64,000 nucleotides of DNA from Pseudoalteromonas luteoviolacea (GTDB lineage: Bacteria > Pseudomonadota > Gammaproteobacteria > Enterobacterales > Alteromonadaceae), in the NCBI RefSeq assembly GCF_018100925.1, contig NZ_JAGJEH010000006.1, positions 186,001-250,000 of the forward strand, written 5' to 3'. Position numbers and translations under genes: made by a program. Position 1 is the stretch's first letter. Every line of letters starts with the position of its first letter. Below, piece by piece: positions 1-64,000 of the stretch. A model generated the notes under the pieces. The model saw only the letters and a list, made by a program, of their open reading frames with translations. It ran no database searches and was not told where the DNA came from.

Positions 1-1215
1 CCAAACTTCTCGTTAGATGGAGATATCATACCTGGCGGTCAGTGGCTCATGAATAAGTTTCAATGTAAAAAATCAGCTCTTCAAATGTTTGATATTATTG
101 CCTCGTCTGAAAGAAAGTTATTTAAGCCAAACCGATGCTACATTTGCAAGCAACTATATCAATCTGTTCATCATCATTATCACCGTCTATGTAATGAGTG
201 TTCATCCTTTAACTTTCAGCGCAGAAGTGATAAAGCAGATCTAAATGGACGAATTGCTTTATTAACAGGGGGAAGAGTCAAAATTGGTTTTCAAATCGCG
301 TTAAAGCTACTACGTGCTGGTGCGAAAGTGATTGTAACTAGTCGCTTTAAGTACGATACTGCAAGACGTTATATGTTAGAACATGACTATGAAGATTGGG
401 CAGATAACTTAATTATATATGGCCTTGATTTAAAACATATTCCTTCAGTGGAATCTTTTATTGAATATATAGTTAAACGTTATGATAAGCTCGATATTCT
501 TATCAATAATGCTGCGCAAACAATAAAAAAGCCTCAGAGTTACTATCAAGAAATGGCCAAGCGAGAAAACGCCCTTTTAGAATGTGTTGATCGCAATTTA
601 CTCAGTCACTTCCTTGATCCTCAGTTAGAAAGTGAGAACCATCATTGGTTAACCTATTCTAGATTATCAAAGCCTAGTGTCATCGATAGCACTATGCTTG
701 ATGAGTTTTCCGAGCCAGTCGACATATCACCTCAGAATAGTTGGACAAAAACAGCAGAAAATATAGATACACTTGAATTTTTAGAAACGCAAACTATTAA
801 TACAACAGCTCCGTTTTTACTTTGCACTAAACTAAAAAGCCTGCTTCAAAAATCTAGCTTGGAAAGAAAGTTCATAATCAATGTATCGGCGATGGAAGGA
901 CAATTTAATCGAAAAAATAAAACTCACCGTCACCCCCATACAAATATGGCAAAAGCGGCGCTAAATATGATGACAAGAACAATCGCATCTGATTACGTAA
1001 AACAAGATATATACGTCAATAGTGTTGATACTGGGTGGGTAACTCAGGAAAACCCCTTACCAATTAAATCACGTAATCGAGCTATAGGTGTTGTCCCCCC
1101 TTTAGACTGTATTGACGGGGCTGCCAGAGTATTGGCTCCAATTTTTGAAGCTATTAATGGAGCTACTCCTACTTATGGGCGATTTCTAAAAGATTATCAT
1201 GAATGCGCATGGTAA
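1..1215 (+). CDS. SDR-family oxidoreductase-like protein with N-terminal Cys cluster (5' partial)
   Basis: This is a short-chain dehydrogenase/reductase-like protein; substrate unknown. The frame is open from base 1 and the first ATG is at 49 with no good ribosome site, so the real start is probably outside the window. Counting from ATG 49, a zinc-ribbon-like segment (CYICK near residue 30, LCNEC near 48) precedes a Rossmann domain whose nucleotide loop is LLTGGRVKIG near residue 75. The SDR marker NNAAQT follows near residue 152 and the strand NVSAMEG carries a candidate catalytic Ser. The canonical Tyr-x3-Lys appears as TNMAK, so Lys is kept but Tyr is replaced by Thr. This matches, from memory, a family shared by bacteria and plants with the same substitution. 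The classical dehydrogenase mechanism is therefore doubtful. It sits beside a decayed, IS-disturbed region. Confidence 0.7.
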   Translation, partial: PNFSLDGDIIPGGQWLMNKFQCKKSALQMFDIIASSERKLFKPNRCYICKQLYQSVHHHYHRLCNECSSFNFQRRSDKADLNGRIALLTGGRVKIGFQIALKLLRAGAKVIVTSRFKYDTARRYMLEHDYEDWADNLIIYGLDLKHIPSVESFIEYIVKRYDKLDILINNAAQTIKKPQSYYQEMAKRENALLECVDRNLLSHFLDPQLESENHHWLTYSRLSKPSVIDSTMLDEFSEPVDISPQNSWTKTAENIDTLEFLETQTINTTAPFLLCTKLKSLLQKSSLERKFIINVSAMEGQFNRKNKTHRHPHTNMAKAALNMMTRTIASDYVKQDIYVNSVDTGWVTQENPLPIKSRNRAIGVVPPLDCIDGAARVLAPIFEAINGATPTYGRFLKDYHECAW

Positions 1216-1252
1216 AAATAAAAAATTCATTAGACAATGATAACAATAAATA

Positions 1253-1545
1253 ATGATGCTCGCGGTTGATGTTGATCATAGAGATGGTTTTGCGTGTGTT
1301 GCAGGTGTTTCTTTTAACGATTGACCAGACAAAATTGAAAGCGGCTCTTATATCAGCACAGTTTCTAACGTAAAAGAATATGAAGCTGGTAGCTTCTATC
1401 TTAGAAAGTAGCCCTTTATTGCTATCCTATTGAATGAACATTGCCTAAAACCAAACATGATTGTCATCGATGGTTATGTTTGATTGAATTGAATGGTATT
1501 AAGAAAGCTGGGCTTGGCGCACATTTATACAGAGCACTTAATTAT
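1253..1545 (+). pseudogene. Decayed endonuclease V-like gene, interrupted by an IS
   Basis: Read from the ATG pair at 1253/1256, the frame gives a recognisable endonuclease V (deoxyinosine 3' endonuclease, Nfi family) protein. It has LAVDV at the start, CVAGVSF, an EYEAGSFYLR block, the strand IVIDGYV, and after a frame change GLGAHLYRAL. The reading is broken by in-frame TGA after SFND, TAG after YLRK, and TGA after DGYV. At least two stops sit where tryptophan is expected. A frameshift follows near 1488-1493. Homology ends at about 1545, where the IS begins, and the 3' half is missing. The functional family repairs deaminated adenine in DNA; this copy cannot encode it. The assignment is from motif recall. 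Confidence 0.65.
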
Positions 1546-1580
1546 CGCTACTCCAGCTTTAGTACAGTTTATTAGTAGAG

Positions 1581-2394
1581 CTATGCAGCCTCAAGATAGC
1601 TCATTGGAGTTTGATCTCCTAGTGCACCCTGAGGCCATTCATAATTATATATCTAACCACTCGTCTGTAATGTCACGAACTTGCTGAAATGATTCAAACA
1701 GGTATAAATCCAATACTTTTTCTCGGTAGCTACGATTTAATCGCTCAACAAAACCATTCTGATATGGACTATCAGGTTTTAATAAACTCAAGTTTATGCA
1801 TTTTTCAGTAGCTCAATTTTCCTGAGCACTCGATGTAAACTCAGGACCATTATCCACTCGAATTTGTTTGGGTTTTCCGCGCCATGCAATGACCCGTTCC
1901 AACACTCGAATAACGCGTTCAGCTGTCAGGCTTATATCGGCCTCAATTGCTATTGCTTGACGGTTGTAATCATCCAGCACATTCAGTGTTCTAAAGCGAT
2001 GTCCGTAATTAAGCGCATCGCTCATAAAATCCATCGACCACGAGTCATTATGTTTGCTCGGTGCGCTTAACGGCTTTGATGTGCGTGTTGGTACAAGGCG
2101 TTTCCCTTTTCGTCTAAGGTTAAGTTTAAGCATGTTATACACTCGCTCAACGCGTTTTTTATTCCATACTTTGCCTTGATGTCTAAGTCGTTTAAACAGC
2201 TTTGGCATGCCCCACTTAGGGTGCCGCTCAACAAGCGCTAACAAAGCATCAATCACATCATCATCCGATGGTCGCTTGCATTTACAGTAATAAACGCTTC
2301 GACCTAAACCCGCTACATCACAAGCAAGTGCTACACTAACCTCAAACCGTGCTCGTAAGTATTCGACCCAAGCTCTGCGTCTGCTTGTTTTCAC
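1581..2394 (-). pseudogene. IS3-family transposase OrfB (DDE), broken
   Basis: The intact part (stop at 1813) starts with MKTSRRRAWV and contains the HTH_21-like region (HPKWGMPKLFKRLR) and an rve integrase core. SWSMDF supplies the first catalytic Asp and VDNGPEFTSS the second. After SSAQEN a TGA replaces an expected Trp codon. A one-base frameshift then restores a typical tail with LEFIKP, QNGFVERLNR (catalytic Glu) and YREKVLDLYLF. A second frameshift follows DEWLD before the ending YNYEWPQGALG and PMSYLEAA, with the stop at 1581. Together these show a full-length ancestral OrfB that has since decayed. Confidence 0.8.
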
Positions 2395-2647
2395 TACTTT
2401 TTTGAGATGATTTCCTCTGTTTTAAACTGAGAGTCGCAAACATATCTTTTAGCTTGCGATGTTCACCTTCAAGCCCTTTTAAACGTTTAACGTCAGAGGC
2501 TTCCATCCCACCATATTTAGAGCGCCACTTATAAAATGTACTTTGGCCAACACCATGTTTACGGCATATTTCCGGTACAGGCACACCCGATTCAGCTTCT
2601 TTGATCATGCCGACTATCTGTGTCTCAGTGAACTTACTTCTTCGCAT
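2342..2647 (-). CDS. IS3-family transposase OrfA
   Basis: The 101-residue protein has an N-terminal helix-turn-helix of the HTH_8/transposase_8 type (KFTETQIVGMIKEAESG, then EICRKHGVGQSTFYKWRSKYGG). A leucine-zipper-like segment follows (LKGLEGEHRKLKDMFATLSL). It overlaps orfB by about 50 bases in another frame, as expected for programmed -1 frameshifting to an OrfAB transposase in IS3 elements. OrfA binds the IS ends and helps regulate transposition. The frame itself is open, but because orfB is broken it can give only OrfA. The last 25 or so residues after the zipper are probably the normal out-of-frame tail. Confidence 0.75.
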   Translation of the reverse strand: MRRSKFTETQIVGMIKEAESGVPVPEICRKHGVGQSTFYKWRSKYGGMEASDVKRLKGLEGEHRKLKDMFATLSLKQRKSSQKSSENKQTQSLGRILTSTV

Positions 2648-2704
2648 CGTAAAATTTCCTTTTTATATTGATAGAAATTCTACTTAATGAACTGCTTCAG
2701 TTAA

Positions 2705-3046
2705 TGGGGAGTTACACTCTCTATTTTTGGTGGCTTATTTTATGATCCTGTTGCAGGACTTGAGCTACTATTTGAATTTGAAGATGGCTCACAACTAATC
2801 ATGAAAGCAGCCACTTTGAGATCGGGCACTAAACTACGCTTATCGTACACTAGACACAGTGCGATTGACTCTGATGGAAATCGAATTCCAGATGTAGGTA
2901 CATCTATCGAAGGAACTTATCAATTTTCGTCGCAATATAAGCTTGAGCAGTACATTCAAAAGGCGGCTGAGTACGAAATTAGAGTAAGAGTAATTTATTC
3001 AGGAGTAAGGGGCAGAGTTACGTTCGTCCCCATTAACAGGACTTAA
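2705..3046 (+). CDS. Hypothetical protein, probably 5'-truncated by the IS
   Basis: Family not recognised. The first ATG is at 2801 (81 residues), but the frame stays open upstream through 2705 and the upstream residues look protein-like (IFGGLFYDPVAGLELLFEFEDG). The original gene therefore probably began further upstream and lost its start to the IS end, which lies at about 2716. The remainder is basic, predicted beta-rich and soluble, with no signal peptide or membrane segment. It is not a continuation of endonuclease V, so the IS now joins pieces of two different genes. It is followed 3 bases later by a small membrane-protein gene, so the two may once have formed an operon. Whether it is translated from ATG 2801 is unknown. 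Confidence 0.4.
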   Translation, partial: WGVTLSIFGGLFYDPVAGLELLFEFEDGSQLIMKAATLRSGTKLRLSYTRHSAIDSDGNRIPDVGTSIEGTYQFSSQYKLEQYIQKAAEYEIRVRVIYSGVRGRVTFVPINRT

Positions 3047-3049
3047 ACT

Positions 3050-3280
3050 ATGATAGAAATGCTTAGAAATGGCGAATTACATTTAGCTCCGGTAGTGCTT
3101 GTGATTCAAGTGTTAATTTGTCTTGCGATTAATATTTTCGTGGCACAGAAATATAAATACAGTAAGGTTGTTGCAGTTTGCATGGCAGTGGTCCCCCTTC
3201 TAAATATGTATGCGACGTGTGTTTATATTGCCTTGGCAATTTTTCATTCAAGAAAGCCTCTGAGCAACAGTGAAAACTGA
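3050..3280 (+). CDS. Small two-helix membrane protein, hypothetical
   Basis: A 76-residue protein beginning 3 bases after the previous stop, so probably co-transcribed. It has two predicted transmembrane helices (about residues 15-32, VVLVIQVLICLAINIFV, and 39-64, VVAVCMAVVPLLNMYA onward) separated by a short basic loop KYKYSK, with a short hydrophilic C-terminus. I do not recognise the family. Small membrane proteins next to small soluble ones can be immunity or toxin partners, but nothing here shows that. Confidence 0.45.
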   Translation: MIEMLRNGELHLAPVVLVIQVLICLAINIFVAQKYKYSKVVAVCMAVVPLLNMYATCVYIALAIFHSRKPLSNSEN

Positions 3281-3725
3281 TTGGCATATGGGCTGAGCCT
3301 ACATTGCGGCTTGGCCTAAAAGCTCATTCTCCGTGACTTGTATTTGTGGCTATATTTATCGCAATAAAAAGTGTCGCTGAAGCCTCTAATGCAATTCAAT
3401 TGAACACTCTTTAGCCACACTGCGTTTTAGCCTGACTTACCAACGTTATTGCAGCCCAATTAAGCACTGCTATGTTTCAAAAATGCAGAAAGCCCAATAT
3501 CACAATTCGATAATAGTTGTTCAAATCGAGTATTTGGTTGTTTGACGTTTAAAACCTGTACTTTAACCAAGCAACTCCAATTTATGAACTTCTTCATATC
3601 CGGATAAGAAACAATCACTCAAATTAATTCTGAAATTCGCAATTTTCGTATCCTTAAATAATAATTTGGGAAGGCAAATTTGATATTCCAGGGAATCGGA
3701 GTACGTAACTTTCTTGGGTAACAAT
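3281..3725. other. Non-coding stretch upstream of the chemoreceptor
   Basis: About 445 bases with no convincing gene on either strand. A run TTGACG at about 3542 is followed by an AT-rich stretch and could be part of a promoter, but the -10 is poor. I looked for a flagellar sigma-28 promoter (TAAA...GCCGATAA) ahead of the chemoreceptor and did not find one. No clear hairpin terminator follows the small membrane protein. Confidence 0.4.
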
Positions 3726-5738
3726 ATGAACTTGAGTAAAAAGCTTTATTTGGCCTTTGGCTGCCTCATTGCATTGATGGTGTTTTCCAGTACTGTCGTT
3801 TGGTTTAAAGTTTCCACCGAAACTGCCCGCGCATTTGAAGTAAAAGGCGACGATTTGCCGGGCATGATTTTGTACAACCGACTGCTGCACTTAGAGTATC
3901 AATTAAGCAACATCGCACTGGAATACCTAAATGGAGATATCAGTAAAGTTGGGCAATTTAACCAACTGTTTGAGCGGTTCAAATCTACCCAAAAAGAGCT
4001 ATATGGATATGAGTCGGCAAAACAAGCTGACCGCGAGAAAATGGCGCGGATCATGACCCTTGCTGAAACCTTCCACCGTGAAGTTAACAACGAAATATTC
4101 GCCAAATATGACCCAAGAGCTTATGAACAGGTGAAGCGACGCGTAGACAAGCTTGATCAAGAAACGGGTGAACAGTTGGAAAGTTTACTGGACTCTTTAA
4201 AAGAGCAAGAATTCAATGACGCGCTTAAATCTACCGATTTACAAGAGTCACTCAACGATGACTTACCGGGAGTCAGATACTATCTAGAACTGGTCGATGA
4301 AGCTGGCGATATGATAGCGGCCATCATTTCTCATACCACAGGAGCAACCGGTGCAGAAGCTGATTTTAATGACGATGCAGAAAGCTTTAAGCACTACTTA
4401 AATTTACTCAAGCCACTTGAACAAAAACCGAATGAGCTGCGAGATATTGCTCGTATTGAAGAGATGTTCGGCACAATTCAACGCGAAGCTAAACATGTAT
4501 TTGAAAGCTATGACTCTACGGCATATGTGACAGCACAGCGTAAACTCGCTGATTTGACGTCAAAGCAAATGATTGAGCTGTCTAAAATCCTTGATGTATC
4601 GAGCGAAGAAGAAAAAGACGATGCCATAAGGGCATTAGACCTACTCGTAGAAGGTCTCAATACCACCTTGGTGATTATTATTATGATCACTTTAATCGCG
4701 GCCATCATAGCGATTGCGGTTGCCTATGTGATCAGCCGTTCGATTGTAACCAGATTGAGCCAAGTGCTTACGATAGCCGAAAGAATAAGTGAAGGTGATA
4801 TTTCAAGACCACTTCTGTCTCATGAAGGTAAGGATGAAATTGATAGCTTGGCCGAAGCCACTAACAAAATGTCGAACTCGTTGAATACGTTATTACAAGC
4901 TATCAGCAATGTGGTGAATGATGTTAAAACTTCCAGCGACAACATTGCAGAGACCAATAACCAGATAGCGTCTCGCAGTCAGGCGTCAGCAGATCAGTCC
5001 ACTCAGGTTGCTACGGCAATCGAACAAATGAGTGCCACGGTATCAGAGGTAGCATCGCAAAGTCAGGTCGCAGCAAGTCATGCAGATGGCGCGCGCAGCC
5101 TTGCATCTGAAGGGGGATCAACGGTTACATCAACGGTAGAGAAAATAAAGTCAGCTTCCAATGAGGTACAAGACACCGCTGAAAATGTCACCCATCTCGG
5201 TGAGCTCAGTAGCCAAATAGGCAATGTGATTGGCGTGATAGGTAGTATTGCAGAACAAACTAATCTACTGGCGCTCAATGCTGCAATTGAAGCTGCGCGT
5301 GCAGGCGAACAGGGCCGCGGGTTTGCCGTAGTAGCAGATGAAGTTCGAACCTTAGCCGAGCGCACTTCAAAAGCCACTGAAGAAGTTGTCAGTACTGTGC
5401 AGTCAATTCAATCTCAAACCGAGCATGCTGTTAAGTCCATGGAAAACAGTGTTGCTCAAGTAAATCATAGTGTTTCTATGGCTGAAGATGCGGGAACACA
5501 ACTCGAAGGCATTGTTACAGGTGCCAGTGAAATTGCGTCCATGATCCAGTCAATCGCAACTGCCACCGAGGAGCAATCTGTTGTCGCAAGCGAAATGGCA
5601 CGTGATATTTCACAAATTGAGCAATCGAGTCAGAGCTCCTTGCAAGACACGCAAGTCGCAGCGCACTCTGCACAAGAGCTTAACAAGCAAGCCGAAGAGC
5701 TGGCTGTTTTAGTGAGTCGATTTAGATTACGTAGTTAG
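3726..5738 (+). CDS. Methyl-accepting chemotaxis protein
   Basis: A transmembrane chemoreceptor that passes ligand signals to CheA/CheW. Start taken at ATG 3726 (670 residues); a TTG 12 bases upstream is possible. The first membrane helix is [22 protein letters not shown] helical periplasmic sensor of about 290 residues follows, then a second helix near residues 312-336 ([24 protein letters not shown]), a HAMP linker ([19 protein letters not shown]) and a long coiled-coil cytoplasmic domain. The hairpin tip carries the highly conserved signature [32 protein letters not shown]. There is no C-terminal pentapeptide for CheR tethering. The ligand cannot be told from sequence; the sensor has the look of the long helical-bimodular class. 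It stands alone, without che genes nearby, like most chemoreceptors in this group. Confidence 0.93.
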
Positions 5739-5835
5739 TCAAACTGGTAACTAGACGCACAAAGATTTAAAATAGGGCTTTTTACGGGCAGTAATCAGCT
5801 CTATTGCTCCCTTTTGCGTACACAAAGGTTCCACT

Positions 5836-6459
5836 ATGACAAAGACACGCGGTAACTTGTTTATTTTATCTGCCCCTTCAGGTGCTGGTAAATCTAGCCT
5901 CATCAAAGCTTTATTGGACAAACAAGCCAACATTAAAGTTTCAGTATCCCATACAACACGCTCCCCTCGTCCGGGAGAAAATAATGGTGAGCACTACCAC
6001 TTTGTCACAGTGGATGAATTTAAAACGTTGATCGATAAAGGGGACTTTTTTGAGTGGGCGCAAGTATTTGAGAACTACTATGGCACATCAAAACAGGCCA
6101 TTGAAGATCAACTAAACAATGGTATTGATGTTTTTCTAGACATCGACTGGCAAGGTGCAAGACAAGTTAGAACGCTTTTACCTGAAGTAAAAACAATATT
6201 TATTTTACCTCCTTCTCAAAGTGAACTGGAGCAGCGCTTAAACAATCGCGGCCAAGATTCTCAAGAAGTAATCGCATCAAGAATGGCCGAAGCAAAATCA
6301 GAAAGTAGTCATTACAACGAGTTTGACTATGTCATTGTCAACGACAATTTTGAGACTGCTTTAACAGAACTTGAGCACATCGTTGTTGCCGCGAGACTAC
6401 AAACTAAAGCACAACAAGTACGTCATCAGACCCTAATAACGGAACTGTTAGCAGAATAA
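5836..6459 (+). CDS. gmk: Guanylate kinase
   Basis: Phosphorylates GMP to GDP with ATP in the cytoplasm, an essential step of guanine nucleotide supply. The 207-residue length matches the family. The P-loop is APSGAGKSS (residues 13-21). The GMP-binding block follows with [11 protein letters not shown] and GEHYHFV, then [13 protein letters not shown] and [10 protein letters not shown]. It begins the gmk-rpoZ-spoT order found in enteric bacteria, which ties GMP supply to the ppGpp enzyme encoded downstream. About 120 bases separate it from rpoZ, enough for a separate promoter. Confidence 0.97.
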
Positions 6460-6513
6460 ACCTGCATTGTTCCCTATTACTGTGTAGATTAACGATAAAT
6501 TTTAACCATTCAC

Positions 6514-6542
6514 TTGGCGAACTCGGTGGTTTCAAGTAAACT
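6514..6542 (+). promoter_or_regulatory. Candidate sigma-70 promoter for rpoZ
   Basis: TTGGCG (6514-6519) and TAAACT (6537-6542) are separated by 17 bases and lie about 38 bases upstream of the rpoZ ATG. Each hexamer matches the consensus in four of six positions. Inference from sequence only. Confidence 0.4.
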
Positions 6543-6580
6543 AGCCCTTTGCTAAATGTATAATTTTTTGGAGTGCTTCG

Positions 6581-6856
6581 ATGGCTCGCGTAACTGTAGA
6601 AGATGCAGTAGATAAAATTGGTAACCGTTTCGATTTAATCCTTGTTGCAGCGCGTCGCGCTCGTCAAATTTCTGTTGGTGGCAAAGATCCAATGGTTGAT
6701 GCTGAAAATGACAAGCCAACCGTTATTGCGCTACGTGAAATTGAAGAAGGTCTGGTAACAACAGACTCTCTAGATATGATCGATCGTGAAGAGCAACAAA
6801 ACCAAGAGGCCGCTGAGCTTGCAGCTGTAGCAGCTATCGTTGGTGGTAACCGCTAA
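6581..6856 (+). CDS. rpoZ: DNA-directed RNA polymerase omega subunit
   Basis: A 91-residue omega subunit that wraps the beta' C-terminus, aids RNA polymerase assembly and forms part of the ppGpp-binding site 1. It starts [20 protein letters not shown], then AARRARQI with the conserved basic motif, and ends in an acidic and alanine-rich tail of usual length. A good GGAG ribosome site precedes the ATG. It is placed between gmk and spoT as in E. coli, so a ppGpp target subunit and the ppGpp synthase/hydrolase are neighbours. A strong terminator follows it, making spoT likely to use its own promoter in addition to read-through. Confidence 0.97.
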
Positions 6857-6906
6857 AATAAACTTCTAGACGGCTTTTAAAGCCGAATCTAAGCAAAGTT
6901 TAAGAT

Positions 6907-6935
6907 AACGCCAGCTTCTAGCTGGCGTTTTTTTT
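6907..6935 (+). terminator. Rho-independent terminator after rpoZ
   Basis: A 9-bp perfect stem AACGCCAGC/GCTGGCGTT with a five-base loop, followed by a run of T (about nine with the end of the stem). It lies 50 bases after the rpoZ stop. Confidence 0.85.
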
Positions 6936-6966
6936 CATTATATTGCAAAAGCTATACGCGTATGCG

Positions 6967-6995
6967 TTGGCTTCCGAGCCAATTCATCGTATATT
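6967..6995 (+). promoter_or_regulatory. Candidate sigma-70 promoter for spoT
   Basis: TTGGCT (6967-6972) and TATATT (6990-6995) with a 17-base spacer, placed between the rpoZ terminator and the spoT start 45 bases downstream. The location after a strong terminator supports it; not tested. Confidence 0.45.
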
Positions 6996-7039
6996 CAATA
7001 ATAACTATCTATTAACTTCACTGGAACATTGGAGTGTGA

Positions 7040-9142
7040 ATGTATCTATTTGAAGGCCTCAAGAAAAAAATCTCAGAGTACCTATCACCAGAAGACGTCG
7101 AGCTGGTACAAAAAGCCTATGTTGTCGCTCGTGAAGCGCATGAAGGTCAGACTCGCTCAAGTGGTGAACCCTATATCACTCACCCGGTTGAAGTGACACA
7201 GATACTTGCCAGCATGAAGTTAGACCATGAAACCCTCATGGCTGCACTGATGCATGATGTTATCGAAGACACCGATTTTAGTCAGGCGGATCTGGCTGAG
7301 ATATTTGGTGAAACCGTTGCTGAACTCGTTGCCGGAGTCAGTAAGCTAGACAAACTCGACTTTAAAGATAAAAAAGAGTTTCAAGCTGAAAACTATCGCA
7401 AGATGATCATGGCAATGACACAAGATATACGTGTTATTCTTATCAAACTGGCTGATAGAACACATAATATGCGCACATTAGGGTTTTTAAGACCTGAAAA
7501 ACGTCGACGCATTGCCAGAGAAACACTCGAAATATTTGCGCCTATTGCCAATCGTTTAGGTATCCACGATATCAAAAATGAACTTGAAGACTTAGGTTTT
7601 CAAGCCTTGTATCCAATGCGCCATCGAGCGTTAAAATCTGAAGTTGCCAAAGCGCGTGGTAACCGTAAAGAGGTGATCAGCAATATTCAGACAGAGATTG
7701 AATCTCGTTTAGAAGAAAGTGGTATCACGGCTTCTGTCAAAGGGCGTGAAAAACACCTTTATAGCATTTACCGTAAGATGCTCAATAAAGAGCTACTTTT
7801 TAATGAAGTCATGGATATTTATGCTTTTCGCATCAATGTCGACGACATAGATACCTGTTATCGAGTCCTCGGTGTAGCTCACAACTTGTATAAGCCAATT
7901 GAAACACGCTTCAAAGACTATATCGCGGTACCTAAGACCAATGGCTATCAATCTTTACACACCTCGCTAGTCGGCCCACACGGTATCCCTGTTGAAATTC
8001 AGATCCGTACCCATGATATGGATCATATGGCAGACAAAGGGGTTGCGGCACATTGGATGTATAAAAAATCAGGTGACAGTGCGGGACATACAGCTCAGCA
8101 ACGCGCGCGTCAGTGGATGCAAAGCTTACTTGAATTACAGCAAAGTGCCGGTTCATCATTTGAATTTGTCGAAAACGTCAAAACAGAGCTCTTCCCTGAA
8201 GAGATTTATGTGTTTACGCCAGATGGCCGAATCGTCGAGCTCCCCATGGGCGCGACTGCTGTTGATTTTGCTTATGCCGTTCATACCGATGTTGGTAACA
8301 CCTGCGTTGGAGCTCGAGTTAACCGCAAACCTTATCCGCTGAGCAAAGCACTAGACACAGGCCAAACGGTTGAAGTTATTACCAGTTCTGGGGCGCACCC
8401 CAATGCGACATGGCTTAATTTCATCGTCACAGGTAAAGCGCGTTTAGGCGTGAGAAACTACCTGAAAAGCCAACATCAAGAAGAGTCCATTCAACTTGGT
8501 CGACGACTGCTCGACTCTGCGTTAGGCGAACAAAAACTGGATGATATTCCAACCGAGCAAATTGAGCGCGTACTAGAAGAACACGACCTCAATACCCTGC
8601 TTGAGCTGTTAGTCGAGATTGGCAACGGTAATATTATGAGTGTGCTCATAGCCAAACGCCTACTGCAAGCGGACGATGGTATTGAAAGCCTTGCTAAACA
8701 AGCAAAGGCAGCAATAATTGGTACTGAAGGTATGCTTGTCACCTATGCTAAATGCTGCCGCCCTGTTCCCGGTGATGCCATCGCAGCCTACGTTAGCCAA
8801 GGTAAAGGCTTAATGGTACACAGACAAGAGTGTCGCAACATCAAAGGCTGGGAAAGCGAGCGCGCTAAATATTGTGTTGTAAAATGGGAAGATAACCCAG
8901 AAAAAGAATACATTGCAGCCCTGCGCGTTGAAATCATCAATCACCAAGGTGCGCTAGCTAAGCTGACCAATGTGGTTGCCAGTGCACAAGCGAATATTGT
9001 TGAAATCGCCACTGAAGAAAAAGAAAGTAATTTATATATTATAGATTTAGGCGTGACCGTTAAAGATAGGATCCACGTCGCAAATATTATGCGTAAGATT
9101 CGCGTTATGCCAGACGTGCAACGCGTGTATAGAAAACGCTAA
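7040..9142 (+). CDS. spoT: Bifunctional (p)ppGpp synthetase/hydrolase SpoT
   Basis: Makes and, mainly, degrades the alarmone (p)ppGpp that sets growth rate and stress responses. The 700 residues match E. coli SpoT. Domains in order: HD hydrolase (about residues 20-195, with the manganese-binding pair H72-D73 in MHDVIEDT, and DRTHNMRTL); RelA/SpoT synthetase (about 235-345, [25 protein letters not shown]); TGS (about 385-445, [14 protein letters not shown]); a helical and zinc-finger-like region ([11 protein letters not shown]); and a C-terminal ACT domain (about 630-698). The intact HD motif argues for active hydrolase. It overlaps no neighbour; ridA follows after 11 bases with its own ribosome site, so both are probably on one transcript. 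Confidence 0.97.
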
Positions 9143-9153
9143 AGGAAGTTATT

Positions 9154-9546
9154 ATGAACAAAGCGATTATTTCTACCGATCAAGCTCCTGCCGCAATCGG
9201 TACATACAATCAGGCCATTAAGGTTGGCACGGCTGTTTACTTATCTGGCCAAATTCCATTGGTGCCAAACACGATGGAAATCGTTTCAGAAGATTTTAGT
9301 GAGCAAACACACCAAGTATTTAAAAACCTATCAGCTGTATGTGAAGCGGCTGGCGGACAACTTCAGGACATGGTGAAAGTAAACATTTTCATGACGGACT
9401 TGAGTAACTTTGCAACCGTCAATGAGATTATGAGCCAATACTTTAAAACCCCATACCCTGCGAGAGCAGCAATAGGTGTAAAAGAGTTGCCAAAAAATGT
9501 ACAGATAGAAATTGACGGCATTATGGAGCTGCCTTCAATGAATTAA
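9154..9546 (+). CDS. ridA: RidA family 2-iminobutanoate/2-iminopropanoate deaminase
   Basis: Hydrolyses reactive enamine/imine intermediates released by PLP enzymes such as threonine dehydratase, protecting other PLP enzymes. The 130-residue protein starts with a strong AAGGA site 11 bases after spoT. It has the family blocks [22 protein letters not shown] and, near the end, [24 protein letters not shown], in which Arg is the substrate-binding residue of active RidA. The linkage to spoT is common in gammaproteobacteria. A terminator follows. A second, more divergent RidA-family gene lies near the window end. Confidence 0.93.
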
Positions 9547-9570
9547 TTTTTTCGTTGTAGCACTCACATC

Positions 9571-9600
9571 AAAACGGCCCGCTAAAAGTGGGCCGTTTTT
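9571..9600 (+). terminator. Terminator after ridA
   Basis: AAAACGGCCC-GCTAAAAGTG-GGCCGTTTTT: an 8 to 9-bp stem followed by five T. It closes the spoT-ridA unit. Confidence 0.85.
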
Positions 9601-9922
9601 GCTTCTATGTGTTAAATGAAGAGAGCAAATACACAAAAAGCCTAAAATTCTCCAGCGAACTTTGATCTTAACAGCTTGACTACATAATATTAATTAAGCA
9701 AGCTGGTAACACATACATACGTATAACCTAATTAAAATGAGTCAATCAAAGCTTGGCTTTGCAGCTTTAAGGTGAATGTCGGAATTTATTAAGCATTTGG
9801 TTGTCATACTAACTACAAATAATATGTTGTGTGTGAGATATTTTTTGCGCCACTGCAAATAAAAAGGGTAAGTTGAAGTGCGGACTCTTTTATAGAGCCG
9901 CTCGGTCTATAAGGAATAGTCT
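9601..9922. promoter_or_regulatory. Non-coding leader region upstream of fapA
   Basis: About 320 bases without a convincing gene. It contains TTGACT at about 9677 in an AT-rich stretch that could hold a promoter. Just before the fapA start, GCGGACTC...GAGCCGC (about 9882-9903) can fold into a short bulged hairpin upstream of the AAGGA ribosome site. A 12-codon open frame near 9738 lacks a ribosome site and is probably chance. Confidence 0.35.
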
Positions 9923-11533
9923 GTGTTTAAAGTCACTAAAGATGGCCAAATATTAATGGACGTTGCGTCAGCTACGCCACCTAGCCAAGCCTTCATCGTC
10001 GAGGCGCTTGAGTGCTCACCCTATGCCGATTGTGAAGTAGATCACGACTCCATTGCCGCCTATTTCCAGAGCCAAGCTGCTGAGCAACAATTGTTGGTCG
10101 CAAAACAAAAAAACGCCCAGTTACGGATCTCCGTTTCAGAAGATAAAATGCAGGCTTCAGCCACTTTGACGACAGCGCAAGGTGGCAGCCTCATTAGCCT
10201 AGATCAAGCTAAAAAAATCATTGTAAAGTCCGGCGTATGTAGAGGGTATAAACAAGCCTTCTTAGAAAATATTCTCTCCAAACAATTTGATGCCCCCCCG
10301 GGCTCTGAGCATCATGGCGTTATCGCACAGGGTAGACCACCAGAAAATGGCCTTCCAGCCAAACTGATCTCGCATGTTTTGACCCTAAAAGAACGCTTGA
10401 AGCAACCAAAACTCAGAGAAGATGGCACAGTAGATATGCGTGATTTTGGCGCTTTATCCAGCGTCTCACCAGGCACACTGTTGATCACTCAACGTCCAGC
10501 GACGCCGGGCAAAGAGGGGTTTACAGTGACAGGAGATAGCATAGAACCTAAGCCCGGTGATTCTTTTCAGCTGGTTGCAGGAGAAGGCACAGAAATTTCT
10601 CCATCAAACCCACTAGAACTCATTGCAACCATTGCCGGCTGCCCTTCCGATATTCAAAATGGTATGCGCGTAGATGATATTTTTACCATTGCTGACGTCA
10701 ATGTTAAATCCGGACATATTGAATTTAGCGGCAGTGTCATTGTTACTCACAATGTCGAACCAGGTATGCGCGTAAAAGCATCTGGTGATATTACGATCAT
10801 GGGCACCGTTGAGTCAGGAGAAATTATCAGTGAAGGCAATATTGAGGTGCGTGGAGGCGTTATTGGCCACTTAGATCACAGTGATAACGACCAAAGCTTA
10901 ACTTGCAAGCTCATTGCCGAGGGCAACATTGATATCGTGCACGGACAGTACACCTATTTGGAAGCGCGAAATATCTACATTCAAAAACAAGCAAACCACT
11001 GTGATATAAAGGCCTTGAGAACTGTCAGAATAGGTTTAGAAGATAACCCTCGCGGGAAACTTATAGGCGGTACAGTATTTGATGCCCAATCAATTACAGC
11101 GGGAGAGATAGGCAGCCCATCAGGTGCAACCATGTCTGTCTATCTTGCTAACTCAGGTGTTGAAATTACCAGTAAAACTGACCAATGCATAAGAGATTTG
11201 GGTGAAACTGACGAGCAACTTGATAACCTCCAAAAGGCTGTTGAAAAAGCAGATCAGCTTAAAGATGTCGAAAAAAAGAAAGTGCTCATGGCAAAAATCA
11301 GTGCAACTCAAACTCATTACTGTCAACAGGCTGAAGCATTGGAAAACAAACTCAGCGAACTCGACCATACATTGCATGAATTACTTGAAGGCACACATCT
11401 GCAGGCGACTTCGGCACTTCACTCTGGTGTTGAGATCCATATTTTTGATAAAACTTATACAACAAATCGCAGCTACCCTCCGTGCACGGCAAAATTAACA
11501 GACGGCCAAATTGAAATTGAGTTTAAAAGTTAG
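9923..11533 (+). CDS. FapA (DUF342) family protein
   Basis: A 536-residue protein of the DUF342/FapA family. Homologues in Bacillus and Vibrio are named flagellar assembly protein A; the Vibrio member is linked to control of polar-flagellum pole development or signalling. The start is GTG at 9923 with AAGGA eight bases upstream. The N-terminal third (about 1-170) is mixed alpha/beta. The centre (about 240-390) is a repetitive right-handed beta-helix-like region with turns such as GHIEFSGSV, ASGDITIMGTV, SEGNIEVRGGV and AEGNIDIVHG. A coiled coil (about 415-490) follows, then a short beta tail. It sits between ridA and the asnA/asnC pair, apart from any flagellar genes here. The family match is firm; the cellular role in this organism is not. 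Confidence 0.85.
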   Translation: MFKVTKDGQILMDVASATPPSQAFIVEALECSPYADCEVDHDSIAAYFQSQAAEQQLLVAKQKNAQLRISVSEDKMQASATLTTAQGGSLISLDQAKKIIVKSGVCRGYKQAFLENILSKQFDAPPGSEHHGVIAQGRPPENGLPAKLISHVLTLKERLKQPKLREDGTVDMRDFGALSSVSPGTLLITQRPATPGKEGFTVTGDSIEPKPGDSFQLVAGEGTEISPSNPLELIATIAGCPSDIQNGMRVDDIFTIADVNVKSGHIEFSGSVIVTHNVEPGMRVKASGDITIMGTVESGEIISEGNIEVRGGVIGHLDHSDNDQSLTCKLIAEGNIDIVHGQYTYLEARNIYIQKQANHCDIKALRTVRIGLEDNPRGKLIGGTVFDAQSITAGEIGSPSGATMSVYLANSGVEITSKTDQCIRDLGETDEQLDNLQKAVEKADQLKDVEKKKVLMAKISATQTHYCQQAEALENKLSELDHTLHELLEGTHLQATSALHSGVEIHIFDKTYTTNRSYPPCTAKLTDGQIEIEFKS

Positions 11534-11560
11534 GGGGACATTTCCCCCTACAATTACCAA

Positions 11561-12556
11561 TTATAAAACGCCTTCAATAGTCTCTTTGAGCTCTTCGGGC
11601 CAAACGCCGACCTGAACTTGTGCAATGTGTTGCTTTTGCAGCAACAGCATAACTAATCGAGACTGGCCAATTCCACCACCAATCGTTTGCGGCAGTTCTC
11701 CCGCCAATAGTGCCTTGTGCCAATCAAATTCGAGTCGCTCCTGCGCATCACTGATCTTTAACTGATGAGCCAAAGACTCCGGTGATACTCGGATCCCCAT
11801 AGATGAAATTTCAAAAGCGTCCTCTAACACAGGGTTCCAAACAAGGATATCTCCGTTTAGCCCTTGATACTGGTCACATGTTGCCGTTGACCAGTCGTCA
11901 TAATCTGGCGCTCTAACATCATGGATTTCACCATCACCTAACTCACCGCCGATACCAATTAAGAACACAGCACCGTATTCTTGCGCAATCGCTTTTTCTC
12001 GCTGTTTAGCGCTAAAGTCAGGGTACATTTTACGCAGCGCTTCGGCATGCACAAAAGTAATTTGCTCAGGTAAAAAAGGCTGACTACCAAACTCATCTGC
12101 AATTGCCTGCTCTGTGTGTTTGATGCACTGATAAAGCGTGCTAACAGTCTCTTTTAAAGTTGAAAGATCTCGCTGTGTATCTCCACAAATGACCTTTTCC
12201 CAATCCCATTGATCAACAAATACTGAATGAATTGGAGATAGACGCTCTTCATCTGGGCGCAGTGCTTTCATATGTGTGTAGAGACCTTCTCCAACACCAA
12301 AGCCATAGTCACCCAATGTTTTTCGTTTCCACTTAGCCAGCGAATGAACCACCTCAAACTCACTATCAGCAAGGGTTTTAACGTTTACAGCCACTGCTTT
12401 CTCTGTACCGCTCAAGTTGTCTTGAATACCATCACCAACTTTTGCCAAGATAGGTGCTTGTACTTCTACTAGCCCCAACTTTTCAGTTAGTTGCGCTGAG
12501 AAAACGCTTTTGACACGTGCTATTTGCTGCTGTGTTTTTAAGTATTGTGATTTCAT
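11561..12556 (-). CDS. asnA: Aspartate--ammonia ligase (asparagine synthetase A)
   Basis: Makes asparagine from aspartate, ammonia and ATP (forming AMP). The start [10 protein letters not shown] at 12556 is preceded by GGGGAT at proper spacing and gives 331 residues, as in E. coli AsnA (330). An upstream in-frame codon four residues earlier is unlikely. Family blocks are clear: [80 protein letters not shown] and [11 protein letters not shown]. This is a class II aminoacyl-tRNA-synthetase-like fold. It is divergent from asnC, its usual regulator, across a 177-base AT-rich region. Confidence 0.97.
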
Positions 12557-12733
12557 ATTGATCCCCATTCCAAATTGTCGATGATTCTGTGTTGTGATTT
12601 ATCTGATGTACTCATCGTCAACAAATTTCGATATAAATTCAATATTCAAAAGAAAAAATAACCAATAACAACTTTAATCATCAAAAATATATCTGTATAT
12701 TTATTGAATCAATAATTTCATTCTCTATAAGCC
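12557..12733. promoter_or_regulatory. asnA-asnC divergent promoter region
   Basis: A very AT-rich divergent intergenic region where AsnC is expected to act on asnA transcription and on its own gene, as known in E. coli. Repeated AT-rich near-palindromes (for example TTATTGAATCAATAA near 12699) are possible AsnC contacts, but Lrp-type sites are too degenerate to call by eye. Confidence 0.5.
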
Positions 12734-13192
12734 ATGGAAATTTATCAGATCGATAATCTCGACAAATCTATTCTTAACGCATTAATGACCGATGCCCGTA
12801 CTCCATATGCTGAATTAGCCAAACGTTTCGCCGTCAGTGCGGGAACAATTCACGTGCGAGTGGAGAAAATGAAACAGGCAGGTATTATTGAAGGCACAAA
12901 AGTATGTATCAATGCCAAAAAACTCGGCTATGATGTTTGCTGTTTTATCGGTATTAACCTCAAACATGCAAGAGATTATCAAGACACCATCGCCAAGCTG
13001 GAAAGCTTTGAAGAGGTTGTAGAAGCTTATTATACAACGGGTAATTACAGTATATTTATCAAAGTATTGAGCTGTTCGATGGACCACTTACACGATGTGC
13101 TAGTCAATAAAATACAATCAATTGAAGCAATACAATCCACTGAAACCTTGATCTCTTTGCAAGCCCCTATCAAACGCGAGATACAGCCCTAA
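12734..13192 (+). CDS. asnC: Lrp/AsnC family regulator AsnC
   Basis: A 152-residue transcription factor with an N-terminal winged helix-turn-helix (LDKSILNALMTDARTPYAEL, then FAVSAGTIHVRVEKMKQAGII) and a C-terminal RAM/ligand-binding domain (about residues 70-140, with VVEAYYTTGNYSIFIKV). The match to E. coli AsnC is close, and placement divergent from asnA is the classic arrangement. E. coli AsnC activates asnA and the effect is abolished by asparagine. Inference: the same loop operates here. Confidence 0.93.
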   Translation: MEIYQIDNLDKSILNALMTDARTPYAELAKRFAVSAGTIHVRVEKMKQAGIIEGTKVCINAKKLGYDVCCFIGINLKHARDYQDTIAKLESFEEVVEAYYTTGNYSIFIKVLSCSMDHLHDVLVNKIQSIEAIQSTETLISLQAPIKREIQP

Positions 13193-13218
13193 GCTTAGCC
13201 AATTTGGGAAATAAATAG

Positions 13219-13252
13219 GTGTGTACTTATACAGTAATTAATTTGATATAAT
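13219..13252 (+). promoter_or_regulatory. Extended -10 promoter and LexA-like box before trmH-recG
   Basis: TGATATAAT (13244-13252) is a perfect extended -10 hexamer about 34 bases before the trmH ATG. Overlapping its -35 area, GTGT-N8-ACAG (13219-13234) resembles the gammaproteobacterial LexA site CTGT-N8-ACAG with one mismatch in the core. The promoter call is reasonable; the LexA idea is weak and only suggested by recG being downstream. Confidence 0.4.
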
Positions 13253-13285
13253 GCGCTGCAATTTTGAATTTAAGAGCAGTTCTCG

Positions 13286-13981
13286 ATGAAAGAAAATCGC
13301 TTTCAGCGCGTTAAACGCATTTTGGAGCAGAGACAAACAGACCTAACTGTATGTTTGGATGAGGTGCATAAACATCATAATTTGTCAGCGATTGTACGTA
13401 CCGCCGACGCGGTTGGCTGTCACTATGTTCATGCGGTATGGCCTCAAGAACAGCGTCGTTTGACCAATAACACATCTGGTGGCAGCAAAAATTGGGTTGA
13501 CACACAAATGCATGATGATATCGATCAAGCTGTCACTACAATTAGAGAGCAAAACCCAGGTATCCAACTATTGGCCACCAATTTAAGTGACAGCGCAGTA
13601 GACTTTAGAGAAATCGATTATACAAAACCAACTGCGATAATTGTTGGGCAAGAACGTTTAGGTATTTCAGATAGAGCACTTGAACATGCCGATCAACATA
13701 TTGTTATTCCGATGGCTGGTATGGTGCAATCTTTAAATGTGTCTGTTGCTGCTGCATTGATTTTGTATGAAGCGCAAAGACAGCGCGAAGCCGCAGGCAT
13801 GTACCAACAAAAAGATATGCTGGACCCAAAAGTAAAACACAAGTTACTTTTCGAAGGCTGCCATCCAATTATCGCAAACCGTTGCAATGAAAAGGGATTA
13901 CCCTACCCTGAGTTAGATGACAATGGTGAAATTATTGCCGACGATACATTTTGGAACACGCTAAAATTTAGCAAACAGTAA
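13286..13981 (+). CDS. trmH: tRNA (guanosine(18)-2'-O)-methyltransferase
   Basis: A SPOUT-class methyltransferase that methylates the ribose of G18 in the D-loop of tRNAs using S-adenosylmethionine. The 231 residues match TrmH. The N-terminus shows HKHHNLSAIVRTADAVGCHYVHAV with the catalytic Arg. The C-terminal trefoil-knot motifs follow: ATNLSDSAVDF, AIIVGQERLGIS and VIPMAGMVQSLNVSVAAALILYE. E. coli has the order spoT-trmH-recG. Here trmH-recG is kept but separated from spoT by about 4 kb of other genes. recG starts 8 bases downstream, so the two are an operon. Confidence 0.95.
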   Translation: MKENRFQRVKRILEQRQTDLTVCLDEVHKHHNLSAIVRTADAVGCHYVHAVWPQEQRRLTNNTSGGSKNWVDTQMHDDIDQAVTTIREQNPGIQLLATNLSDSAVDFREIDYTKPTAIIVGQERLGISDRALEHADQHIVIPMAGMVQSLNVSVAAALILYEAQRQREAAGMYQQKDMLDPKVKHKLLFEGCHPIIANRCNEKGLPYPELDDNGEIIADDTFWNTLKFSKQ

Positions 13982-13989
13982 GGATACTT

Positions 13990-16074
13990 ATGTCTTCTCC
14001 TAATTTGGCGCACTACCCAATCACAGACCTAAAAGGTGTTGGCCCTAAAGCGGCGCAGCGATTGGCTAAATTAGGTATCGCACAAGTACAAGACATGCTA
14101 TTCCACTTGCCTTTGCGTTATGAAGATAGGGCCAAAACATATAGTATTGCGTCTCTTATGCCGCATATGCATGTGAGTGTGGAAGGTGAAATAGAACAAG
14201 CGAACATCACTTTTGGTAAACGACGGATGCTGGTTTGCCAAATTAATGATGGGACAGGACGACTCACTCTGCGTTTTTTCAATTTCTCTGCGGCGCAAAA
14301 AAATGCCATGCAACCAGGTAAAATCATGCGCTGTTTCGGAGAAGCTAGACGTGGTAGGGTAGGTCTTGAAATGGCACACCCTGAGTACCACATTCACAGC
14401 TCAGCAGAAGCAAGTGATAGTGTAGATGAGTCCTTAACCCCTGTTTATCCGACCACCGAAGGGCTTAAACAATTAAGTATCAGAGCAATTGCTGAACAAG
14501 CAGTCGAGCTACTGAGAAAGTACGATATTGATGACCACTTGCCAGTGCAATTTAGGCCCAACCAGCTGAGCTTGAAAGATGCACTATTGCTTTTACACAG
14601 CCCGCCACAAGATGTCGATTTAACTCAACTGGAATTGGGGCAACACCCAGCACAACAGCGTTTAGCTTTTGAGGAGCTTTTGGCACAAAACCTCAGCCTA
14701 TTAAAACTCAGGAAAAAAAGCCAAGCCGTTAAAGCCGTCGCCCTTCCTCCGACCAATTCAATAGAGCCTGAATTTCTCGCGCAACTTCCTTTTAGGCCTA
14801 CAAATGCGCAAGGCCGGGTTGTCAGTGAAATAAAACAAGATCTGCAAAAACCCGAACCCATGTTGCGCTTAGTACAAGGCGATGTAGGCTCAGGTAAAAC
14901 CCTAGTTGCTGCACTGAGTGCACTCACAGCCATCGCAAGAGGTTATCAGGTCGCGCTCATGGCACCTACAGAGATACTATCAGAGCAACATGCGCTCAAT
15001 TTTCAAAACTGGTTTGCTAAATTAAATATAGAAACCTGTTGGCTAGGTGGTAAAACAAAAGGCAAAGAGCGCAAGGAAACCCTCGAAAAAATAGCGTCAG
15101 GTAAAGCGCAAATGGTGGTTGGCACTCATGCACTCTTTCAAGAGCAGGTTAACTTTTCAAATCTTGCATTAATCATCATTGATGAACAGCACAGGTTTGG
15201 TGTACATCAGCGACTTTCCTTAAGGGAGAAAGGTAAATTTGGCGATTGTTACCCTCATCAGTTAGTCATGACAGCCACACCGATCCCCCGTACCCTTGCT
15301 ATGACAGCGTATGCCGACTTGGAAACATCCGTCATTGATGAGTTGCCACCTGGAAGAACACCTATTACCACAGTTGCAGTGCCTGATACACGCCGAGATC
15401 AAGTTATTCAACGTGTTAAAAGTGCTTGTATAGAACAAAATAGGCAAGTTTATTGGGTATGTACACTGATTGATGAATCGGAGGTGCTTCAGTGTCAAGC
15501 GGCTGAAGATACGGCTGAGCAACTCACAAAACAATTACCTGAACTCAAAATTGCGCTAGTGCATGGGCGGATGAAAGCACAAGAAAAACAGCAGATCATG
15601 ACTGACTTTAAGGCCGGAAATTATCATGTTTTGGTCGCAACAACAGTCATAGAAGTCGGGGTTGATGTACCTAACGCCAGCCTGATTATCATTGAAAACC
15701 CTGAACGATTAGGGCTTGCTCAACTACACCAGCTAAGGGGGCGAGTTGGCCGTGGCGCCATAGCGTCTCACTGTTTATTGCTATATCACGCACCACTGTC
15801 AAATACCGCACAAAAAAGACTTGGTGTGCTAAGAGATAGTAATGACGGGTTTGTTATTGCTGAAAAGGATTTGGAGATCCGAGGCCCTGGTGAAGTACTA
15901 GGGACTAAACAAACTGGACTTGCTGATCTAAAAATTGCTGATCTGACCCGAGACAAGCATATGCTTCCCAGTATTAGAGGTCTTGCATTCTCACTCCTCA
16001 ATCAACATGAGGAGTGCGTAGACCCACTTATTCTTCGCTGGATGGGCAACCGTGATGAATTTGCAATGGCTTAA
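13990..16074 (+). CDS. recG: ATP-dependent DNA helicase RecG
   Basis: A double-stranded DNA translocase that reverses stalled replication forks and processes Holliday junctions, R-loops and D-loops. The 694 residues match the family. It begins with a helix-hairpin-helix-like stretch (LKGVGPKAAQRLAKLGI), then the OB-fold wedge domain (about 50-200). Helicase motifs follow: I GDVGSGKT, Ia MAPTEILSEQHA, II DEQHRFGVHQR, III TATPIPRT, then V/VI ATTVIEVGVDVPNA and HQLRGRVGRG. The C-terminal TRG-like region is present. A ribosome site (AAGGA) lies in the 8-base gap after trmH. The stop overlaps the stop of the convergent VOC gene by four bases. Confidence 0.97.
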   Translation: MSSPNLAHYPITDLKGVGPKAAQRLAKLGIAQVQDMLFHLPLRYEDRAKTYSIASLMPHMHVSVEGEIEQANITFGKRRMLVCQINDGTGRLTLRFFNFSAAQKNAMQPGKIMRCFGEARRGRVGLEMAHPEYHIHSSAEASDSVDESLTPVYPTTEGLKQLSIRAIAEQAVELLRKYDIDDHLPVQFRPNQLSLKDALLLLHSPPQDVDLTQLELGQHPAQQRLAFEELLAQNLSLLKLRKKSQAVKAVALPPTNSIEPEFLAQLPFRPTNAQGRVVSEIKQDLQKPEPMLRLVQGDVGSGKTLVAALSALTAIARGYQVALMAPTEILSEQHALNFQNWFAKLNIETCWLGGKTKGKERKETLEKIASGKAQMVVGTHALFQEQVNFSNLALIIIDEQHRFGVHQRLSLREKGKFGDCYPHQLVMTATPIPRTLAMTAYADLETSVIDELPPGRTPITTVAVPDTRRDQVIQRVKSACIEQNRQVYWVCTLIDESEVLQCQAAEDTAEQLTKQLPELKIALVHGRMKAQEKQQIMTDFKAGNYHVLVATTVIEVGVDVPNASLIIIENPERLGLAQLHQLRGRVGRGAIASHCLLLYHAPLSNTAQKRLGVLRDSNDGFVIAEKDLEIRGPGEVLGTKQTGLADLKIADLTRDKHMLPSIRGLAFSLLNQHEECVDPLILRWMGNRDEFAMA

Positions 16075-16466
16075 TTAAAAATATAGTTTCGTTCAATTAC
16101 CTCTAATTGATAACCATCCGGATCAGTCACAAAAAAGAACTTAGCAACCTGTTGTTCTTGTTGATTTAAAGATTTAATTTCAGAGGGTTGGTATCCCTGT
16201 GTTTTGGCTTTCTGCCACAAAAACTCGATGTTATCCGAGCTCAGGGCCAAATGACCATACCCGTTACCCAACTGATAGGGAGCGGTGTTGGCAAAGTTAT
16301 GTGTCAATTCAAGTTCAAAATGACTTTCGCTATTACCTAAGTAAGTCAATGAAAATTGATCAAACTCAATTGTTCTTCTCACCTCAAACCCAAATAGTTC
16401 GTGATAGAATTTAATTGAGCCTGCGAGATCCTGTACACGGATCATTGAATGTATCATTTTAGCCAT
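16071..16466 (-). CDS. VOC (glyoxalase/bleomycin resistance) family protein, lactoylglutathione lyase-like
   Basis: A 131-residue single-domain VOC protein. The start MAKMIHSMIRV at 16466 is chosen because GGAGG lies five bases upstream; longer in-frame options overlap the divergent gene. The sequence runs IHSMIRVQDLAGSIKFYHELFGFEV, FELELTHNF, GYGHLALSSDNIEFLWQKA and FFVTDPDGYQLEVIERN, close to glyoxalase I. The metal ligands of GloA (His in the first strand, Glu in FELELT, His in GHLAL, Glu in QLEVIE) are all present, so a metal-dependent lactoylglutathione lyase is plausible, although IHSMIRV differs from the usual LNHTMLRV. It is convergent with recG and divergent from the ribbon-helix-helix gene, with only 14 bases between start codons. 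Confidence 0.85.
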   Translation of the reverse strand: MAKMIHSMIRVQDLAGSIKFYHELFGFEVRRTIEFDQFSLTYLGNSESHFELELTHNFANTAPYQLGNGYGHLALSSDNIEFLWQKAKTQGYQPSEIKSLNQQEQQVAKFFFVTDPDGYQLEVIERNYIFN

Positions 16467-16479
16467 TGGAGCCTCCAAA
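16467..16479. promoter_or_regulatory. Palindromic Shine-Dalgarno shared by two divergent genes
   Basis: The perfect odd palindrome TTGGAG-C-CTCCAA fills the gap between two divergent ATG codons (16466 on minus, 16481 on plus). Read on plus it gives GGAG nine bases before the ATG of the ribbon-helix-helix gene. Read on minus it gives GGAGG five bases before the ATG of the VOC gene. Each promoter must then lie inside the other gene. Confidence 0.7.
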
Positions 16480-16480
16480 A

Positions 16481-16750
16481 ATGTGCGAACTCTACGCCTC
16501 CCAGTCACCAGATCTATATTTAGTCAGCAAAAAATCCATTCGCGTACAGGGGGTCGTGACCAGCTTGGCGCTTGAAAATAAGGTATGGCAAGTATTGGAA
16601 CAGATCGCAGCACAAGAGCAGATCAGTGTTGCGAAGTTCATTTCTATGCTCTATCAGGAATCAATTGAAAGACATGGTGCTGTTAGTAACCTAGCCTCTT
16701 TGCTGCGTATATCCTGTCTTACCTATTTGGAAAATGGTACACAAAATTAA
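16481..16750 (+). CDS. Ribbon-helix-helix domain protein (COG4321 type)
   Basis: An 89-residue protein of the ribbon-helix-helix DNA-binding-like family with the characteristic opening MCEL and a first block KKSIRVQGVVTSLALENKVWQVLEQIA. The block ISVAKFISMLYQESIERHG follows, then LASLLRISCLTYLEN. The start at ATG 16481 matches the family opening. Members are often annotated as aryl-sulfate sulfotransferase-like because of a fusion seen elsewhere, but the fold suggests a repressor or antitoxin-like DNA binder. Its 5' end abuts the divergent VOC gene, so it could autoregulate and control that gene. This is inference. Confidence 0.8.
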   Translation: MCELYASQSPDLYLVSKKSIRVQGVVTSLALENKVWQVLEQIAAQEQISVAKFISMLYQESIERHGAVSNLASLLRISCLTYLENGTQN

Positions 16751-16862
16751 AAACCGACTGGTAGTAACCTATTACTACATAAGGATTTATAAATAACTTT
16801 ATCAATCCATATAAACGCTATAGACTTGTCTACCAAATGTCAGACAGTTAAAGCAGTTACCC

Positions 16863-17540
16863 ATGAAATCTCAGTTTGGTAGGCGCGCCTTTACCCACAT
16901 GGAACTATATAGCCTATTCAATGGCTACATTTATGGTGACGAAAAACTCAAACGAGAGCAGCCCAAACACTGGCATTTTTGGTTGCCGCTATTGGCTTAT
17001 TATACCGGTGCATACAGTGATGAGCTGGGCAACCTTACTCTAAATGATATAAAAAAAGTCGACTCCATTCACACCTTCGATTTTCACACTCATGGAAAAA
17101 TTCAATCTAGACTAGTTCCTATTCACTGCGCCTTGTGGGAAGCCGGGCTTGAGCACTATATACAGCTTGTAGAAGACTCAGGTCATGATCGACTGCTCTT
17201 TGATTTACCCTCAAAGTCAGGAAGATATAGCGAAAAAGTGCGTATTTGGTTTTCTGGAGAAGGCGAGCGTCTAGGCTATTTACAAAAGTGTGGTCTACCT
17301 AATATTGATCAGCAAGGTTTAAAAACCGCAATCAGCAGCTTAAGATTAAACTTCGAGCAGCAAATTTATATCTCGGCAATTCAGCTAGGAAAACGTCCGG
17401 CAATGAGCTATTTACTAGGCCTAAAAGAGGACGGAGCAGCTGTTGAAAAGCTCAACCTTGAATTACTATCCCGGGTAATAAAACCTGTTAGGGTGGTCAA
17501 CAACCACATTAACTGGCAAAGATTTGTTGAGCGCCACTAG
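16863..17540 (+). CDS. Tyrosine-recombinase/phage-integrase-like protein, catalytically degenerate
   Basis: A 225-residue protein resembling the catalytic domain of phage-type integrases: WLPLLAYYTGAYSDELGNLTLNDI, then SRLVPIHCALWEAGL, a FDLPSKSGRYSEKVRIWFS segment, SSLRLNFEQQ and YLLGL. The first catalytic Arg (TGxR) is Tyr51. The His of the HxxR box is Ser, although Arg161 is kept. The third-box His is Leu, and no nucleophilic Tyr appears after the LLG turn. The N-terminal SAM-like arm is missing. It is therefore unlikely to recombine DNA; a DNA-binding or domesticated role is possible. No att-like repeats or phage genes were seen around it. Codon use looks like its neighbours. Confidence 0.6.
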   Translation: MKSQFGRRAFTHMELYSLFNGYIYGDEKLKREQPKHWHFWLPLLAYYTGAYSDELGNLTLNDIKKVDSIHTFDFHTHGKIQSRLVPIHCALWEAGLEHYIQLVEDSGHDRLLFDLPSKSGRYSEKVRIWFSGEGERLGYLQKCGLPNIDQQGLKTAISSLRLNFEQQIYISAIQLGKRPAMSYLLGLKEDGAAVEKLNLELLSRVIKPVRVVNNHINWQRFVERH

Positions 17541-17568
17541 AATGAGAATATAGACGTTGGGTATATCT

Positions 17569-17597
17569 ATCAAGCAGGCATCTGAAACCTGCTTGAT
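17569..17597. terminator. Hairpin between convergent genes
   Basis: ATCAAGCAGG/CCTGCTTGAT, a 10-bp perfect stem with a nine-base loop, between the ends of the recombinase-like gene and galU. The T-run is short (CTTTG), so termination strength is uncertain. Confidence 0.55.
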
Positions 17598-17606
17598 CTT
17601 TGCACA

Positions 17607-18482
17607 CTAGAGAGATTTAATATACTGAGTAAATTCACTACCCAAAGATTCATCCCTCATTGCATATTGAACAATTGCTTTTAGATAGCCTAGCTTATCA
17701 CCACAATCATGAGATACACCACTCATATGAAAAGCTTCTACAGTTTCATTCTCCATAAGCATATCGATCGCATCTGTAAGCTGTATTTCACCACCGGCAC
17801 CGACCGGTGTTCTTTTTAATAAAGGCCAAATCTTTCTTGAAAGCACATAACGACCAACTACAGCTAAGTTCGAAGGCGCTTCTTCTTGCTTTGGTTTCTC
17901 TACCATAAAGTTGATAGCTGTGCTCTGGCCAGGTGCCAAGTCCACACCATTAATATCAGCAATACCGTACTTACTAACATCTTCAGCAGGAACAGGCTCT
18001 AACATAATCTGACTACTATTATTTTCTTTGAACCGTTTGACCATGGCAGCCAAGTTTTCGCTTTTCTGATCTGCACTATACTCATCCAACACGACATCAG
18101 GCAGTACAACAATAAAGTCGTCATCGCCGACAATAGGCTTTGCACACAATACGGCATGCCCAAGGCCTTTAGCCTCACCTTGCCTAACATGCATAATGGT
18201 CACGTCTTCAGGGCAAATCGAGTGGATTTCATCTAACAGTTTTCTTTTGACACGTTTCTCTAACGTAGCTTCCAACTCAAAGCTTGTATCAAAATGGTTT
18301 TCAATTGCATTTTTCGAAGAGTGAGTCACTAAAACAATTTCTTTTACACCAGCAGACACACATTCCTTAACGATATATTGAATAAGAGGTTTATCCACAA
18401 TGGGGAGCATTTCCTTTGGAATTGCCTTTGTCGCAGGCAACATGCGAGTCCCTAAGCCCGCAACTGGTATCACAGCTTTCAT
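17607..18482 (-). CDS. galU: UTP--glucose-1-phosphate uridylyltransferase
   Basis: Forms UDP-glucose from UTP and glucose-1-phosphate for cell-envelope polysaccharides. The 291 residues match GalU. It starts [24 protein letters not shown] with the nucleotide-binding GxGTRxLPxTK signature. Further conserved segments are [35 protein letters not shown] and AVVGRYVLS. It is monocistronic by layout: the convergent neighbour ends 66 bases away and hpf upstream has its own terminator. Confidence 0.95.
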
Positions 18483-18565
18483 AAATGTTCGCTTTAAAAA
18501 ATATAATTTAACTTTGAAATTGATTGTAGATTACTAATCATGTCATTGGAATGAACAGCATAAAA

Positions 18566-18585
18566 AGAGGCCTATAAAGGCCTCT
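18566..18585 (-). terminator. Terminator after hpf
   Basis: On the minus strand AGAGGCCT-TTAT-AGGCCTCT is followed by TTTT, six bases past the hpf stop. It separates hpf from galU. Confidence 0.8.
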
Positions 18586-18590
18586 AAATA

Positions 18591-18947
18591 TTAATTGAGA
18601 TTCATTTCTTGAATAATTTCATGGGCTATTGGTGGAGTTGTACTTACTGGCTTCTCATGTTTATTTGCTTTTAATTGCCCTTTCCTATGTTTTAAAGAAG
18701 CATCAAGCTTTTTCGCTGCATTTGCGATTGCTGGATACATTACACCATCTTCCCCCTTAACTGAGATCCTAGACCCCGCATAGTTGGTGCTAATTTCCGT
18801 ATAAAACTTTTTGTGTTCTTTACTGATAATAATGTCCAGTGATAACAAAGAAGGAAAGTGATTCGCAATCTTTGCAAACTTTTCTTGTACATGCTGCTTC
18901 ACTGAATCTGTCATATCGACGTGATGACCAGAAAGATTAATCTTCAT
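18591..18947 (-). CDS. hpf: Ribosome hibernation promoting factor (short HPF/YfiA family)
   Basis: Binds the 30S decoding and mRNA channel in stationary phase and inactivates or dimerises ribosomes. The 118-residue protein has the single S30AE domain: MKINLSGHHVDMTDSVKQHVQEKF, then LDIIISKEHKKFYTEIS and an AIANAAKKLDASLKHRKGQLK tail rich in Lys. It lacks the long C-terminal domain of long HPF. It has a longer C-terminal tail than E. coli HPF, so a YfiA-like (RaiA) role cannot be excluded. A strong ribosome site (AGGAAGAT) precedes the ATG. Unlike E. coli hpf, it is not near rpoN in this window. Confidence 0.88.
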   Translation of the reverse strand: MKINLSGHHVDMTDSVKQHVQEKFAKIANHFPSLLSLDIIISKEHKKFYTEISTNYAGSRISVKGEDGVMYPAIANAAKKLDASLKHRKGQLKANKHEKPVSTTPPIAHEIIQEMNLN

Positions 18948-19153
18948 AGGATCTTCCTTTTTTTATTTACCCTATAAATAAGTATTGGAGCATAAGCCCC
19001 AATTCTCAAGGCCTAATTTAAGAAAATTGTCATCATGCCGTTATACGTTTGATTTAGGTCATATAACTTTGTTGGCTGAACAATACAAAGAAAGGGGCAA
19101 GAAGGCAGTCATATGTGCTTATAAGTTGCATATAAAAGCACGGTGTACTGGGC

Positions 19154-19180
19154 ACAAAAAAAGCCCCCATCAGGGAGCCT
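19154..19180 (-). terminator. Terminator after the DUF3718 gene
   Basis: On the minus strand GGCTCCC-TGAT-GGGGGC is followed by seven T, about 25 bases beyond the stop of the DUF3718 gene. Confidence 0.75.
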
Positions 19181-19200
19181 TCTATGAGCAAATTAACTTA

Positions 19201-19575
19201 TTACAAGCCAGCTCTTTTCTTAATTTCTGCAATAAGCGGTGAAGAACCGTGGCCATTGCTTTCTGCCCAAGCAATGTCAGCACCGTCTGCTAGTGCACTT
19301 TTAGGTAAACCTTTGACAATAAGTTTACCCGTTTCAACTGCATTGCTTGCAATTGCATGGCGTAAAATATTATTGCCGTTGCACTGAATTGAGCCAAAGA
19401 TATTACGAACTTTAACACGAGAACTCTTTAAAGCTTTACGCACACGCCCCTTGTCATCTACTGCGATGTATTCGCATAGCGTCACAGCTAATTGATCGTT
19501 TGCTTTAGTTTCAAAACTTAAAGAAAACGCGCCCAAACCAATAGAAACACTTAACAAAACAGGTACAAATTTCAT
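19201..19575 (-). CDS. DUF3718 domain exported protein
   Basis: A 124-residue secreted or periplasmic protein from the start at 19575. The signal peptide is MKFVPVLLSVSIGLGAFSLS, with likely cleavage after the SFETKA region. The mature part has the DUF3718 pattern: LCEYIAVDDKGRVRKALKSSRVKVRNIF, then IQCNGNNILRHAI with a second Cys, which could form a disulfide with the first. The function of the family is unknown; it is common in Alteromonadales. It stands alone with its own terminator. Confidence 0.8.
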   Translation of the reverse strand: MKFVPVLLSVSIGLGAFSLSFETKANDQLAVTLCEYIAVDDKGRVRKALKSSRVKVRNIFGSIQCNGNNILRHAIASNAVETGKLIVKGLPKSALADGADIAWAESNGHGSSPLIAEIKKRAGL

Positions 19576-19653
19576 TGCCAATTCACCTAGCACTTTTTTA
19601 TTACATAAGGACAAACACTATTGTAGCAACACAGACAACTGTTAGCAACAAAG

Positions 19654-20145
19654 TCATAATCCTTTATTCAAAGTTACGAACTTATAGTGATATTTATTTC
19701 GCTCATCAGGCTCATAAGTTTCAACTTCACTCTCTACCCACTCGCCAAATGGCAAATAATCAGGAAATTGCGTATCCCCTGCGACCTCTAGATCGATATG
19801 AGTTAGATACAGCCTATTACATAATGGTAGAAACTGTTCGTAAATATTTCCACCTCCAATGATCATAACTTCGTCTATTTTATCTACTAAAGCCAAGGCT
19901 TCCTCAGTTGAAGATGCAGTTTCAATGCCTTCAGCTTGATACTGTTCATTTCGCGTTATAACAATATTTCTTCTTCCGGGTAATGGACGTCCAATTGACT
20001 CAAAAGTTTTACGTCCCATGATAACTGGTTTACCCATGGTTATTCTTTTAAAGTGCTGAAGATCCGCCGGTAAGTGCCACGGCATTTTATTGTCATCACC
20101 GATCACTCGATCCTTTGCCATCGCTGCTATCATTGATATAAGCAC
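19654..20145 (-). CDS. folA: Dihydrofolate reductase
   Basis: Reduces dihydrofolate to tetrahydrofolate with NADPH; target of trimethoprim. The start is taken as GTG at 20145 (163 residues), since GGAG lies at correct spacing and the protein then begins like E. coli FolA just before ISMIAAMA. Key residues are visible: DRVIG, MPWHLPADL with the catalytic acid in the usual place, GKPVIMGRKTFESIGRPLPGR for NADPH and substrate, IGGGNIYEQFLP, and YLTHIDLEVAGDTQFPDY. It lies downstream of cgtA but behind a terminator, so it probably has its own promoter. Confidence 0.96.
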   Translation of the reverse strand: MLISMIAAMAKDRVIGDDNKMPWHLPADLQHFKRITMGKPVIMGRKTFESIGRPLPGRRNIVITRNEQYQAEGIETASSTEEALALVDKIDEVMIIGGGNIYEQFLPLCNRLYLTHIDLEVAGDTQFPDYLPFGEWVESEVETYEPDERNKYHYKFVTLNKGL

Positions 20146-20172
20146 AATTAACTCCAATAATATTTTTGTATT

Positions 20173-20193
20173 AAAAAAGGGCCTCGTGGCCCT
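20173..20193 (-). terminator. Terminator after cgtA
   Basis: On the minus strand AGGGCC-ACGA-GGCCCT is followed by TTTTT, starting four bases after the cgtA stop. Confidence 0.85.
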
Positions 20194-20196
20194 CTA

Positions 20197-21363
<1,167 letters not shown>

Positions 21364-21431
21364 TTAGAATAGCAACAGCTATTATAGCAAGGTACGCTTA
21401 GCTGCTGATAAATAATATGTAGCTATAAAAA

Positions 21432-21460
21432 CAAAAAACCCCGCCTAAGCGGGGTTTTTT
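21432..21460 (-). terminator. Bidirectional-looking terminator between rpmA and cgtA
   Basis: AAAAAACCCCGC-CTAA-GCGGGGTTTTTT: a strong stem flanked by A and T runs, 15 bases after the rpmA stop on the minus strand. Confidence 0.85.
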
Positions 21461-21474
21461 AAATCTTTTACCGA

Positions 21475-21732
21475 TTACTCAGCTACGATGCTAACGTATT
21501 TACGGTTTAAAGGACCTTTAGTTTCGAAAACTACTTTACCATCTGCTTTCGCGAAGATAGTGTGGTCTTTACCGATACCTGCGTTAGAACCTGCGTGGAA
21601 CTTAGTACCACGCTGACGAACAAGGATGTTACCCGCTAAAACTGATTCGCCACCGAAACGCTTAACACCTAAACGTTTACTTTCTGAATCGCGACCGTTA
21701 CGAGTACTACCAGCTGCCTTCTTATGTGCCAT
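21475..21732 (-). CDS. rpmA: 50S ribosomal protein L27
   Basis: An 85-residue ribosomal protein whose N-terminus reaches the peptidyl-transferase centre. It starts [19 protein letters not shown], then [22 protein letters not shown] and GKDHTIFA. There is no N-terminal extension of the kind cleaved in Firmicutes. It follows rplU after 19 bases in the standard L21-L27 operon. Confidence 0.98.
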
Positions 21733-21751
21733 CTTTCTGTACCTCTAAAAA

Positions 21752-22063
21752 TTAAGCGCTAATGCCAGTGATTTTAACTTCAGTGAACCACTGACGGTGG
21801 CCCATCTGCTTACGAGAATGCTTACGACGTCTGAACTTAACAATCTTAATTTTCTCGCCACGACCGTGAGAAACAACTTCAGCTGTTACCTTACCGCCAT
21901 TTACGAATGGTGCACCGATCTCGATCTTCTCACCATCAGCAACTAGAAGTACTGAATCAAATTCAATTGATGCACCAGTCTCAACGTCTAATTTCTCTAG
22001 ACGAATTGTTTGACCTTCAGTCACACGGTGCTGTTTACCACCACTTTGGAAAACCGCGTACAT
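21752..22063 (-). CDS. rplU: 50S ribosomal protein L21
   Basis: A 103-residue large-subunit protein that binds 23S rRNA. It starts [14 protein letters not shown], then IRLEKL and the basic tail [22 protein letters not shown]. First gene of the rplU-rpmA operon, divergent from ispB as in E. coli. Confidence 0.98.
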
Positions 22064-22078
22064 AATTAACTCCGTTGT

Positions 22079-22152
22079 GCGCCCTCAAATCGACGCAACT
22101 TAATATTCTTCAATAGGGCGCGAAGTTTACGCTAATGTCGAACTGCGCGCAA
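22079..22152 (-). promoter_or_regulatory. rplU promoter and leader with inverted repeat
   Basis: On the minus strand TTGCGC (22152-22147) and TAAACT (22129-22124) are 17 bases apart, a plausible promoter. GCGCCCT (22121-22115) and AGGGCGC (22085-22079) can pair as a 7-bp stem closing a 29-base loop just ahead of the rplU ribosome site. The first arm lies almost on the expected transcription start, so it may be only partly transcribed. Confidence 0.4.
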
Positions 22153-22441
22153 TACCCTAAGGATAAAATAATGAATAAAAATTGGCTTGTTTGAGAGCAT
22201 TAATTCATTTTCGCCTATTCTAGCTAAAAAGTTCGCATTGCCAAACTGTTTTTTACTGCAAAAACTTTCAATAAAAACACTTGACAGTTCATGGCAGTAC
22301 ACATAACAACCACGAAACTGATCAGTATTTAATCCAAATGCTTTTTTTTCTCTATCATTACTCATAAAATTCGAGTCGGCTGAAATTTTAATGTACAATC
22401 TGCGGCGTTTATCTCTAACAGGGGCTTTAGCACGGTATACT
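22153..22441. other. Divergent intergenic region rplU/ispB
   Basis: No gene is convincing here. A minus-strand open frame (22132-22482) overlaps the rplU promoter and the ispB start, has no ribosome site and no recognisable family. TTGACA at 22281-22286 followed after 17 bases by TAACAA is a candidate promoter for ispB, with a poor -10. Confidence 0.35.
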
Positions 22442-23416
22442 ATGGATATTAAGACTATCCAATCATTGATTGAGCAAGACATGCTGTCTGTAAATCAACT
22501 TATTTTTGAGCAAATGCAGTCAGATGTTGCATTGGTAAATCAATTGGGTTTGTATATTGTCAACAGCGGTGGAAAGCGTGTAAGGCCAATGTTGACTTTA
22601 CTTGTTGCAAAGGCACTTGAAGCAGAACACCAGAACAAACACATCACGCTAGCAACTATTATAGAGTTTATTCATACAGCAACTTTGTTACACGATGATG
22701 TTGTCGATGAGTCTAACTTAAGGCGCGGAGAGCCAACTGCCAATGCTGAATTTGGCAACGCTGCGAGCGTACTTGTTGGTGACTTTATTTATACCCGCTC
22801 TTTTCAGCTAATGGTTGGCCTCAACAATATGGAGGTCATGCAAATATTAGCCGATGCGACCAACATTATTGCTGAAGGCGAAGTACTGCAGCTTATGAAT
22901 TGCAATGATCCAGATACAACTGAACAAAGTTATATGCAGGTCATTTATAGCAAAACAGCAAAATTGTTTGAAGCTGCAACCTTGCTCCCTGCCGTCGTAT
23001 CTGAGCAACCTCAAAACATCAAAGACGCTCTGAAACTATACGGCATGCACCTTGGAACAGCTTTTCAGCTGGTAGATGATGTACTAGATTACAGTGCTAA
23101 CGCAGAGCTGCTCGGCAAAAATATCGGGGATGACTTAGCAGAGGGTAAACCAACCTTACCGCTTATTTACGCGATGAAATCTGGCACAGATACTCAAGTT
23201 GCACAAATTAGAGAAGCGATCGAATCAGGCAACGGCATTGATAACTTAGCTGATATCTTGCAAACACTTGAAGATACTCAAGCACTGCAAAAAACGATGG
23301 AAAAAGCCCAACAAGAATCTGAAAAAGCAATTACACAATTAAATTGTTTGGACGACTCTACATTCAAAGAAGCACTAATTGCCCTTGCTAGACTTTCGGT
23401 AGATAGAGAGTATTAA
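22442..23416 (+). CDS. ispB: Octaprenyl diphosphate synthase
   Basis: A trans-prenyltransferase making the ubiquinone/menaquinone side chain. Start set at MDIKTIQSLIEQDM (ATG 22442, 324 residues), which aligns with E. coli IspB; the 17 extra upstream residues do not. The first Asp-rich motif is LLHDDVVDES and the second is QLVDDVLDY. Also present are GGKRVRPM, GDFIYTRSFQ, AEGEVLQLMN and GKPTLPLIYAM. The organism-specific chain length cannot be read directly. It is divergent from rplU and ends at a shared terminator with yggX. Confidence 0.94.
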   Translation: MDIKTIQSLIEQDMLSVNQLIFEQMQSDVALVNQLGLYIVNSGGKRVRPMLTLLVAKALEAEHQNKHITLATIIEFIHTATLLHDDVVDESNLRRGEPTANAEFGNAASVLVGDFIYTRSFQLMVGLNNMEVMQILADATNIIAEGEVLQLMNCNDPDTTEQSYMQVIYSKTAKLFEAATLLPAVVSEQPQNIKDALKLYGMHLGTAFQLVDDVLDYSANAELLGKNIGDDLAEGKPTLPLIYAMKSGTDTQVAQIREAIESGNGIDNLADILQTLEDTQALQKTMEKAQQESEKAITQLNCLDDSTFKEALIALARLSVDREY

Positions 23417-23426
23417 TATCCTAATA

Positions 23427-23451
23427 AAAAAGCTGCCTAGGCAGCTTTTTT
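23427..23451. terminator. Bidirectional terminator ispB/yggX
   Basis: AAAAAGCTGCC-TA-GGCAGCTTTTT between the convergent ends of ispB and yggX, with A and T runs on both sides; it touches the yggX stop. Confidence 0.85.
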
Positions 23452-23722
23452 ACTTTTCTGGCGGTCTATAGCCTTCAATTTCTACTTCTTTATTTTCGAA
23501 TAAAAATCCAACCATTTGCTCTTCAAGCAGTTGGCGGTGCTCAGGGTCCATCATATTTAAATGCTTTTCATTGATCAGCATCGTTTGTTTATGCTGCCAC
23601 TGCTGCCACGCTTCTTTCGAAATATTATTGAAAATACGCTCGCCTACCTCACCTGGATACAATTGGAAATCCAAACCGGGAGCTTCTTTATTTAACTTCT
23701 GACAAAAAACTGTACGTGCCAT
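23450..23722 (-). CDS. yggX: Probable Fe(2+)-trafficking protein YggX
   Basis: A 90-residue small protein linked to iron handling and oxidative protection of Fe-S clusters. It starts [24 protein letters not shown] with the family's single conserved Cys, then [30 protein letters not shown], and ends in YRPPEK. It follows mutY (a 4Fe-4S enzyme) after 39 bases, the same mutY-yggX order as in E. coli. Confidence 0.95.
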
Positions 23723-23761
23723 CTTCTCACCTATAATTCAGTCTCGTATGATACGACAAGT

Positions 23762-24820
23762 TTACCCCATTGCCTTTAATACTTTAACTAACTTTTTTGT
23801 TGGCGCGGCAAGTCCAACCTCAGGCGGCTGATTTATATCGTACCAGAGCAGCTGATTATCATGTACACAATCGGGTATCTGCGCTAACTCGACACAAATA
23901 GGGTTAATAGTCAGTTCAAAGTGCGTGAATATATGTACAAAAGGTGCTAACGAATATGTTGTCGCTTCTATTCCTTGTTGAACTAAAAAAGCGTTCAACT
24001 CAGATAACTCCGAAAATTCAAAGAATCCAAATAACCCGCCCCAAATACCACTGCTTGGTCGCTTTTCCATCAACACCTGTTCATCGACTTTAAGCATAAG
24101 GTGATATGCCGACTTTTTAGGTTTTTCTTTTTTTGGTTTAGAGTTTGGAAACTCTTTCACTTTATTGTTTTTATGTGCAAGACACCTTTCAACCAAAGGA
24201 CAAGGTTCGCATTGAAACTTTGAACGCGAGCAAAGACTTGCACCTAAGTCCATCATAGCTTGATTAAACTCTCGTACATCACCAGAAGGCGTCACAGCAT
24301 TCGTTAGCTCCCACAGATGATTTTCAACTTTCTTTACGCCGTACCACCCTTCTACCATAAAAAAGCGCGCCAAGACGCGTTTTACATTGCCATCGAGTAT
24401 AGAGTAATGTTGTCCCAGTGCTAAAGAGAGGATTGCTCCCGCGGTTGAACGCCCTATGCCCGGTAAGTCAACAACCTGCTCAAATGTTTCTGGGAACTTT
24501 CCTTGATATTGGTCGCGAATGATTTTAGCCGTTTTGTGCAAATTTCTTGCTCTCGCGTAATAGCCTAATCCCGTCCAATGATGAAGAACTTCGTCTTCCG
24601 GTGCATCAGCCAAATCAATTACTGTAGGGAATCGAGACATAAAGCGCTCAAAGTAAGGGATCACAGTTACGACTTGAGTTTGTTGTAACATTACTTCGGA
24701 CACCCATACCTTATAAGGTGTTTTATCTATTTGCCACGGCAGTGTTTTCCTACCATGGACGTGGTACCAATCTACAACTTTTGTTGCAAACCAGTCTGCT
24801 GTTTGACGATCAACGGCCAT
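23762..24820 (-). CDS. mutY: A/G-specific adenine glycosylase
   Basis: Removes adenine mispaired with 8-oxoguanine, the last line of the GO repair system. The 352 residues match MutY. Visible are LPWQ, the catalytic-Glu region [18 protein letters not shown], the helix-hairpin-helix [16 protein letters not shown], the catalytic Asp in [11 protein letters not shown], the 4Fe-4S loop ([17 protein letters not shown], spacing C-x6-C-x2-C-x5-C), and a C-terminal NUDIX-like 8-oxoG recognition domain (about 230-350). It forms an operon with yggX and is divergent from trmB. Confidence 0.96.
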
Positions 24821-24936
24821 CTTTATTCTCTGTCTACTTGCTTCAGCCGCCAGTGTAAGAAGCTTTTTAAAAACGTCAAGCCCTTGTACTTATCAGCGTG
24901 AACAGGGATAATGTGCGCCCAATTTTTACACCGCAG

Positions 24937-25671
24937 ATGATGACAATGAACGAATCGAGTAAACAAGCACTAGAGCAAGCTGAGCAGGAAGGTAAATATA
25001 TCCGTAAAGTGCGCAGCTTTGTAAAACGTGAAGGTCGCCTTACTAAAGGCCAAGCAGCTGCACTAGAAAAGTGCTGGCCAACCCTTGGGCTTGAGCATAG
25101 CCAAGGCCTACTCAACTTCAGTGAAGTATTTGGCAATGACAATGATGTTGTCGTAGAAATTGGCTTTGGTATGGGTAAATCTTTGGTTGAAATGGCTAAG
25201 AACAACCCACAGCAAAACTTCATCGGTATTGAAGTTCATCGTCCAGGTGTAGGTGCATGTTTAATGGAAGCAGACGAGCACGGCCTAACAAACTTGCGTG
25301 TTTTTGAGCACGACGCTGTAGAAGTTTTGGCAGATTGCATTGCAGATAGCAGCCTAAGTAAGCTGCAATTGTTCTTCCCAGATCCATGGCATAAAAAGCG
25401 CCACCACAAACGCCGCATTGTACAACCTGAATTTGTACAAAAGATCCGCGCAAAATTAAAAGTTGGTGGCGTATTCCACATGGCAACTGACTGGGAGAAT
25501 TATGCTGAGCATATGCTGGAAGTGATGCAACAAGCACAAGGCTATGCTAATCAATCTGAAACTAACGATTACGTACCTAGACCTGAGTTCAGACCGCTGA
25601 CAAAATTTGAACAGCGTGGTCACCGTTTGGGCCACGGCGTGTGGGACCTTATGTTTGAACGCACAGCTTAA
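24937..25671 (+). CDS. trmB: tRNA (guanine-N(7)-)-methyltransferase
   Basis: Methylates N7 of G46 in the tRNA variable loop with S-adenosylmethionine. The start is uncertain: GTG at 24898 gives 257 residues, while ATG 24937 (MMTMNES) gives 244, nearer to E. coli (239), and is used here. Conserved parts are [17 protein letters not shown], the SAM-binding [31 protein letters not shown], the catalytic [18 protein letters not shown] and [17 protein letters not shown]. It is divergent from mutY, as in E. coli and relatives. Confidence 0.95.
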
Positions 25672-25683
25672 GCGCTTTTTTGA

Positions 25684-25703
25684 GGGGCACAACAGCCCCT
25701 TTT
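25684..25703 (+). terminator. Terminator after trmB
   Basis: GGGGC-ACAACA-GCCCC followed by TTTT, 12 bases past the trmB stop. Confidence 0.75.
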
Positions 25704-25749
25704 CAATCTAACCACACGGCTCTACCAGCTAACATTTTTGAGATAAAAA

Positions 25750-26787
25750 ATGCAAAAACTATCTAACCCTAGCCTACTTTTACTGCGCAATGAAGAAGAG
25801 CTCCATGGCAATAAAGTTCTGGTCATAAATCACAGCGATGATGGTTTTTTATCTGAGTTAGCCAATCTTAACTCATCAGCACAAATTTATGCCTTCAGTT
25901 ACAACTTTGCCGATCACCTAGCTGCGTCTAAGCACTCCAGTATAAATAGCTTTGTTGGCCACAGTTTGCCGAGTATCGAAAACTTAGACTTAGTTATTTA
26001 TTATTACCCTAAGTCAAAGCCTGAAGCCAATATGATGTTGTCGAACATCAGGGCAAACCTAGGTAAGGCAACTCGGCTTTTGGTTGTCGGAGAAAATAAA
26101 GGTGGTGTCAAGTCTGTTGAAAAGCAGCTCAAGCCATATGCACAAGCTAGTTACAAATTAGACAGTGCTAAACATTGTATTTTATATGAGTTTAACGACC
26201 TAGAGGCCCAAGAGCGCTTTGATATTACCGACTATCATCAAATCTTCAGTGTCAAAGTCGCAGAACAAAATTTCAATGCAGTCAGTGTACCGGGCGTATT
26301 TAACCACGGAAAACTAGACGTGGGCACCGAACTGTTGCTTAACAACCTGTCAATCCCTTCCAAGGGAGCTGTTTTAGATTTTGGTTGTGGAGCTGGCCTG
26401 ATTGCAACATTTATGCTTAATGCGCAGCCAAGCTTATCACTGCATTGCCTAGATGTCAGTGCGCTGGCCTTATACGCCAGTGAACAAACTTTAGAGCTTA
26501 ATGGTCATAGCGGGACATTCATTTTGAGCGATGGCTTGGGGCAAGTAACACATCAATTTGATGCAATCGTGAGTAACCCGCCATTTCATACTGGCCTGAA
26601 TACTGATTACAGCATTGCAGAAGCCTTTATAGCAAATGCGAAACATAAAATGAAAAAGGGTGCTAACTTACAAATTGTTGCAAATAGCTTCTTAAAGTAC
26701 CCACCTATTATTGACCAACACTTCAGTCAGTTCAAAACAGAAGTTAAAAACTCGAAGTTCGCCGTATATCGAGCACAAAAAGCTTAA
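25750..26787 (+). CDS. rsmC: 16S rRNA m2G1207 methyltransferase RsmC
   Basis: Methylates G1207 of helix 34 in assembled 30S subunits. The 345 residues form a degenerate N-terminal methyltransferase-like domain (about 1-155) and a catalytic C-terminal domain. The SAM-binding motif is AVLDFGCGAGLIATFML, the acidic strand is LHCLDVSALAL, and the guanine-N2 signature is IVSNPPFHTG (NPPF). It is preceded by GAGA at a good distance from the ATG and stands alone. An imperfect hairpin (CAGCTAAAG/CTTTAGCTG) at 26805-26834 follows without a T-run. Confidence 0.93.
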   Translation: MQKLSNPSLLLLRNEEELHGNKVLVINHSDDGFLSELANLNSSAQIYAFSYNFADHLAASKHSSINSFVGHSLPSIENLDLVIYYYPKSKPEANMMLSNIRANLGKATRLLVVGENKGGVKSVEKQLKPYAQASYKLDSAKHCILYEFNDLEAQERFDITDYHQIFSVKVAEQNFNAVSVPGVFNHGKLDVGTELLLNNLSIPSKGAVLDFGCGAGLIATFMLNAQPSLSLHCLDVSALALYASEQTLELNGHSGTFILSDGLGQVTHQFDAIVSNPPFHTGLNTDYSIAEAFIANAKHKMKKGANLQIVANSFLKYPPIIDQHFSQFKTEVKNSKFAVYRAQKA

Positions 26788-26921
26788 AATTTCACTTTTT
26801 ATTTCAGCTAAAGACTGCGTTAAACCTTTAGCTGATAACAAGTTAATGGGAATTCTCTGCTTTTTTGTTAACTTACTTAACTAAGCTGCTAAACTAAGAT
26901 TAGCTGTTAAGAGGTCCACCT

Positions 26922-26963
26922 ATGAGCGCACAATGGGAAAACACGCAACAAAAACAAGTATAA
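26922..26963 (+). other. Short upstream open frame overlapping the kinase start
   Basis: ATG at 26922, with GAGG seven bases upstream, opens a 13-codon frame (MSAQWENTQQKQV, stop ending at 26963). The kinase ATG at 26933 lies inside it in another frame and has no separate ribosome site. It could couple or dampen kinase translation, or mark a frameshift in an originally longer kinase N-terminus. Confidence 0.35.
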
Positions 26964-28552
26964 GAAAAGTTTTGATAAGTGCTGTTATGTTAGTAACGGC
27001 TTTGTCGCTCTCACTTTCCATTTCAATCTCAACTTACCTCGATGTAAAAGAGCAGAAGAAACTGATTGTCAATAAGTTACAAATGATTGCGGAGATCATC
27101 GCATTTAACGCACAGATCACGCTGATTTTTGACGATAGAAAAACCGAAGAAAAACGGCTCAAATCGTTCAACAAGGTTGAACTGGTTAAAAATATCCATA
27201 TTTATGCCATTGATGATGTAACCAATAAACCTGTGTTTTTTACCAGCTATAACGCCAGCAAAACCCCCCCGGTTCCCCTCAAAGTCAATGAAATTGAAAC
27301 ACTTAAAAAGCCAAAAGTATCCACAGATTATGTCGAGCTAATCATTCCTGTCGAATACGAAGGGAAAATAGAAGGGTATGTTTATGTCAGAGGGGGCCTA
27401 GAGCGACTGTCTCAATATATCAACCAAAAAATACTCGTAGATATAGCGCTGACGTTAATTGTTCTTATCCTTGTACTATTTGTTGCCCGTGCCATTCAAA
27501 AGCGTATAGCCAACCCAATAGATTCCTTATCATTGCTGCTCCAAGACGTTTCTAAAAATCACAACTACTCAGCCCGAGCAACCAAAAGTGATATTGAAGA
27601 AGTTAACATGCTGGCTAATAACCTCAATATTATGCTCGCCCGTACGCAAAATCAGTTGGCACGTCATCAAGCTGACAAACTTGAAATAAAGCAACTGAAC
27701 CAAAACCTCGAAGAAAAGGTCAATCAGCGCACCATCGCTTTGCGCGAAGCCAACCAAGAGCTTCTCAACACCTTAGAGAGGATGCACCAGTATCAAAATC
27801 AAATTGTTGAGAATGAAAAAATGGCCTCATTGGGTCAAATGGTTGCCGGTGTTGCCCATGAAGTAAATACGCCTATCGGATTAGGGGTTACCGGCTCGAC
27901 TTTATTGAGAGACAAACTTGCAGATATCAACGCAGCTTTTGAGCAAAAAACCCTAACCTCAAAACAATTAGAACGTTTTATCCATGACGGCATTGAAAAC
28001 TTAGATCTCATTTATCGCAACCTCAATCGCGCGGCAGAGCTAATCTCCAGTTTCAAAAAGGTCGCAGTAAGCCAAGACGTCGAAGTAAGTTCCGAAGTAA
28101 ATATCAACAAGCTTTTCAGTGCAATTATTAGCAGTATGCGTGCTGAAATTGACATCAAGAATGTCACTTGGCAACTCTCTTGCCCAGAGCAGCTCACGGT
28201 TAGAACAAAAGCGGGACTCCTTCAACAAGTCTTTGAACAGCTGCTATCTAACTCACTCATCCACGGCTTTTTAGACCTAAAAGACAACCAAATAAGCATT
28301 CATGTTGAACAGCGTAGCCAATCCCTTGAGATTATTTACACAGACAATGGGGTGGGTGTATCAAATGCAATCAAAAAACGTATTTTCGACCCTTTTGTCA
28401 CCACAAAGCGTGGAGAAGGTGGCAGCGGGCTTGGCATGCATTTAGTTTACAATTTAATTACTCAAGCTTTAGGCGGCACTATAACGCTATCAGATGACAA
28501 TAAAAAAGGTACGGAATTTATTATAACTCTGCCTCTAAAAGGGGTAATTTAA
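26933..28552 (+). CDS. Sensor histidine kinase with CHASE8-like periplasmic domain
   Basis: A 539-residue membrane kinase. It has a first membrane helix near residues 11-33 (VLISAVMLVTALSLSLSISIS). A periplasmic region of about 125 residues has the CHASE8 pattern (QMIAEIIAFNAQITLIFDD, EKRLKSFNKVELVKNIHIYAID, EGYVYVRGGLERL). A second helix (ILVDIALTLIVLILVLFVARAI), HAMP and a coiled coil (NLEEKVNQRTIALREANQEL) follow. The phospho-acceptor box is MVAGVAHEVNTPIGLG (His near 309), and the HATPase_c domain has YTDNGVGVS, FDPFVTTKRGEGGSGLGMHLV and GGTITL. There is no receiver domain and no response regulator in the operon. The stop overlaps the YfiR-like ATG (TAATG), so the two are translationally coupled. 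CHASE8 is the periplasmic domain of YfiN, the diguanylate cyclase held off by YfiR. Confidence 0.85.
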   Translation: MGKHATKTSIRKVLISAVMLVTALSLSLSISISTYLDVKEQKKLIVNKLQMIAEIIAFNAQITLIFDDRKTEEKRLKSFNKVELVKNIHIYAIDDVTNKPVFFTSYNASKTPPVPLKVNEIETLKKPKVSTDYVELIIPVEYEGKIEGYVYVRGGLERLSQYINQKILVDIALTLIVLILVLFVARAIQKRIANPIDSLSLLLQDVSKNHNYSARATKSDIEEVNMLANNLNIMLARTQNQLARHQADKLEIKQLNQNLEEKVNQRTIALREANQELLNTLERMHQYQNQIVENEKMASLGQMVAGVAHEVNTPIGLGVTGSTLLRDKLADINAAFEQKTLTSKQLERFIHDGIENLDLIYRNLNRAAELISSFKKVAVSQDVEVSSEVNINKLFSAIISSMRAEIDIKNVTWQLSCPEQLTVRTKAGLLQQVFEQLLSNSLIHGFLDLKDNQISIHVEQRSQSLEIIYTDNGVGVSNAIKKRIFDPFVTTKRGEGGSGLGMHLVYNLITQALGGTITLSDDNKKGTEFIITLPLKGVI

Positions 28553-29079
28553 TGAAAATAATGTACCTAATAGCTGCATTTATTTTTATTTTTTGTAGTT
28601 TAAACGTTGACGCAAAATCACCACATGAAATTCGTTCCGCTTTTTTATATCAAATGGCTAAGCTAATCGATTTTCCGGAGCAAAAAAATAAACAAGTAAC
28701 CAGGTTTTGTTTTTATGATTTAAATCATGGTCCAGGCGCTATTTTAAATAAAAATAATAACTTAAAAATACGTGGTAAGCCTATAGATATAATAAAAGTG
28801 AATCTTTCTGACCCTTTTAGGGAACTTTCCAAGCGCTGTGATATCACATACATTGATGAAACAATGGAAGATGATATACTATCCTCTTGGACCGATACAA
28901 TTACCTTAAATATGGTGACTGTAGGCGAAAGTATCGAATTTTTGGAAGGGGGTGGGATTGCTTCCTTGGTCCAAGAAGGGAGTAAAATTCGGTTATATAT
29001 TAACAGACAAGAAGTTGCTCAACATAACTTTAAAGTGCTCTCTAGGCTACTCGCAGTTTCTAAGTTCTATCCTGACTGA
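28552..29079 (+). CDS. YfiR family (DUF4154) periplasmic protein
   Basis: A 175-residue exported protein with a signal peptide (MKIMYLIAAFIFIFCSLNVDAKS, cleavage likely after DAKS or VDA). The YfiR-family core follows: EIRSAFLYQMAKLIDFPE, then FCFYDLNHGP, LKIRGKPIDIIKV, CDITYID, a TVGESIEFLEGGGIASLVQEGSKIRLYINRQ block and the terminal LKVLSRLLAVSKFY-like helix. In Pseudomonas, YfiR is the redox-sensitive periplasmic repressor of the CHASE8-GGDEF protein YfiN. Here it overlaps a CHASE8 kinase by one base, so I infer it binds and controls the kinase. Three Cys are present (one in the signal peptide region, two in the mature part), compatible with redox sensing but not proving it. Confidence 0.85.
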   Translation: MKIMYLIAAFIFIFCSLNVDAKSPHEIRSAFLYQMAKLIDFPEQKNKQVTRFCFYDLNHGPGAILNKNNNLKIRGKPIDIIKVNLSDPFRELSKRCDITYIDETMEDDILSSWTDTITLNMVTVGESIEFLEGGGIASLVQEGSKIRLYINRQEVAQHNFKVLSRLLAVSKFYPD

Positions 29080-29186
29080 TTTTACTTGTTAACAATTGAA
29101 TATACTCCTATAATCGTTAACATTCGGTTTTATTATATAACACCGAAGTTTTTGTAAATAAAACATTCCGAAAAGGTTAATTAATA

Positions 29187-29912
29187 ATGCAAACGCCAGT
29201 CATTCTAATTGTTGAGGATGAAGACGTAACTCGACTGAACCTCGTTAGTTTATTTGAAGCCGAAGGTCATAAGGTAATTGAAGCCATTGATGGCGATGAT
29301 ATGCATGAAAAATTGACAGCAAACGACGATGTCAACTGTGTAATCATGGATATAAACCTTCCTGGTAGAAACGGCCTAATTTTGGCTCGTGAGTTACGCC
29401 AGAAAAAAAATGTAGGCTTAATTTTCTTAACAGGTCGTGACAACGATGTCGATAGAATCTTAGGTTTAGAGATCGGTGCAGACGACTACGTTACAAAACC
29501 GTTCAACCCACGTGAACTAACTATCCGTGTACGTAATCTTATTTCACGTACAGGATCAACACCTGAAGAGTCGACAATCGACAGCAACGGTGTGATCACG
29601 TTTAACGGGTGGGAATTAGACGAAAATAGTCGCTGTCTTACATCACCTACAGGTGAATCTAAACGCCTACCAAAAGGTGAATATAGAGCGCTACGCTTAA
29701 TGCTTGACTCTCCAGGTCGCATTTTCAGCCGTGAGCAGCTTATCAAGCATATGACGGGCCGTGAGCTTCGTGCAAATGACCGTACTGTAGACGTTACTAT
29801 CCGTCGTATTCGTAAGCACTTCGAGACTGACAGTAACACACCTGAGCTGATTAGTACTATCCACGGTGAAGGTTATCGCTTCATTGGTAAAATCGATAAC
29901 ACTCAACCATAG
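29187..29912 (+). CDS. arcA: Two-component response regulator ArcA
   Basis: The aerobic/anaerobic respiration regulator. Its 241 residues are very close to E. coli ArcA, including [19 protein letters not shown], the phospho-acceptor in [13 protein letters not shown] (Asp near 54), [32 protein letters not shown], and a C-terminal winged helix ([46 protein letters not shown]). It represses aerobic metabolism genes when phosphorylated through the ArcB phosphorelay. arcB lies convergent with its stop four bases away, unlike E. coli, where the two are far apart. Confidence 0.95.
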
Positions 29913-29913
29913 T

Positions 29914-29937
29914 TCGCTAAGAGCTTTCAGCGAGTTT
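29914..29937 (+). terminator. Possible arcA terminator inside the arcB 3' end
   Basis: TCGCT/AGCGA, a 5-bp stem with a ten-base loop followed by GTTTTG, starts two bases past the arcA stop and lies within the last codons of convergent arcB. Short and only plausible. Confidence 0.35.
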
Positions 29938-32244
29938 TGCAATTAATGAGTGAAGGGTTAACTGCCCTTCTCTTATTAATTCTTCCAATTCTGATATCCA
30001 CTGCTCACGCACCTCAACATCAACGGATTCACACTCAGTTTCCATTACCTTCGCGTGTTGCTGTACTAGTTTAAGTCCAACAGAGCCTGCTGCACCTTTT
30101 AATTTATGCGCCACAGAGCCGTACTCAGCCACATCATCATCACGGTTTGCGACAGTAAGCTCGTTACAGTACGTTGGGTTTAGTTTAGCGAATAATTCAC
30201 AGCTACGTTTAAAGGTATCAACGCCCATAGACGCCACAAAGTCCGTAATAGTTTCAATGTCGAGTAGATTGCGCTCTACCTCTAATACTTCTACCGTGTT
30301 TTGCTGAATCGCGCTTGCGTCTTCTTTAACACTATCAATGCCAAATAATTCAGCCAGCATCTTGTCTAGTTTGGTCGTATTAATTGGCTTTGCCAATGCG
30401 CCTTGAATGCTTATTCCTTGTAGTTCTTGCTCTGCGCTTCTGACATTTGCTGTCAAAGCAACAATTGGCAAAGCGTCAAAATGACTATCGTCACGAATTT
30501 GTCTAGCAACTTCGTCACCATTTAGATCAGGCAACTGCATATCAAGCAAAATAAGGTCAAGTTCATCCTCGGTTTGAACAAGGGACAATGCATCTTCACC
30601 TGTTTCAGCCCAAATCACTTCATGACCGCGCTGTTCAAGTAAATTTGTCGCAATTTCAGCATTTAGCGGAACATCTTCTACAAGTAATATGTATAAACCA
30701 CGACCGGCATAACTTTGTTGGTTAGGCGCACTGCAAAGTTCCAACGGGATCTCAACATCAAATCGACTTCCTTTACCTGGCATACTACTGACCGCTATAC
30801 GCCCTTTCATAGCTAACACCAGGGCCTTGGTCACCGCTAATCCGATCCCAGAACCGATGGCATTATTGCCTTCAGCATCAGGCGCCTTGTAGTACATATC
30901 AAAGATTTTATCTTGTTGCTCTGCTGAGATCCCCACCCCAGTATCAATAATGCTCATACTTAACCAAGCACCACTGTCGCGGTTTTCTCTACGGCACTCG
31001 AGAGTTACACAGCCACGGTGGGTAAATTTCACAGCATTATTGATAAGATTCCAGAGCACTTGACGTAAACGTGTAGGGTCAAGCAATGCGTAAACATCTA
31101 GCACACCTGAGCGTTGGATTTTGAACTCGAGGCCTTTTTGGCCTGCAATCAGATCAGAAAAGTTGACCACGTCATTGATAAAATCAGATACATTGATACT
31201 GTCCGTTGCTATATCTAGTTGCTCTCGGTCAATCTTATCCAGATCAATAATATCGTTAAAAATATTACCTAAGGTTTCAGCGCTGGAAAAAACCGTGTTG
31301 CACCAACTTTTTTGCTGCTGAGTGAGCTCGGTATCTAAAAGCATGCGTGTTAAACCGACAATGCCGTTAAGCGGCGTTCTAAGTTCGTGACTTAACGTGG
31401 CAATAAATTTCCCTTTGTCTTTATATGCAGTTTCTAATGCTTGCTCTGCTTCTTTACGGCTGGTGATATCACGACCAAACGCCAATAACCCGATATATTC
31501 GCCTTCATTATTAATAAAGGGCAACTTGCGCATCTCAAACCAGCGGTTTTCATCTTTAACAGGGTATTCTACATCCAACGAAATGGTTTGCTGAGTGGCA
31601 CTAACTTGGGCATCTGTCTCTAGTACTTTGGGCACGACCTGATCGACAAAAATCTCATCAGCAGTTTTACCAATTAAACCTTCGCTATCTTTCCCAATAA
31701 CTTGTTCAAACTTTTTATTACACCCAGCAAACACACCGTGTTCATCGCGGTAATAAAATAAATCAGGGGATGAATCAACAATTGAGCGCAACAACATGCT
31801 TTGCTGTGCAAGCTCTTGCTCAGCTTTACGACGTTCAGTTATTTCATTTCGCAGCTCTGCAATTGCACGGTGTTTTGCATGCAATGCCATTTTTCGTTCA
31901 TCTATTTCATTATTAAGCCGATTGATATTGTCTTTGAGTGTTTGGTTCAACAATTTTTCTTGTTGAGTAGCTGACTCTAAATACTCTTTCGAGCTCTCCA
32001 ATTGGCGAATAGCAAAAACAGCAACTGAGATAAGTAAAGGCGAAGTCAGTGCTGCAAATACAACAACAGACAATACATTTACCAAAGTGACTGATCCTAG
32101 TGCCACATAATAGAACATACAGGATAAAACCAATGACGCCACGAGCACCAGAACATAAGCAATTGCGCCAGCTTTGCGTTCACCGTATTTTCGAACCAAA
32201 TTAGAGAGAATTCGAGCCCAAGACCCAAACGAAGAATCAAGCAT
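29917..32244 (-). CDS. arcB: Aerobic respiration hybrid sensor kinase ArcB
   Basis: Partner of ArcA that senses the quinone redox state. Start set at MLDSSFGSWARIL (32244, 775 residues), where AAGGTGA gives a good ribosome site; the in-frame extension of 21 residues lacks one. Two membrane helices (about 24-45 and 54-76) are followed by a coiled coil, a PAS domain (SIVDSSPDLFYYRDEHGVFAGC), HisKA (FIATLSHELRTPLNGIVGL), HATPase (LWNLINNAVKFTHRG, DTGVGISAEQQDKIFDMYYKA, GSGIGLAVTKAL), a receiver domain (LLVEDVPLNAEIA, LILLDMQLPDLNG) and a C-terminal Hpt (YGSVAHKLKGAAGSVGL). All phosphorelay residues are present. The PAS domain shows the single redox-type Cys in FAGCNKK. It is a full tripartite ArcB, not the reduced kinase/HptA split known in Shewanella. 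Confidence 0.94.
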   Translation of the reverse strand: MLDSSFGSWARILSNLVRKYGERKAGAIAYVLVLVASLVLSCMFYYVALGSVTLVNVLSVVVFAALTSPLLISVAVFAIRQLESSKEYLESATQQEKLLNQTLKDNINRLNNEIDERKMALHAKHRAIAELRNEITERRKAEQELAQQSMLLRSIVDSSPDLFYYRDEHGVFAGCNKKFEQVIGKDSEGLIGKTADEIFVDQVVPKVLETDAQVSATQQTISLDVEYPVKDENRWFEMRKLPFINNEGEYIGLLAFGRDITSRKEAEQALETAYKDKGKFIATLSHELRTPLNGIVGLTRMLLDTELTQQQKSWCNTVFSSAETLGNIFNDIIDLDKIDREQLDIATDSINVSDFINDVVNFSDLIAGQKGLEFKIQRSGVLDVYALLDPTRLRQVLWNLINNAVKFTHRGCVTLECRRENRDSGAWLSMSIIDTGVGISAEQQDKIFDMYYKAPDAEGNNAIGSGIGLAVTKALVLAMKGRIAVSSMPGKGSRFDVEIPLELCSAPNQQSYAGRGLYILLVEDVPLNAEIATNLLEQRGHEVIWAETGEDALSLVQTEDELDLILLDMQLPDLNGDEVARQIRDDSHFDALPIVALTANVRSAEQELQGISIQGALAKPINTTKLDKMLAELFGIDSVKEDASAIQQNTVEVLEVERNLLDIETITDFVASMGVDTFKRSCELFAKLNPTYCNELTVANRDDDVAEYGSVAHKLKGAAGSVGLKLVQQHAKVMETECESVDVEVREQWISELEELIREGQLTLHSLIAKLAESS

Positions 32245-32506
32245 AATAATAGTCACCTTGTTAACCAGGCCATTATACCTCAGCTGAGCACATATGCGAG
32301 CGACCAAATAGTGTAACTTTGTTGAAAAAACTCAAACTTTTGAAAAAAGGCAGCGCTTGAGTAACCACACAAATAGTGTGATAACGTATCAAATAATGCA
32401 CACTCAATCTGTTTTTGTTTATTCTAATTAAGAATATCCACAGAAAAAAAACTCATTTTAGTGTAATATGAGAGCATTTTTGATGTCGTGATTAAAGAGA
32501 GTTTAA

Positions 32507-33427
32507 ATGCCAACTTCAATGCCAGACATTGCACACAATGCAGATGCGCTTCAAACCGGAACCTTAGACTGGGTAGGAATGGGGGACATTGAGCTGCCTC
32601 TACAATTAGCAAGTAAGGGTCTTCAAGAACTGCCTGTTAATGCCAAGGCTGACGCTTTCGTCAGTTTAGATAAGCCCGAAGCAAAAGGCATTCACATGTC
32701 GAGGCTGTTTTTGGCGTTAGATACACTATCTTGCGAACAAACTCTGACACCTGCCACGCTAGCATCATTACTTGATCAATTTGTGACAACACATAAGGAT
32801 CTAAGCAATGCGGCAAAAGTTGTTCTCAATTTTGAATTACCTTTGCGCCGCGCTTCGTTATTAAGTGGGAAACAAGGCTGGAAGAGCTACCCTGTAACCA
32901 TCACGGCAACAATAAAAGATCAAGCATTAAGTATTGAGCTTGCAGTTGATGTAACTTATTCGTCAACTTGCCCATGTTCTGCTGCGCTTGCCAGACAGCT
33001 TATTCAAAATGCATTTGAAGAAAACTTTTTAGGTAAAACCTTGGACCATGACAGTGTTCATGCTTGGCTAGGCACAACGGAAGGGATCGTAGCCACCCCT
33101 CACTCACAGCGCTCTATCGCCAATATTAAAGTAAAGTTACCACAAGGTGCCAAAGAGTTTGATATTAAAGGTTTAATAGATATCGCAGAGCAAGAATTAA
33201 AAACACCTGTACAAGCCGCGGTTAAACGCGAAGACGAGCAAGAGTTTGCCAGATTAAATGGCCAAAACTTGATGTTTTGTGAAGATGCAGCAAGAAAGCT
33301 AAAAGCACTGCTGAACCAAAATAACTTTGACGACTTTTACGTTAAAATTAATCACTATGAGTCACTGCATGCACACGACGCAGTAGCATATGCAGTTAAA
33401 GGCGTAGAGGGCGGTTACCAAGTTTAA
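32507..33427 (+). CDS. folE2: GTP cyclohydrolase FolE2 (type IB)
   Basis: Converts GTP to 7,8-dihydroneopterin triphosphate, the first step to folate (and to queuosine precursors), as an alternative to zinc-dependent FolE. The 306 residues match the family: TLDWVGMGDIELPL, KGIHMSRLFLAL with the family Glu/His elements, SSTCPCSAALARQL carrying the active-site Cys, TPHSQRSIANIKV and KINHYESLHAHDAVAYAVKG. AAAGAGAG precedes the ATG. In several bacteria folE2 is Zur-controlled; no clear Zur palindrome was visible upstream. An inverted repeat (33436-33468) follows the stop. Confidence 0.93.
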   Translation: MPTSMPDIAHNADALQTGTLDWVGMGDIELPLQLASKGLQELPVNAKADAFVSLDKPEAKGIHMSRLFLALDTLSCEQTLTPATLASLLDQFVTTHKDLSNAAKVVLNFELPLRRASLLSGKQGWKSYPVTITATIKDQALSIELAVDVTYSSTCPCSAALARQLIQNAFEENFLGKTLDHDSVHAWLGTTEGIVATPHSQRSIANIKVKLPQGAKEFDIKGLIDIAEQELKTPVQAAVKREDEQEFARLNGQNLMFCEDAARKLKALLNQNNFDDFYVKINHYESLHAHDAVAYAVKGVEGGYQV

Positions 33428-33435
33428 CCTGCCAC

Positions 33436-33468
33436 ATCGGCGTTAAGTATCCTTACCTTAACGCCGAT
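33436..33468 (+). terminator. Hairpin after folE2
   Basis: ATCGGCGTTAAG/CTTAACGCCGAT, a perfect 12-bp stem with a nine-base loop, eight bases after the folE2 stop. No T-run follows, so it may stabilise the 3' end rather than terminate alone. Confidence 0.5.
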
Positions 33469-33537
33469 TCAAAACCACTTCCGGCACACTCCTTGCTTAC
33501 TAAATACCAAAGTCAATTTGTTGTCGTGGAGTGATTT

Positions 33538-34128
33538 ATGGAATTAACACTTTTAGCTATTTTAGCGCTTGTAGTCATTGCCTCTATCGTAATTTCAAAA
33601 TATACCGATGTGGGCGGCAATCCATATCCGTTTAATCGTAAAGATTCGGTTTTTACAACCGTAGAAGCATCATTTTTACAGTTACTAGAACGTGCCGTTG
33701 GCGATAAGTTTAAGATAGTCAGCCGTGTTAAACTTGTCGATGTCATAGAATGCAAACCAGGCCTATCTAAAAAAGCGCGCCGTTCTGCTATTACCAAAGC
33801 ACAAAACAAACAGCTTGATTATGTGTTAGTAGATAAAAGCACGCTCAATATTGTAGCGGCTGTAGATTTAGTCAATAACTCAAATAAGAATGGCCACAAA
33901 GCACAAAAAGATTGGTTTGTAAGTGGTGCGTTGGAGTCCGCAGGGATCCCTCATATACGCATGAAAATCAAATCAGGTTATAAAAGCCCAGAGGTGCGAG
34001 CAGCTATCCTATTCAAGCTTGGCCAGAAACCTGAGCAAACCAAACCAGTACGTAACCGCAGTTACAAGCCGGCTGTTCTCTCCCCATCTCAGGCCAAAGC
34101 CGCAAGTACACAACTGGCAGAAATTTAG
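33538..34128 (+). CDS. DUF2726 domain protein, membrane-anchored
   Basis: A 196-residue protein with an N-terminal membrane anchor (TLLAILALVVIASIVISKY, residues 3-21) and a cytoplasmic DUF2726 domain (about 45-160): VFTTVEASFLQLLERAVGDKFKIVSRVKL, LDYVLVDKSTLNIVAAVDL, KDWFVSGALESAGIPHIRMKI. The domain belongs to the broad restriction-endonuclease-like group (the D-x-L-V-D...AAVDLVN pattern resembles a D-ExK core), and some relatives are fused to topoisomerase-type zinc ribbons. The function of the family is not established. The gene is single, with a hairpin after it at 34139-34161. Confidence 0.8.
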   Translation: MELTLLAILALVVIASIVISKYTDVGGNPYPFNRKDSVFTTVEASFLQLLERAVGDKFKIVSRVKLVDVIECKPGLSKKARRSAITKAQNKQLDYVLVDKSTLNIVAAVDLVNNSNKNGHKAQKDWFVSGALESAGIPHIRMKIKSGYKSPEVRAAILFKLGQKPEQTKPVRNRSYKPAVLSPSQAKAASTQLAEI

Positions 34129-34138
34129 ATTCCATTTG

Positions 34139-34161
34139 GCTGCTTGAGCTCTTCAAGCAGC
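34139..34161 (+). terminator. Hairpin after the DUF2726 gene
   Basis: GCTGCTTGA-GCTCT-TCAAGCAGC, a 9-bp perfect stem, followed by TTGCTTC rather than a clean T-run. Ten bases past the stop. Confidence 0.6.
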
Positions 34162-34247
34162 TTGCTTCATTGTTTTGCCGCCAAAAGAATGCTTTCAAAA
34201 GAAGAATGTATATAATGAGCAGTAACTAAAATACAAAGAGAAAAATT

Positions 34248-34955
34248 ATGAAAATTGGCATTATTGGTGCGATGGAGCAAGAAGTTACGATTTTACGTGA
34301 CACCATGCAGTCTCCAAAAACACTTACAAAAGGCGGATTTACATTTTACACAGGTGAACTAGGCGGCCATGAAGTAACATTGGTGCAGTCTGGTATCGGT
34401 AAAGTTGCCGCAACCGTTGCAACAACCCTACTTATCGATAATTTTTCACCTGATTGCGTGATCAACACAGGTTCTGCTGGTGGATTTGAACCTTCACTAA
34501 ATGTTGGTGATGTTGTTATCTCAAGTGAAGTACGTCACCATGATGTTGATGTCACAGCTTTTGGCTATGAATTAGGGCAAGTACCTCAAATGCCAGCAGG
34601 TTTCGCAGCTCATCCGGCTTTAATTAAAGCGTCGGAAGCGAGCATTCATGCTGTAAAAGATATCCAGACAATGGTAGGTCAAATCTGTACTGGCGATTCA
34701 TTTATGTGTGATCCAGTACGTATTGAGAAAACACGTCAAGATTTTCCAAATATGCTAGCTGTGGAAATGGAAGGAGCAGCCATTGCACAAGCTTGTCATG
34801 TGTTAAATACTCCGTTCGTTGTGATCCGCTCTCTATCTGATATTGCAGGTAAGGAATCTCCTCAGTCATTTGAAGAGTACCTAGAAGTAGCATCGGTTAA
34901 TTCGTCTAAGCTAGTTATGGCATTGCTTGAAGAGTTAACACAGGTAACCCTGTAA
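34248..34955 (+). CDS. mtnN: 5'-methylthioadenosine/S-adenosylhomocysteine nucleosidase
   Basis: Hydrolyses methylthioadenosine and S-adenosylhomocysteine, recycling methyl-cycle products and feeding the AI-2 route. The 235 residues match Pfs/Mtn[53 protein letters not shown], the ribose-binding [16 protein letters not shown] and the catalytic Asp in [10 protein letters not shown]. The stop is immediately followed by the GTG of the CbiB-like gene, so the two are an operon with coupled translation. Confidence 0.97.
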
Positions 34956-35900
34956 GTGTTTATCACTTTATTGCAAGCCCAAGAGGGCTTGCTCATCTTT
35001 TGCTTAGCAGTAATTTGTGCTTTTAGCTTGAATCTATCTAAGCTCTACCACCCCAATACCATTTTTACACTTCTAACCAGCAATTTGGCCAAGCGTGTAG
35101 TTCGTAAAGGTAATAAAGTAACTCAGCATAAGCTCTCAGGCGCGCTCGCCTGTATATTACCTACACTCACGATTATCATGTTGCTATACACACTGTCTTA
35201 CATCTCTTTTTATCCTCAGTGGTTTGGCGGGTTAATTTTATTTTTATGTTTGGATACCCACTTTGAAGGACGGGCCAAACGCATTGCGAGGCTGTTATCT
35301 CAAGGTCAAAAAGGTTCAGCTAAACAGCTGCTGGCCAGCATTGTAAACCGAGACACTACAAAGTTATCAGAAATGGGCATCATAAAAGCTTCGCTAGATT
35401 CTCTGGCACTTAATACAATCCGCCATTTTTATCTAATTATTATTTTTTATCTGATTGCGGGTCCCTATTTAGCGCTGACGTATAAATTATTACTATTATG
35501 CGACCAAAGTTGGCGAAAACAGCTTTGCGTACAGCACCCTTTCATGACTGCCGTACAAAAAATCATATACCTACTCGAATGGCTTCCAATTAGATGTTTC
35601 GTCCTAATTATGGCGTTAACCCAAAACCTCGCGAAGACGCAACATTACTTAAAACATTATGCACAGCACTACGTAAACAAAAATTCAGGATGGATCATGG
35701 CGTTATTCTCTGCCAGCTTAAATGTGCAGCTCGCAGGTCCCCGCTTTTACCATGATGAGCGCTTTGACAACATTAGAATAGGAAGCGATCGCCAACCGAC
35801 TGTCGAAGATATGCAGCATATGCTAAAACTATTAAACAGTATGAGGTGGTTTTGGTTGGGCTTAACCGTGTTAATTTGGTTCGCAATAAATTTAGTGTAG
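34956..35900 (+). CDS. CobD/CbiB-like integral membrane protein
   Basis: A 314-residue membrane protein starting at a GTG directly abutting the mtnN stop. About five hydrophobic helices are visible (for example LLIFCLAVICAFSL, LACILPTLTIIMLLY, FYLIIIFYLIAGPYLALTY and WFWLGLTVLIWFAINLV). The order of segments resembles the CobD/CbiB/AmpE superfamily: an acidic LCLDTHFEGRAKRIARLLSQGQKGSAKQLLASIVNRDT block with R-D-T, NTIRHF, GPYLALTYKLL, LLEWLPIRCFVLIMALTQN. Classical CbiB attaches aminopropanol in cobalamin synthesis; no other cob genes are near. A link with methylthioadenosine turnover is suggested only by coupling to mtnN. Confidence 0.65.
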   Translation: MFITLLQAQEGLLIFCLAVICAFSLNLSKLYHPNTIFTLLTSNLAKRVVRKGNKVTQHKLSGALACILPTLTIIMLLYTLSYISFYPQWFGGLILFLCLDTHFEGRAKRIARLLSQGQKGSAKQLLASIVNRDTTKLSEMGIIKASLDSLALNTIRHFYLIIIFYLIAGPYLALTYKLLLLCDQSWRKQLCVQHPFMTAVQKIIYLLEWLPIRCFVLIMALTQNLAKTQHYLKHYAQHYVNKNSGWIMALFSASLNVQLAGPRFYHDERFDNIRIGSDRQPTVEDMQHMLKLLNSMRWFWLGLTVLIWFAINLV

Positions 35901-35926
35901 CCAAGTGAGCTTTATCACTTGGCTAC
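35897..35926. terminator. Hairpin between the CbiB-like gene and tyrS
   Basis: GTAGCCAAGTGA/TCACTTGGCTAC, a perfect 12-bp stem with a six-base loop between convergent genes; the first arm includes the stop codon of the CbiB-like gene. No T-run on either strand. Confidence 0.6.
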
Positions 35927-35938
35927 AGGGTGGATAAC

Positions 35939-37141
35939 TTAAGCTACTGTCACTTTAGCAAACTTACGCTTACCTACTTGGTAAATTTCAGTACTGCCTT
36001 TTGCTATTTCTAGCTTAGTATCAGTGATTTTCTCTTCGCCATTAAGCTTCACCGCACCTTGTTTGATCATCCGCATTGCTTCTGAAGTACTTGCCACAAG
36101 GCCTGCTTCTTTTAGTAAGTTAGCAATAAATGTTGTATCACCTTCAATGCTTACAGTCACTTCAGGGATCTCGTCGGGTAGAGCATTCTTTTGAAAGCGC
36201 TTAATAAAATCTTGATGGGCTGCCTGCGCATCATCTTCACTATGGAAACGTGCAATCATTTCTTTAGCAAAGTCAATTTTGATATCGCGAGGGTTGCGAC
36301 CGCCTGCAACTTCTTCTTTTAACGCTGCAATGTCAGTCAATGATTTAGCACTCAATAGCTCGTAGTAACGCCACATAAGATCATCGGAAATCGACATAAC
36401 TTTACCAAACATCTCAGTTGGAGCGTCAGTAATACCGATATAGTTACCTAATGACTTAGACATCTTTTGAACACCATCTGTACCCTCAAGTAATGGCATC
36501 ATCAAGACTGTTTGTGGCTTTTGACCTTCTTCTTTCTGTAACTCTCTACCCATCAATAGGTTAAAGCGTTGATCCGTACCACCAAGCTCAACATCAGCTT
36601 CTAGTGCAACTGAGTCCCAGCCCTGAACTAGCGGATATAAAAATTCATGGATGGCAATTGCCTGACCGCCAGCATAACGCTTTTTAAAATCATCACGCTC
36701 TAGCATTCGAGCTACAGTTTGTCGCGATGCAAGCTTAATCATCTCTGCACTGCTTAATTTCTCCATCCATTGCGAGTTAAATGCAACAGTGGTTTTTTCA
36801 GGATCCAGAATTTTAAATACTTGCTCTTTATATGTTTCAGCGTTTGCAAGTACGTCTTCTCGGGTAAGTGGCTTGCGCGTGACATTTTTGCCAGTTGGGT
36901 CTCCGATCATACCGGTGAAATCACCAATTAAGAAAATGACCTCGTGACCTAAATCTTGGAAAGTTTTTAATTTATTAATTAGTACTGTGTGACCTAAATG
37001 TAGATCAGGTGCTGTTGGATCAAATCCTGCCTTAATACGCAGCTTTTTGCCTGACTTTAATTTCTCTTTTAGCTCATCTTCAACCAATATGTCTTCTGCA
37101 CCGCGCTTTATCTCAGCAAATGCAGTTTCTATGTCCACCAT
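35939..37141 (-). CDS. tyrS: Tyrosyl-tRNA synthetase
   Basis: Charges tRNA-Tyr. Start at ATG 37141 (400 residues) with GGAG five bases upstream; a GTG two codons earlier overlaps that site. This is the TyrS type with the class I signature [50 protein letters not shown], the KMSKS motif ([11 protein letters not shown]) and a C-terminal S4 RNA-binding domain (about 335-398, [19 protein letters not shown]). It belongs to the shorter-loop TyrZ-like class found in many marine gammaproteobacteria. Divergent from the mepM-like gene. Confidence 0.95.
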
Positions 37142-37289
37142 TATCACTCCAACTCTAAATTCAGTTTATCGCCCGATTCTAGCCTATATTTCACGGAGTT
37201 TAAATGCACAAAATACTGGTATTAACGCTTTATTACGTATATGCTGCACTATTATTCATAAAATTTCTTGACAGCGAAAAAGGCACGTT

Positions 37290-38627
37290 ATGGTACCTGC
37301 AGTAAATAAGCTTCCCAAAAAACACAAAATGCTTATTGTCGGTTTGTTAGCTGCGATGACTGGGATTGCCTTGTTGCCTTCAGAAAAGGCCACTGCATCC
37401 AAAGATCATAAAGACGATGCATTGGAAGTTGGCAAGCGTTATGAACTCCCTATCAAAGTTGAAGAACAACAGCCTGAGCAGCTCACTATCCTAAGTGCAG
37501 AAGCTGAACCCACTAAAGAGCAAGAGAATACACACACTTATGATTACGTAGATCACAAAGTCCGCTCAGGTGATAGCTTGGCTGTTTTGTTTAAGCGCGC
37601 CGGATATTCTGCCCAAACACTTCATAAATTGGTTAACACTAATGAAGAAACGCGTAAATTAACAAAAATACACCCTGGTGAAACCCTGAGCTTTGCCAGC
37701 GATAAACAGGGTAACCTTGCGCAATTAAAATATGTACTCTCTAAAACAGATACTTTGTACGTAACGCGTATAGACGATGGCAGCTACGAAACCAAAATAG
37801 CAAGCAAAGAAATTGAGACTCGTGAAAAAACCGCCGGTGGAAAAATTCGTTCGAGTTTTTGGACAGCTGGCATTTCAGCAGGTCTGACACAAAGACAAAT
37901 TATGAACTTTGCTAACATTTTCGGCTGGGATGTGGATTTTGCAAACGACATACGTAAAGGTGATACCTTTACTCTTGTGTACGAATCTCACTATGTGGAT
38001 GGCGAAGAAATTGGCAATGGAAAAATCATTGCCGCTGAGTTTATAAACCAAGGTGATCGATATACTGCAATTAGGCATACCAACGGTGAGTTTTACACTC
38101 CCGAAGGACGCAGTATGAAAAAAGCGTTTTTACGCGCACCGGTGAATTTCAAGTATATCAGTTCAAACTTTAATCCAAGAAGGTTACACCCCGTAACCAA
38201 ACAAGTTCGCCCACACCGAGGTATAGATTATGCGGCAAAGGTTGGTACACCAGTCGTTGCTGCGGGTAATGGTAGAGTAACCAAAGCTGGCTATCATAGG
38301 CTCAATGGTAATTACGTTTTTATCGAGCATGGTAGCCAATACACTACAAAATACCTGCACTTGCACAAGTTGCATGTAAAAGCGGGCCAAAAGGTTAAGC
38401 AAGGGCAAAAAATTGGTACTGTTGGAGCCACAGGGCGGGTAACAGGACCACATCTGCATTACGAATTCTTGGTCAACGGCAACCACCGCAATCCAAAAAC
38501 AGTCAAACTACCTAAGTCACTTCCGCTTCCAAAGCAGGAACTTGCTAAGTTCAGACCTCTTGCTGACAAAATGTTAGTGAGATTAGAGCGCAAACGTGAA
38601 TTGATGTTAGCTTTGAACAACAAATAA
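37290..38627 (+). CDS. mepM: LysM/M23 peptidoglycan DD-endopeptidase (MepM/YebA-like)
   Basis: Cleaves peptidoglycan cross-links to allow wall expansion. The 445 residues start with a membrane anchor or signal (MLIVGLLAAMTGIALL, about 14-29), then an OapA/LysM-type region (about 88-135, YVDHKVRSGDSLAVLFKRAGYS), a linker domain, and the M23 domain (about 300-410). The zinc ligands are His in RPHRGIDYAA (with the Asp) and HLHYEF, with THYTTKYLHLH-type catalytic His residues in the middle. It is divergent from tyrS and ends in a strong bidirectional terminator. Confidence 0.92.
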   Translation: MVPAVNKLPKKHKMLIVGLLAAMTGIALLPSEKATASKDHKDDALEVGKRYELPIKVEEQQPEQLTILSAEAEPTKEQENTHTYDYVDHKVRSGDSLAVLFKRAGYSAQTLHKLVNTNEETRKLTKIHPGETLSFASDKQGNLAQLKYVLSKTDTLYVTRIDDGSYETKIASKEIETREKTAGGKIRSSFWTAGISAGLTQRQIMNFANIFGWDVDFANDIRKGDTFTLVYESHYVDGEEIGNGKIIAAEFINQGDRYTAIRHTNGEFYTPEGRSMKKAFLRAPVNFKYISSNFNPRRLHPVTKQVRPHRGIDYAAKVGTPVVAAGNGRVTKAGYHRLNGNYVFIEHGSQYTTKYLHLHKLHVKAGQKVKQGQKIGTVGATGRVTGPHLHYEFLVNGNHRNPKTVKLPKSLPLPKQELAKFRPLADKMLVRLERKRELMLALNNK

Positions 38628-38642
38628 CGAAGTTTAAATAAA

Positions 38643-38669
38643 AAAGGCGAGGTATTCCTCGCCTTTTTT
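38643..38669. terminator. Bidirectional terminator mepM/AsmA-like gene
   Basis: AAAAAGGCGAGG-TATT-CCTCGCCTTTTTT between the convergent ends, strong on both strands. Confidence 0.9.
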
Positions 38670-38677
38670 CTATCTAA

Positions 38678-39601
38678 TTATCTACCTACAATCCGGAGCT
38701 TCAAAAACTCTTCCAGCGCTTGAGGATTGCCTGCTAACGGTTGAAGCTGCATACCTAGCTGCATAAAGCTCGTCTTTTCTGGAAACTGCATACTGACTTC
38801 AAGTAAAGACAGACCAGATACAAAAGACTGAATTGCCTGCTTAGCATTATCACTTGCAGGTACATTTTCCATTTGTACCGCCAATAACGCTTTTAATTGT
38901 TCGTGATCTAAGCCGCTTTGTTGCAATACTTCATCAACTAAGGCCTTTAATTCTCCCTCATTTTTCAAGGCAAAGGCCATATCGACTGGTTGAAGTGATT
39001 GTAATGCGCTTAGCATTTTACTCTGCATCTGTAACTCAGCTTCCAGAGATACCTCTCCTTGCTCATGCATTTTCTGGATTTCTTGCTGTAAATCCATCAA
39101 ATTTTGGCTATTTGCTAAGGCGATGTCCATACCAAAGTTAACCACTTTTTCAGCCGAAACGGCAAATTTAAACTGGCTGTCTCCGCTGGCTTCATCGTAG
39201 CGCATTGTCGAGTTTAAGTTATATTTCGCATTTGCTAGTGTGGTAGGAAGTGCTTCTAAAGAAAGAGCTTTTAGTTCATCTGTCAAAGATAACCCTTCTA
39301 TCTCCAACTCAGTGAGAGGGCTAACTTTACCACTCTCGTACCCTTTTAAGGAGAAACGCGCAATATCCACCAATGCGTGTTCACTTTCTTGTGTTTTAAA
39401 TGAAATGTTCTCGAGCACAACCGTATTACTCAGCAGGCTATAATCTACATTTTGATAGTTCACATCAAACCCAGTCTGCTCTGAGAATTGCTGTACCTGC
39501 TCTGCAACAACTTCACTTGCAGTTTTGTTTGCATACCAGTTAACACCTGCAACGCCACCTGCAACAGCAAGTGCGACACCTGTAAGAGCTGCTTTATTCA
39601 T
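38678..39601 (-). CDS. DUF945/AsmA-like exported protein, hypothetical
   Basis: A 307-residue protein with an N-terminal membrane anchor or signal (ALTGVALAVAGGVAGVNWYA). A long soluble part follows: FDVNYQNVDYSLLSNTVVLENISFK is a beta pattern typical of AsmA/DUF945-type envelope proteins, and then come helical, Gln- and Leu-rich stretches (LMDLQQEIQKMHEQGEVSLEAELQMQSKML). The family assignment is loose. A strong ribosome site (AAGGAG) precedes the ATG. It lies 9 bases downstream of radA, so it is co-transcribed with it, a pairing that gives no obvious functional hint. Confidence 0.55.
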   Translation of the reverse strand: MNKAALTGVALAVAGGVAGVNWYANKTASEVVAEQVQQFSEQTGFDVNYQNVDYSLLSNTVVLENISFKTQESEHALVDIARFSLKGYESGKVSPLTELEIEGLSLTDELKALSLEALPTTLANAKYNLNSTMRYDEASGDSQFKFAVSAEKVVNFGMDIALANSQNLMDLQQEIQKMHEQGEVSLEAELQMQSKMLSALQSLQPVDMAFALKNEGELKALVDEVLQQSGLDHEQLKALLAVQMENVPASDNAKQAIQSFVSGLSLLEVSMQFPEKTSFMQLGMQLQPLAGNPQALEEFLKLRIVGR

Positions 39602-39610
39602 AATAACTCC

Positions 39611-40981
39611 TTAAAATAGCGCTTCTAATGCATCGTTTAAGCTGGAAACCCCTATCACTTCCATCCCTTCGATATCTTCTTTTGGTTTATTTGCGACAGG
39701 TACAATAGCACGTTTAAAACCATGTTTCGCAGCTTCTCGCAATCTTTCTTGACCACTAGGCACCGGACGGATCTCACCTCCCAGTCCTACCTCACCAAAA
39801 ACAACTAACTGTTTATCTAATGCATAATTTTTAAAGCTGGATACCAAGGCGGTGATCAGAGCCAAATCCGCACTGGTTTCATTGACCTTTACACCACCAA
39901 CTACATTGACAAATACATCTTGATCAGCGACTTGCAACCCACCATGACGGTGTAACACTGCCAGCAACATAGCTAATCGGTTTTGTTCTAGACCCACAGT
40001 TACACGTCTCGGGTTTGCCAATTGCGAATAGTCGACTAAAGCTTGAACTTCCACTAACAGAGGGCGGGTCCCTTCCCAAATTACCATAACCAGTGAGCCA
40101 GGCGTCTGCTCTTCACCCCGGTTAAGAAAAATAGCGGAAGGATTGTTGACTTCTTTTAAGCCTTGCCCCGTCATCGCAAAAACACCCAGTTCGTTAACTG
40201 CACCAAAACGGTTTTTATTGCCTCGCAATGTTCTAAATCGGCTGTCACTGCTGCCTTCCAATAGGATTGAACAGTCAATACAGTGCTCTAACACTTTTGG
40301 GCCTGCCAGCGTACCATCTTTTGTCACATGACCTACCATGACAATGGCAACTTGGTTTTGCTTCGCAAAGCGCGTCAAATAAGCTGCACTTTCGCGTACT
40401 TGAGAGACACTTCCAGGCGCTGACTGAACGTCTGCCATATGCATAACTTGAATCGAGTCGATGACCATAATGGCGGGCTTTTCTCTCAGTGCAAGTTGGC
40501 AAATCGTTTCAACATTAGTTTCAGCTAAAGTTTTAAGCTTATCTGTTGGCAAACCCAGACGTTTTGCGCGCATAGCTACTTGCTGTAATGACTCTTCACC
40601 AGTTACATATAACGTCGGCATAGATTGCGCAAGTAAACACATAGTTTGCAAAAGTAATGTACTTTTACCCGCGCCCGGTTCACCACCAATTAATATGGCA
40701 CTACCGGGTACCACACCACCACCCAACACTCTATCAAACTCCTTAAAGCCTGTAGAAAATCGAGGTAACGATTCAAGGTTTACTTCATCTAAGGTTTGAA
40801 TTTTTGCTTCTACCACACCGGCATACCCGGTGGTACCAGCACTACGTGGAGCCGTTTTCACAGAAGGTACACGAAACTCTGTTACAGTGTTCCAAGCTTT
40901 ACATTCAGAACATTGCCCTTGCCAACGAGCAAATTCCGCTCCACAATCACTACATACAAATGCGGTTTTCTTTTTTCCCAT
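39611..40981 (-). CDS. radA: DNA repair protein RadA (Sms)
   Basis: A RecA-like ATPase that drives branch migration in recombination intermediates. Start at MGKKKTAFVCSDCG (40981, 456 residues). Features: N-terminal zinc finger CSDCG...CSECKAW; Walker A GGEPGAGKST; Walker B region IMVIDSIQ; the RadA signature KNRFG (GNKNRFGAVNELG); and a C-terminal Lon-protease-like domain (about 275-455, with PSGQERLREAAKHGFKRAIVP) that lacks the protease Ser-Lys pair as usual. Confidence 0.96.
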   Translation of the reverse strand: MGKKKTAFVCSDCGAEFARWQGQCSECKAWNTVTEFRVPSVKTAPRSAGTTGYAGVVEAKIQTLDEVNLESLPRFSTGFKEFDRVLGGGVVPGSAILIGGEPGAGKSTLLLQTMCLLAQSMPTLYVTGEESLQQVAMRAKRLGLPTDKLKTLAETNVETICQLALREKPAIMVIDSIQVMHMADVQSAPGSVSQVRESAAYLTRFAKQNQVAIVMVGHVTKDGTLAGPKVLEHCIDCSILLEGSSDSRFRTLRGNKNRFGAVNELGVFAMTGQGLKEVNNPSAIFLNRGEEQTPGSLVMVIWEGTRPLLVEVQALVDYSQLANPRRVTVGLEQNRLAMLLAVLHRHGGLQVADQDVFVNVVGGVKVNETSADLALITALVSSFKNYALDKQLVVFGEVGLGGEIRPVPSGQERLREAAKHGFKRAIVPVANKPKEDIEGMEVIGVSSLNDALEALF

Positions 40982-41093
40982 ATATATCAAGGCATAGTTA
41001 TTGCTTAAAAGGAAAACCCAGTTAAGCTACAAGTTAAGAATGAAGCTATACTGACATAAAATTGGCGAAGGCTGAAATAATAACAAAGAGACA

Positions 41094-43619
41094 TTGTCTG
41101 CGGACAAACTGCGAACGGCTATGAGTGAAGATAAACTAGAACTACATCAAGACCTTATTAATGACCTAAAAGGAGATTTAGGCGATCCAAATTTTGATTT
41201 TATCTTCAAGCAAAAAACAGCACAACTGAGCAAACCAGACCAATTTTTGTTAAAAATGGAAATGACACGCCTTTCGCAACCTGTTGCGCGCTTTATTGAT
41301 TTGCGTGGACAGGTATCTGGCGATGTAAAACCATACGAGCATGACGGTAAGCAACACTTTATGGATGATCTTGCTATTAGTGTATTTGAACGTGAGGTTG
41401 CGCAGCACGGTGGCTATACGATGGCGGTATATGAAGCAGTCATGCATACCGACAATAATTATAAGGTAATGCAAAAACAAGCTCAGGTCCAAGATGACAC
41501 AGAACCCGAGGTCGCATTTGAGCATGAAGCCCAATTAATTCGTTTTGCTTCCTATGAAAGCCGTATTGAAGAGCGCATGAATTACTCTATCAAGATCACG
41601 GTTGAGTTAAAAAGCGGTACCACGATCCCCGCAAGTACCTCTGACATCTCTTTGAGTGGCGCAAAAATAAAATTGGGAAAAAGCTACCATGTACACCCAA
41701 AAAACGTCATCACGCTGCGTTTAGTGGGATTGGAACAAGATTTCGAGCTCGGCTTAAAAGAGGGTATCCAATACGAAGTGGTCGCTGTTGAAGAGTCTAA
41801 CTCAGATTACAACTATGTCCGTTTAAAAAGAACCTTCGTAGAGAACAACTCGGGGTTTGACGAGTTTTTAGAAAGCTTCATTCACGGCAACAAACGACGC
41901 TATAAGATAAATTTAGACAACACTATGGATGCCGTTGTATGCAAAGGGTATGAGCAATATTACTTGCCACGTGTCAGCTCATTATTTGTGTTTTTTAGTC
42001 GCATAAACAACATGTTACTGCCGAGTATGACACTCACTAATGAGAACAATGCTTTTATTAATTATTATTTTGAAGATGAGCGAAAAACATCTTGTTTATA
42101 CAGTATCTTCAACAATAAGCGGCTACAAAAATTACTATTGCAGTCCGCACCAGTAAAAGAGGCCTACTGCTACACATTTACCCACTCAAATGGTGGCAAG
42201 ATCTACTTTTACTCAGCCTTTGATTACGAACTCGAAGAAAATCCAGAATTAAAAAGCCTATTTTTAGGGTTTGGTAGCGAAAAAGAAAGCTGGCGAGTAT
42301 TTAAAGTACAGTTGATGCCAAGCCACCATGAAGACGCCTATATTCCACTATCATTGCCTAAAAGCGCAGGAAAGAATGTTGAAAAGCTAAACAGACGACC
42401 TCCTCCTCGTGCACAAGGGTTAATTGAGCCTGTGCATCACCTCATGCTGCTCACTGAGATAACCACACCTGAACATAAATCACATTGCAGCAAGTTAACC
42501 TATCCACAAGAGAGCATCAATCGCTTAAAAGAGTTTGGCCATGGCAAATCTAAAAACCCGCCACCACTGGAAAAGGTCGCGTTGGAATATGTGAATTTAA
42601 GATCCCACAAGCGATTTTTATATCGCACCGGAGTCGCGTTGAATATATCTGATAGCCAGGTATTCAGTGGCAATACCCGGGACTTTTCGATTATGGGCCT
42701 GCAAATTGAAGTTGAACACGCTGTGGATGTAGCCAAAGGAGATCTCGTTACTGTCGATTTACCCGACTTGCAAAAGATCACCAAACAGCATGTGCTGTCA
42801 GGTTTGCGATACGAGGTCATGGCTGTTAGCAAATCAAAAACTATTATCAACCTTAAAGTAAAGCAAGTCACTAATGCATCTCATACGGCCATCGAATTTT
42901 TCACTGCGCTGATCGATAATAATAAAGACAAGCTCCAGCCCAGTGAGGAAGCGCCTAAAATACCAGGACTCTCGACTGCGCTCAGAAATATGGTAACCAA
43001 AAGCATCTGTCAGCTACCGCTTTACCTTCATAAAAAAGCATCTCATATGGAAATTGGCGCGGTAGGACATGGACTCTACCCTTCACCATTACACAATATA
43101 TTGTTGCCGCACCTCATCAACCACAATGGACAAGAACTCCTTTTCCCAAATAAGTTATTTCCCAACAAATTCATTGGCGACTCTTTAACGGAACAATTGA
43201 AAGAAAAGTCCAGACAAGACAAACCGCTGCGGTTTACGCTGTTTGTTCACTACGATGAAAAACAATCAGATGAATCAAACCACGGTGTTAAGTCCCAATG
43301 CATTCCTTTTGGTGAACCTATTGAGCCGCTGTTTTTATTTGCAAAAAAAGCCCTAAAGAATGGTATTTTGTTTATCTGCCATTTGTATGTGTCCAAAACA
43401 GGCCGACCTGATATGGATCATCTCGCCAATGAATTGCGCTATGTAAGCCACTACGCTCTACACAAAGCAAAAGGCTTAGAAGAAGCGCTTTGGTCGGTTA
43501 ACGGCGTTTGTGATGTCGTCGATGTAACAGATGTAATGATGCCCGTTTTAGGACTGGAGAATCATTTGATTGAGCGCATGAAAAATCGAAAACGCGAGTG
43601 GCTAACTAAGCACTTTTAG
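41094..43619 (+). CDS. Large protein with two PilZ domains
   Basis: A soluble 841-residue protein; the start is TTG at 41094 (GAG upstream) or ATG at 41121. Two PilZ-type c-di-GMP-binding motifs are visible. The first is R157-IEE-R161 with the second half SDISLSG (Asp184, Ser186, Gly189), in a domain of about 155-255. The second is R-SHK-R near 502-506 with RDFSIMG near 529, in a domain of about 495-610. Both keep the RxxxR and D/NxSxxG residues needed for c-di-GMP. The remaining regions are large, unrecognised and not membrane-spanning. It lies between radA and ampE with the pilus cluster nearby. I infer a c-di-GMP effector, perhaps for motility or pilus-linked output. Confidence 0.8.
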   Translation: MSADKLRTAMSEDKLELHQDLINDLKGDLGDPNFDFIFKQKTAQLSKPDQFLLKMEMTRLSQPVARFIDLRGQVSGDVKPYEHDGKQHFMDDLAISVFEREVAQHGGYTMAVYEAVMHTDNNYKVMQKQAQVQDDTEPEVAFEHEAQLIRFASYESRIEERMNYSIKITVELKSGTTIPASTSDISLSGAKIKLGKSYHVHPKNVITLRLVGLEQDFELGLKEGIQYEVVAVEESNSDYNYVRLKRTFVENNSGFDEFLESFIHGNKRRYKINLDNTMDAVVCKGYEQYYLPRVSSLFVFFSRINNMLLPSMTLTNENNAFINYYFEDERKTSCLYSIFNNKRLQKLLLQSAPVKEAYCYTFTHSNGGKIYFYSAFDYELEENPELKSLFLGFGSEKESWRVFKVQLMPSHHEDAYIPLSLPKSAGKNVEKLNRRPPPRAQGLIEPVHHLMLLTEITTPEHKSHCSKLTYPQESINRLKEFGHGKSKNPPPLEKVALEYVNLRSHKRFLYRTGVALNISDSQVFSGNTRDFSIMGLQIEVEHAVDVAKGDLVTVDLPDLQKITKQHVLSGLRYEVMAVSKSKTIINLKVKQVTNASHTAIEFFTALIDNNKDKLQPSEEAPKIPGLSTALRNMVTKSICQLPLYLHKKASHMEIGAVGHGLYPSPLHNILLPHLINHNGQELLFPNKLFPNKFIGDSLTEQLKEKSRQDKPLRFTLFVHYDEKQSDESNHGVKSQCIPFGEPIEPLFLFAKKALKNGILFICHLYVSKTGRPDMDHLANELRYVSHYALHKAKGLEEALWSVNGVCDVVDVTDVMMPVLGLENHLIERMKNRKREWLTKHF

Positions 43620-43638
43620 TCAGCCACCTGAGGCTCGT

Positions 43639-44523
43639 TTAGCTGAGTCCTGCAAATAAAGTCAATGCAGCGACTAAAAACAAGTAAAATAAAACATTGC
43701 GCTTTACCAAGCGCATCATACATGCAGCCTCATATGTGCAACCAAAATATTGTTGCTCTATCTGCTCGGCAGCAAGTGCTGTTTCTGCGACAACTTTGCG
43801 ATTACAAGCTTGAAAGTCCAATAAGTATTTAAGCCAGCTGCCAGTGCCTTTTGAAAAGTTGCCGATAATCAAGTAACCAAAGCCCGCAAGCCTTGCTGGT
43901 AGCCAATTTAGAAAGTGAAATAGTGTACTAAACCGCTGAGTATGCGCAGACATAACTTCAATACACTTTTGCTCGTTTATTGACGGCTCGCCATTCACTT
44001 TATCTTTTAGTATCTCAACAACTGCACGTGTTGTGGCATATAACACAGCCCCTGGCGCGCCAAGCAATACAAACCAAAACATCACCGCACAATAATGTGT
44101 GAAATTTATCCACGCCAATGTTTGGCCGAAGGTCTCCCCTCCTGGTTCATGTTCGGTTTTCGTTTGGCCCATTTGCAAAGCGTACAAAGTGGCAGCTTCC
44201 TTATCATCTCTTGCTAGGGCATTGAGGTATCCCTTGTAAGATTTACGGTATTTCGCACAGCCAAAACAAATCAGCAAAATACAAACATTAAGCGCGATTT
44301 GCCACAGCACAAATTCAAACAAACTATATAAAAATGCAATCAGCAACGCTGGAATAGTAAGCCATAACATGACGCCTAAACTGGACTTATACAACCAGCT
44401 AACTGCACTTTGTTGGTAACTCCATTGCTGATAATGAGACAAATAGTAGTCGATTTGCCAGTGTGTTGACCTAGCGCCTAAACGCTCGATGATCAGTGCC
44501 AATAATATCGAAATTAATATCAT
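43639..44523 (-). CDS. ampE: AmpE inner-membrane protein (CbiB-related)
   Basis: A 294-residue membrane protein, partner of AmpD in cell-wall recycling and beta-lactamase signalling; its molecular activity is unknown. It begins MILISILLALIIERLGARSTHWQIDYYL, has several hydrophobic helices (SSLGVMLWLTIPALLIAFLY, IALNVCILLICFG, CAVMFWFVLLGAPGAVLYATTR, VLFYLFLVAALTLF), and the LHFLNWLPARLAGFGYLIIGNF block. It follows ampD after 5 bases. Confidence 0.92.
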   Translation of the reverse strand: MILISILLALIIERLGARSTHWQIDYYLSHYQQWSYQQSAVSWLYKSSLGVMLWLTIPALLIAFLYSLFEFVLWQIALNVCILLICFGCAKYRKSYKGYLNALARDDKEAATLYALQMGQTKTEHEPGGETFGQTLAWINFTHYCAVMFWFVLLGAPGAVLYATTRAVVEILKDKVNGEPSINEQKCIEVMSAHTQRFSTLFHFLNWLPARLAGFGYLIIGNFSKGTGSWLKYLLDFQACNRKVVAETALAAEQIEQQYFGCTYEAACMMRLVKRNVLFYLFLVAALTLFAGLS

Positions 44524-44528
44524 GATTT

Positions 44529-45092
44529 TTACTCAAATATTTCTAATTCACGTTGTAGTAGATCCAAATAGTACGACCAATCAAATGCCTCTCCAGGATC
44601 TGTCTTGCGTACTGGCGCAATATCACAATGACCAACAATCTGCTCAGTGGTAATTTTCGGGTAGCGCACTATGATTGCGCGGCTTACAGCCACAAGTGCT
44701 TCATATTGCGCAGGTGTATATGCGTCATTATCCGTTCCCTCTAATTCAATGCCGATGCTGAAATCGTTACATTTTTCACGTCCACGATAGCTCGATACAC
44801 CCGCATGCCATGCTCGCTTTGAAAAAGGCACATATTGGATCACTTCACCATCTCGACGAATAAAACAGTGAGCTGACACTCTTACCCCTTGCAAAGATGC
44901 AAAGCTTTCATGCGCATGACAATCAATGGTTCCCATAAAAAGGTCATCGACATAACTCGTGCCAAATTGGCCCGCAGGCAAAGAGATATTATGAATGACG
45001 AGCAACTCGATATCGCACTCATTAGGTCGTTCATCATGATGGGGTGAAGGTCTGTGTTTGGCAAACTTCAGCCATTGATCTTGATTTTCCAT
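44529..45092 (-). CDS. ampD: 1,6-anhydro-N-acetylmuramyl-L-alanine amidase AmpD
   Basis: A cytoplasmic zinc amidase that removes the peptide from 1,6-anhydroMurNAc in peptidoglycan recycling. The 187 residues match AmpD. Amidase_2 motifs: [15 protein letters not shown] (first zinc His), [27 protein letters not shown] (His), [14 protein letters not shown] (catalytic Glu) and [20 protein letters not shown] (last zinc ligands). It is divergent from nadC, as in enteric bacteria. Confidence 0.96.
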
Positions 45093-45257
45093 AAAAAATT
45101 AGCTTTCAATTGTTACCTCACTACCTTAACAAGAATTACTTCTCAGCACTATTGCAAATTTATTTTAAGAAAGCATACATCCTTTTATGAAAGAAAATTG
45201 TTTCATTGCACTAATCACAGTAGAATTTACAGTATAAAAAACAATGATGATTCACCT

Positions 45258-46097
45258 ATGCAACCTGAACTTATTTCGCAACTTGTAAAACTTGCACTCG
45301 ATGAAGACCTTAACCATCAATCCGCTGCACAAGGTGATATCACCGCAGCCCTGATCCCGGAGCAACAACAGGCGAACGCGTATGTTATTACACGTGAAGA
45401 CTGTGTATTTTGTGGCAAAGATTTAATCTTAGAGGTCTTTAGACAAGTAGACCCTAGTGTTGAAGTGACAGTATTAGCCAACGATGGAGACAAGCTCAGC
45501 GCCAACGCACGTATTTTTACTGCTAAGGGTTCGGCACGAGCAATCCTAACCGCAGAAAGAACCGCTCTGAATTTTGTTCAAACACTTTCCGGTACAGCAA
45601 CAACAACTGCACACTATGTTCAAGCACTGGATGGCAGTAACACGCAATTACTAGACACACGAAAAACCATTCCTGGCTTGAGAGCACTGCAAAAGTATGC
45701 GGTGACTTGTGGTGGTGGTAAAAACCACCGCATTGGCTTATTTGACGCCTTCCTGATTAAGGAAAACCACATTGCTGCGTGCGGCGGGATCGACAAAGCG
45801 GTTAAACAAGCAAAAAGTACTCACCCAGACAAGCCTGTCGAAGTGGAAGTTGAGAATTTAGATGAGCTAGAACAAGCGTTGCTTGCGGGCAGTGACATCA
45901 TCATGCTGGACAATTTTACCGTTGAAGACATTCAAAACGCCGTTAGACTAACCTCAGGTAGAGCTAAGCTCGAAGTCTCGGGTAATATGACATTAGACAT
46001 TCTGGCACAGTATGCACAAGCGGGCGTCGATTACATTTCAAGCGGTGCGTTAACTAAACACGTACGCAGCATAGATTTATCAATGCGATTTGAATAA
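45258..46097 (+). CDS. nadC: Nicotinate-nucleotide pyrophosphorylase (quinolinate phosphoribosyltransferase)
   Basis: Makes nicotinate mononucleotide from quinolinate and PRPP in de novo NAD synthesis. Start set at ATG 45258 (MQPELISQL, 279 residues), in line with the family; an upstream in-frame extension of 68 residues has no homology and overlaps ampD's 5' end. Conserved: [109 protein letters not shown]. Confidence 0.96.
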
Positions 46098-46145
46098 TGT
46101 AGTTTTCCGTGTAATAAAAATGTAACTAAATATTCATTTATTTCG

Positions 46146-46174
46146 TTGACATTTATTTACAAAGCATATTTAAT
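46146..46174 (+). promoter_or_regulatory. Candidate sigma-70 promoter for pilA
   Basis: TTGACA (46146-46151) and TTTAAT (46169-46174) with 17-base spacing, leaving a 5' leader of about 170 bases. I searched for the sigma-54 pattern TGGCAC-N5-TTGCA typical of PilR-controlled pilA and found no good match, so regulation may differ from Pseudomonas. Confidence 0.4.
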
Positions 46175-46350
46175 AAAAAAGAATTAAATTAATGATTTAG
46201 ATTAATTCTTTACGGTTAAACGTGTTACATACTGCAGTTGGCTATTAGTGTAAATTTAAACATTAATAGACAGCGCCATTACGATAATTTAATAAATCCT
46301 GGTGTAAGTATCAACTGCCACCGGGTCTAACATCCCTTAGGAGACACATC

Positions 46351-46806
46351 ATGACGCAACAACGACAGGGTGGTTTTACCCTTATCGAATTAATGATTGT
46401 GATTGCAATCATCGGTATTTTGGCAGCAGTAGCACTTCCTGCTTACACTGACTATGTTAACCGCGCTAGAACATCTGAAATGTTCTCATTGGCAAGTATG
46501 CCTAAGGCGTGTATTGAAGAAAAAGCGCAGCTTGGTTCTAAAGCAACTGGCTGTATCACTGGCTTCGTAGCGACCGATTATGTGTCAGCAATGACAGCAA
46601 GTGATGAAGGCTTGATCACTGTAACAGGTGCTGGCGCCCTAAATGGCATGGTTATGACGTTGACTCCTCTGAATGATCAAGGTGCAGCTATTACTTTAGG
46701 TGCTTCAGCTGCTGGTGTTAATATCGTTAAGTGGAAATGTGAAATGACAGTTGGTACGGGACAAGACAACTGGATCCCAAGCACTTGTACTAAGAAAACA
46801 ACTTAA
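46351..46806 (+). CDS. pilA: Type IV major pilin PilA
   Basis: Pilus fibre subunit. The 151-residue prepilin has a short leader ending MTQQRQGG, the peptidase cut before F, and the classic hydrophobic helix [24 protein letters not shown] with Glu5. A Cys pair ([13 protein letters not shown]) and a C-terminal pair (KWKCEMTVG...STCTKK) are present, the latter forming the D-loop. A GGAGA ribosome site precedes the ATG. A hairpin separates it from pilC. Confidence 0.95.
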
Positions 46807-46837
46807 TAGATTAAGTTAATTAACACCGACTAACTTA

Positions 46838-46866
46838 AAAAGGAACTGGCAATGCCAGTTCCTTTT
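46838..46866 (+). terminator. Strong hairpin between pilA and pilC
   Basis: AAAAGGAACTGGC-AAT-GCCAGTTCCTTTT: a 13-bp stem ending in TTTT, 32 bases after the pilA stop and 16 before pilC. It is a likely partial terminator allowing far more pilin than assembly protein. Confidence 0.85.
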
Positions 46867-46881
46867 ATGTGAAAAGACTCT

Positions 46882-48117
46882 ATGGCTCTCTCTTCTAAAG
46901 ACAGTTCAAATAAAGTAGACACTTTTGTGTGGGTTGGCGTCAGTGCACGAGGGAAAAAACTCGAAGGTGAAATGACTGGCACCAGTGTTGCGTTAGTAAA
47001 AGCTCAATTGCGAAAGCAAGGTATCACCCCTTCAAAAGTCAAGCGTAAACCAAAGCCTCTATTTGGTTTTAAAAGCGTCCAAAAAATCACCGCAAAAGAC
47101 ATTTCAATTGTCACCAGACAAATAGCAACCATGCTCACCGCTGGTGTGTCACTTGTCCAATCACTCGACATGATTGCCTCTGGTGCAAAAAATAAAAGTG
47201 TCAGCAAGCTCATAGGCGCCATTGCAGATGAAGTTAAAGCAGGGCAACCTTTAGCTAAAAGTCTACGCGCGCACCCTCGCTATTTCGATGACTTATATTG
47301 CGACCTAATTGAGTCCGGCGAACAGTCTGGCGCACTAGATAGAATTTTTGACCGAGTCGCTTTGTATAAAGAAAAAGCCGAAGCACTCAAATCGAAAATT
47401 AAAAAAGCCATGTTTTATCCCATTGCCGTCATTACAGTTGCACTCATTGTGACGTCAATATTACTTATTTTTGTCGTCCCGCAATTTGAAGATATCTTTG
47501 CAGGCTTTGGCGCTGAATTACCAGCATTTACCAAACTAGTGATCGCTATTTCTGAGTTTATGCAAGAGTTTTGGTGGATAATACTGCTCTCCATCGGAGG
47601 CGGATTGTACACATATAAAGAAATGCTGATCCGCAATCAAAATGTTAAACATGCAAATGATCGGCTTATTTTAAGACTGCCGGTAATTGGTGAAATACTC
47701 AGAAAAGCAGCCGTTGCCAGATATGCCCGAACACTTTCAACCACCTTTGCAGCAGGTGTACCGTTAGTGGATGCCCTTGATTCTGCAGCTGGTGCCGCGG
47801 GTAATGTAATTTACAAAAATGCGATATTAGATATCAAAGGCGAAGTAAGCTCAGGTAACCAAATGAACTGGGCCATGCGCAATTCAAAAATATTCCCTGA
47901 TATGGTCGTCCAAATGGTCGCGATTGGTGAAGAATCTGGCGCTTTAGATAGTATGCTTGGCAAAGTCGCGAGTATCTACGAGCAAGAAGTTGACGATGCA
48001 GTAGATGGCCTATCGACCTTGTTAGAGCCTCTGATCATGGCTATTTTGGGCGTTTTGGTTGGCGGCTTAATCGTGGCTATGTATCTGCCTATATTCCAAC
48101 TCGGTTCCGTGATTTAA
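46882..48117 (+). CDS. pilC: Type IV pilus inner-membrane platform protein PilC
   Basis: A polytopic platform protein that couples the PilB/PilT ATPases to pilin insertion. The 411 residues include two T2SSF domains (about 75-200 and 275-400), each with the typical pattern FTRQLATMLxAG (ISIVTRQIATMLTAGVSLVQSLD, then YARTLSTTFAAGVPLVDALD) and membrane helices (FYPIAVITVALIVTSILLIFVVPQF; LMAILGVLVGGLIVAMYLPIFQLGSVI). It is directly downstream of pilA because pilB is displaced. Confidence 0.96.
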   Translation: MALSSKDSSNKVDTFVWVGVSARGKKLEGEMTGTSVALVKAQLRKQGITPSKVKRKPKPLFGFKSVQKITAKDISIVTRQIATMLTAGVSLVQSLDMIASGAKNKSVSKLIGAIADEVKAGQPLAKSLRAHPRYFDDLYCDLIESGEQSGALDRIFDRVALYKEKAEALKSKIKKAMFYPIAVITVALIVTSILLIFVVPQFEDIFAGFGAELPAFTKLVIAISEFMQEFWWIILLSIGGGLYTYKEMLIRNQNVKHANDRLILRLPVIGEILRKAAVARYARTLSTTFAAGVPLVDALDSAAGAAGNVIYKNAILDIKGEVSSGNQMNWAMRNSKIFPDMVVQMVAIGEESGALDSMLGKVASIYEQEVDDAVDGLSTLLEPLIMAILGVLVGGLIVAMYLPIFQLGSVI

Positions 48118-48151
48118 CGGACGATAAATTCAACAATAATAAGAGCACCCT

Positions 48152-49036
48152 ATGCAAGATGTTTGGCATTTAATGCAGCAACAACCTTGGTTTTTTATGT
48201 TATCGGTTGGCTTAATCAGCGCCTGTATCGGCAGCTTTTTAAATGTCGTCATTTACCGTCTTCCTGTAATGATGGAAAACGAATGGAAATCAGAGTGTAA
48301 AGTTATTCTCGGCCAACAGAGCCCTGACACTGCCACAACTAACACAAGTAAATTCAACCTGATAACACCACGCTCCACATGCCCTAGCTGCAAAACACAA
48401 ATCAAAGCACACCACAATATTCCAGTCTTGAGTTGGCTTATGCTCAAAGGGCGTTGTGCATACTGTGACAGCAAAATCTCTGTCAGATACCCTAGTATAG
48501 AAATGCTCACTGCAATGAGTTCTTTATGGGTGGCCTGGCATTTTGGCGCGACTTCAATCGCCTTGCTTTATATTTTAATAACTTGGGGGCTAGTTGCGCT
48601 CATTTTTATCGATATAGATAAAATGCTGCTTCCAGATCAAATCACCCAGCCCATGTTATGGTTGGCACTTTTATCCTCGGCAGCAGGATATACCATCCCC
48701 ACCGTTGAAGCCTTGTGGGGTGCAGCCATCGGATACTTGATCCTATGGAGTATTTACTGGTTGTTTAAGTTACTGACTGGGAAAGAAGGTATGGGCTATG
48801 GCGATTTCAAGCTATTAGCGATTTTTGGCGCGCTACTTGGCTGGCAAGCGCTTATCACCATAATATTATTGTCGAGTGTCGTTGGCGCTGTGATCGGCAG
48901 TGCTCAGCTAAGCATACAAGGTAAAGACAAAGCGACACCTATTCCATTTGGTCCATATTTAGCCATCGCGGGTTGGTTATGTTTGTTTTATGGTGATGCG
49001 CTGAAAAATTGGTATTTGAATTTATTAGGGGTGTAA
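48152..49036 (+). CDS. pilD: Prepilin peptidase / N-methyltransferase PilD
   Basis: An inner-membrane aspartyl protease that cleaves prepilin leaders and methylates the new N-terminal Phe. The 294 residues include the N-terminal domain with SFLNVVIYRLP, the zinc tetracysteine (CPSC...CAYC), and the catalytic Asp motifs FIDIDKMLLPD and the GxGD motif GMGYGDFKLLA. About seven membrane helices. coaE starts two bases downstream. Confidence 0.96.
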   Translation: MQDVWHLMQQQPWFFMLSVGLISACIGSFLNVVIYRLPVMMENEWKSECKVILGQQSPDTATTNTSKFNLITPRSTCPSCKTQIKAHHNIPVLSWLMLKGRCAYCDSKISVRYPSIEMLTAMSSLWVAWHFGATSIALLYILITWGLVALIFIDIDKMLLPDQITQPMLWLALLSSAAGYTIPTVEALWGAAIGYLILWSIYWLFKLLTGKEGMGYGDFKLLAIFGALLGWQALITIILLSSVVGAVIGSAQLSIQGKDKATPIPFGPYLAIAGWLCLFYGDALKNWYLNLLGV

Positions 49037-49037
49037 C

Positions 49038-49643
49038 ATGTCATCTTGGATACTGGGTCTGACTGGTGGCATCGGTGCGGGAAAATCAGCAGCAACAAAC
49101 TACTTTCAAAGCCTCAACATAGATATTGTAGATGCCGATATCGTTGCCCGAGAAGTCGTAATGCCTGGCACACAAGGGCTAAACAGCATTGTCGCTCATT
49201 TTGGAGACGATATTTTATCAGCGGACGGGACGCTTGATAGAACGAAACTACGAAGTATTATTTTTGATAATAAAGAACACAAAGCTTGGCTCAATGCCCT
49301 ATTGCATCCAATAATAAGAGCGCAAATCTTGACGCAGCTCGCGCAAGCAACAAGCCCCTACTGTATTCTCTGTGCCCCGCTTCTGTTCGAAAATGGTTTA
49401 GAGCGTTACTGTCAAAAAACTCTCTTGATAGACGTGCCACTAGACGTGCAAATTGCCCGCACATGCAATCGGGACAACGTACCTCAAGAGCAAGTTAAAA
49501 ATATCATTGCCGCGCAGATGAGCCGAGAAGATAAGTGCCAAAAAGCAGACTATATTGTCGATAATAATCGGTCTTTAGTAGATGTACATGCAGAATTGGA
49601 CCACTTGCACAAAAAATTTTTAGATGCGAGCAAGGCCATTTAA
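49038..49643 (+). CDS. coaE: Dephospho-CoA kinase
   Basis: The last step of coenzyme A synthesis, phosphorylating the 3'-hydroxyl of dephospho-CoA. The 201 residues match: P-loop GLTGGIGAGKSAATNYF, DADIVAREVV, LHPIIRAQIL, APLLFENGLERYC, DVPLDVQIART. It is translationally close to pilD, the conserved pilD-coaE linkage. Confidence 0.96.
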   Translation: MSSWILGLTGGIGAGKSAATNYFQSLNIDIVDADIVAREVVMPGTQGLNSIVAHFGDDILSADGTLDRTKLRSIIFDNKEHKAWLNALLHPIIRAQILTQLAQATSPYCILCAPLLFENGLERYCQKTLLIDVPLDVQIARTCNRDNVPQEQVKNIIAAQMSREDKCQKADYIVDNNRSLVDVHAELDHLHKKFLDASKAI

Positions 49644-49771
49644 ACGCTTTATTTCTTGAATTTTATATGATTCTTTAGAATGATTAGATATAGACTAGCT
49701 TAGCTAAGGCTGAGCAGGTTTACTGTTTATTTGCTACATTAATGTAAGCTGTTGAAGTATTAAAGGACATT

Positions 49772-51448
49772 ATGGAACATCACTCTCCATTACTGAGAAA
49801 ATTCATTACCTTAGGTAGGGTTACGCCAGATCAAATTAAGGCGAAGCAAACTGATGCGACCACTACTGCTGAGCTCATTTGCTTATGTAGCGGTATGTCT
49901 GGTCAAGAGTTAGCGGAACAATGTCTCGACTTATTTCGTGTACCTTATTTTGATCTCAATGGCTTTGATGTCGCCAATGTGCCCAAAGATCTGATCAAAG
50001 AAAAGTTAATTCGTCAGCATTATCTGCTGCCACTGGTGAAAAAAGATCGCAAGTTATTTATCGCAACATCTGATCCCACTGATTATGGCGCATTCGAAAA
50101 TTTCGAGTTTAGCACCGGCCTTCAATGCGAAATCGTAGTCGTCGATCACAAACTGCTTGAACAGAAGATTGACCAGCTCTTTGACTCAAGTTCAGGACTC
50201 TCTCTCAGTGAGGATGAGTTTAAAGAGTTTGCGAGCTTAGACGTTGAAGATGAACCTCAAACTCAGCAGCAAGATGAGGAAAAAGATGATGCCCCTATCA
50301 TCGTATACATCAATAAAATATTGATGGACGCGATAAAAAAAGGCGCCTCTGATTTACACTTTGAACCGTATGAAAAGAAATACCGAGTGCGTTTTCGTAT
50401 TGATGGTATTTTGCATGAAATGGCCAGCCCACCTAACACATTGGCAAGCCGCCTCTCGGCACGTATCAAAGTTATGTCGCACCTCGATATTGCCGAGAAG
50501 CGAAAACCACAAGATGGTCGCATTAAGCTTAAAATCTCTGAACGTAAAAGTATCGATTTTCGTGTGAGCACCCTCCCAACTATGTGGGGAGAGAAGATAG
50601 TAATGCGTATACTCGATTCATCTGCCGCCAAATTGGGCATCGATGTATTGGGTTATGAACCGGAACAAAAAGATCTGTACTTAAATGCACTAGAGCAGCC
50701 ACAAGGGATGATATTAGTCACGGGCCCAACAGGCTCTGGTAAAACCGTGTCGCTTTATACTGGTCTTAATATTTTAAATAAGCCAGAGAGAAACATCAGT
50801 ACAGCAGAAGATCCGGTAGAAATTAACCTTGAAGGGATCAACCAAGTACAGATAAACACGAAAGCCGATATGACTTTTGCCAATGCACTAAAAGCATTTT
50901 TAAGACAAGATCCGGATGTTGTCATGGTTGGTGAGATCCGTGATTTAGAAACCGCAGAAATTTCAATAAAAGCGGCACAAACAGGCCACTTGGTAATGAG
51001 TACATTGCATACCAATTCAGCCCCTGAAACACTTACCCGACTACTCAATATGGGCGTGCCTGCATACAATGTTGCCAGCTCAGTTAGCTTGATCATTGCA
51101 CAGCGGTTAGCGAGAAGGTTGTGCCCTAAGTGCAAAGAGCCAGAACAACTACCAGAGGAAGAGCTGCGTCGACAAGGTTTCAACGACACACAGATAAAAG
51201 AGCTTACTTTATTTTCTCCAAAAGGCTGCGACCACTGCACTGACGGCTACAAAGGTCGAGTTGGGGTTTATGAAGTCGTCAAAATAACCCCTGAAATGTC
51301 ACATAAGATAATGGCTGGTGCCAACTCTCTAGAAATTGCCGAATTAGCTGATCAGCTTGGATTTGATAATTTACGAAAGTCAGGCCTCAAAAAAGCCGCA
51401 TCCGGTGTCACCTCTTTAGCTGAAATCAATCGCGTCACAAACTACTAA
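49772..51448 (+). CDS. pilB: Type IV pilus assembly ATPase PilB
   Basis: A hexameric extension ATPase. The 558 residues include an N-terminal MshEN/GspE-like domain (about 10-150), then the GspE core: [33 protein letters not shown], Walker [11 protein letters not shown], Asp box region [10 protein letters not shown], Walker [16 protein letters not shown], His box [22 protein letters not shown], and the tetracysteine zinc site (CPKCKEP...[12 protein letters not shown]). It lies downstream of coaE with a 128-base gap, so it probably has its own promoter. Confidence 0.97.
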
Positions 51449-51468
51449 TCGAGTTTCTTTGCGATGCT

Positions 51469-51501
51469 GGTATAGTTTACTTCAAAGCAGTAAACTATAC
51501 C
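51469..51501 (+). terminator. Inverted repeat between pilB and yacG
   Basis: GGTATAGTTTAC/GTAAACTATACC, a 12-bp perfect stem with a nine-base loop, 20 bases past the pilB stop. No T-run, so read-through to yacG is likely. Confidence 0.5.
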
Positions 51502-51527
51502 GCTCCACTACAATATGAGTAATTACT

Positions 51528-51767
51528 ATGCCAACAGCTGTCCAATGCCCAACCTGTCAAAAAGAGGTGATCTGGTCGGCGCAAAGCCCACACCGTCCAT
51601 TTTGTTCAAAGCGTTGTCAGCTTATAGATTTAGGTGAGTGGTCAGAAGAAAACAATAAAATCTCGAGCCCAGTGCAAAGCACAGATCTCGCTCAACCAGA
51701 CCCGCAAGCACTCATTGAAGACATTGAAGCCATGCTGGCTAAAAATGACGATGATTTCTTCAAATAA
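51528..51767 (+). CDS. yacG: DNA gyrase inhibitor YacG (zinc protein)
   Basis: A 79-residue protein with the four-Cys zinc site CPTCQKEV...[16 protein letters not shown], as in E. coli YacG, which binds GyrB and blocks gyrase. The C-terminal half is acidic and variable. It ends the pil-coaE cluster, its usual place. zapD, often found between coaE and yacG, is not present here. Confidence 0.93.
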
Positions 51768-51768
51768 C

Positions 51769-52644
51769 TTATGGTTCGCTCAGTAATTGATATAAGTTTT
51801 TAATTTGATCATGCGCTTGCCAATCTTGGCAATACAAATAGTAATCTACACTTGGCAGGTGCTCCTTAATAGCAATAAAATCTACCTGTGATTGGTATTT
51901 GTTCATCATTGATTGCGGTACAATCGCAAAGCCTAGACCAGCTGCAACTAAAGATAGTGTGGTCGATTTGGTTTTAACTTCTTGTACTACATTCATTGTT
52001 GCATTAGCTTGATGAAAAACCTCCTCTATTGCTTCATACAGTTTAGGTTGCAATGCCTTTGGATAGTGAATAAACGGCTTGCCAGACAATGCCTTTATTG
52101 ATGAGCTCGAACGCTCCAAATGCCACTGTTTCGGACAAGCAAAAACATATCGTTCACTGCACAGGTAATGAATATTTTCTGCGGGTAAATCGGGAGCAAA
52201 GAGACGAATAATTGCGCCGTGCAATTGCCCTGACTGGCACCGCGTCACCAATTCTGCACTGCTCCCTTCCTCCAAAACTAAATCAAGTTTTGGCGAACAC
52301 TCAGACAAAACCGCCATCTTCTTCGCCATTAATGCTTCAAATGCCAATCCAATACAACCCAACTTGATAGGCTGTTGGACGCCATTTTGAAAACTTTTTA
52401 CGCACTCCCCCAAATCATTATGCGCAGCTAGAACCCGCTGGGCTTTACTCACAAATAATGCACCAAAAGCCGTTAAACTGACTGAGCGTGTGGAGCGTTC
52501 AAATAGTGGCGTACCTAAATACTGCTCTATTTGGCGGATTTGCTGACTCAATGGCGGCTGAGACATATGGAGTTTCTGTGCCGCTCTGCTAAAGCTCAGT
52601 TCCTGCGCAACTGTCACTACATAATTTAGCTTTTTAATATCCAT
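51769..52644 (-). CDS. LysR family transcriptional regulator
   Basis: A 291-residue regulator from MDIKKLNYVV (52644); ATG 52659 five residues upstream is also possible and neither has a strong ribosome site. The N-terminal helix-turn-helix is LNYVVTVAQELSFSRAAQKLHMSQPPLSQQIRQIEQYLG, followed by the linker helix and a substrate-binding domain (about 90-290). Divergent from the secreted esterase gene with 88 AT-rich bases between, the usual layout of a LysR regulator and its target. Confidence 0.9.
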   Translation of the reverse strand: MDIKKLNYVVTVAQELSFSRAAQKLHMSQPPLSQQIRQIEQYLGTPLFERSTRSVSLTAFGALFVSKAQRVLAAHNDLGECVKSFQNGVQQPIKLGCIGLAFEALMAKKMAVLSECSPKLDLVLEEGSSAELVTRCQSGQLHGAIIRLFAPDLPAENIHYLCSERYVFACPKQWHLERSSSSIKALSGKPFIHYPKALQPKLYEAIEEVFHQANATMNVVQEVKTKSTTLSLVAAGLGFAIVPQSMMNKYQSQVDFIAIKEHLPSVDYYLYCQDWQAHDQIKNLYQLLSEP

Positions 52645-52747
52645 CCAATTTATATTCATTACATATAAATCAATCTATTTTTATATTTGTTATTAATTTA
52701 GGCACATTGTAAGTTAACTGCAAGCTTTATCAGCAGGAGTCATCATC
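52645..52747. promoter_or_regulatory. LysR/esterase divergent promoter region
   Basis: A very AT-rich region between the divergent LysR and esterase genes, with several T-N11-A-compatible half sites but no single clear LysR box. The esterase start has a strong AGGAG site just upstream. Confidence 0.4.
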
Positions 52748-53800
52748 ATGAAAAATATAATCTTTTTATTGCTTGTTTTAGCAAGTAGTCAACTGCACGC
52801 ACAAATCGTCAAACAGCCTTTTCACTCGAAAGCACTTGAAAACAGTTTGATTGGTACTCAAAGTACTCGAGATATCCATATCTACCTACCTGAAGGTTAT
52901 CAGCAAAGCAACAAAAGGTACCCGGTATTGTATTTGTTGGGCGCTTATAGCTGGCCAATAAAATACAGCCAACACATTGAAACCATGCTCGATAACCATA
53001 AAAAAAATGGTCGAAATATGGAAATGATCATTGTTATGTTGGAAGGTAATACACCACTAAGAGGCAGCTTTTATGTCAACTCTGCGGTTCATGGTAATTT
53101 TAGCGACTACGTGATCAAGGAGGTACTGCCTTGGATAGACAGCAAGTATCGTACGAAAGCTTCGGCAAAACACCGGGGGATTGCGGGCTTTTCGATGGGT
53201 GGAACTGGCGCTTTAAGGTTTGCAGCTAAAAACCCACAACTATTTGGCCATGTTTATGCGCTAAGCCCAGGCATGTTCGATGAGAAAGGCATGGCGAAAT
53301 CATATTTAACCTCTAAAGACGCCATTAAACGCTATCAAGCGTTTAAGAAAGAATTGGCAACAGCTAAAGACCCTCAAGCGGTTATGAAAGCAGAGTTTGC
53401 TTCATTTCAAGGTCGTGAAATTTGGAACAATGGCCAAGCAAATAGTTATAGCGCCTACCTCATGGCCTATGCAGGTGCTTTTGCAGGCAATGCAGAACAA
53501 CCTTTTGGCGTGCACTATAGTATCGATCCTGCACAGAAACCTCTATGGTACAGAGGGTTTGGCGAGCTTATTGACCTGTACTCGACGCCATCAGTGGTAG
53601 CGCAACTTAGTTCGGTGCGTATAGATGTCGGCGACAAAGATGACTATATTTGGATTTCAGAGGGCGTACTTGCTCTTAAGCAAAAAGCACAAGCCAATAA
53701 AGTTCCCATTACATTTGATGTATTCTCTGGCGGCCACAGCGACCAAGCACTAGCACGCTTAGAACATCATATGCTACCGTTTTTTAATGAACGTCTGTAG
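52748..53800 (+). CDS. Secreted alpha/beta-hydrolase esterase (esterase D type)
   Basis: A 350-residue exported hydrolase with signal peptide MKNIIFLLLVLASSQLHA. The fold is that of the putative esterase family PF00756: STRDIHIYLPEGYQ, YPVLYLLGAYSW, the nucleophile elbow AGFSMGGTGAL (Ser near 150) and a C-terminal VFSGGHSDQAL carrying the likely catalytic His. Substrate unknown; relatives include feruloyl and siderophore esterases. The nearby divergent LysR gene suggests induced expression. Terminator at 53811-53832. Confidence 0.85.
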   Translation: MKNIIFLLLVLASSQLHAQIVKQPFHSKALENSLIGTQSTRDIHIYLPEGYQQSNKRYPVLYLLGAYSWPIKYSQHIETMLDNHKKNGRNMEMIIVMLEGNTPLRGSFYVNSAVHGNFSDYVIKEVLPWIDSKYRTKASAKHRGIAGFSMGGTGALRFAAKNPQLFGHVYALSPGMFDEKGMAKSYLTSKDAIKRYQAFKKELATAKDPQAVMKAEFASFQGREIWNNGQANSYSAYLMAYAGAFAGNAEQPFGVHYSIDPAQKPLWYRGFGELIDLYSTPSVVAQLSSVRIDVGDKDDYIWISEGVLALKQKAQANKVPITFDVFSGGHSDQALARLEHHMLPFFNERL

Positions 53801-53810
53801 TTTCAATAAA

Positions 53811-53832
53811 GGGCCACATCACAGGCCCCTTT
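53811..53832 (+). terminator. Terminator after the esterase gene
   Basis: GGGCC-ACATCACA-GGCCC followed by CTTTTC, 10 bases past the stop. Confidence 0.65.
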
Positions 53833-53940
53833 TCTCCAATTCAAAATTCGCAAACATTATCAATCCACCTTGCGCTACTTTAGCCTTGTCGTCACAATCA
53901 ACTAGGCGTACTACTAGACAAACCCGAATTGAGTAGCGAA

Positions 53941-54816
53941 ATGATGAAACATAAGCTGAGCACACAAAATTACTATGAAGGCCGACTGCTGCGCGTCATT
54001 GATCACCTATACGAGCATGCACAGTCCGAATTAGACGTGAACACCTTGGCTGATATTGCCTGTATGTCAGCGTACCATTTTCATCGTATTTATCGTGAAT
54101 ATGCCGGGGAGACAATTAATGTCACAGTAAGAAGAATGCGCATGTTGAAAGCGGCGACTTATTTGATCCGCAGTGACTTAAGCCAGCAGCAAATAGCTAA
54201 AAAGGTCTGCTATGGCAGCGTTGAAGCATTTAACCGAGCTTTCACGAAACATTATGGAGAAACACCGAATCAGTATCGCCAACAACGTGCTGAATCAGCC
54301 TCTTCTGTCACTGCGCTTTATCCTAAGTCAACCAAGGAGTACCACACCATGTATCCAGTAGAGCAACAATCGATTTCCACCATCGAATTAATTGGCCTCA
54401 ACCACCACGGCGACTATATGCAAATTGGTCAGGCATTTGAAAAATTATCATTGATGGCTGGTAAATCTGCGCTGATTGATGACACCACACGTTTTTTTGG
54501 AATTTACTTCGATGATCCAGAATCTGTGCCTCAAGATAAACTCAAGTCTATGGCCTGCATTACCATTGATAAAAGTAAATTGCCGCCGCAGCACGACTTT
54601 GAGTTGTTAACTATCCCAGCAGGGGACACCGTAAGCATTTTATTTAAAGGCGATTATGCTGAACTTGAAAAGCCATACAACTGGCTGTACGGTCAGTGGC
54701 TACCACAAAGTCAATTCGAGCTTGCTGACTTTCCTCCCTTTGAAGAGTATCTAAATGATCTTAAGAATACAGCGCCTAAAGACTTACTAACTCGTATCAA
54801 CTTTTTAGTTAAATAG
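53941..54816 (+). CDS. AraC family regulator with GyrI-like effector domain
   Basis: A 291-residue protein from ATG 53941 (GAG site seven bases upstream). The AraC-type double helix-turn-helix is at the N-terminus (about 10-115): VNTLADIACMSAYHFHRIYREYAGETI and QIAKKVCYGSVEAFNRAFTKHYGETPNQYR. The C-terminal half is a GyrI-like (AraC_E_bind) effector domain (about 140-290, FFGIYFDDPESVPQDKLKSMACI). This is the Rob/SoxS-like architecture with a small-molecule pocket, common in drug-responsive regulators. Ligand and targets unknown. Confidence 0.88.
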   Translation: MMKHKLSTQNYYEGRLLRVIDHLYEHAQSELDVNTLADIACMSAYHFHRIYREYAGETINVTVRRMRMLKAATYLIRSDLSQQQIAKKVCYGSVEAFNRAFTKHYGETPNQYRQQRAESASSVTALYPKSTKEYHTMYPVEQQSISTIELIGLNHHGDYMQIGQAFEKLSLMAGKSALIDDTTRFFGIYFDDPESVPQDKLKSMACITIDKSKLPPQHDFELLTIPAGDTVSILFKGDYAELEKPYNWLYGQWLPQSQFELADFPPFEEYLNDLKNTAPKDLLTRINFLVK

Positions 54817-54831
54817 TTAGTACACACACAC

Positions 54832-54863
54832 TTAATTAGCCACTATATATGGTGGCTAATTAA
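54832..54863. repeat. Perfect 12-bp inverted repeat
   Basis: TTAATTAGCCAC/GTGGCTAATTAA around an eight-base AT loop, 15 bases after the AraC-type gene. Strong fold but no T-run on either strand; might be a 3'-end stabiliser or a protein-binding site. Confidence 0.6.
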
Positions 54864-55116
54864 AAACCATTACTTAATTTTATAGGCACGGACACCAGTA
54901 TTTTTGCGCCGCAATCTGCTCAAGTTAAACACTAAAATCTAGCGTCACGTAGTGACAAAAGGCACATGCCTGTGCCAAGACTATTCAGTCCTCGTTCTCC
55001 AACTTGTCAAATTGATATTAAGCCTTTGCGCTGATAGGCAAGAAGTAAGATAATCACACTATATTCATGATAAGTGACTTAAACTTATTTAAAATCAGTA
55101 TTATTAGGGGAAAATA
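54864..55116. repeat. Non-coding region with tandem hairpins upstream of the alpha-2-macroglobulin gene
   Basis: Contains two adjacent hairpin-forming palindromes: GTCAC-GTA-GTGAC (54944-54956), then AAAA, then GGCACA-TGCC-TGTGCC (54961-54976). A GTAG tetranucleotide inside the first resembles bacterial REP units associated with RAYT transposases, but no copies elsewhere in the window were noticed. No gene is evident in the stretch. The A2M start has a good AGGGG site. Confidence 0.45.
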
Positions 55117-58100
55117 ATGAACACATGGAGCGTGAGAACGTACTGTGCATTTTTATCGATATTGTTGCTCTCAGTTGGCTGGCACAATTTTGCAAATGCA
55201 AACAATACAAAACAGCAAACACCCCAAGTGGCCATTGTCGGTTCCGGACCACTCGTACCCAAAGGGGTAGACCAAGCTATTCCAATTAGCTATAAAAATA
55301 CCACCGAAGTGGACATTGAAATCCTACGATTGACCAGTCCTCATGACTTTTTGCAGCGCCATTATTTAAACGGTTCAATCTATCCAAGCTCACTTGACAG
55401 GTTAAGTTATAGCTACGAAAGCGTTTTTGCAGACAGGTATACACTGCCAAACAAAGTCTCAGATGCCGTTCATTCAGCAAAACTACCTATTCCGGCTCAC
55501 CTTGCATCTGGTTGGTACATAGTCACACTTAAAGCGGCTGGGCAATTTGATGAGCTGCAAGTCAAGCACATGCTGCTGACTGAGTTAGGGATCCAAGCAA
55601 GAATACAAAAAAATGCTGCAACCTTTACCATTAGCCGATTGCAAAACGGGGCTAGTGTAGCCAATGCGAAAGTCAGTATCTATCGCAATCATGAACTAGT
55701 ACGTCAAGGACATACAAACACACAAGGTAACATTGATTTTTTTGTGGCATTAGAACAAAGCGACATCGTTATTGCTGAACTAGAGCAAGCAGGCCATCCC
55801 CCGCAAATAGCATTGCTTCCAATTAGGGAAACGCCGCTCGACCTCTCAGCATATCAATTAGGAGGTCGTTTATATCAAGATATTGAAGCGTTTATCTACA
55901 GTAATAGAGACTTAGTCAGGCCAGGCGATACCCTCCCTCTTAATATATTACTGCGTGATTTTGATGGACATACTATAGATACCGATGCTCTCACCCTGTC
56001 GGTAAAAAATCCGCGCCAGGAAGAGGTTGTCAAAGAGACATTACACTCATATGCAGGCGGCTATTTTAGTAAATCACTCAAAACCGCCAAAGATTGGCCT
56101 ACTGGGCGCTATACCGTGGGTGTAAAGCTAGACCCTAGTGCGGAGCAAACAATCGCAGAATTTAATTTTCAACTCGAGGAATTTGTACCTGAGCGCATGG
56201 ACTTGAAGGCCGAACCTGCGGCTAACTTTGTCATTTCGGGTGAAGAAAATAGCGTCGACCTCTCAGGTAAATACTTATTTGGCAGTCCTGCTGCTGGCAA
56301 TACTTTCACCACACATATCCTCCACCAGCCAGTAAGACACTTCTTAGGCCCCTATAAAGACTTCATTGTCGGCCAAGATTTTTACTTGTACAACAATTTT
56401 AAATACCTGAAGGACAAACAACTATCTGAGCAAGGTGATGCACAAGTAAAAGTTGCAACACCAAATGCAAGCAAGATAAAAAGCCCCGTTAAAACACAAG
56501 TGTATTTTGCACTACAAGAGTCAGGTGGCGCCGCCGTGCAGCGCTCAGTCTATTTCACAAGTTGGAAGAACAATACGATCCCCGGCTTAAAGCCACTCAC
56601 TAAAACGATTGAATACAACTCCGATGCTGCTTTCGAAGTGGCTCTTTTGTCTGCTGACGGACAAACGCTGTCCAGTGGCAGTGTAAAACTTGAGCTCTAT
56701 TATGATCAGGGTCGATACTACTGGATGTATGAAGACGGCATAGGCTGGCAACAAAAAAAACAAGATCGATGGCGTAAAGATCATCAAAGTGTCATTGATT
56801 TAACCGCCGATACAATGCGTATAGAGTTGCCCGTAAGCTGGGGGAATTATCGTCTAGAAGCCACAGATCTAAGTAGTGGAGCAAAAACACACTATGAATT
56901 TTATGCAGGCTGGTACCGTGGCTATGGCCAACCAGCGGTTAAACCTGAACATTTACAGCTTTCTCTAGATAAACACGCCTACAGAGCAGGAGAGCAGGCG
57001 CAGGTAACTTTGACCTCCCCCATAAATGGTCAGCTGTTGGTTACTCTTGAATCCGATCGTGTCCTTTGGTCCAAAAAAGTACCAGTAAAAAAAGGACAAT
57101 CGCATATCAACATTCCTATCGAGAAAAATCTCGCTCGCCACGATTTATATATCACAGCCAGTGTATTTGGACAGCAACAAGGTGCACCGAAACGCTATTT
57201 AGGTGTCATGCCAATTTCACTGGATAGAAGCAAGAGAAAAATCCAATTATCAGCCACTCTACCTGAGCAAATTGAACCACTACAAACGATTCAAATTCCT
57301 ATAAAAGCAACAGGGGTGATGGCTGATCAAGAAACCTGGGTGACTGTATCTATGGTCGACAAAGGGATAGTGAACCTTAGTCGCTTTAAACCCAAAAGCC
57401 CATTTGACTACTTTTTCGCTCAACGACGTTACAGTGGAGATATTGTAGACCTGTATTCTCGTCAATATGATCCGCGTCCAAACCCATTTGCACAATCACG
57501 ATTTGGTAGTGACAGTGTCGACAATAATACTAACCGCAATGATGACTTAGTAGAAAGCAAAACCATCCAATTGATGTCTCAACCTGTTCAGCTACATGCC
57601 GGTAAAGCATCGGTAGAACTTACATTACCGGACTACAATGGTGAAGCACAGATCATTGTCACCGCATTCAACGAACATCAAGTTGGTCAACTGATACAAG
57701 ATCAGATTATCCGTATGCCCCTTGTTGCAGAACTCAGTGTACCGCGCTTTTTGATCCCTGGAGATACCTCTTCCGTCACACTAGATATTCATAATTTAAG
57801 TGGTCAAAGCCAAGCGTTAACAGTCAAATTGAGTGCCGATAACACTGTTGAACTGACAGATCAGGCTGAACACACAGTTGCACTCAATGATGGTCAACAT
57901 TGGAGTGTGAGTACGTCAGTGAATACATTAGATAACAACACGTCTGGCATTACGACGTTTACGCTTAAAGTCACGGGCGAAAACCTCGACCTTGAACGCA
58001 GCTGGCGAGTACCCATCAACTACATTGAACCTTGGGCAACCAATACAGTAAACAGCCAGCTCGACCCTAAGCAATCCATAACAGTTGATAATACACAATG

Positions 58101-59643
58101 GCGTGGGCTTAAAGTTATCGCAGGGAAAGAAGGTAAGCTTCTGATCAGCCATTCTCCAATCCTAAACATTGCCCAATTTGCGTCGGGGCTGCACGCATAC
58201 CCCTATGGTTGCGCCGAGCAGACCACAAGTAAAGCTTGGCCATTTACACTACAACACCCACAGTTGGACAAGTTCCAACACTCAGCTTTACGCCAAGATG
58301 CTCAACTCGAGACCAATAAAGAATACCTAAGCATGGCGGTGGGCCGATTAAAGACTATGCAAAAAACCACTGGGGGATTTGCCACTTGGGGAAGTTACGG
58401 CAAAGAGTCTCCTTGGCTCACCGTCTATGTAACTGACTTTCTTACCCAAGTACATCAACAATACCCTGAACTGGTACCATCAGATATGTTGCAAGAAGCC
58501 CAGTATCGCGTGCTGCGCTATGCCAGAGGTGACTTTGTCGACGTACTCACATTTAGCCCAGAAGCCGCTATCGCCGCTACGACCTATGCAGCTTATTTTT
58601 CAAGTCGTTTAGGTAAGCTCAGCTACAGTGATCTAGAGGCCTTAGACATCACCACTTATCCGACCCAGTTAAGCTTGATCCAATTTGTTGCTGCACTGGC
58701 TAATACCGGAGCCATTGCACAAGCATCAAAACTGCTCAACCAGTTTGATAGTCAAACTAGGGTCGAAGACTACATCTACGATTATGGCAGTAATATCCGC
58801 GATATAGCGCTGGTTGTTAACACCTTAAACGATATAAAAAAACTACGAGGCCTAAATTCTAAGGCACAAAAAATTGCCAATAGGCTCGTCGAGCAGCTAC
58901 CAGAACTGGCGGCAAATAAAACCTGGTTGAGCACACAAGAACGTGCCGCCTTATTGCGAAGCGCTGTATCCGCAAGTAGCCAAAATCAAGCGCCTCTAAA
59001 CGTGACTATCAATGGTCAATCAATCACTCACCACGGCGTATTGGAACACCCACTCACGCCAGACTTGCATTTGAAAAACAACACTGATTCACCACTTTAT
59101 ATTCAACAGCTACATACTGGCTATGTCGAATTTGATAGCTCCGTCGCAAACAAAATCAATCCATTTAACACAGTTAAAATGAAACATTTTGTGAGGCGCT
59201 GGTTTAATTTAAATGGTGAACCTCTAAATTATAAAGCACCTATCAAGGTCGGTGAACGCATACTGGTCATCCTAGATGTCGAGACCAAAGAGCGGATCCA
59301 TGACGCCATGATTGTCGATCAAATCCCAGCGGGGTTCGTACTCGAAAATCCAGCTCTTTTACAAGATTTAGACATTCAAAACCTGCTTCCTAAAGGCGTT
59401 ATTTTAAGCGATGTAGAGCACCAAGAATACCGCAGCGATAGATATGTTGCAGTGACAGATCTTAAGCCCAGATCATATTCTCGCTTTAATGATGCAACCC
59501 CAAGACAGCAATTTGCTTATTTATTGCGTGCGGAGGTACCGGGAGTCTATGCAAATCCAGCAAGCTTTATGGAGTCTATGTATCGACCTCAAAAACATGT
59601 GTTGTACACACAGTTTCCTTCTACAATCACAATCGAACGGTAA
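55117..59643 (+). CDS. yfhM: Bacterial alpha-2-macroglobulin family protein
   Basis: A 1508-residue periplasmic protease trap. Signal peptide MNTWSVRTYCAFLSILLLSVGWHNFANA without a lipobox Cys, unlike E. coli YfhM, which is a lipoprotein. Repeated beta MG domains are visible (for example ASGWYIVTLKAAGQF, NRDLVRPGDTLPLNILLRD, YKDFIVGQDFYLYNNF). A bait-region-like disordered stretch (SRFGSDSVDNNTNRNDDLVESK) precedes the thioester motif YPYGCAEQ (Cys near 1032), so covalent trapping is likely. Helical TED repeats and a receptor-type C-terminal domain follow. pbpC starts 46 bases downstream: the classic pair thought to guard peptidoglycan synthesis when the outer membrane is breached. Confidence 0.94.
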   Translation: MNTWSVRTYCAFLSILLLSVGWHNFANANNTKQQTPQVAIVGSGPLVPKGVDQAIPISYKNTTEVDIEILRLTSPHDFLQRHYLNGSIYPSSLDRLSYSYESVFADRYTLPNKVSDAVHSAKLPIPAHLASGWYIVTLKAAGQFDELQVKHMLLTELGIQARIQKNAATFTISRLQNGASVANAKVSIYRNHELVRQGHTNTQGNIDFFVALEQSDIVIAELEQAGHPPQIALLPIRETPLDLSAYQLGGRLYQDIEAFIYSNRDLVRPGDTLPLNILLRDFDGHTIDTDALTLSVKNPRQEEVVKETLHSYAGGYFSKSLKTAKDWPTGRYTVGVKLDPSAEQTIAEFNFQLEEFVPERMDLKAEPAANFVISGEENSVDLSGKYLFGSPAAGNTFTTHILHQPVRHFLGPYKDFIVGQDFYLYNNFKYLKDKQLSEQGDAQVKVATPNASKIKSPVKTQVYFALQESGGAAVQRSVYFTSWKNNTIPGLKPLTKTIEYNSDAAFEVALLSADGQTLSSGSVKLELYYDQGRYYWMYEDGIGWQQKKQDRWRKDHQSVIDLTADTMRIELPVSWGNYRLEATDLSSGAKTHYEFYAGWYRGYGQPAVKPEHLQLSLDKHAYRAGEQAQVTLTSPINGQLLVTLESDRVLWSKKVPVKKGQSHINIPIEKNLARHDLYITASVFGQQQGAPKRYLGVMPISLDRSKRKIQLSATLPEQIEPLQTIQIPIKATGVMADQETWVTVSMVDKGIVNLSRFKPKSPFDYFFAQRRYSGDIVDLYSRQYDPRPNPFAQSRFGSDSVDNNTNRNDDLVESKTIQLMSQPVQLHAGKASVELTLPDYNGEAQIIVTAFNEHQVGQLIQDQIIRMPLVAELSVPRFLIPGDTSSVTLDIHNLSGQSQALTVKLSADNTVELTDQAEHTVALNDGQHWSVSTSVNTLDNNTSGITTFTLKVTGENLDLERSWRVPINYIEPWATNTVNSQLDPKQSITVDNTQWRGLKVIAGKEGKLLISHSPILNIAQFASGLHAYPYGCAEQTTSKAWPFTLQHPQLDKFQHSALRQDAQLETNKEYLSMAVGRLKTMQKTTGGFATWGSYGKESPWLTVYVTDFLTQVHQQYPELVPSDMLQEAQYRVLRYARGDFVDVLTFSPEAAIAATTYAAYFSSRLGKLSYSDLEALDITTYPTQLSLIQFVAALANTGAIAQASKLLNQFDSQTRVEDYIYDYGSNIRDIALVVNTLNDIKKLRGLNSKAQKIANRLVEQLPELAANKTWLSTQERAALLRSAVSASSQNQAPLNVTINGQSITHHGVLEHPLTPDLHLKNNTDSPLYIQQLHTGYVEFDSSVANKINPFNTVKMKHFVRRWFNLNGEPLNYKAPIKVGERILVILDVETKERIHDAMIVDQIPAGFVLENPALLQDLDIQNLLPKGVILSDVEHQEYRSDRYVAVTDLKPRSYSRFNDATPRQQFAYLLRAEVPGVYANPASFMESMYRPQKHVLYTQFPSTITIER

Positions 59644-59688
59644 CTAAAAAGCTCCTGATGGGGCTTTACGCCTGCCAATTAGAATTAG

Positions 59689-61863
59689 ATGATTTTGAAA
59701 AAAGCTTTGTTCACAGTCGCAGCCACAATCCTTGCCATTATCATGGCAGCGATTGTCTGGCATACCCATAACCCACTGCCAGCTATTTACCCCCATGGGC
59801 CCTCGACACTTGTCACCGCTAGTAACGAACGGACTTTGCGCTCTTTTGGTGATCAGCTGGGTGTACATCGCTACCAAGTCGCGCCAAAGGACGTAGATCA
59901 ATTCTATTTAAGTGCGCTTCTTCACTACGAAGACCAATGGTTTTATTATCACTATGGCGTTAATCCTTTTTCATTGCTGCGCGCCGCAGGACAGTGGTTA
60001 CGTTATGGACGAGTCATATCAGGTGGCTCTACACTCACTATGCAAGTCGCACGTTTAATTGATCCCCACTCTAGAACCATTGGCGGAAAGCTTCATCAAA
60101 TTGCAAGAGCAATCCAATTGGAGTGGCACTATAGTAAAAAAGAGATCCTCACTTTTTATCTCAATTTGGCGCCGTTTGGCGGCAACATTGAAGGTGTCGC
60201 CGCAGCATCTATTAAATACTTTGATAAATTACCAGTATTACTCAATAAAAATGAAGCCGCATTGTTGGTTGTGTTGCCACAAAAACCCTCTCTATATCGA
60301 CCAGACAGATATCTAGAACGCGCAAAAACCATGCGCAATAAAGTGCTCGCACGTTTGCAGCAAGGACGGCTGTTAAGTACTGAGCAGTACCAACTATTAC
60401 GGGAAGAACCCATTAAGCTGCACAACAACCCGCAGCCCACATTGGCACCATTACTAAGTCGCTATTTAAAACAACGTTACTTCAATGCACACAAACTCAA
60501 TACCACGATAGATTATTCACTGCAAAAACGTTTGGCTGCGCTGCTGCGTAACACTAGCAACCATTTGCCACACAAAGCTTCCGCAGCAGTCGTTGTCTTA
60601 CATAATCCCAGTGCAGAGATCCGCGCCTACCAAGGCTCTATCGACTTCCAAAATGCCAGTCGATTTGCACACGTTGATATGGTGCGAGCCACACGCTCAC
60701 CAGGCTCGACACTAAAACCATTTATTTACGGCCAAGCGCTTGATATGGGCCTTATTCATAGTAAAAGCCTATTGAGTGATATTCCCGCAAACTTCAACGG
60801 TTACAAGCCGCAAAATTTAAATGGCCATTTTAACGGCCCGATCAGTGCCGAGCGCGCTTTGCAAAAATCATTGAATGTACCTGCAATTCAGCTATTAAAC
60901 CGTATTACACCGGCTCGATTTGAGCAAAACCTTTCCCGTGCAGGTATTGAATTCAGTCATAAAAAAGCCAATCTGTCTGTGGGCCTAGGAGGGACAGGTA
61001 CCCAACTACTTACTTTGGCAAAACTATATCGAGCACTGGCCAGCAACGGTTATGTCGCCCCGCTCAAGATACTCAGCCATGATTTCAATCTCAAACCGCC
61101 AACACCTATCCTCTCTGCGCAAAGTAGCTGGATCACCTTCCAAATGCTCAGCGCCCAAAGTGCCCCAGACCGGGTGGTCCCATCTGTACGCAGAAAAATT
61201 GCATGGAAAACAGGCACAAGTTATGGATATCGCGATTTCTGGTCGGTGGGCGTCAGCCCTGATTACACTGTTGCAGTCTGGGTCGGCCGTCCTGATGCAA
61301 GCCCTATGCTTGGCTACCTCGGAGCAACACAAGCTGCACCTTTGATGTTTGATGCCTTTGATTTGTTGCCACCTGATAGCCGTAAACTCATTCGACCTAA
61401 GCAAGTGACCAATACCATCATATGTTGGCCAAGTGGTTTAGCGCGAGTTCAAGTGCCGAAAGAAAGCTGTGATTCACAACACCAAGCTTGGACAATAAAC
61501 CAAACTACGCCACCAAGTATGGATATTGATGGTGACTTTACGACAGTCTCATCTTGGCCAGAAAAACTCTCTCATTGGCTTAACACCAAACAACGCCCTA
61601 GCCAATCTAGCCCAAGCGCTGCCAACGCGTCTGTAGATACCGGCATCGCAATCACCTCATTGCGCAGTGGACAACATTACTATCGCTCTCAATTGGACGT
61701 TTTGCCGTTAAGATCTTCACGGCAAGTTGATGTCAACTGGTTTATCAATCATGCTCCGCAAAAAAAGCCGGAGCTGAAGCTAGATCAATACTTGGGCAAA
61801 ACCATTATATCAGCATGCTTTCGTTCGCAATGCGATAAACACGTCATCTATATACATCCTTAA
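59689..61863 (+). CDS. pbpC: Penicillin-binding protein 1C
   Basis: A bifunctional-looking class A PBP partnered with the alpha-2-macroglobulin. The 724 residues have an N-terminal membrane anchor (FTVAATILAIIMAAIVW), a glycosyltransferase domain (EDQWFYYHYGVN, VISGGSTLTMQVARLI with the usual Glu pattern) and a transpeptidase domain (RSPGSTLKPFIYG carries SxxK, SLNVPAIQLL carries SxN, KTGTSYGYRD carries KTG). A C-terminal BiPBP_C domain completes it. It ends in a Cys-containing tail. Confidence 0.95.
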   Translation: MILKKALFTVAATILAIIMAAIVWHTHNPLPAIYPHGPSTLVTASNERTLRSFGDQLGVHRYQVAPKDVDQFYLSALLHYEDQWFYYHYGVNPFSLLRAAGQWLRYGRVISGGSTLTMQVARLIDPHSRTIGGKLHQIARAIQLEWHYSKKEILTFYLNLAPFGGNIEGVAAASIKYFDKLPVLLNKNEAALLVVLPQKPSLYRPDRYLERAKTMRNKVLARLQQGRLLSTEQYQLLREEPIKLHNNPQPTLAPLLSRYLKQRYFNAHKLNTTIDYSLQKRLAALLRNTSNHLPHKASAAVVVLHNPSAEIRAYQGSIDFQNASRFAHVDMVRATRSPGSTLKPFIYGQALDMGLIHSKSLLSDIPANFNGYKPQNLNGHFNGPISAERALQKSLNVPAIQLLNRITPARFEQNLSRAGIEFSHKKANLSVGLGGTGTQLLTLAKLYRALASNGYVAPLKILSHDFNLKPPTPILSAQSSWITFQMLSAQSAPDRVVPSVRRKIAWKTGTSYGYRDFWSVGVSPDYTVAVWVGRPDASPMLGYLGATQAAPLMFDAFDLLPPDSRKLIRPKQVTNTIICWPSGLARVQVPKESCDSQHQAWTINQTTPPSMDIDGDFTTVSSWPEKLSHWLNTKQRPSQSSPSAANASVDTGIAITSLRSGQHYYRSQLDVLPLRSSRQVDVNWFINHAPQKKPELKLDQYLGKTIISACFRSQCDKHVIYIHP

Positions 61864-62022
61864 ACCGTCTCCCCTTTTAAACTTACCCAAAGTAACAACA
61901 AAACCATCGCCTATGGTTTAGAAAAGTAGAGGGAGTCTGCTACACTCAACCACATGACTGTAGTCTTTATGTCATTAAACGTGACAGATTAAACTGACAG
62001 AGTAAGAAAGGTGAGCTAAACC

Positions 62023-62652
62023 GTGTCAAAAGATCCTTGGAATGTACTAGAACTAACTCCAACTTCAGATAAGCAACAAATTGAAGCGGCGTATCAACAA
62101 AAGCTAGAAAACTTAAAAACGTCCCCAGAAGAAACCCGAGCCGAACAAGAAACGCAGCTCAATGCTGCCTATCAGTCGGTGATCAGCGGACTGACCGAGC
62201 CATTCACGCCTTCACAGCAGAGCTTATCTAACCCGTTATTTAGCGAGTTTAATGAAGAGTTAATGGAGTTACTGGGCAATGCACATAGGCATACTCAAGT
62301 CTCTGCATGGCAGTTACTTATAGATCACCCAGCATGCCAGGAGGTAGAGCTCAGGCAAGACTTAGCCGCCCTGATATTTGATCGGGTGCTAGCACACCAA
62401 AAATCCTGCCAAAATGATAAAGAAATGGTCACCAGCGAAGTGCTGATCTTTCTCACCACACAATTGGAGTGGACCACACGTGAAGATCTAAAAGCACGCT
62501 ATGGTGATAACTTTTATTATCGCATGACGCAACAAGAGGTCCCACAACCTGAAATCATCCCAGAGCCAATTGCTGATACTGGTAACTTAGCCAACATATT
62601 CATCGGCCTAACCATTATTTGCGCCATAGGCTTAATCATGATCTCTGTGTAA
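62023..62652 (+). CDS. J-domain-like membrane protein lacking HPD
   Basis: A 209-residue protein from GTG 62023 (AAAGGTGA upstream). The first 60 residues resemble a J-domain (DPWNVLELTPTSDKQQIEAAYQQKLENLKTSPEETRAEQETQLNAAYQSVIS), but the HPD tripeptide that stimulates Hsp70 is absent between helices II and III. The middle is acidic and helical; the C-terminus is a single membrane helix (LANIFIGLTIICAIGLIMISV) facing a very short tail. It may bind DnaK without stimulating it, or not at all. No chaperone gene lies nearby. Confidence 0.6.
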   Translation: MSKDPWNVLELTPTSDKQQIEAAYQQKLENLKTSPEETRAEQETQLNAAYQSVISGLTEPFTPSQQSLSNPLFSEFNEELMELLGNAHRHTQVSAWQLLIDHPACQEVELRQDLAALIFDRVLAHQKSCQNDKEMVTSEVLIFLTTQLEWTTREDLKARYGDNFYYRMTQQEVPQPEIIPEPIADTGNLANIFIGLTIICAIGLIMISV

Positions 62653-62669
62653 ATAGGATTGGACAGAAG

Positions 62670-62693
62670 AGGCCAGTGCAACAATGGCCTTTT
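62670..62693 (+). terminator. Terminator after the J-like gene
   Basis: AGGCCA-GTGCAACAA-TGGCCT followed by TTTCT, 17 bases past the stop. Confidence 0.7.
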
Positions 62694-62955
62694 CTCATCA
62701 TATCAGCAACCCTCTTCACGCTAACTTCAAGCGTTTTGCGTTTTATCTAAACCCCCTCACTTGTTAAACAGTTATTTAGTAATAATACAGGTACAACATC
62801 TTACAATCGTGCTTAATTAAGCGCTTCAATTGCAATATACTACTGGACAAATACGACACGCCCACACATGGACATTTACCCTGAACATGTATGACAAGCG
62901 AACATCAACCTAACTATCCAAGCCTGAAATATAGGCCTGCTACCGAGGAATAAAT
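62694..62955. promoter_or_regulatory. Promoter region of the second RidA-family gene
   Basis: A 260-base AT-rich non-coding stretch. No single convincing -10/-35 pair; AATATACT near 62833 is the best -10-like run. A GAGGAA ribosome site precedes the ATG at 62956. Confidence 0.3.
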
Positions 62956-63312
62956 ATGACCATTACGCGCAAACATACAAACCAACGAATGAGCCGTATC
63001 GTCGTACATAACGATACCATCTACTTATGTGGACAAGTTTGTAAAGATGCGACACAAGGTATTAAAGAGCAAACGCAAACCATGCTCGACAAAGTAGACG
63101 CCCTACTTGAAGAAGCAGGCAGTGACCGAAAACACATTTTAAGTGCAACCGTTTATATCAGTGACATGCAGTATTTCGCGCAAATGAATGAAGTATGGGA
63201 TGCTTGGGTACCTGAAGGCCACGCGCCTGCCAGAGCTTGCGTTGAAGCGGCGATGGCCAGACCTGAACTGCTCGTTGAAGTCTCTGTGGTTGCTGCTGTG
63301 AAAAAAGACTGA
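62956..63312 (+). CDS. RidA family protein (second copy)
   Basis: A 118-residue relative of RidA with YLCGQVCKD and ending [27 protein letters not shown]. The substrate-binding Arg is present in PARACVEA, so deaminase activity is possible, but the divergent opening ([16 protein letters not shown]) places it in a subfamily outside archetypal RidA, closer to Rid4-7-type proteins. It is convergent with a PLP-dependent MocR-type gene, an association often seen because RidA proteins clean up after PLP enzymes. Confidence 0.85.
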
Positions 63313-63319
63313 TCAATCG

Positions 63320-63345
63320 CATTTGCCGACCAAGGTCGGCAAATG
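63320..63345. terminator. Bidirectional hairpin RidA/MocR
   Basis: CATTTGCCGACC-AA-GGTCGGCAAATG, a near-perfect 12-bp stem between convergent stops. T-runs are short on both sides. Confidence 0.65.
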
Positions 63346-63349
63346 TCCT

Positions 63350-64000
63350 TTAAATGACCACATCAGATTGCATTAATAGCTCTTGTAACACCGTTTCAAC
63401 CCGTGACATCGCAAAATTAAACGCCTCTCTGGTTGCAGGCCCACCCAAAGTAAACCGTATTCCATTGTCCTCACATGTCTCTGATGGAGATGAGAATACA
63501 TCTAAAGCTCGAACTTCAACTTGGTGGGATTTAAACTGAGCAGCTACATAGTGCATGTTCAAATTCACAGGTAATTGCCAGCAAACATTCAAGCCCTGAA
63601 ATTCAGCTGAAAACGAAAACTGAGCTAGCACATTTTTCAACGCAGCTTGACGGTAACGAATTTCGTCCTCCAGCTTTGTTTGTACATATTGGTATTCTTT
63701 ACTTTGTAGCGCACGCATCAACAGCTCAAAGTTCGTCATCGAAACCGACCAGCATTGCGCATGAACCGCATTGATCACCTGTTGTTGCCACAATATAGGT
63801 GCAAGCAAGTAACCTGCGCGCAAGCCGCCACTAAAATACTTGGAGAAACTGGCTAGATAAAACACCCGATCAGGCGCTTGCTGCCAAAGTGGTAATCGCC
63901 AGTTTTCAGGTAAGCAATAATTCACATCATCTTCTAGGATGAAAAAATGGTATTTTCGGCTCAAAGCCAACAACGCTTGCAACCTCGCTTCGCTATAGCG
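63350..64000 (-). CDS. MocR/PdxR-type PLP-binding transcriptional regulator, C-terminal part
   Basis: The aminotransferase-like C-terminal domain of a GntR-MocR regulator; the frame stays open through the window end (RYSEARLQALLALSRKYHFFILEDDV at the edge), so the gene is cut. The PLP lysine is in ASFSKYFSGGLRAGYL, and LGGPATREAFNFA closes the fold. The N-terminal winged helix-turn-helix must lie beyond base 64000; without it, a plain aminotransferase cannot be excluded, but RREAL...ARxxxFxILEDD wording is typical of MocR. Such proteins often control genes for PLP or GABA/amino-acid metabolism. Confidence 0.75.
   Translation of the reverse strand, partial: RYSEARLQALLALSRKYHFFILEDDVNYCLPENWRLPLWQQAPDRVFYLASFSKYFSGGLRAGYLLAPILWQQQVINAVHAQCWSVSMTNFELLMRALQSKEYQYVQTKLEDEIRYRQAALKNVLAQFSFSAEFQGLNVCWQLPVNLNMHYVAAQFKSHQVEVRALDVFSSPSETCEDNGIRFTLGGPATREAFNFAMSRVETVLQELLMQSDVVI

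Follow-up and report, generated by a model that had tools for sequence, protein, structure and literature searches.

An arcA-linked sensor histidine kinase paired with YfiR in Pseudoalteromonas luteoviolacea, and a kinase residue that follows the presence of yfiR

The sensor histidine kinase (HK) and the YfiR protein encoded side by side in the window, i.e. the whole stretch of 64,000 nucleotides of DNA analysed here from the marine bacterium Pseudoalteromonas luteoviolacea, belong to the known YfiR-YfiN core module, as a case whose output is a histidine kinase. The kinase gene stands at the arcA locus, and in the sequences compared the phenylalanine on which YfiR is predicted to dock (Phe66) is usually missing from the kinase where yfiR is missing too. 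We consider it likely that YfiR regulates HK by docking at this site.

A YfiN-like sensor on a histidine kinase and its YfiR partner

The features of the locus, by position in the window, are:

26933-28552, plus strand: HK, arcA-linked sensor histidine kinase, 539 aa, with TM1, a periplasmic PAS/CHASE8-like domain, TM2, HAMP, DHp and HATPase
27023-27421, plus strand: periplasmic PAS/CHASE8-like domain, about HK residues 31-163 (Pfam CHASE8 in orthologues; AF2 model)
27128-27130, plus strand: codon of HK Phe66, predicted YfiR docking residue (aligned with the Phe of YfiN AAVVF)
27494-27652, plus strand: HAMP region, about HK residues 188-240 (Pfam HAMP in orthologues)
27803-28057, plus strand: DHp region, about HK residues 291-375, the most conserved part of the kinase
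27857-27859, plus strand: codon of the phospho-acceptor His309, in HEVNTP, within the DHp region
28058-28543, plus strand: HATPase (CA) region, about HK residues 376-537 (Pfam HATPase_c)
28552-29079, plus strand: YfiR/DUF4154 periplasmic protein, 175 aa (Pfam; structure match)
28708-28710, plus strand: codon of Cys53 of YfiR, a residue without variation among the 51 YfiRs aligned
28837-28839, plus strand: codon of YfiR Cys96, likewise invariant in 51 of 51
29086-29114, plus strand: sigma-70-type promoter-like site TTGTTA-17-TATAAT upstream of arcA (hexamer conservation)
29187-29912, plus strand: arcA, encoding the response regulator proposed as a candidate output (ArcA model of NCBIfam, 391 bits against a cut-off of 334)
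29917-32307, minus strand: arcB, encoding the established kinase of ArcA, listed as context (ArcB model of NCBIfam, 845 bits against a cut-off of 838)

An earlier note on this DNA had described the kinase and YfiR genes as a coupled pair, with arcA 107 bases downstream and ArcB beside it. Both reading frames are present and have one base in common (TAATG), 107 bases separate the end of yfiR from the start of arcA, and arcB follows on the opposite strand, in agreement with that description and with the ArcA and ArcB scores. Among named records, Pseudoalteromonas luteoviolacea NCIMB 1944 (L033) comes closest, with HK 99.8-100% and RsmC 98.8% identical, in a list from which entries of the window's own genome may be absent. 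The pairing is not due to chance, since in 54 of the 55 named Pseudoalteromonas loci HK is directly followed by yfiR; the frames overlap in 52 of these loci, the others presenting a 1-base gap in one case and an HK frame that ends early in the other (L085). The gene order rsmC-HK-yfiR-arcA-arcB is found in the named Pseudoalteromonas loci (n = 55) with two exceptions, strain MMG010 (L087), which is without yfiR, and L047, in which arcB lies past the contig end.

In Pfam searches HK exhibited a HATPase_c match of 77 bits, above the cut-off; HisKA and HAMP each fell below their cut-offs, and CHASE8 gave 22.9 bits (E 1.1e-4), below the cut-off of 27 and marginal by itself. The orthologues gave a clearer result: among 91 sensor regions (the window's and those of 90 orthologues), 54 matched CHASE8 at E ≤ 0.01, with a best value of 1.8e-13, and 65 matched HAMP at the same threshold, which together with the HATPase_c score bears out a kinase with CHASE8-like, HAMP and HATPase domains. 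The NCBIfam DgcN/YfiN model matches HK residues 8-257 (7.6e-19; 68 bits against a cut-off of 325), and hhalign of the HK sensor alignment with E. coli DgcN gave a probability of 97.5 and an E value of 7.8e-12. These alignments show the HK sensor to be a homologue of YfiN's N-terminal half; Pfam found no GGDEF match in HK, the output being HATPase.

The AF2 model of HK residues 1-246 (pLDDT 94.4) presents a PAS/Cache-type sensor fold, with matches to CitA (Z 11.2) and to LapD-type 4u64 (output domain; Z 10.5). As a large number of PAS/Cache sensors score alike, at about Z 10-11, such a match names the fold and not the family. An integrative WalK-YycH model stands at the top of the fold lists (Z 15.5), and this was not accepted as kinship. 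The PDB sequence search with the sensor alignment returned chiefly NarQ and other HAMP matches, and the same search with single proteins gave no useful match.

The H-box reads HEVNTP in the translated frame, as had been reported. Its description as unusual compared with HELRTP was rejected, the motif being ordinary in its clade: all 26 HK>yfiR kinases of the family sample share it, and HEINTP is found in 28 of 52 fused relatives (DUF4154-HK). Conservation at ≥95% was observed at 31 of 85 DHp positions, 35 of 162 positions of the ATPase region and 3 of 133 of the periplasmic domain. The conservation of the DHp region suggests an unchanging partner, without naming which.

YfiR gave a DUF4154 match of 73 bits, above the Pfam cut-off of 24.9, and its AlphaFold model (pLDDT 92.7) matched P. 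aeruginosa YfiR 4yn7 with a Foldseek E value of 7e-8 and a TM of 0.74 by target length; a PDB search with the YfiR alignment returned a weak YfiR match (E 0.0016). Export is predicted from the N-terminal hydrophobic stretch. In P. aeruginosa YfiR, the part of PMC4655355 cited here reports that the Cys145-Cys152 pair is essential for folding and stability, and that both reduced and oxidised forms of Cys71-Cys110 were seen. In our reading of the alignment of 51 YfiRs, Cys53 and Cys96 would be the counterparts of Cys71 and Cys110, and a second Cys pair, as in the P. aeruginosa protein, was not seen among them. Of the C-terminal hydrophobic patch of P. aeruginosa YfiR (Val160, Phe162, Leu183), the Phe162 position is here seemingly hydrophobic and non-Phe, as read by eye from an alignment. 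The sensor homology, the structure match of YfiR and the docking Phe described below point to the YfiR/YfiN periplasmic switch, which is what the note had supposed.

The note had also asked for a survey of DUF4154 beside kinases and beside GGDEF proteins. It was made in 147 genomes of the GTDB family, of which 94 contain DUF4154, with 147 matches in total, and the surroundings of each match were classified by domain profiles built from the loci themselves and not by Pfam. We counted 53 DUF4154-HK fusions, 28 yfiR>GGDEF, 24 HK>yfiR>arcA, 19 yfiR>HK, 2 HK>yfiR without arcA and 2 DUF4154-GGDEF fusions, the remaining 19 being other arrangements or cut by the locus end. Kinase output is thus commoner than GGDEF in this family, with 98 matches against 30 of the 147.

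Linkage to arcA and candidate outputs of the kinase

HK, taken as the best match per genome, lies directly upstream of arcA and on the same strand in all 122 genomes (47 genera) in which both were placed. Outside the 122 stand G010 and G122, with best HK E values of 1e-63 and 2.4e-59 and positions not listed, and G136, with HK and an ArcA fragment on separate contigs. In an order-wide sample, HK was found at E ≤ 1e-80 in 19 of 247 genomes, 17 of them within the GTDB family; of the two outside it, L384 has HK upstream of arcA (ArcA 64% identical), and L386 presents no arcA within its short locus. The earlier note had set arcA aside since ArcB is present beside it, and the adjacency in 122 of 122 genomes argues against doing so.

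ArcA is the best single candidate for the regulator, although as the main output of the kinase we regard it as possible and on balance doubtful. HK would then supply ArcA, in addition to ArcB, with a second input that senses the periplasm (as kinase or phosphatase), and in some genera YfiR would be there to modulate it as an optional part, a proposal that we make tentatively. Such an input is compatible with gating of the kinase by YfiR, to which it adds an output. It is favoured by the adjacency itself, to which L384 adds a case from another family, and by the variation of the genes outside the 24 HK-yfiR-arcA trios, which present the rsmC or the glgA side upstream and the arcB or the pmbA side downstream; across 30 arcA loci, the gene immediately downstream is pmbA (16 loci), that of an ArcB-like kinase (3 loci) or a different one (11 loci). 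Furthermore, Shewanella ArcA is reported to be linked to envelope functions.

Against an ArcA output stand the four sampled genomes of genus g36, all of which show no ArcA and no ArcB yet contain HK. Their best ArcA matches are 34-40% identical, and for ArcB there was either no match or one of at most 332 bits against the cut-off of 838. A set of 102 positions is conserved across 90 arcA-linked HKs, and at only 2 of these do three or more of the four g36 kinases differ; the g36 kinase genes have the rsmC/glgA side upstream and the folE2 side downstream. Since this genus keeps HK with a near-unchanged phosphotransfer domain, ArcA is to be taken as a candidate partner only, and conservation of DHp as proof of an ArcA partner was rejected on the same ground. 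In addition, 18 genomes with ArcA gave no HK match at E ≤ 1e-35, ArcB is found in 24 of 24 trio genomes, and arcA seems to have its own promoter. The glgA side of the locus is also fairly stable, glgA, with HK absent, being next upstream in 9 of the 30 arcA loci, so that the adjacency of HK and arcA could be gene-order inertia.

Replacement of an absent ArcB by HK was rejected, as every trio genome has an ArcB match, 22 of the 24 above the 838-bit cut-off, among them that of G086, which is cut by the contig end. The others are G022 (803 bits) and G064 (606 bits), the arcB of the latter being a shorter frame, 76% identical, that adjoins its arcA.

The promoter-like site upstream of arcA retains both hexamers in 13 of 13 aligned Pseudoalteromonas gaps and is kept even at loci that have lost yfiR. 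Promoter-like sites in the stretch scanned number 5, not above the shuffled mean of 6.8, and the argument is therefore one of conservation. No terminator-like site was found between yfiR and arcA. Considering that the promoter-like site is kept and that no terminator-like site was found, read-through into arcA is possible and not required.

It is unlikely that the output is c-di-GMP, made through an orphan response-regulator diguanylate cyclase encoded elsewhere in the genome. A REC-REC-GGDEF regulator does lie upstream of 9 of the 53 fused DUF4154-HK genes, and the window's genome contains at least two REC-REC-GGDEF genes lacking an adjoining kinase gene, but the fused kinases fall mostly in a separate clade and have different residues after the phospho-acceptor His.

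Absence of yfiR and the docking residue

Between HK and arcA, yfiR is present in 24 of the 122 genomes (9 genera), and no DUF4154 lies between them in 98 (40 genera). As HK persists in these 98, YfiR is an optional part of the locus and dispensable for HK function, and this count speaks against the docking explanation. A tree of 96 HKs presents at least 10 changes of yfiR state, 7 of which are forced by well-supported branches. Since yfiR, when present, is at the same place after HK, repeated loss would be the simplest reading, and gains may also have occurred. In MMG010, which has lost yfiR, HK is 55% identical to that of the window, against 69-74% for nearer relatives, and its ArcA (88%), ArcB (71%) and RsmC (56%) are like those of its nearer relatives. 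In this one case the faster change extends across the whole kinase and is highest in TM2 and HAMP; the strain keeps one other DUF4154, in the position that the GGDEF-linked DUF4154 occupies in G098 (L019).

By hhalign, HK residues 62-66 (ITLIF) stand opposite the AAVVF motif of E. coli YfiN, which also has Phe at the position aligned with HK 66. The cited part of PMC3375315 implicates this YfiN motif in YfiR binding through P. aeruginosa genetics, and the Phe66 hypothesis was taken from that paper prior to the scanning of all positions. Genetics and modelling in P. aeruginosa had led to the proposal of the YfiR docking site. Phe66 is present in 33 of 33 HK rows with yfiR and in 7 of 63 without it, in a set of 96 rows in which strain MMG010 is counted twice among the 63; an earlier comparison was made without six divergent rows (33 and 57), and the full one uses all 96. 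Within Pseudoalteromonas, Phe66 is found in 54 of 54 loci with yfiR and is replaced by Asp in the single locus without it, and in genus g36 it is found in the two genomes with yfiR and is Ser in the two without. The equivalent Phe occurs in all 41 alignable yfiR-adjacent sensors of other systems (50 examined, 9 of which failed to align), with GGDEF output, kinase output or another gene order.

The comparison was controlled for phylogeny with a tree of the cytoplasmic part only, which yielded only 6 independent pairs on well-supported branches, a small number that limits the strength of this strict test. For Phe66 against yfiR state, a mean of 5.8 pairs agree and 0 disagree (sign test, median p 0.031, range 0.031-0.0625), and over the 133 periplasmic positions this test ranks position 66 first, followed by N59 in the same stretch. 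The exceptions, with Phe66 and no adjacent yfiR, are seven. Four of them (L308, L309, L314, L320) have a DUF4154 elsewhere in the genome, including G020 (L309), whose solitary yfiR (L183) is nearest to kinase-type YfiRs in a quick tree. The two from g28 (L324, L325) keep Phe66 with no DUF4154 match in their genomes, and L386, of another family, has Phe at 66 with no YfiR match within its short locus; these three count against the docking explanation.

These comparisons of sequences give good support to the docking of YfiR on HK as on YfiN, at the Phe66 stretch. The repeated natural absence of yfiR provides an independent sequence test that supports the YfiR docking site and extends it to kinases.

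The pair would be, then, a YfiR-gated sensor kinase, an explanation also favoured by the natural DUF4154-HK fusions, 53 of the 147 DUF4154 matches. Exported YfiR would bind the first helix of the periplasmic PAS/CHASE8 domain at its end away from the membrane, where the Phe66 stretch lies, and would thereby keep the kinase in a single state of signalling, which is probably the repressed one. An alteration of the envelope, perhaps of redox state sensed through the putative Cys53/Cys96 pair, would free YfiR, and its release would switch the HAMP-DHp-HATPase part. From the switched kinase, phosphate would go to a response regulator whose gene lies outside the pair, with ArcA as the best candidate. 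It is very improbable that yfiR and HK are merely neighbours, with YfiR acting on another membrane protein and HK sensing alone: HK without an adjoining DUF4154 is the common state, but Phe66 tracks the presence of yfiR, and one DUF4154 and one CHASE8-like protein were found in the window's genome, namely this pair, so that the searches gave no YfiN on which YfiR could act.

Comparison with known systems

The coupling of YfiR to a kinase had been described before. According to the part of Malone et al. (2012; PMC3375315) cited here, sensor histidine kinases, among others, replace the GGDEF of YfiN in divergent systems, and the families NF053592 (HK_near_YfiR_like) and NF053591 (the TOL_0243 family, YfiR_like_TOL0243) of NCBIfam describe the same pairing. 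The main inference of the earlier note, that a kinase output replaces c-di-GMP synthesis, is therefore probably right and already known. The two NCBIfam families are the best NCBIfam match of the respective proteins; however, HK scores 104 bits against a cut-off of 194 and YfiR 49 bits against 125, and the proteins of the window thus lie outside both.

The pair shares with the YfiR-YfiN[PAS/HAMP] core module, as given in the cited part of PMC3375315, the DUF4154 protein, the YfiN-like PAS/CHASE8 and HAMP membrane partner and an AAVVF-type motif (ITLIF) in which the docking Phe is kept; yfiB does not adjoin it, as in many divergent systems. It differs in that the kinase gene precedes yfiR, that the locus is that of arcA, and that most loci are without yfiR while the kinase stays. 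With YfiBNR of P. aeruginosa and YfiR-DgcN-YfiB of E. coli, the sensor half and YfiR are homologous, whereas a histidine kinase is found here in place of GGDEF, and the neighbours are rsmC and arcA in place of yfiB.

If the ArcA output is right, the system would resemble ArcS/HptA-ArcA of Shewanella oneidensis, in which a non-ArcB kinase acts on ArcA. ArcS/HptA has a different sensor and is not known to involve a YfiR, and ArcB is present in the system described here. Throughout most of the sampled family, the old arcA-locus kinase might supply the Arc respiratory regulon, next to the signal from ArcB, with one from the periplasm (envelope or redox), YfiR being a detachable brake whose repeated loss is recorded in one kinase residue, and lineages having switched between YfiR-gated and YfiR-free sensing; we put this forward with reserve. 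Were the kinase to feed ArcA, a textbook regulator of respiration would prove to take a signal from the envelope by a route so far overlooked, and this in a large and mainly marine group of bacteria. The docking and ArcA-output claims are unusually testable, with a few purified proteins.

The arcA setting and the repeated absence of yfiR, like the arcA-locus kinase itself, had no description in the literature searched, most articles in subscription journals lying outside it. Compared with the systems above, what is new is HK as a kinase of the arcA locus, the tracking of yfiR by Phe66, and the retention of HK in g36 without ArcA and ArcB.

DUF4154-kinase fusions beside REC-REC-GGDEF genes

Among the 53 single-chain DUF4154-histidine kinase fusions, nine (L025, L026, L030, L031, L091, L096, L101, L108 and L140) have a REC-REC-GGDEF regulator gene immediately upstream, an arrangement in which a signal could possibly pass from YfiR to the kinase and on to c-di-GMP. 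Two REC-REC-GGDEF genes are present in the genome of the window, each with no adjoining kinase gene:
L235, 3001-4236, REC-REC-GGDEF gene
L236, 4680-5972, REC-REC-GGDEF gene

The arcA-linked kinase and its surroundings

The promoter-like site upstream of arcA (window 29086-29114) has both hexamers identical in all 13 aligned Pseudoalteromonas gaps, and it overlaps GTTAAC repeats, which we take to be candidates that could serve as ArcA sites. In Pseudoalteromonas sp. 0303 (L085, 5001-6023), the kinase reading frame ends prematurely at 6023, by a frameshift, a stop or an assembly error.

In genome G020, the arcA-linked kinase keeps Phe66, the predicted YfiR docking residue, in the absence of an adjacent yfiR, and a solitary yfiR (L183) lies far from arcA; this gene is perhaps the relocated partner of that kinase.

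In L384, a locus from another family, the end of an Hpt-domain gene (3-1291) comes next after the kinase and arcA, on the opposite strand. This gene end is perhaps arcB, but the search of that locus gave no ArcB match for it. As for genus g36, neither ArcA nor ArcB was found in the four sampled genomes (L356, L357, L218 and L221). The kinase locus is directly followed by folE2, with no gene between, in two of them, and is separated from it by a gene of 606-614 amino acids in the other two, the 614-residue product giving no match in a Pfam search.

Genes preceding the yfiR-GGDEF pairs

A same-strand gene of 330-370 amino acids precedes 17 of the 28 pairs of yfiR followed by a GGDEF gene (L007, L010, L011, L013, L014, L017, L024 and others). 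The one tested, that of L010, matched Phenol_MetA_deg, presumably a family of outer-membrane channels, weakly above the cut-off (24.6 vs 22). These preceding genes perhaps encode outer-membrane partners that replace YfiB.
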